Shown here one piece after another: positions 1 to 20,731 of a stretch of 20,731 nt of DNA. Numbering within the stretch: position 1 is the stretch's first letter; each line of letters opens with the position of its first letter. The position numbers and the translations under genes were made by a program. The notes beneath the pieces were generated by a model, which did no database searches, was not told where the DNA came from, and saw nothing but the letters and a program-made list of their open reading frames with translations. This stretch comes from a virus: IMG/VR virus record IMGVR_UViG_3300030104_003287, positions 1 through 20,731 of that record; one strand, 5' to 3'.

Positions 1-51
1 GTATAGTCGACGGCCTAGAGACAGTATTCGGAAAACTAGGAGGATATAATT
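1..51 (+). other. Edge of an upstream gene plus strong ribosome binding site
   Basis: The left edge probably holds the last codons of an upstream late gene, but its frame cannot be settled from so little sequence. One frame closes at a TAG at 4-6, one at a TAA at 47-49 and one at a TAA at 69-71. The TAA at 47-49 frame uses CGG and CGA codons that are rare in the rest of the window, so it is the least likely. By analogy with related phages the missing neighbour could be the major capsid protein; that is inference. AGGAGG at 38-43, eight bases before the ATG at 52, is a textbook Shine-Dalgarno site and fixes the next start. Confidence 0.4.
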
Positions 52-606
52 ATGGCAAACACAACGTTTAATGGACCAGTACGTTCGGAAAAAGGTTTCG
101 AAGTAGCAACTAAAAATACGACAACTGGTGCCGTAACAACTAGATATAGTTCACAACATCCAGATATGACAGGATTGTCTGTATCTGATGTAGCAACAGG
201 AGCAACAAAAACTCTTGCAGCTGACACTATAACTTTTATAAATTACACAGGAGCAGCAGCTTGCGCATGTACTTTACCTGCAGCAACAGCCGGAACTGTA
301 GTAGTTTATGCTCAAGCAAAAGACACAACAGGTGGAACTAACACATTATCTTTCGACTGTGCAGGTTCAGATGTTTATAAAACTGGATCTGTAATTGAAA
401 GTAGATCTGGCGCAGAAGTAGCTTTTGATACTTCAGCAGCTAATGAAACTTTGTTAACTTTCACACCAGCTGACGCAGCAACAAACCTTTTTACAACTGG
501 AAGTAAAATTTATTTCGTATGTTATGAAAAAGGAACTTGGGTCATTTCTTATGAAATGGGCGGAGCTGCTGACGCAACAACTGGTGCGTTTGCTTTTGCA
601 TCGTAA
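52..606 (+). CDS. Capsid decoration-like structural protein
   Basis: A 184-aa protein with no signal peptide or membrane segment, rich in Thr, Ala and Gly and alternating in a way typical of beta-structured virion proteins. The start MANTTFNGPVRSEKGF resembles the N-terminus of proteins encoded next to the major capsid gene in many marine phages, where they are assumed to decorate or stabilise the head. The role is inferred from this resemblance and from position. The start at 52 is supported by a perfect AGGAGG eight bases upstream, and such a strong site fits an abundant protein. The gene is followed immediately by a strong hairpin, as abundant head-protein genes often are. It could instead be another head-associated or tail protein; no catalytic motif is visible. 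Confidence 0.6.
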   Translation: MANTTFNGPVRSEKGFEVATKNTTTGAVTTRYSSQHPDMTGLSVSDVATGATKTLAADTITFINYTGAAACACTLPAATAGTVVVYAQAKDTTGGTNTLSFDCAGSDVYKTGSVIESRSGAEVAFDTSAANETLLTFTPADAATNLFTTGSKIYFVCYEKGTWVISYEMGGAADATTGAFAFAS

Positions 607-615
607 TAAATAATT

Positions 616-643
616 TTAAGATGCTCCTCCGGGAGCATCTTAA
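616..643 (+). terminator. Strong hairpin with UNCG tetraloop, probable terminator
   Basis: AAGATGCTCC at 618-627 pairs perfectly with GGAGCATCTT at 632-641 around the loop TCCG at 628-631. Two more T-A pairs extend the stem to 12 bp (616-643). The loop is C(UCCG)G, a member of the exceptionally stable cUNCGg class. Only a short TTAATT stretch follows, not a long U-tract, so termination may be partial, or the element may protect or separate mRNAs. It lies between a head-protein gene and the next gene, a position where T7-like phages carry their late terminator. The next gene's ribosome binding site (AAGGAG, 646-651) begins just past the stem and stays free. Confidence 0.7.
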
Positions 644-657
644 TTAAGGAGAAAAAT

Positions 658-1278
658 ATGACATTAACTTATGTTAACGTAAAAACAATAATGGATGAAA
701 CAGCGTCAAGTACTACATACTTTGCAACAGCGGCTAGACCAAATACTTCTTTCACGATGGCGAACACTGCTTTTGCTTCTACTCACAATGGTGGAGGAGC
801 AGTTATAACTGCAACTACAGCAGGTTCTTCTGATTCTGGAAAAACTGTAACTTTAACAGGTACAGATTTAAATGGTAATGCTCAAACTGAAGTAATTACA
901 CTACCTGGTTCAGCAACAGACACAGCAGGGACTAAATATTTTTTAACTGTCACTGCAGCTGAAATGAGTACTCAACCAGCAGGAAATGTTTCTTTAGGAT
1001 TTAATGCTTCTAGAGGAATGGGAATGTTTGGTGGAAGAACTGCGCTTAAAGGTGTTACATCTTTTAGTGGTGGAACAGCTGGAGATGTGGCTTTTCATAA
1101 TAGTTCAAGTGGTTTACTTTCAAGTGATACTCCATTTATGCAATATAGAACAAACGGAACAGCAGATAATGAAACTCATTTTAATGCACCTGGACTTGGA
1201 GTTTTATGTACAAATGGTTTAGTTGTAACTTACACTTTGGATACTATAGACCAGATGAACGTCTTCTTTAATGGATAG
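658..1278 (+). CDS. Beta-rich head or virion surface protein
   Basis: A 206-aa soluble protein of unknown precise role. Residues about 60-114 contain the pattern GKTVTLTGTDLNGNAQTEVI, then LPGSA, KYFLTVTAAE and GNVSLG. This repeat-like beta module (VTGTD.NG..qtE.i.lP...G.KyF.tVt) is common in phage structural proteins, where it behaves as an accessory or Ig-like domain. The C-terminal third is Gly, Ser and Phe rich and ends in MNVFFNG. The start follows AAGGAG at good spacing, and the gene lies between the hairpin and the adaptor gene, so a head-decoration, stopper or minor tail role fits. I cannot distinguish these from sequence. No enzyme motif is present. Confidence 0.55.
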   Translation: MTLTYVNVKTIMDETASSTTYFATAARPNTSFTMANTAFASTHNGGGAVITATTAGSSDSGKTVTLTGTDLNGNAQTEVITLPGSATDTAGTKYFLTVTAAEMSTQPAGNVSLGFNASRGMGMFGGRTALKGVTSFSGGTAGDVAFHNSSSGLLSSDTPFMQYRTNGTADNETHFNAPGLGVLCTNGLVVTYTLDTIDQMNVFFNG

Positions 1279-1286
1279 GAGTTTAG

Positions 1287-2039
1287 ATGGCAAATACAAC
1301 TTCTGGCTCTTATACATTTGGTAAGACTCTTGCAATTGATGATATAATTTCTGAAGCTTACGAACGAATTGGTTTAGTAGGTTCAGCAGGACATCAGATC
1401 CATAGTGCAAGAAGATCTTTAAACATTTTATTTCAAGAATGGGGAAATAGAGGAATTCATTTTTGGGAAATAGCTCAAACTAATATTGATTTAACTGAAG
1501 GCACTACTGAATATTCTTTTTACAGAGATAGTGCAGATGGCACAAGTTCCACTACAGCACCATCAAATGGTATTTATGGAATAGCTGATATTATGACAGC
1601 TTCTTATAGAACTAATTATAATACTACTACTCAAACAGATTTACCAATGACTAAAATTGCAAGAGACACTTATGCAGCTCTTTCAAATAAATTAACTAAA
1701 AGCACACCAAGTCAATTCTGGGTCCAAAGATTCGTGGATCGTACTACAATTACAATTTATCCAACTGCTAATTCTACAGCAGCAGATAATTATATTAGCA
1801 TTTACTATGTAGCAAGACTTCAAGACGTTGGAGCTTATACAAACGCAGTAGATGCTCCTTATAGATTTATACCTTGTATGGTAGCTGGTTTAGCATTTTA
1901 TTTATCTCAAAAATATGCACCACAAAGAACACAAGAAATGAAATTATTATATGAAGATGAATTAGCAAGAGCTTTAGCGGAGGATGGATCAGCAGCGAGT
2001 ACGTACATTACACCGAAAACTTATTATCCAAATATATAA
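1287..2039 (+). CDS. Head-tail adaptor protein (gp4/gp11-like)
   Basis: A 250-aa protein. After a short Thr/Ser-rich N-terminus, residues about 14-55 read like the helical core of podovirus adaptor proteins: DDIISEAYERIGLVG, then HSARRSLNILFQEWGNRGIHFW. The paired-helix pattern with (R/S)LN.L..EW.N.G is typical of P22 gp4 and T7 gp11-like proteins, which dock twelve copies under the portal and extend the connector. A beta-rich insert follows, then a long C-terminal helical part (LAFYLSQKYAPQRTQEMKLLYEDELARALAED). It is encoded just downstream of the head genes and shares a TAATG stop/start overlap with the next gene. Confidence is good for the adaptor class and lower for the exact family. Confidence 0.7.
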   Translation: MANTTSGSYTFGKTLAIDDIISEAYERIGLVGSAGHQIHSARRSLNILFQEWGNRGIHFWEIAQTNIDLTEGTTEYSFYRDSADGTSSTTAPSNGIYGIADIMTASYRTNYNTTTQTDLPMTKIARDTYAALSNKLTKSTPSQFWVQRFVDRTTITIYPTANSTAADNYISIYYVARLQDVGAYTNAVDAPYRFIPCMVAGLAFYLSQKYAPQRTQEMKLLYEDELARALAEDGSAASTYITPKTYYPNI

Positions 2040-2296
2040 TGACATTATTAACTAGAGGAATGGGAGTTATTAGAAAAGCGCTTTTTAAAAAATCTAAAAA
2101 GTTTCCAGGAAAAAGTTCTGATAAACAATTACAAAAAAAAGTAGATACTCGAATTAGACATGGAAAAAAAGTTCCGGGAGTTAAAGGAAAAATTGGGTCA
2201 GATGATATTAATATTCATTCAAGAATAGGACGTACTCAAAGATATAGAGACATAAAAGCAACTCAATTAAAAGAAACACGTAAAGGTAAAAAATAA
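2039..2296 (+). CDS. Small, very basic protein of unknown function
   Basis: 85 aa dominated by Lys and Arg along its whole length, for example ALFKKSKKFPGKSSDKQLQK and the tail ETRKGKK; predicted charge is strongly positive. I do not recognise a named family. The gene overlaps both neighbours through TAATG junctions (2037-2041 and 2294-2298), so its translation is coupled to the adaptor gene. That makes a structural or assembly role plausible, for example neutralising DNA at the head-tail interface, but this is inference. The coding call rests on the conserved operon architecture, the exact overlaps and the absence of a competing frame. No membrane segment or cysteine pair is visible. Confidence 0.65.
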   Translation: MTLLTRGMGVIRKALFKKSKKFPGKSSDKQLQKKVDTRIRHGKKVPGVKGKIGSDDINIHSRIGRTQRYRDIKATQLKETRKGKK

Positions 2297-3129
2297 TGGG
2301 AAAATTTTCTAAAGGTAGAAATGCTTTAATGATTTCAGACCGTTCTGGTGCAGCATTTCCCTATAGAGAAATGGTTCAAGAATGGAATGGTGCATGGGTA
2401 CACAATTCTGAATACGAACCTAAGCAACCACAAATAGATCCAAGACCGCATGGTGCAGATGCACAAGCTTTACAGCATGCTAAACCTGCAAGAACAGAAT
2501 TTGCAACAGAAGATTTTTTACCAAATAATCCTCTTACAACTACAGCAGCTTCAAAAACTTTAAGTATTTCATTTCCAAGTAATGGTTTTAATGATGGCAC
2601 AACTCATGTAACTTTAAGAGATGTTAAACAACCGGTAGGTGGAGTTGCAGTTGCAACTTTAGAATTAACAACTACATTGAATGGAGCAATTTCTGATTCA
2701 GTTACTTCATTAACATTAGCAGATTCATCTGCTTTTCCAAGTTCAGGATATATTATGATTGAAAAAGTATTAACAGAAAGTGATACAAGCAATCCCCTTC
2801 TTGTTGGAAAATATCAAAATGAAGTAATTCAATACACAGGAAATAATACAGGAACAAATGTTTTATCTGGTTTAACAAGAGGCACAGCGGCACCATATAG
2901 AGGAGAGACACCACCAAGCACAACAGCTAGTTCACATGTTACTGGAGCTAGTGTATTTGGTTCTTATTTAGCAACAGCGGTTGGAACAAGTTATGAACCT
3001 GTAAGTCCACCACAAACAGAAACTCAATATAATTCATTAACAGTACAATTAGTTTCTAACGCAACAAGCACTGACACAGGGGGCGGTTTTAATTGTACAA
3101 TTGGACCCGTTAATGATAGGTATTATTAA
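2296..3129 (+). CDS. Conserved marine-phage virion protein with TRG-type beta domain
   Basis: 277 aa. The N-terminal motif ISDRSGAAFPYREMVQEWNG followed by AWVHNSEYEPKQPQ (residues 13-46) is a signature I recognise from many cyanophage and other marine phage structural genes of unknown function. Residues about 129-221 form a separate beta module with the pattern SSLTLADSSAFPSSGYIMIE ... NEVIQYTG ... LSGLTRGT ... SSHVTGASV, closely related to a segment of the nozzle protein encoded at 11118-13325. The start lies in a TAATG overlap with the basic protein gene, so expression is coupled. The likely job is a tail-tube or head-tail completion component; this is inferred from its position between two adaptor genes. 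Confidence 0.6.
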   Translation: MGKFSKGRNALMISDRSGAAFPYREMVQEWNGAWVHNSEYEPKQPQIDPRPHGADAQALQHAKPARTEFATEDFLPNNPLTTTAASKTLSISFPSNGFNDGTTHVTLRDVKQPVGGVAVATLELTTTLNGAISDSVTSLTLADSSAFPSSGYIMIEKVLTESDTSNPLLVGKYQNEVIQYTGNNTGTNVLSGLTRGTAAPYRGETPPSTTASSHVTGASVFGSYLATAVGTSYEPVSPPQTETQYNSLTVQLVSNATSTDTGGGFNCTIGPVNDRYY

Positions 3130-3131
3130 TT

Positions 3132-3863
3132 ATGGCTGGAATTAGTTACACCACATTAGTTACAATGATCAGGAGCTACACAGAGGTAGACGATACTGTA
3201 TTTACTACAGCTATTTTAGAAAATTTTATTTTAAATGCTCAACATAGAATAAGTGGTGATGTACCAGTTGATTCTGATAGAGTTGAGTATGAAGGAACTT
3301 TAGCAGCAGATGTTAATACTGTTAGAGTACCTACTGGAATGCTTTTTGTAAGAGGAGTTCAAGTTTTTAATTCTACATCTAGTAGAACAGTTCAAAGTAC
3401 TTGGCTTCAAAAAAGAGATAGAACTTTTATAAATGAATATGTGGGAAAATTAACAGGTCCTGAAGGATCTCAAACTGGTCAAGATGTGACTGGATTACCT
3501 AAATATTATGCAATGTTTGGAGGAGCGACTGGAGATGGATCAACTAATTCAGGGAATATAATAATGGCACCCACTCCTGACGCTAATTATTTAATAAATA
3601 TTCATGGAAATGTCACTCCAGATACTTTGGAAACAGGGAATGTTACTAATTATATTAGTGTGAATTACCCTCAATTATTATTATATGCTTGTCTGGTAGA
3701 GGCGTATGGATTTTTAAAAGGTCCAATGGATATGTTGACATTATATGAAAATAAATATAAACAAGAACTAGAAAAATTTGCAAGTGTGCAAATTGGGAGA
3801 CGTAGAAGAGATGATTATACAGATGGCACTGTCCGTATACCAATTGAATCTGCGAATCAGTAA
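3132..3863 (+). CDS. SU10-type adaptor / head-tail connector protein
   Basis: 243 aa matching the adaptor family typified by Escherichia phage SU10. An N-terminal helical segment, SYTTLVTMIRSYTEVDDTVF, is followed by ENFILNAQHRISGDV (residues about 30-44), the usual 'T.I..FI..AE.RI...v' signature. The centre is beta-rich with LPKYYAMFGG, and a C-terminal helical part contains LLLYACLVEAYGFLKGPMDM and a basic GRRRRDD cluster. Such proteins join portal and tail. The gene begins two bases after the upstream stop, with no strong Shine-Dalgarno of its own, which suggests coupling. It is the second adaptor-like protein in the window after the one at 1287-2039, so the connector may have two layers. 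Confidence 0.75.
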   Translation: MAGISYTTLVTMIRSYTEVDDTVFTTAILENFILNAQHRISGDVPVDSDRVEYEGTLAADVNTVRVPTGMLFVRGVQVFNSTSSRTVQSTWLQKRDRTFINEYVGKLTGPEGSQTGQDVTGLPKYYAMFGGATGDGSTNSGNIIMAPTPDANYLINIHGNVTPDTLETGNVTNYISVNYPQLLLYACLVEAYGFLKGPMDMLTLYENKYKQELEKFASVQIGRRRRDDYTDGTVRIPIESANQ

Positions 3864-3876
3864 TTAGGAGATAACT

Positions 3877-4317
3877 ATGGCAATAACATCAGCAATTTGT
3901 AATAGCTTTAAACAAGAAATTTTAGAAGCAGAACACAATTTTACAGCTTCAACTGGAAACACTTTTAACTTAGCTTTATACACTAGCTCTGCAACTTTAG
4001 GAGCATCTACTACAGCTTACGCAAGTACTAACGAAATAACAAATACTTCGGGAACTGCTTATTCAGCTAAAGGAAAAGCTTTAACAAGTGTTACACCAAC
4101 ATTAGATTCATCAACTGCAGTTTGTGATTTTGCAGATGTCTCTTGGACATCAGCTTCTTTCACAGCTAATGGATGTTTGATTTTTAATGATTCACATTCT
4201 ACAGACGCAGCAGTTTGTGCAGTAGCATTTGGTGGTGATAAAACTGTATCAAGCGGAACTTTCACAGTTCAATTTCCAGCAGCAGCAGCAACTACAGCGA
4301 TAATTCGTATAGCATAA
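3877..4317 (+). CDS. Conserved small phage structural protein
   Basis: 146 aa. The N-terminus (MAITSAICNSFKQEILEAEH, then NF, then NTFNLALYTSSATLGAST) belongs to a conserved protein seen beside tail genes in many phages; its function is not established as far as I know. The remainder is Thr/Ala/Ser-rich beta structure with three cysteines in the second half. TTAGGAGAT precedes the ATG and supports the start. The stop codon (4315-4317) lies inside a hairpin that also holds the next gene's ribosome binding site and start codon. This gene's translation may therefore control that of the following repeat protein. A tail-tip or tail-decoration role is inferred from context. Confidence 0.6.
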   Translation: MAITSAICNSFKQEILEAEHNFTASTGNTFNLALYTSSATLGASTTAYASTNEITNTSGTAYSAKGKALTSVTPTLDSSTAVCDFADVSWTSASFTANGCLIFNDSHSTDAAVCAVAFGGDKTVSSGTFTVQFPAAAATTAIIRIA

Positions 4318-4333
4318 GGAGGTAAGTCCTTAT
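4314..4333 (+). promoter_or_regulatory. Hairpin sequestering ribosome binding site and start codon
   Basis: ATAAGGA at 4314-4320 pairs perfectly with TCCTTAT at 4327-4333 around the loop GGTAAG. The stem contains the upstream TAA stop (4315-4317), half of the AAGGAGG Shine-Dalgarno (4317-4322, continuing into the loop) and the first two bases of the ATG at 4332. A ribosome reaching the upstream stop would melt the stem and expose the site, so this reads as a translational-coupling switch. The pairing is seen in the sequence; the regulatory role is inferred. Confidence 0.6.
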
Positions 4334-5696
4334 GGCCTACGTAAGAACATTCACCGTCACGGTCAGTGGTGGTAATTATTTTATTGATAGTGTTCAACAA
4401 CCAACCATAAATATAGCAGAAGGTGGTCTATATAAATTTGACCTTTCTGATAGTTCTAACGAAAACAGAAATTTTAGATTTTCAACAACAAATGGTGGGA
4501 CACATGCAGGTGGTACTATTTATACAACAGGAGTTGATACTTCAGGAACACCCGGAAATTCTGGTGCTTATCTTCAAATTCAAGTAGCAGACGGTGGAGA
4601 ATATCCAGCTGCACCCGATCCTCTTTATTATTTTGATTCATCTCCTGCTAATGAGTCGGGAGGTCAAGTAAATACTCCAACAGCTGCTTCTTATGGAATG
4701 CGTTCATGGGGTGATAATCAATGGGGTAATCAAAACGAAGTTGATGCATCTTTAACTGGTTTAGGTTTAACTTCTTCTATCGGAGAATTATCTGCATTTA
4801 ATGAACAAGGATGGGGTTCTGATGGATGGGGTGAAGAAGGTTGGAATGGTGCAAATACAATAACTCTAACTGGTCTTTCAGCCACTATCTCAGTAGGTGA
4901 TGCTGTTGGTTCAGTAAATCAAGGTTGGGGTAGATCTGAGTGGGGTGAAGAACCTTGGGGAGATAGTGATAACCCAGTAGTAAATATAACAGGATTAGGA
5001 TTAACTTCTTCTATAGGAGAAGTTTCAGCATTTAACGAACAAGGTTGGGGTAGAGACACTTGGGGTGCTGAGAACTGGGGTGAATCAGCAATGACAGTTG
5101 TTGTTGATGTTTCATCTAGCGGAGTAGGAACAACAGCAGTTGGATCTCTTTCTACAACTGAAATGGCTGTTGGATTAAGTGGTCAAAGTGCTACTTCATC
5201 TGTAGGTACTCCAGGATTAGAATTTGGACCAGCAGGTGCATTGTCAGGAGTTTCAGCAACTGCAAGCGTTGGTTCTGTTGACACTGCAATTGTAGTTCCA
5301 TTAAGCGGAATTGGAGCAACAGCTTCAGTAGGTGCTATTACACCAGCTGATGTAATGGGATTAACGGGAGTTTCGTCAACTGTTTCTGTAGGATCTATAA
5401 CAGTTAGTGATGCACAAATATTTAATATAACTGGTGTGGGTGCAACTTCTGCAGTGGGTGCTATTACGCTAGCTGATATGACTGTAGGATTATCTGGTCA
5501 AGCAGCAACTTCTGGAATTGGCTCTATTTCACCAACAGAAATGACTATGGGATTAACTGGTGTTTCTGCTACAATTAGTGTAGGACAGGTTGCTGGTCCA
5601 ATAGCATGGAAAAAAGTAACTCCAACACAAGGTGGTAGTTGGAGCAAAAGAACAGCTACACAAGGGGGTAGTTGGAGTAAAGTTACACCACCATAA
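4332..5696 (+). CDS. Repeat-rich tail/adhesion protein with degenerate cupredoxin-like domain
   Basis: 454 aa with three parts. Residues 1 to about 117 (FTVTVSGGNYFIDSVQQPTI ... YKFDLSDSSNENRNFRFSTT ... GTPGNSGAYLQIQV ... PLYYFDSSPANESGG) match a cupredoxin-like domain common in marine phage and bacterial proteins. In those proteins the last motif normally reads like YYYC..HSGMGG; here the expected Cys, His and Met ligands are absent. Residues about 125-423 hold three Trp/Gly-rich units (GWGRSEWGEEPWG and similar) and about eleven copies of an 'LSGvsATaSVGs' unit. The C-terminus has two copies of TQGGSWSK. Such repeats suit a fibrous virion surface or receptor-contact protein. Translation probably depends on opening the hairpin at its start. 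Confidence 0.65.
   Translation: MAYVRTFTVTVSGGNYFIDSVQQPTINIAEGGLYKFDLSDSSNENRNFRFSTTNGGTHAGGTIYTTGVDTSGTPGNSGAYLQIQVADGGEYPAAPDPLYYFDSSPANESGGQVNTPTAASYGMRSWGDNQWGNQNEVDASLTGLGLTSSIGELSAFNEQGWGSDGWGEEGWNGANTITLTGLSATISVGDAVGSVNQGWGRSEWGEEPWGDSDNPVVNITGLGLTSSIGEVSAFNEQGWGRDTWGAENWGESAMTVVVDVSSSGVGTTAVGSLSTTEMAVGLSGQSATSSVGTPGLEFGPAGALSGVSATASVGSVDTAIVVPLSGIGATASVGAITPADVMGLTGVSSTVSVGSITVSDAQIFNITGVGATSAVGAITLADMTVGLSGQAATSGIGSISPTEMTMGLTGVSATISVGQVAGPIAWKKVTPTQGGSWSKRTATQGGSWSKVTPP
4746..5600 (+). repeat. In-frame protein repeats, including a 60-base near-duplicate
   Basis: About eleven units of a 17-26-residue motif, L(S/T)G(V/L/Q)(S/G)AT.SVG, run through residues 139-423 of the tail/adhesion protein, and the first three alternate with Trp/Gly-rich spacers. 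At DNA level 4758-4817 and 4992-5051 match at 52 of 60 positions by my count, and most differences fall in third codon positions. The duplication is therefore old or maintained by selection on the protein. Confidence 0.75.
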
Positions 5697-5700
5697 TAAA

Positions 5701-5738
5701 TATATAATGTTGACATTGTATATAAAACAAATTAAAAA
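5701..5738 (+). promoter_or_regulatory. Candidate sigma70-like promoter within an inverted repeat
   Basis: The 67-base gap before the tail fibre gene holds a perfect TTGACA (5710-5715) and, 17 bases on, TAAAAA (5733-5738), a 4/6 match to TATAAT. The TTGACA lies at the centre of an inverted repeat: TATATAATGT (5701-5710) against ACATT-G-TATATA (5713-5724) with one bulged base. The repeat could be an operator or an AT-rich coincidence. The motif match is direct; promoter activity is inferred. Confidence 0.35.
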
Positions 5739-5763
5739 TAACGAATTAAGCAGGAGATAAATT

Positions 5764-6987
5764 ATGGCTTCAACATACACACCTTTAGGTGTTGAAAAAA
5801 TGGCAACCGGTGAAAATGCCGGTACATGGGGAACAAAAACCAATACAAACTTAGAAATTATCGAGCAATTCGCTGGTGGTTATACTACTCAAGCGGTATC
5901 TGATTCAGGAGATACAACTCTTTCAGTATCAGACGGCTCAACAGGAGCAACTCTTGCTCATAGAGTAATTGATTTAACAGGAGCACTTACAGGTTCAAGA
6001 AACGTAACTATACCTATTGACGTACAACAAATGTATGTCCTTAAAAATTCTACAACAGGATCTCAAGCTGTTACATTTAAATATGTTAGTGGTACAGGAT
6101 CTAGTGTTTCATTTACAGGTGGTGATACATCTTCTAAAATAGTTTATGGTACAGGGTCAGGATCTAATCCAAACATTGTTGATTTAGGATTTGTTACTAC
6201 TACTGGTACTCAAACTTTAACAAACAAAACTTTAACATCTCCTAAAATAGGAACTTCTATTTTAGATACTAATGGGCTTGAATTAGCTCTTTTAACAGCG
6301 ACAAGTTCTGCAGTTAATGAAATTACATTAGCTAATGCAGCTACTGGTAATAGCCCTATTATTAGTGCAACAGGAGATGATTCAAATGTAGGTATACAAT
6401 TTAAAACAAAAGGAACTGGAGTTATTCAAGCCGAAGACGGTGGTGGAACAGTTGCTGCAGTTAAGATTGCAGGAAAAGAAACTATATGGATTCCTGCGGT
6501 TGCAATGTATCCTGCTACATCAAATGGATGTGGTTCATTAGCTCAAACAGAATTAACAGCACAAAGACCTGAAGTTAAAGCTTTACCTTTTGATGCATCT
6601 TCAGATGAATATGCACAATTTGCGGTAGCTTTTCCAAAATCTTGGAATGAAGGAACAGTAACTTTTCAAAGTTTCTGGTCTTGCACAGGAACTAATACTG
6701 GTACAGTATGCTTTGCACTTCAAGGAGTAGCTGTATCTAGCGATGATACTTTAGATGTTGCTATGGGAACAGCAGTTCCTAACACTGCTTTAGCGGCTTC
6801 TGGTACAGCAAACGATTTAATGGTTAACGCAGAAAGTGGAGCCGTAACAATAGGTGGTTCTCCAGCAGCAGGCGATGAATGTTTCTTTAATATATTTAGA
6901 GACGTATCTGCAGACGATCAAACAGCTGATGCAAGATTGCTAGGGATTAAATTATACTTCACTACGGATGCTGCTAACGACGTTTAA
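5764..6987 (+). CDS. Tail fibre / receptor-binding protein
   Basis: 407 aa. The N-terminus TYTPLGVEKMATGENAGTWG, then TKTNTNLEIIEQ, is a hallmark of tail fibre proteins of marine phages, probably the virion attachment domain. Residues about 148-220 carry the 'QTLTNKTLTSPKIG' element and SSAVNEITLANAATGN plus GIQFKTKGTGVI, typical of beta-solenoid shaft segments. From about 243 (WIPAVAMYP) to the C-terminus is a distinct globular domain containing DEYAQFAVAFPKSWNEGTV and FFNIFRDVSADDQTADARLL, widely shared by otherwise different marine phage fibres and the likely tip. CAGGAGAT ahead of the ATG supports the start. It lies between two other adhesion-type genes. Receptor binding is inferred from family and position. 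Confidence 0.75.
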   Translation: MASTYTPLGVEKMATGENAGTWGTKTNTNLEIIEQFAGGYTTQAVSDSGDTTLSVSDGSTGATLAHRVIDLTGALTGSRNVTIPIDVQQMYVLKNSTTGSQAVTFKYVSGTGSSVSFTGGDTSSKIVYGTGSGSNPNIVDLGFVTTTGTQTLTNKTLTSPKIGTSILDTNGLELALLTATSSAVNEITLANAATGNSPIISATGDDSNVGIQFKTKGTGVIQAEDGGGTVAAVKIAGKETIWIPAVAMYPATSNGCGSLAQTELTAQRPEVKALPFDASSDEYAQFAVAFPKSWNEGTVTFQSFWSCTGTNTGTVCFALQGVAVSSDDTLDVAMGTAVPNTALAASGTANDLMVNAESGAVTIGGSPAAGDECFFNIFRDVSADDQTADARLLGIKLYFTTDAANDV

Positions 6988-6999
6988 TAGGAGTATAGT

Positions 7000-8085
7000 A
7001 TGAGAAATATTAAAGACGAATCTTTAAAAATAAGTAAAAATAAAAAAAATAACACACGACCAAAAACTAAAAGTTTTGGCTACCAAATATTAGGAATGGG
7101 TGGCGGTACAGTTGTACCTCCATTTACTTTTGATTATTTAGTTGTAGCTGGCGGCGGTGGCGGAGGACGTTCTGGACTTAGTGGAGGCGGCGGTGGAGCC
7201 GGAGCTGGAGGTTATAGAGCTTCTGGTTATGGACCTGCACCTCTTAGAGGATCTTCTATAGGACCAGGAAAAAATTGCGGTACTTATCCAATTGTAGTTG
7301 GAGGAGGTGGCGCAGGTGGTAGCCCTCCATCAAAAACTGGTACAGATGGTGTTAATTCAAGTTTTGCAGCCCCTTCCCCTTTTGGAATAACTTCTGAAGG
7401 TGGCGGCGGTGGCGGTGGTGGTACACCATCAAAAAATTGCGGTCAACCCGGAGGATCTGGTGGTGGTGGAGCTGGTGGTGGTACACCTGCCCCTACATGT
7501 CCAATTGGACCAACATCAGGTGGAGAAGGAAATAATCCTCCTGTAACTCCTCCACAAGGAAATGATGGTGCAGCTCAAAGTTTAACACCTCATGCTGACC
7601 AACCCGGCGCAGCTGGCGGTGGTGGTATGGGTGCTGCTGGACAATCAAATCCTGGACCACAAAGAAATGCCGGTGGAAATGGTGGAAACGGTGTACCAAA
7701 CAATATTAATAATTCTTGTACTACTTACGCTGGCGGCGGCGGTGGTGGAGGATCACACAACGCAGGTGGATGCGGTGGACCCGAAGGTGGATGCGGCGGA
7801 TCTGGCGGCGGCGGTGGCGGCGGCGGAACCGGACCAAACACAGGTGGACCAGGAGTAGCTGGTGGTACTAACACTGGCGGCGGTGGCGGCGGTGGCGGAA
7901 GTAAACCTGGAAGCTATAGTCCAAGCGCAGCGGATGGTGGAAACGGTGGACCAGGTATTGTAATAATTAGAGCACCTGCAGATAAAACTTTAACAGTAAC
8001 ACCTGGAACAAATACTACATCTACTCACCCAGCAGGTTGTAAGTTAGCTACTTTTACAGTTACTGGTTGTTTAACTATTTCATAA
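7000..8085 (+). CDS. Glycine-rich tail adhesin with Pro and Cys
   Basis: 361 aa. A basic N-terminal tail (residues 1-25) is followed by FDYLVVAGGGGGG (44-56), the usual opening of phage Gly-rich adhesin domains. About 260 residues of poly-Gly stretches follow, then the closing GGNGGPGIVIIRAP (313-326) and a small C-terminal beta domain. T4-type gp38 adhesins use similar stretches to build polyglycine-II helical bundles that hold receptor loops; homology here is not shown. I count 35 prolines, many next to Gly, and eight cysteines (93, 147, 167, 240, 258, 265, 347, 357), which is unusual for such a protein. TAGGAG precedes the ATG. The gene is directly followed by the oxygenase cluster, making it an attractive substrate candidate. 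GC rises locally because of GGN codons. Confidence 0.7.
   Translation: MRNIKDESLKISKNKKNNTRPKTKSFGYQILGMGGGTVVPPFTFDYLVVAGGGGGGRSGLSGGGGGAGAGGYRASGYGPAPLRGSSIGPGKNCGTYPIVVGGGGAGGSPPSKTGTDGVNSSFAAPSPFGITSEGGGGGGGGTPSKNCGQPGGSGGGGAGGGTPAPTCPIGPTSGGEGNNPPVTPPQGNDGAAQSLTPHADQPGAAGGGGMGAAGQSNPGPQRNAGGNGGNGVPNNINNSCTTYAGGGGGGGSHNAGGCGGPEGGCGGSGGGGGGGGTGPNTGGPGVAGGTNTGGGGGGGGSKPGSYSPSAADGGNGGPGIVIIRAPADKTLTVTPGTNTTSTHPAGCKLATFTVTGCLTIS
7732..7899 (+). repeat. GGN trinucleotide low-complexity runs
   Basis: Runs of GGC/GGT/GGA codons at about 7732-7751, 7804-7827 and 7876-7899 form near-perfect trinucleotide tracts in a gene otherwise using mixed codons. They encode poly-Gly and are the most GC-rich DNA in the window. 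Such tracts can change length by slippage in multiples of three without breaking the frame. Confidence 0.7.
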
Positions 8086-8124
8086 TTAATTTTCTCTTTA
8101 CTCTTTGTTTTAATTAAGATAAAA

Positions 8125-8145
8125 CATATGTATAAAGACATATGA
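8125..8145 (+). promoter_or_regulatory. Mini-ORF and palindrome at the oxygenase operon start
   Basis: Two CATATG palindromes (8125-8130 and 8139-8144) can pair as a 6-bp hairpin with the loop TATAAAGA. The first contains an ATG that opens a five-codon ORF (MYKDI) whose TGA at 8143-8145 overlaps the ATG at 8142 of the first oxygenase as ATGA. No Shine-Dalgarno precedes the oxygenase start. Leader-peptide re-initiation or structure-gated initiation is possible; chance is not excluded. Confidence 0.35.
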
Positions 8146-8765
8146 ATCTTACAAATTATTATTGGTATTTTAAATCAGCAGTTCCTAAACGTATATGTGA
8201 TGATATTGTGCGTTACGGAAAATCTTTACAAGATAGAATGGCTACAACGGGTGGTTTTGGAGATACAAAAAAATTAAATAAAAAACAAATTAAAGATTTA
8301 AAATCAAAAAGAGATTCAGATATTGTTTGGATGAATGATAGGTGGATATATAAAGAAATTCAACCCTATGTTCATCAAGCAAATTTAAACGCAGGATGGA
8401 ATTTTCAATGGGATTATTCTGAATCTTGTCAATTTACAAAATATAATAAAAACCAATATTATGATTGGCATTGTGATAGTTGGGATCAACCTTATCAAGA
8501 GGGAGCAACAAAAGGTAAAATAAGAAAACTATCTGTAACAGTTTCTTTATCAGAGGGGGGTAAAGACTATACAGGTGGTGAATTAGAATTTGATTTTAGA
8601 AACCAAGATCCTGATAAAAAACGCAATATACGTAAATGTAAAGAAATTTTACCTAAAGGATCTCTGGTAGTGTTTCCTGGATTTGTTTGGCATAGAGTAT
8701 GCCCTGTTAAAAAAGGATCAAGATATAGTTTAGTAGTATGGAATTTAGGAGCGCCTTATAAATAA
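8142..8765 (+). CDS. 2OG-Fe(II) oxygenase 1, prolyl-4-hydroxylase-like
   Basis: 207 aa with the full facial triad of 2-oxoglutarate/Fe(II) dioxygenases: H110-C-D112 in QYYDWHCDSWD, distal H184 in VVFPGFVWHRVCPV, and the 2OG-binding R194 ten residues later in GSRYSLVVWNLG. The segment RKLSVTVSLSEGGKDYTGGE lies between, as in PKHD/P4Hc-type hydroxylases. Such enzymes couple 2OG decarboxylation to hydroxylation of protein side chains or small molecules; the substrate cannot be read here. The start at 8142 gives MNLTNYYWYF, the normal beginning, but has no clear ribosome binding site. The gene opens a four-oxygenase operon and shares a TAATG overlap with the second. The triad indicates an active enzyme. 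Confidence 0.88.
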   Translation: MNLTNYYWYFKSAVPKRICDDIVRYGKSLQDRMATTGGFGDTKKLNKKQIKDLKSKRDSDIVWMNDRWIYKEIQPYVHQANLNAGWNFQWDYSESCQFTKYNKNQYYDWHCDSWDQPYQEGATKGKIRKLSVTVSLSEGGKDYTGGELEFDFRNQDPDKKRNIRKCKEILPKGSLVVFPGFVWHRVCPVKKGSRYSLVVWNLGAPYK

Positions 8766-9421
8766 TGACTTTTCCAAAACAGTTATTTTTAGAAGAACAT
8801 TTTAAATGTCCTATGTGGTTTGCACACGAACCTAAATTTGTAAAAAAATTAAATAAAGCATCAGACAAATACATTAAACAAGCTAAAAAAAATTTAAAAA
8901 AAAGCATAGATAAAAGAAATAAAGAATACGGAAATAAAGGAGATATGGGACATGTTTTTCATTCTACTCCTTTAATAGACCCTAATTTTAAAGAACTACG
9001 AGACTATGTTTCGGCAACATCATATAACCTTTTAGATGAAATGGGTTTTGATTTAAGAAATTATAAAATGTTTGTATCTGAAATGTGGGTACAAGAATTT
9101 GCTAAAGATGGTGGTGGTCACCACACTTTACATACACATTGGAATGGACACATATCTGGTTTTTATTTTTTAAAAGCAAGTGATGCAACGTCTAGACCTA
9201 TATTTCAAGATCCACGTCCAGGAAATATGATGAATCTTTTACCTGAAAAAGACGTTAATAAAATAACTTATGCAAGTAATCAAATTAACTATAGTGTTAA
9301 ACCTGGAACAATGATGTTCTTTCCATCTTTTATGCCCCATATGTATTCTGTAGATATGGGATATGAACCTTTTAGGTTTATACATTGGAACATACAAGCA
9401 TTACCAAAACAAAATGTTTAA
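8765..9421 (+). CDS. 2OG-Fe(II) oxygenase 2 (TIGR02466/PF13759-like)
   Basis: 218 aa. The core reads SEMWVQEFAKDGGGHHTLHT then HWNGHISGFYFLKA (residues 105-138), FQDPRPGNMM and finally KPGTMMFFPSFMPHMYSV with FRFIHWNIQ. This follows the TIGR02466-type layout (W.n....G..h..H.H....lSGvYYl ... FPSwlpH ... R.si.fN). The metal-binding pair is probably H123-T-H125 (HxH in place of HxD), with H192 distal and R204 for 2OG; assignment is by motif comparison. The N-terminal 60 residues are Lys-rich and helical (KKLNKASDKYIKQAKKNLKK). Translation is coupled to the first oxygenase through TAATG, and the last eight bases overlap the third. Substrate unknown. Confidence 0.8.
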   Translation: MTFPKQLFLEEHFKCPMWFAHEPKFVKKLNKASDKYIKQAKKNLKKSIDKRNKEYGNKGDMGHVFHSTPLIDPNFKELRDYVSATSYNLLDEMGFDLRNYKMFVSEMWVQEFAKDGGGHHTLHTHWNGHISGFYFLKASDATSRPIFQDPRPGNMMNLLPEKDVNKITYASNQINYSVKPGTMMFFPSFMPHMYSVDMGYEPFRFIHWNIQALPKQNV

Positions 9422-9893
9422 AACAATTGATAATTATTTATCTGTAGATGATCATCTTATTTTAAAAAATTTAATGGAGTCTCAATCTTTTCCTTGGTTT
9501 TTTCAAAGTGGTTGTGTTACAGAAAAAAGTAAATTGTTTGATTATCAATTTGTACATATATTTTATGGAAACTATAGTTCTAACTCTAATTATTTTAATA
9601 ACATTAATCCTTTAATTACAAAATTAAAACCTAATGCTTTAATTAGAATAAAAGCTAATTTAAATCCTATAAGTAATAAGATGGTTAAATATGAAGAACA
9701 CGTAGATCAAACTTTTAAATGTAAGGTGGCTTTATATTATATAAATGATAATAATGGTTATACAATGATAGGTGATAAAAAAGTTGAAAGTAAAAGTAAT
9801 AGAATGGTTTTATTTAATTCAAATCAAAAACATTATGGAACTAATTCTACAAATTTTAATAATAGAATAGTAATAAACTTTAATTATTTTTAA
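9414..9893 (+). CDS. 2OG-Fe(II) oxygenase 3, short form
   Basis: 159 aa from the ATG at 9414 (MFKTIDNYLSVDDH). A longer in-frame ATG at 9363 would overlap the upstream gene by 59 bases and add 17 residues that break the family-like start, so I reject it. The active site is H96-V-D98 in YEEHVDQTFKCKVALYYIN, distal H140 in NSNQKHYGT, and R151 in NNRIVINFNYF, complete for iron and 2OG. FPWFF near residue 26 is also typical of this group in marine phages. The gene overlaps the second oxygenase by 8 bases. Its DNA is among the most AT-rich here: two 60-base lines I counted (9421 and 9661) have 11 and 14 G/C bases. Substrate unknown. Confidence 0.85.
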   Translation: MFKTIDNYLSVDDHLILKNLMESQSFPWFFQSGCVTEKSKLFDYQFVHIFYGNYSSNSNYFNNINPLITKLKPNALIRIKANLNPISNKMVKYEEHVDQTFKCKVALYYINDNNGYTMIGDKKVESKSNRMVLFNSNQKHYGTNSTNFNNRIVINFNYF

Positions 9894-9903
9894 GGAGGAA
9901 AAC

Positions 9904-10533
9904 ATGTCATTTAAAAAAAATAAATATTCAATATTAAAAGGAGCGATAGGTAAAGAGTTAGCAAATTTTGCTTATGTTTACTTTTTAAACAAAAGGAAAG
10001 TTGCTAGAGTTTTATTTGATTATAAATATATTTCTCCTTTTACAGAATATTTTGGAGTATGGAATGATCACCAAGTCCCTAACACGTACTCTCACTATGG
10101 AGATTTAGTAATGGAAACTTTATTACAAAGAGTAAAACCTGCAATGGAAAAACATACTAAATTAAAATTAAGTGAAACTTATTCTTATGCAAGGATTTAT
10201 AAAAAAGGGGATGTTCTTCATAGACATAAAGATAGGTACTCATGTGAGATATCTACTACATTAAATTTAGGTGGAGATTCTTGGCCTATCTATTTAGACC
10301 CTACAGGAAAAGAAGGTCAAGCTGGCATTAGAGTTGATCTTGATCCTGGAGATATGCTTATATATTCAGGATGTGATTTGGAACATTGGAGAGAAGAATT
10401 TACCGGAGATAATTGTGGTCAAGTTTTTCTTCATTATAATAAAGCAGGAACAAAAAATGCTAAAGAAAATCAGTTTGATAAACGTCCTTTTTTAGGACTA
10501 CCTACTTTTTTTAAAGGGTTTAAAATTAAATAA
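9904..10533 (+). CDS. 2OG-Fe(II) oxygenase 4, phage-type
   Basis: 209 aa. YSYARIYKKGDVLHRHKDRY provides H108-K-D110, followed by SCEISTTLNLGGDSWPIYLD. Distal H161 lies in DPGDMLIYSGCDLEHWREEF, and the final strand is GQVFLHYN. The iron triad is complete. The basic 2OG-anchoring residue usually found 10-12 positions after the distal His is not in its normal place: Q173 stands there, and R163 or K180 might substitute. I recall the same QVFLHY strand in other marine phage copies, so it may be a family trait. AAGGAGG eight bases before the ATG is the strongest ribosome binding site in the cluster. The gene begins ten bases after the third oxygenase. Substrate unknown. Confidence 0.82.
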   Translation: MSFKKNKYSILKGAIGKELANFAYVYFLNKRKVARVLFDYKYISPFTEYFGVWNDHQVPNTYSHYGDLVMETLLQRVKPAMEKHTKLKLSETYSYARIYKKGDVLHRHKDRYSCEISTTLNLGGDSWPIYLDPTGKEGQAGIRVDLDPGDMLIYSGCDLEHWREEFTGDNCGQVFLHYNKAGTKNAKENQFDKRPFLGLPTFFKGFKIK

Positions 10534-10536
10534 ATA

Positions 10537-10564
10537 TTGACTTTTTAATTTAAAAAACTATTAC
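10537..10564 (+). promoter_or_regulatory. Candidate sigma70-like promoter
   Basis: TTGACT (10537-10542, 5/6 to the -35 consensus) and TATTAC (10559-10564, 4/6 to the -10) are separated by 16 bases in the gap between the oxygenase cluster and the next gene. With the TTGACA before the fibre gene this would bracket the fibre-adhesin-oxygenase block. The match is visible; function is inferred, and such matches arise easily in AT-rich DNA. Confidence 0.3.
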
Positions 10565-10582
10565 TAATGTTTTAGGAGAAAT

Positions 10583-11068
10583 ATGGCACACTTTGCAGAA
10601 TTAGAATCAAAAACAGATCCAACAGGATTTACATCAGATACACACTTAGTTGTCAAAAGAGTCATTGTTGTTGGAAATGATATAGAGACAGCCGCTGGTC
10701 CTTTAGGTGAAAATGACATGCATGTTGATGGTGAAACATGGTGCTCTACTAAATTAGGTGGTGTTTGGAAACAAACTTCTTACAGCAATAGTTTTAGAAA
10801 ACAATATGCTGGTATAGGACATGTGTATGATTCGTCAAAAGATAAATTTATTGATCCACAACCCTATGCATCATGGATATTGAATGCTGATGATAATTGG
10901 GAAGTGCCTGTAGCAACACCATCTGCTGGTACAGGAAGCACAGGAAAAGAGATACTTCCACACTGGGACGAAGATAACGTAAGATGGATAGGAACATCAG
11001 TAATAGATGACGATACTGTAGAAAATTTTGTTTGGAATCCTTCAACCTCAGCTTGGGAAGCTGCATAA
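10583..11068 (+). CDS. Conserved phage protein, MAHFAEL family, function unknown
   Basis: 161 aa. The opening MAHFAELESKTDPTGFTSD, the stretch VVKRVIVVGND, and later WKQTSYSNSFRKQYAGIGHV, FIDPQPYASWILNADDNWEV match a conserved protein frequent in cyanophage and other marine phage structural regions. I know of no demonstrated function. Relative to the form I remember there is extra sequence after MAHFAEL (residues 8-22) and a C-terminal extension with two further Trp-containing motifs (RWIGTSVIDDDTV and FVWNPSTSAWEAA). TAGGAG precedes the ATG. It lies between the oxygenases and the nozzle gene. A fibre-accessory or chaperone role is possible but inferred only from this neighbourhood. Confidence 0.65.
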   Translation: MAHFAELESKTDPTGFTSDTHLVVKRVIVVGNDIETAAGPLGENDMHVDGETWCSTKLGGVWKQTSYSNSFRKQYAGIGHVYDSSKDKFIDPQPYASWILNADDNWEVPVATPSAGTGSTGKEILPHWDEDNVRWIGTSVIDDDTVENFVWNPSTSAWEAA

Positions 11069-11117
11069 ACTTATATCAGTTTACACTTTTATCGAACTAT
11101 AATATAACAGAAGACCT

Positions 11118-13325
11118 ATGCTACAAAAGATAGGATTTTTACCTGGATTTAATAAACAAATTACTCCTACAGGAGCAGAAGCTCAATGGACAGAAGGAGA
11201 AAATGTTCGTTTTAGATATGGCACACCTGAAAAAGTAGGTGGTTGGAAATCATTAGGAGATAAAAAACTAACAGGTCCAACACGTGCTATTCATCATATG
11301 GTGAATAAAGAAGGTATTAAATATGCTGTTTTAGGCACCAATAGAATTTTATATGTTTATTCTGGAGGAGTTTATTATGATATTCATCCTCTAACTAATC
11401 CATCAGGCACGGCTATTACAAATGCATTCAGTACCACTAATGGTGATGCAACCGTTACTTTAACTTTTTCATCAGCACATAACTTTGTAGCAGGAGACAT
11501 TATTCTATTTGGAGATTCCTCTACATTTAGTGCTATTACTAATTCAAATTTTGGCGCATCTGATTTTTGTGATAAAAAATTTATGGTTACTTCTGTACCC
11601 ACTACAACTACACTTACAATTGAAGCAGAATCTACAGAATCAGGATCGGGTGCTAGCGAATCAGGCGGAATTACTTATTATAGATATTACCATGTGGGTC
11701 CAGCTGAACAGGTTGGAGTATATGGTTTTGGTATATCTCAATGGGGTGGTACAGTTACTAACCCTCAAACTAATACTTTAGATGGAGCTTTAGGAGACGA
11801 TGCTTATGGAACTGGTGGATCAGGAACAAGTATTGTTTTAGACTCTGTTACAGGATTTCCAACTACAGGTACAAACTATATTCAAGTTGGCACAGAAGAA
11901 ATTTCTTATACTGGAGTTTCTGGAAGCACAACTTTAACTGGAATTACAAGAGCAGTTAGAGGAACAACTAGAGCTGCTCACTCTGATGGTGCAACAGTCA
12001 CTAATACCAGTGATTATGCGGCTTGGGGTCAAGCAGCAGCATCAACTGATAAAGTTGCTGAACCCGGTTTATGGTCATTAGATAATTTAGGAAGTACTTT
12101 AGTTGCATTAATAGTTAATGGATCCGTATTTGAATGGGATGCAGATGCATCCAATGCTACCGCAACACGAGCAACCATTGTTTCAGGAGCACCAACTGCA
12201 TCTAGAGATATGATTGTGTCAACACCTGATCGTCACTTAGTTTTATTTGGAACAGAAACAACTATTGGTGATACCGATACACAAGATGATATGTTTATAA
12301 GATTCTCGTCTCAAGAAACATTAAGTACTTGGACACCAACAGCAACCAATACCGCTGGTACGCAAAGACTGGCTGCCGGATCACGGATCATGGGAGCTAG
12401 ACTTGGTAGAAATACAATATACGTATGGACAGATACCTCATTATTTACCATGCGTTTTGTAGGTCAACCTTTTACCTTTGCGTTTGAACAAGTAGGAACT
12501 AACTGTGGTTTGATTGGAAAAAATGCAGCTGTTGAAGTTGATGGTGCTGCTTACTGGATGTCTGAAAATGGCTTCTTTAGATTTACTGGTAAACTAGAAT
12601 CTTTAGATTGTTTAGTTGAAGACTATGTTTATGATGATTTAAATAAAACTTCTAATCAAATGATTTATTGTGGATTAAATAACTTGTTTGGTGAAGTAAT
12701 GTGGTTTTATCCAACATCTGATTCAAATGTAAACAATAGATGTGTATTTTATAGTTATTTAGATTCTACAATTAACAGACCTATTTGGTATACAAACGCT
12801 AATTCTTTATGGCCACGAACAGCGTGGATTGATTCAGCTATCTTTGGTTTACCACATGCAACATATTATGATGCTGATACTGATACATCTTTTGATGTAA
12901 AAGGTAATACTGATGGTGTTACATATTACTATGAACATGAGACAGGAGTTAATCAAATTAAAATTGGAACAACAGCTGCCATTCCAGCTAATATTACTTC
13001 AGGAGATTTTGATATTACTCAAGATCAAAGACAAGGAATTACTTTTAGAGGAGATGGAGAATTTGTAATGAGAGTTAGTAGGTTTTTACCTGACTTTATA
13101 ACTCAAGCTGGTAATACAATTGTTACATTAAACCTTAGAAATTTTCCAAATGACACAGCCGCTAGTTCAACATTAGGACCATTTACTATTACATCTTCTA
13201 CTCAATATCAATCTTGTAGAGCTAGAGGCAGAGCTGTTGCAGTTAAGATAGCAAATACAGCTGTAGATTCTAATTGGAAATTAGGCACTTTTAGGTTAGA
13301 TGTACATTCAGGAGGAAGACGTTAA
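11118..13325 (+). CDS. Tail nozzle / P22 gp10-like DNA stabilisation protein
   Basis: 735 aa. The N-terminus KIGFLPGFNKQITPTGAEAQ then WTEGENVRFRYGTPEKVGGWK is the signature of the family related to P22 gp10 (packaged DNA stabilisation) and functionally comparable to T7 tail tubular protein B, which closes the tail tube. IKYAVLGTNRILYVYSGG is the first beta-propeller-like blade. Two inserts interrupt the core. One is residues about 100-172 (AHNFVAGDIILFGD ... KFMVTSVPTTTTLTIEA), resembling phage FCCH-type beta domains. The other is 236-297 (VTGFPTTGTNYIQVGTEEIS, YTG, LTGITRAVRGTTRAAHSDGA), shared with the protein at 2296. The core resumes with PGLWSLDNLGSTLVALIVNG. The ribosome binding site is weak. 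The stop overlaps the next ATG (TAATG). Confidence 0.8.
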   Translation: MLQKIGFLPGFNKQITPTGAEAQWTEGENVRFRYGTPEKVGGWKSLGDKKLTGPTRAIHHMVNKEGIKYAVLGTNRILYVYSGGVYYDIHPLTNPSGTAITNAFSTTNGDATVTLTFSSAHNFVAGDIILFGDSSTFSAITNSNFGASDFCDKKFMVTSVPTTTTLTIEAESTESGSGASESGGITYYRYYHVGPAEQVGVYGFGISQWGGTVTNPQTNTLDGALGDDAYGTGGSGTSIVLDSVTGFPTTGTNYIQVGTEEISYTGVSGSTTLTGITRAVRGTTRAAHSDGATVTNTSDYAAWGQAAASTDKVAEPGLWSLDNLGSTLVALIVNGSVFEWDADASNATATRATIVSGAPTASRDMIVSTPDRHLVLFGTETTIGDTDTQDDMFIRFSSQETLSTWTPTATNTAGTQRLAAGSRIMGARLGRNTIYVWTDTSLFTMRFVGQPFTFAFEQVGTNCGLIGKNAAVEVDGAAYWMSENGFFRFTGKLESLDCLVEDYVYDDLNKTSNQMIYCGLNNLFGEVMWFYPTSDSNVNNRCVFYSYLDSTINRPIWYTNANSLWPRTAWIDSAIFGLPHATYYDADTDTSFDVKGNTDGVTYYYEHETGVNQIKIGTTAAIPANITSGDFDITQDQRQGITFRGDGEFVMRVSRFLPDFITQAGNTIVTLNLRNFPNDTAASSTLGPFTITSSTQYQSCRARGRAVAVKIANTAVDSNWKLGTFRLDVHSGGRR

Positions 13326-14011
13326 TGCCATTTAAATCAGAAAAACAAAGAAGATATTTATTTGCTAATGAACCAGAGATAGCAAAAGACTGGACTGAAA
13401 CTTATGGAAGTAAAATTAAAAAAGCTTATGGTGGAAGAATAGGATACTACTCAGGTGGTCAATCTATTCCATCTGAATACACAGTGGAAGATGCTAGAAA
13501 AACTGCCATGCAAGATAGACTAGGTGGTATTACAGAAGTAATGAAACAAGCAGATTTATATCGTCAAGGAGACGTTGGTCAAATGTACATGGCTGATGGT
13601 GGGATAATGAGAGTGCCTTTAGCTTATGGAATGTCTCCTGGTGAAGCACAAGCAAGAGGATTAGGAGCGGAATCACATGGTCGTGATTTTAGTGGAAAAG
13701 ATGAAACGGCTGCACTTAATATTCATGCTGGAATGAAAAGTCCCGATTTATCTGGAATGACATCAGTAGTAACACCAAGGGGTGATAGATCTTCTGGAGT
13801 ATTACAAAATATAGACAAAGGTATGAGTGCAATTAACTTACTAAATTTTGTTAAAAACCCAAGTGTATTTGGAGCTTTTAAAACTATGACAGGACCTTTT
13901 GGACTAATTTTAGGTGCTTCTCCAATGATGAAAAACATTTACGATGACGATGATAATGAAGAACAAACTCTTTATAACATGGGAGGTTTAGCAAGTTTAT
14001 GGCAAAAATAG
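13325..14011 (+). CDS. Conserved phage protein with KSEKQRRYL and Gly-pair motifs
   Basis: 228 aa. The first 30 residues (MPFKSEKQRRYLFANEPEIA, then KDWTETYGSK) form a basic helical motif found at the N-terminus of many phage and prophage proteins of unknown function. A GGRIGYYSGG segment (36-45), MADGGIM (89-95) and C-terminal MGGLASLWQK (219-228) follow; similar Gly-pair segments occur in the proteins encoded at 14742, 15881 and 17115. A hydrophobic stretch at about 181-204 (VFGAFKTMTGPFGLILGA) could touch membrane. The sequence GGAGG 13312-13316 lies ahead of the ATG, which overlaps the upstream stop. The 3' end overlaps the next small gene by 13 bases. A role as a minor virion or ejection component is inferred from position. 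Confidence 0.6.
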   Translation: MPFKSEKQRRYLFANEPEIAKDWTETYGSKIKKAYGGRIGYYSGGQSIPSEYTVEDARKTAMQDRLGGITEVMKQADLYRQGDVGQMYMADGGIMRVPLAYGMSPGEAQARGLGAESHGRDFSGKDETAALNIHAGMKSPDLSGMTSVVTPRGDRSSGVLQNIDKGMSAINLLNFVKNPSVFGAFKTMTGPFGLILGASPMMKNIYDDDDNEEQTLYNMGGLASLWQK

Positions 14012-14163
14012 TACAAACATTAACAAGAGCTAGTGAAAACTACAGACAAGATGTAGCTCAATCTTTAGTAAGAGATTTAGACGCTGTCTTAGAAAAATTA
14101 AACACTACTTTTCAAGAAGATTTAAAACAGGAGATAGAAGCTAGAAGCTTCTTTATGGAATAA
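13999..14163 (+). CDS. Small helical phage protein (54 aa)
   Basis: A 54-aa ORF starting MAKIVQTLTRASENYRQDVA, followed by a predicted amphipathic helix (SLVRDLDAVLEKLNTTFQED) and ending FFME. It fills the otherwise empty gap between the flanking genes. It overlaps the upstream gene by 13 bases and meets the next ATG in a TAATG overlap, as expected for a real, coupled gene. I recognise similar short proteins, MAKIVQ.LT... with paired 'RDLDsVl..LN' helices, in related marine phages; their function is unknown. It is mainly helical, has no Cys or membrane segment and may oligomerise. AGG-type ribosome binding sequence is present 15 bases upstream (GGGAGG, 13980-13985). Confidence 0.7.
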   Translation: MAKIVQTLTRASENYRQDVAQSLVRDLDAVLEKLNTTFQEDLKQEIEARSFFME

Positions 14164-14510
14164 TGGCAGTAGTAAATCAATATAAATTTTATGGAGTAGA
14201 TAATGACACAAGTGGAGCTGCACTTACTATGTTTGGTACAACAGGTAGTGTTCAAAATCCTTTAGCCACTGAGACATATATAATTAAATCTATTAAAGTA
14301 ACATCTGCTACAACACCTACAGTCACAGTATTAAACAACTCAATAACAGCCATTAAATCAGCAGCGTTAACAGCTGATACTACTACTGAATTATTAACAG
14401 TTCCAATGGTAGTAGAAGGAGGTACTACTTTGACAGTTCAGTCAAGTAATACAGGGTCGTTTGATGTAGCTATTAGCTACCTAAACATTAAGAAGGAGAT
14501 AACAACATAA
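14163..14510 (+). CDS. Small beta-rich structural protein
   Basis: 115 aa, opening MAVVNQYKFYGVDNDTSGAA and then alternating Thr/Val/Ser-rich strands: TYIIKSIKVTSATTPTVTVL, ELLTVPMVVEGGTTLTVQSS, FDVAISYLNIK. The pattern (N.YKfYG... then IIKSI.Vt...) resembles small marine phage virion proteins, likely a beta sandwich that decorates tail or capsid. That role is inferred. The gene is coupled to both neighbours by TAATG overlaps (14161-14165 and 14508-14512). AAGGAG near its own 3' end (14491-14496) serves the next gene. No catalytic or metal site is visible. Confidence 0.6.
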   Translation: MAVVNQYKFYGVDNDTSGAALTMFGTTGSVQNPLATETYIIKSIKVTSATTPTVTVLNNSITAIKSAALTADTTTELLTVPMVVEGGTTLTVQSSNTGSFDVAISYLNIKKEITT

Positions 14511-14710
14511 TGAAAACAACAATAGTAAATGGTAAAGAGATACCAGTTGTAACACCTGCAAAGGTGACAACAACCATTAAAAACAAGCACAGTGGAGTAA
14601 TTTATAAAACGGAGGAAGATTGGAAGGCTCAGGGAATTCCCGAATCAGACATTAGAAGAGATGTACATGTTTTGATGCCAAACCTTGATCTTTTTTCAAA
14701 AACAAAGTAA
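14510..14710 (+). CDS. Small conserved phage protein, NKHSG motif
   Basis: 66 aa with the central motif TTTIKNKHSGVIYKTEEDWK followed by RRDVHVLMPNLDLFSKTK. Short proteins with 'vkNKHsG..Y.seee... RDV.v.mP.LdlF.Kt' occur in many marine phage genomes near structural genes; I know of no assigned function. It has no membrane segment or cysteine. AAGGAG lies 14 bases before the ATG, inside the upstream gene, and the TAATG overlap couples the two. The small size, charged composition and position suggest an assembly or regulatory partner of its structural neighbours, but that is speculation. Confidence 0.6.
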   Translation: MKTTIVNGKEIPVVTPAKVTTTIKNKHSGVIYKTEEDWKAQGIPESDIRRDVHVLMPNLDLFSKTK

Positions 14711-14741
14711 TATAATAAACCGATTAAAATTAGGCAAAAAT

Positions 14742-15884
14742 ATGGCAATAACAGACATACAAATTTCAGAAGAATTACAGACAGGCGCACCTTCAATTAA
14801 ATATAGAGGAAACGAAGGACCCAAAGCACCTATGGAAATGGCAATGTCTGACCCTATGTTAATAAAAGAGTATGAAAAGTATGTTGATACTATGAAAGAA
14901 CAAGGACAAGAGCCAGTTTCTTTTGAACAATTTGTTCAAGAAATTATGTCAGGTATGGCTAAAGGTGGAAGAGCTGGATATGGATTAGGAAGTTTAGTTA
15001 GATCAATTACAAGACCATTTAAAAAAGCAGCTAAAAGTGATTTAGGCAAAGCTGCATTAACTGCGGCTGCGGCTTATGGATTACATAACTTTGGTCTTCC
15101 TGGAACTAAAGGATTTGGAACTCCTGATGGAGGATTTGGAGCAGGTTTTTTTTCTAAAGCTAAACCATTTTTATTTGGATCACCTGCTACCAGAACTGCA
15201 GGATATAATATGCCGGGTATGGGAGTATACACTCCATCAACACAAGGAATTTTAGGTAAATTGGGTTTAACAAAAGGTGCAGGGTCTATGATGCCAACAT
15301 CAATTGGGGGATTAGCGGCAGCAACAGCACTTCCATTTACAGGAATAGGAATGGGTGACGAAGAAACTATTGATTTTGATTTAAAAAATATTCCTGACAG
15401 TCAAAAATTTGCTTCTGATTATTCACAAATGAGAAAAGATATTGGTGATGCAATTGCTTCAGGAGTTAAAGAAAATTTTACAGAAGTATTAAATAAATAC
15501 AATTTAACAGAAGGTGTTAATATTAATTTTTGGGAAGACATAAGAAAACCTTCAGCTCAAGGTGGAAGAATTGGTAAAGCCGAAGGTGGGATAATGGACC
15601 TTGGTGGTATGGAAAAAGATTATAGAAACACTGGTGGCTTTGTAGACTTAGGAGCTAAAGAAAAAGCTGATGATGTACCAGCAAGATTAAGTGTAAATGA
15701 GTTTGTATTTACTGCAGATGCTGTTAGAAATGCAGGTGGTGGAGATATAGATCAGGGAGCAAAAGTTATGGAGAACATGATGAAACATTTAGAAGCTGGT
15801 GGACAAGTATCAGAAGAGTCACAAGGAATGCAAGGGGCTAGAGATATGTTTGCAACATCACAAAGATTAAGCGAGGTAGTATGA
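14742..15884 (+). CDS. Virion-associated protein with 'ADDVPARLSVNEFVFTADAV' domain
   Basis: 380 aa from the ATG at 14742 (MAITDIQISEELQTGAPSIK). The longer reading from 14685 overlaps the upstream gene and adds an atypical 19-residue start, so I did not use it. Residues about 298-354 (GGFVDLGAKEKADDVPARLS, then VNEFVFTADAVRNAGGGDID, KVMENMMKHLEAGG) form a conserved domain common in uncultured marine phage genomes, function unknown. Before it lie MAKGGRAGYGLG (72-83), Ala/Gly-rich hydrophobic segments (104-118, 185-205) and QGGRIGKAEGGIMDLGG (273-289). The stop shares ATGA with the next gene. Position before ejection-type genes suggests an internal virion protein; unproven. Confidence 0.6.
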   Translation: MAITDIQISEELQTGAPSIKYRGNEGPKAPMEMAMSDPMLIKEYEKYVDTMKEQGQEPVSFEQFVQEIMSGMAKGGRAGYGLGSLVRSITRPFKKAAKSDLGKAALTAAAAYGLHNFGLPGTKGFGTPDGGFGAGFFSKAKPFLFGSPATRTAGYNMPGMGVYTPSTQGILGKLGLTKGAGSMMPTSIGGLAAATALPFTGIGMGDEETIDFDLKNIPDSQKFASDYSQMRKDIGDAIASGVKENFTEVLNKYNLTEGVNINFWEDIRKPSAQGGRIGKAEGGIMDLGGMEKDYRNTGGFVDLGAKEKADDVPARLSVNEFVFTADAVRNAGGGDIDQGAKVMENMMKHLEAGGQVSEESQGMQGARDMFATSQRLSEVV

Positions 15885-16300
15885 CAACTGAATTAGATAG
15901 AATAGCAAAGAAAAATGTAACGCAAAAAATAGATAAGACTTTCAAAGACTTGTCTAAAAAAGAGGAGAAATTGAGGAGGGAGTCAAGAAAAGCACCTGAC
16001 TTTGGAAGTGTAACAAAAATTCCAACTTCCATAGGTAATATTCATATAGGTCATAAGGATCCAGAAGTTAGAAAAGGACTTAAAAAAATAAAAAAAGTTC
16101 GTAAAAAAGTTGGAAAACAAAAAGATAGATTAGATAAACATGGAGTGTGGAGTAAAGATAATAAAAAAGGCGCTGTAATGGGACATTATGAAAAAAAGAA
16201 AATTATAGAAAAAGGATTTCCATCTAAAGCTAAAATGGCTGGCGGAGGAATCGCTTTACGGGGATTAGGTAGAGCATTCATGAAAGGCGGAAAAGTATAA
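15881..16300 (+). CDS. Basic protein with C-terminal Gly-pair motifs
   Basis: 139 aa, very rich in Lys and Arg, mostly predicted helical: TQKIDKTFKDLSKKEEKLRR, then VRKGLKKIKKVRKKVGKQKD. No family is recognised. The C-terminus MAGGGIALRGLGRAFMKGGK-V (119-139) carries two glycine-pair segments like those in its neighbours, and similar ends close other marine phage proteins. The composition would suit nucleic-acid binding, for example packaging with or ejecting alongside DNA; that is inference. The start overlaps the upstream stop as ATGA, and the stop overlaps the next ATG as TAATG, so translation is coupled on both sides. Confidence 0.6.
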   Translation: MTTELDRIAKKNVTQKIDKTFKDLSKKEEKLRRESRKAPDFGSVTKIPTSIGNIHIGHKDPEVRKGLKKIKKVRKKVGKQKDRLDKHGVWSKDNKKGAVMGHYEKKKIIEKGFPSKAKMAGGGIALRGLGRAFMKGGKV

Positions 16301-17118
16301 TGGCTGTAACACAATCACAACTTTTACCAGCGCCGTTTTTAACGGACGTAACAAAAGACTATGCTAAAGATTTAGGAGCTTTAACATCTGCACCTTTAGA
16401 CACTAGTCAATTTGCACCTCAAGTAGCACCACAAGATGCTTATCAAACACAAGCATATAATTTAGCAGGCTCAGGAATTGGTGCATACCAACCTTACATT
16501 ACACAAGCTTCAGCTTACACAGGACCAACTGGCTATCAAGATTTTATGTCGCCGTATCAACAAGATGTAATTGATGCAACAATGACAGAATTTGACAAAC
16601 AATCAGCTAGAGGAATGCAAGGTATATCAGATCTTGCAACACGATCAGGAAACTTAGGTGGAGGACGTGAAGGTGTTATGAGATCAGAGTATCAAACACA
16701 ATCAGATTTAAATAGAGCTATGTTACAATCAGGATTATTACAACAAGGTTTTGGTCAAGCTCAAAAAGCAGCACAACAAGCATATCTGAATCAAATGCAG
16801 ATGGCTGGTGTTGTTCCAGGATTACAAAGAGCAGACGTAGGAGCATTGGGTCAAATGGGCGCGACTCAACAAGCACAAGCGCAGGCTCAATTGGATGCAA
16901 CTAGAGAACAAGAAAGACTAGAAGCTTATGAACCTTATGAAAGATTAGGTTATTTAGGATCTGGAATTGGCTCTATGTTATCTGGATATCCAGCTCAGTT
17001 CCAATCTCAAGTCACTCCTAACCCGACTCCGTTGCAAACTGCGTTAGGAATAGCTTCTGTTGGTAGTGGAGTTTTAGGAAACTTGGCTGATTTTAGATAT
17101 GGTAGTAGAAGATCATGA
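16300..17118 (+). CDS. Gln/Ala-rich internal virion (ejection-type) protein
   Basis: 272 aa. The N-terminal half has GAYQPYITQASAYTGPTGYQ and DFMSPYQQDVIDATMTEFDK, then GNLGGGREGVMRSEYQTQSD (118-137). This set recurs in marine phage proteins encoded beside large ejection proteins. Residues about 140-205 are Gln/Ala-rich helix (GFGQAQKAAQQAYLNQMQMA; QAQAQAQLDATREQERLEAY), probably coiled coil. The C-terminus has a Gly/Ala/Leu stretch (LQTALGIASVGSGVLGNLA) that could insert in a membrane. A role like T7 gp14, an early ejected channel component, is a reasonable analogy but not shown. It is coupled to its neighbours by TAATG at the start and ATGA at the end. Confidence 0.6.
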   Translation: MAVTQSQLLPAPFLTDVTKDYAKDLGALTSAPLDTSQFAPQVAPQDAYQTQAYNLAGSGIGAYQPYITQASAYTGPTGYQDFMSPYQQDVIDATMTEFDKQSARGMQGISDLATRSGNLGGGREGVMRSEYQTQSDLNRAMLQSGLLQQGFGQAQKAAQQAYLNQMQMAGVVPGLQRADVGALGQMGATQQAQAQAQLDATREQERLEAYEPYERLGYLGSGIGSMLSGYPAQFQSQVTPNPTPLQTALGIASVGSGVLGNLADFRYGSRRS

Positions 17119-18185
17119 AAAGAGTAATGCATAGACCTATGTTTAGAAAAGGTGGTAGTGCCAATGAAGGTATTACTTCAGGCCTAGCTCCTAGACAGGG
17201 TTATGCAAATCAAGGTTTTGTACAACAAGTTATGCCAACTCAAGAAGAAATATCAACTTTACAAGAACTTTATGGTCCCCAACCAAAAAGCACTAACTTA
17301 AATGATTTTTTAATTAACTTTGGTTTAGATATAGCAAGTAGATCCCCTCAAGGAGGATTATTATCTACAGCTGCAATGTCTGCTAAAGAACCTTTTGCAC
17401 AATTTCAACAAAGAAAGATGTATGAAGAGCAAACTCCACGAAAAGAAAGAGCTGATATAATAAATACAATTATAGCTGGTAAAGCAGCAGCTTTAAGTGG
17501 TGAAGGTGGACAAGATATATTTTCTCACGAAGCTAAACAACAAAGAATTGAAAAATTAATGCGAGAAGCATTTAGATTAGATGGAATAGACACATCTAAA
17601 TTTACACCAGAAGAACTTAAAAAACATCAACAAGATAAAAAAATTATAGATATTCAATTGCAAGACTACATTGATGTTGATCCAGCAGTCGCAGCGTACT
17701 ACGGTGATAAAACAACTGTAGCAACTATTTTAAATCAATTTAGAACGGGATTATTGGAATCACCAAAAGAAATTGATACAGATGGTGATGGTGAAGTAGA
17801 CATGACAGAATCAGAATACTACACAAAAAATCCTGATGCATTAGAATCTAAAGTTTTTGAATTATTTAGAAAACAATATCAAGAAGCATCTGCTCCAACA
17901 AGAACAGGTGCAGCTTTAGGTGGAATGATGGAGAAAGAAACTGAAACTATTAAAACACCTGATGCTACTATGCAAATGTCGGAAGAGATAGAAGACGTTC
18001 CTGAAACTTTAAGTTATGAAGAATTAAGAAGAAGATTACCACCAGAAGTAACTGATGATGTAGTGGTATTATTAAGTCAAAGCGGAGAAGCTTTAACAGA
18101 CTTTGCTGAAATACAAACACAAGTGGATGTTGATAACTTTAATGCTAAATACGGAGTTAACTTAGTCTTACCATCGGAGGCGTAA
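17115..18185 (+). CDS. Putative internal virion protein with EF-hand-like loop
   Basis: 356 aa. The N-terminus MKRVMHRPMFRKGGSANEGI, then TSGLAPRQGYAN, matches a recurring marine phage protein of unknown role. Residues about 64-100 are helical (DFLINFGLDIASRS; FAQFQQRKMYEEQ). At 221-232 the loop DTDGDGEVDMTE fits the canonical calcium-binding EF-hand or dockerin loop exactly (D at 1, 3, 5; G at 6; hydrophobic at 8; D at 9; E at 12). The C-terminal 100 residues are acidic. The start overlaps the upstream stop (ATGA), and the gene precedes the giant ORF, so it probably belongs to the ejection apparatus. Calcium binding is predicted from the motif only. Confidence 0.6.
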   Translation: MKRVMHRPMFRKGGSANEGITSGLAPRQGYANQGFVQQVMPTQEEISTLQELYGPQPKSTNLNDFLINFGLDIASRSPQGGLLSTAAMSAKEPFAQFQQRKMYEEQTPRKERADIINTIIAGKAAALSGEGGQDIFSHEAKQQRIEKLMREAFRLDGIDTSKFTPEELKKHQQDKKIIDIQLQDYIDVDPAVAAYYGDKTTVATILNQFRTGLLESPKEIDTDGDGEVDMTESEYYTKNPDALESKVFELFRKQYQEASAPTRTGAALGGMMEKETETIKTPDATMQMSEEIEDVPETLSYEELRRRLPPEVTDDVVVLLSQSGEALTDFAEIQTQVDVDNFNAKYGVNLVLPSEA

Positions 18186-18186
18186 T

Positions 18187-20731
18187 ATGGCCGACGAATT
18201 AACTAAAGATATTGTTCTTAAAGAACAACTTGATACTCCCTTTACAACCTATACTAAAAAGAAAAAAAAGAAGGACATAGAAACTCTTTCTGAATTTGAA
18301 CAAAATTTTTTAGAAGCTTGGGAACAAGTTTTTACACCTAAGAAAAAACCAGTTAAGTATACAGGGAAAGGTGCCTCTGAAGCTTTACTATCTCTAATCG
18401 GTCCGATACCAGTTAGACAAGAAATTTTTAAAAAATGGAGAGCTGAAGAAGCTTTAAAACCCAATCAACAACAAGTAATTGATGGCTATAGAGAGATAGC
18501 ACAATCTATTTATCGAGGAAGTTTAAATACTGTGGGAGCTGCATCAGAAATAGTTCTTGCTCCAATTGATTATGCTTTTGATACAGATTTTATAACTAAG
18601 TTTAATAAGATAATGGACAAAGGTTATGAAATTACAGGAAAAGAATCTAAAACATTACCCTCAGCTTTATCAGAAATAATTACCGAGTATGCAATTCCTG
18701 TTGGTGTTGCAACTAAAGTAAAAAATTATGCTAAATCTTATCAACAAATTAAAAATCTTGGTAAATATATGGGTGTTAGCAAAACTTCTAAGATTGCTAA
18801 ACGTATGGCAGAAGGCGCATTTATTTTAGGATTTGCAGAGCCTTTTGTAAGAAGAGGGTCTAGACCTGATATGGATTATGGTTTAGTTCCTTTTGCCAAA
18901 CCTATTGAAACTAAAAATTTAAAAGGAAGAAAATTAGCTAAGGCAACTTTAATAAATAAAATTAAATATGCATCTGAAGGAACTTTAATTGGCGGTGGTT
19001 TTCCATTAGCTGCTAAAGCATTACAACAAACATATAAATACACAGCTCGATATCCATTAAAAGGAACTCTTCAAGCAACAACTTATGGAACTGGTAAAGT
19101 ATTAGGAGGAGCATCTTATTTATTAGCAAGAGCACCGATGGTTCCAACCGTTGCAAGAGTTACTAGAGATTGGTCCATGGCTGCATTAACTAAAGGAGTA
19201 GCTCCCGCAATTGTATCTACTATGTCAGGTAAAGTAGTTAAACAACTCCCACCATTTAAAGAATGGAGAATGTTATCCGTTGCTAACCCTAAACCTGAAC
19301 TTAGAAATTTAAAAAGATTAGATAATTTTCTATCTTACTTTAGATCTTTTGGAGACAAAAATTTAGAAATGGGAACTATTGAAGAAGGAGTAAAGCTTGC
19401 AATCAAAAGCAGAGCTAGAAATATTTATAAATCTTTAGAAGGAATTGAAGCGGCTGCTTATAGGTTAGCCAAAGGATTTGAAACAAGATACAATAAAAAT
19501 ACTACATCTCCAGTAGGAGAAAAATATTTTTTAGATAAAGTTATGCAATATCTTAAAGGTCAAACAAAATTAGAATCTCTTCCTAAAGAATTAAGATTTT
19601 ATGCTAAAACAATAAATGATGAAATGGATATGGTAAGAAAAGCTTATGGCAAAGCTTTACCTAAATCTAAAAAATTTGAAGATTTTAGAAGTGAGTTATT
19701 AAATGATTTAAATAAATATATGAGAGCATCGTTTGCTACTTTTACAAATGAAATGTATCAACCTTTAACTAAAGTAAGAAAAGAAGCTAGTGATTGGATT
19801 GTAAAAAACGTAATTAAAAAAAATAAAGATTTTAGATTAAATGCTGTATCTCCTAAAACAGGTTACCCAAATGTTTCTAAAGAAAAAGCATATCAAATGT
19901 TGGCTGATGATATGATAGAAAATATATTACACATAGGTAGAAGTGAGGGAAGAGACCCAATAAGAGCTTTAAGAGAAATTGGATTTAGGTTATTAAGAAG
20001 AGATAAATATCGATTTTTAAATACTGGAGAAGAACTACCAACTGCTATTCAAAATTTATTAGGTAAAGAAAACAATTTACGAGCATCCGTTCTTTCTACA
20101 TATACTGATTTAATATCTCAACTAATGTATAAAAAAGGATATGATCAAATTGCAAGAATTGGATTAAATGCAAGAAAACCTTGGTTGTTTGCTGATGAAG
20201 CTTCTGCAATTAAAACTGTAGGTGCTAAAAAAATACATAAAATTCCTAATCTTGGTAATCTTCCAAGTGAAATATTAAATCTTTATGCATCGGACGAAAT
20301 AGTAAATGCATTAAGAGGTGTACAAAATGGTGGTATATTAAATCAATTAATTCAATCTGCTTTTTATAGACACTTACTTCAATTTAAAGTGGCAACACAA
20401 TTAGGTAAAACAGTTTTTTCTCCACAAACACAAGTACGTAACGTAGAATCTGCAGCTTTATTTCCATTTGTAAATGGTCACATAGGTGGAAGATCTAGTG
20501 TAACTGATTCATTAAAAATAGTTTTAGATGATGTGTTTGGTGCGGGAAGTAAAATAGAAGATAAAAAATTCTTTGAATTTATACAAAAAGAAATTCGTCT
20601 AGGAACGATGGATGAAAACATTATAGCATCAGAGTTACGTGCAGTGCTTCAAGAAATTAAAGATGGAAGTACAAACGGTATTGATAAACTATTTAATAAA
20701 ATGATAAAGACCAACTTTGTAAGACAAGCTA
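18187..20731 (+). CDS. Giant ejection-type internal virion protein, 3' end missing
   Basis: An open frame from the ATG at 18187 (MADELTKDIVLKEQLDTPFT) with no stop to the window edge gives at least 848 residues. GGAGG at 18176-18180 supports the start. The protein is mostly helical and Lys-rich, with a KKKKKK run at 24-29 and moderately hydrophobic stretches (EGTLIGGGFPLAAKA; LGGASYLLARAPMVPTVARV). Residues about 738-768, including LGKTVFSPQTQVRNVESAAL, FPFVNGHIGG, match a conserved segment of very large marine phage proteins (K.v.SP.TQ.RN...a..f.l.NG...g). Size, position and segment suggest an ejected inner-core protein comparable in role to T7 gp16, or a polyvalent-type protein. No enzymatic domain is visible in the part present. 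Confidence 0.7.
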   Translation, partial: MADELTKDIVLKEQLDTPFTTYTKKKKKKDIETLSEFEQNFLEAWEQVFTPKKKPVKYTGKGASEALLSLIGPIPVRQEIFKKWRAEEALKPNQQQVIDGYREIAQSIYRGSLNTVGAASEIVLAPIDYAFDTDFITKFNKIMDKGYEITGKESKTLPSALSEIITEYAIPVGVATKVKNYAKSYQQIKNLGKYMGVSKTSKIAKRMAEGAFILGFAEPFVRRGSRPDMDYGLVPFAKPIETKNLKGRKLAKATLINKIKYASEGTLIGGGFPLAAKALQQTYKYTARYPLKGTLQATTYGTGKVLGGASYLLARAPMVPTVARVTRDWSMAALTKGVAPAIVSTMSGKVVKQLPPFKEWRMLSVANPKPELRNLKRLDNFLSYFRSFGDKNLEMGTIEEGVKLAIKSRARNIYKSLEGIEAAAYRLAKGFETRYNKNTTSPVGEKYFLDKVMQYLKGQTKLESLPKELRFYAKTINDEMDMVRKAYGKALPKSKKFEDFRSELLNDLNKYMRASFATFTNEMYQPLTKVRKEASDWIVKNVIKKNKDFRLNAVSPKTGYPNVSKEKAYQMLADDMIENILHIGRSEGRDPIRALREIGFRLLRRDKYRFLNTGEELPTAIQNLLGKENNLRASVLSTYTDLISQLMYKKGYDQIARIGLNARKPWLFADEASAIKTVGAKKIHKIPNLGNLPSEILNLYASDEIVNALRGVQNGGILNQLIQSAFYRHLLQFKVATQLGKTVFSPQTQVRNVESAALFPFVNGHIGGRSSVTDSLKIVLDDVFGAGSKIEDKKFFEFIQKEIRLGTMDENIIASELRAVLQEIKDGSTNGIDKLFNKMIKTNFVRQA

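Follow-up and report, generated by a model that had tools for sequence, protein, structure and literature searches.

A variable island of oxygenase-like genes beside a putative tail adhesin in a marine phage suggests enzymatic decoration of phage tail proteins

2OG-Fe(II) oxygenases are among the most numerous auxiliary genes of ocean viruses, yet no substrates are known for them and they are usually discussed as host-metabolism genes. In pelagiphages of the HTVC023P type, members of the phage families phrog_61 and phrog_81 have been reported together with a partner gene that was taken as a real ferrochelatase, while the oxygenases were considered as 'not adjacent' AMGs (Wittmers 2022, PMC9599517). 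Cyanophage Syn10 encodes VirX1 (PDB 6QGM), a flavin-dependent halogenase with no known natural substrate. Outside phages, the closest described enzymes are the prolyl-4-hydroxylase (P4H) of Pseudomonas putida that acts on EF-Tu (4IW3/4J25), the HIF prolyl hydroxylase PHD2, the PKHD-type hydroxylases such as PiuC (PF13640) and the tailoring oxygenases of NRPS/PKS clusters. Here, we analyzed a window of 20,731 nucleotides (positions 1 to 20,731 of IMG/VR record IMGVR_UViG_3300030104_003287), for which an earlier note, based on the sequence alone, had pointed to four consecutive 2OG-Fe(II) oxygenase genes between an adhesin and the nozzle gene.

The observation made in that note is confirmed: the four genes are real, lie adjacent on the plus strand, and all four are oxygenase-like. 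G1 spans 8142-8765, G2 8765-9421, G3 9414-9893 (with an ATG at 9414, although the longest ORF in that frame starts at 9363) and G4 9904-10533. The junctions consist of a 1-bp overlap, an 8-bp overlap and a 10-bp gap, the latter with a Shine-Dalgarno-like AAGGAGG at 9892-9898 (plus strand) ahead of G4. A search for promoters inside the block gave no excess over shuffled sequences. The proposed active-site residues are present as claimed (G1 H110/D112/H184/R194; G2 H123/H125/H192/R204; G3 H96/D98/H140/R151; G4 H108/D110/H161), with one correction: G2 carries an H-x-H variant of the metal motif, so the usual carboxylate ligand is not at that position. In non-redundant relatives these residues are invariant or nearly so, namely 104/104 each for G1; 95/95 for H123, H125 and H192 and 92/95 for R204 of G2; 93/93 for H96 and D98, 92/93 for H140 and 90/93 for R151 of G3; and 90/90 for H108, D110 and H161 of G4 as well as for its R97 and R163. 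The four proteins belong to four different PHROGs, which rules out a recent tandem duplication, in agreement with the note.

G1 (PF13640, 61 bits; phrog_61) and G2 (PF13759, 2OG-Fe(II)_Oxy_5, 49 bits; phrog_81) score above the Pfam cut-off of 27 bits. The G1 profile matches the PKHD-type hydroxylases PiuC and Sbal_3634 at E about 1e-8, and its HxD...H triad and 2OG-binding Arg place it in the 2OG-Fe(II) superfamily. G2 is related to PDB 3bvc and 2rg4, but its motif reads HxH...H with R204, leaving the third metal ligand uncertain. G3 reaches only 24 bits with PF13640, below the cut-off, and G4 has no Pfam match; profile searches of PDB sequences with G3 and G4 returned nothing significant. Both belong to phage families with misleading labels, phrog_274 ('DNA endonuclease V') and phrog_2954 ('ferrochelatase'), respectively. 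Confident AlphaFold models nevertheless predict a double-stranded beta-helix of the prolyl-hydroxylase type for both. The G3 model (pLDDT 95.6) has PHD2 and related prolyl hydroxylases as top PDB hits (Z 16.6), whereas the G4 model (pLDDT 94.8) has P. putida P4H (4iw3/4j25, the bacterial enzyme in complex with EF-Tu) as its best Foldseek hits, with PHD2, PiuC and SnoN also among its structural matches (Z 16-17 to P4H, SnoN and PiuC). Together with their conserved residues, these predicted folds assign G3 and G4 to the superfamily, and both PHROG labels are rejected: none of 60 phrog_274 members matches the pyrimidine-dimer glycosylase family and 51 match PF13640, the G3 model consisting mainly of strands where T4-type endonuclease V is all-helical, and none of 56 phrog_2954 members matches a ferrochelatase at E 0.1.

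Upstream of the block lies a Gly-rich protein (7000-8085, plus strand; 361 aa, 33% Gly, 35 Pro) that matches PF21722 (Gly_rich_2) with 29.7 bits over a cut-off of 24.3 and phrog_2295, but has no sequence match in the PDB. Its designation as a putative tail adhesin, probably receptor-binding, rests on family and position rather than on a structure. Downstream follow DS1 (10583-11068, plus strand), a short conserved tail-module protein starting with MAHFAEL (phrog_7759), and DS2 (11118-13325, plus strand), the fixed downstream border of the island, which the note called the nozzle and which matches only phrog_3287, a 'virion structural protein' (E=2e-94). DS1 is present in 30 of 44 relatives in the slot and lies next to G4 also in S-SSM5. 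As it occurs as well near tail genes without oxygenases in Bellamy, CRP-207, HTVC025P and Melnitz, its case as an oxygenase-specific partner is weakened.

The interpretation offered in the note, a co-translated multi-step modification module, is partly supported, and a multi-oxygenase module in the tail operon holds up. Scattered homologs without synteny, or the absence of a beta-helix fold in two or more of the proteins, had been named as refuting outcomes, but synteny is strong and the two doubtful proteins are predicted to adopt this fold. Yet, four genes are not the unit. G1-G2-G4 is a recurrent core that occurs in fixed order with overlapping genes in dozens of contigs, while G3 is absent from most of these blocks and is one of many optional members. 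A Gly-rich gene lies directly upstream of 80-90 of 150 cassettes, and some islands lack such an adhesin at this position. In the close relatives of the window, the slot between the Gly-rich putative adhesin and the next tail gene holds oxygenases in 54 of 55 loci, in different combinations, and is a fixed site of variable content. Some of these slots also hold a Trp halogenase, a carbamoyltransferase or a sulfotransferase fused to an Asp/Asn hydroxylase. Similar islands are found by tail genes in unrelated myoviruses. In cyanophage Sf-CH11, 12 of 15 such genes lie within 5 genes of tail genes (68/189 expected; P=3e-4; 0/224 rotations); the other 3 lie away from them, as does a related oxygenase next to uvsW in L376.

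Island content covaries with the adhesin, but not with the virion backbone; after control for the putative nozzle, the partial r with the adhesin is 0.32 (n=126, 0/500). In the subset sampled without regard to the island (n=32), r was 0.26-0.32 (11/500 and 1/500). The correlation of the island with the putative nozzle was about -0.1, and there was no positive correlation with the gene on the other side of the adhesin. However, adhesin and island are adjacent, so linked transfer alone could give covariation, and the signal weakens when the upstream gene U1 is also controlled (r 0.12, 43/500, n=35). An exchange is visible in L266, a near-identical relative that lacks G3: it is 98.5% identical to the window from 11117 onwards, 77-80% identical in the island and unalignable in the adhesin, placing a sharp recombination edge at 11117-11118, at the start of DS2.

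We propose, with a probability of about 50%, that these genes form a variable post-translational tailoring island that travels with the receptor-binding tail genes. In this view, the enzymes would be translated in the late tail operon together with the adhesin, each would bind Fe(II) and 2-oxoglutarate, and they would hydroxylate particular side chains (Pro, Asn/Asp, Lys or similar) of the adjacent Gly-rich adhesin and/or DS1 before or during virion assembly. In relatives that also carry a carbamoyltransferase, a sulfotransferase or a halogenase, the new hydroxyls or the aromatic residues would be further capped or halogenated. Such decoration would stabilize the fiber or change receptor specificity, so that enzyme set and adhesin are exchanged together. 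The active sites, the (modeled) folds, the clustering, the exchange and the covariation follow from our analysis, whereas enzyme activity including 2OG turnover, prolyl hydroxylation, the protein substrate and the benefit to the phage are inferred. Of the three substrates suggested in the note (a virion protein, a host surface molecule or a nucleotide), a virion protein is favored by linkage and enzyme types, without being proven. A JmjC_2 (ribosomal-oxygenase-type) protein in the Syn10 island and a G4 relative in an NRPS-PKS cluster, among enzymes that build and tailor peptides, are in line with this reading. The HTVC027P transcriptome paper names one 2OG gene, but the text consulted gives no expression class for it.

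In a broader and more tentative reading, marine phages would carry swappable, natural-product-like sets of hydroxylases, halogenases, carbamoyl- and sulfotransferases that chemically decorate their own receptor-binding proteins, adding chemical diversity to host recognition beyond the amino acid sequence. The phage tail would then be the natural substrate of VirX1 and of the many orphan 2OG oxygenases of cyanophages. If phages do modify their receptor-binding proteins enzymatically, host range cannot be read from adhesin sequence alone. The evidence re-assigns two widespread phage families to the same enzyme class and ties oxygenases, halogenases and carbamoyltransferases into one island linked to tail adhesins, giving a concrete place to look for the missing substrates. 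Published ecological conclusions treating phrog_2954 as iron/heme metabolism would need revision.

Among the alternatives, it is unlikely but possible that the enzymes modify a host surface molecule (LPS, lipid A or exopolysaccharide), for example to block superinfection or aid release. Carbamoyl- and sulfotransferases act on Nod factors and glycans, PF05118 includes lipid A hydroxylases of the LpxO type, the islands contain sulfotransferases and a carbamoyltransferase annotated as Nol-like, and sugar-metabolism genes lie near a carbamoyltransferase in S-CAM1. Yet, Trp halogenases need an aromatic target, G1, G3 and G4 resemble protein/peptide hydroxylases rather than lipid A enzymes, a location in the late tail operon is late for changing the host surface, and the covariation is with the adhesin. 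Equally doubtful is an action on free small molecules, i.e., auxiliary metabolism as proposed in the literature, whether through 2OG draw-down to steer nitrogen stress signaling (the 2OG/NtcA model; PMC3037559), iron or heme metabolism (as read from the pairing with 'ferrochelatase' in PMC9599517), or a secreted metabolite. A heme oxygenase and PcyA do lie beside the island in Mosig, but the 'ferrochelatase' is itself an oxygenase by predicted fold, many distinct sequence families per genome are not needed to burn 2OG, the islands sit by tail genes and no complete pathway is visible. Somewhat less likely still, the site may only be a permissive recombination hotspot next to the adhesin, with the oxygenases being unrelated morons that hitch-hike when adhesins are exchanged. 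The sharp recombination edge, the variable content and order and the adjacency effect on covariation would fit, but the cargo is nearly always oxygenases or chemically matching transferases rather than mixed morons, the G1-G2-G4 order is conserved, and similar islands recur in unrelated myoviruses. Hydroxylation of DNA or nucleotides is very unlikely: although 2OG oxygenases can act on nucleobases and DNA repair was proposed for cyanophage members (PMC3037559), there is no TET/JBP family match (the G4 profile reaches a Tet-like dioxygenase only at E=0.5), no glycosyltransferase or other DNA-modification gene in the block, and the location is the tail operon.

In comparison with the described systems, the claim of an undescribed system is only partly right. 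The pairing of 2OG oxygenases with 'ferrochelatase' was already published and G1-G2-G4 are present in HTVC023P and HTVC033P, but here the partner is predicted to be a prolyl-hydroxylase-like oxygenase and the set is a contiguous island exchanged with the adhesin; within the literature searched, we found neither such an adhesin-linked tailoring island nor a relevant paper on phage tail hydroxylation. The gene for VirX1 lies in an island of the same kind, ending in a G4-family gene, and related halogenases occur in relatives of the window, although the window itself has none. G3 and G4 share predicted fold and metal-ligand pattern with the P. putida P4H and PHD2 at about 10-20% identity, and any common substrate type would be by analogy only. 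For G1 and the PKHD-type hydroxylases, too, a common substrate type would be by analogy only; no genomic link to siderophore uptake was seen. Finally, a G4 relative with 47% identity lies between NRPS and PKS genes of Brasilonema CT11, whereas the phage islands have no NRPS or PKS and their candidate target is a ribosomal protein product.

The four ORFs that were singled out in the earlier note as consecutive 2OG-Fe(II) oxygenase genes are located on the + strand of the analyzed 20,731 bases, which are part of a 35,906-base IMG/VR virus record. We designate them G1 (8142-8765), G2 (8765-9421), G3 (9414-9893) and G4 (9904-10533). They are separated by a 1-bp overlap, an 8-bp overlap and a 10-bp gap carrying the sequence AAGGAGG, respectively. 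G1 matches PF13640 (61 bits, cut-off 27) and phrog_61, whereas G2 matches PF13759 (49 bits, cut-off 27) and phrog_81. G3 scores only 24 bits to PF13640, which is below the cut-off, and belongs to phrog_274, labeled 'DNA endonuclease V'. G4 has no Pfam match and belongs to phrog_2954, labeled 'ferrochelatase'. The four genes thus represent four different families and are not recent duplicates, as the note had also stated.

The structures of G3 and G4 were predicted with AlphaFold using relatives from viral contigs, resulting in confident models (pLDDT 95.6 for G3 and 94.8 for G4). A Foldseek search against the PDB ranked a prolyl-4-hydroxylase of Pseudomonas putida (4iw3, the EF-Tu complex, and 4j25) first for G4, and the HIF prolyl hydroxylase PHD2 and related prolyl hydroxylases first for G3. 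A second comparison with VIA-align gave Z values of 16-17 for both over most of the chain. The predicted active-site residues are invariant or nearly so in non-redundant relatives: H110/D112/H184/R194 of G1 in 104/104; H123/H125/H192 of G2 in 95/95 and R204 in 92/95; H96/D98 of G3 in 93/93, H140 in 92/93 and R151 in 90/93; and H108/D110/H161 of G4, together with R97 and R163, in 90/90. G2 has H-x-H where most of the superfamily has H-x-D/E, a feature shared with its solved relatives 3bvc and 2rg4, which leaves its third metal ligand uncertain. None of 56 G4 relatives matches a ferrochelatase family and none of 60 G3 relatives matches an endonuclease V family, while 51 of the latter match PF13640. 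Both PHROG labels are therefore very probably wrong.

The gene order was examined in four scans of viral contigs, each returning at least 600 candidate stretches, of which 80 loci were kept per scan. In 232 non-redundant loci we counted 164 blocks running from G1 to G4. The most common arrangement is G1-G2-G4 (86), followed by partial blocks and by G1-G2-G3-G4 (12). Gaps between the genes are mostly negative, i.e., the genes overlap. As these searches were seeded on the genes themselves, the counts show arrangement and not prevalence. Among named phages, HTVC033P and HTVC023P have G1-G2-G4, 023Pt_psg01 has G3-G1-G2-G4, HTVC008M and Mosig have five to six oxygenases including G1 and G4, and S-RSM4 has a long run with G1 and G3. 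In pelagiphage Mosig, heme oxygenase and PcyA-like genes are located beside the oxygenase run (L006, positions 11832-13068 of the retrieved stretch).

As a control not seeded on the genes, we anchored the analysis on the downstream structural gene (11118-13325), the putative nozzle gene. Of 55 close relatives with at least 3.2 kb upstream, 54 carry at least one of the four families upstream of this gene, in very different combinations. Of 73 further ORFs in this slot, 44 match PF13759 and 36 match PF13640, whereby a protein can match both. The other cargo comprises a carbamoyltransferase (PF16861), a Trp halogenase (PF04820, E 6e-109), a free sulfotransferase and a sulfotransferase fused to an Asp/Asn beta-hydroxylase domain in one protein (locus L283, 5438-6796), the latter suggesting hydroxylate-then-sulfate chemistry. 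Carbamoyl and sulfo transfer need an acceptor such as a hydroxyl, so the cargo is chemically coherent. DUF6445 (PF20043) proteins occur in islands of this kind (loci L343, 16930-17538, and L376, 9045-9695) and weakly overlap PF13640, and DUF6445 may be another 2OG oxygenase family.

The island appears to be exchanged together with the adjacent Gly-rich gene encoding the putative adhesin. Relative L266 is 98.5% identical to the window from 11117 onwards, yet upstream of this sharp recombination edge the island is only 77-80% identical, G3 is missing and the Gly-rich gene does not align. Apart from L265, which is nearly identical to the window, none of the other loci with a nozzle identity of at least 82% aligns over more than 10% of the adhesin, although the gene upstream of it often aligns. 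Across 126 loci, island content correlates with adhesin similarity after control for nozzle similarity (partial r 0.32, 0 of 500 permutations), but not with the nozzle itself (r about -0.1). In the 32 loci sampled without regard to the island the partial r is 0.26 (11/500), or 0.32 with adhesin length controlled (1/500). Physical linkage explains an unknown part of this covariation. Controlling for the gene on the other side of the adhesin leaves a weak signal (r 0.12, 43/500, n=35), although that gene itself shows no positive correlation.

Similar islands are found in cyanophages. In Syn10, the gene of the halogenase VirX1 (identity to PDB 6qgm confirmed) is followed by ten ORFs, of which eight have some oxygenase- or JmjC-type match and five pass a curated cut-off, one of them JmjC_2; a G4-family gene ends the run. 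Sf-CH11 has a tail gene, two 2OG genes, a halogenase, a 2OG gene, 'ferrochelatase', a LamG protein and neck. S-RIM44 and S-SSM5 have similar blocks, the latter with a carbamoyltransferase and a relative of DS1, a short conserved tail-module protein, next to G4. The halogenase island of S-RIM44 (L345) also contains unassigned phrog_7084, phrog_1644 ('minor coat protein') and phrog_8014 proteins (11165-11869, 12463-13224 and 14396-15118), which are candidates for further tailoring enzymes. In the whole Sf-CH11 genome, 12 of 15 genes of these classes lie within five genes of a tail gene, against 68 of 189 non-tail genes (P 3e-4; 0 of 224 rotations). Three do not, indicating that not every such enzyme belongs to a tail island.

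A further clue is provided by a cellular genome. In the cyanobacterium Brasilonema sp. CT11, a G4 relative (47% identical; L378, 5959-6627) lies inside an NRPS-PKS cluster, between an NRPS gene and a PKS gene and beside a luciferase-like monooxygenase, where it is most simply an amino-acid or peptide hydroxylase. Another G4 relative (L379, 5821-6597), in a 1.09-Mb contig of a Rhodospirillales MAG, is located between yebC and an ABC transporter, near ruvA, and is apparently chromosomal and not phage-borne. Most other hits in genome contigs look like phage contigs in metagenome bins. E.g., the MAG 'Maricaulis sp. IN14' holds at least eight short contigs with this phage family (L362, L365-L367, L371, L374, L375 and L377), which are probably phage contigs binned into the MAG.

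Taken together, the observation of the earlier note is confirmed, while its interpretation of the four genes as a multi-step modification module is supported only in part. The finding is larger than originally put forward: a variable, adhesin-linked putative tailoring island, with two widespread families re-assigned. We propose that the enzymes are made late with the tail proteins and would hydroxylate side chains of the Gly-rich adhesin and/or DS1, to which transferases and halogenases, where present, would add. The predicted protein-hydroxylase-like folds, the JmjC_2 and Asp/Asn-hydroxylase partners, the aromatic-directed halogenase and the covariation point to protein as the substrate. Whereas the gene arrangement, residue conservation, exchange and covariation follow from the sequence data and the folds from confident models, the enzymatic activity, its timing and its target are inferred in the absence of chemical evidence, and host glycan, small molecules and nucleic acid remain possible as alternative substrates.

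In the literature searched, we found no paper proposing that these enzymes modify tail proteins. VirX1 has been characterized without a natural substrate being given in the sections consulted (PMC8407142). The same families in cyanophages (2OG oxygenases, a 'ferrochelatase domain' gene, denV, prnA and carbamoyltransferase) have been listed as separate genes, with 2OG signaling or DNA repair suggested (PMC3037559), and phrog_61 and phrog_2954 are enriched in seasonal viruses (PMC11561400). The location of 2OG oxygenases next to 'ferrochelatase' has been reported for HTVC023P-type pelagiphages (PMC9599517), and the structural similarity of phrog_61 to human EGLN3 has been noted as well (PMC12774648).
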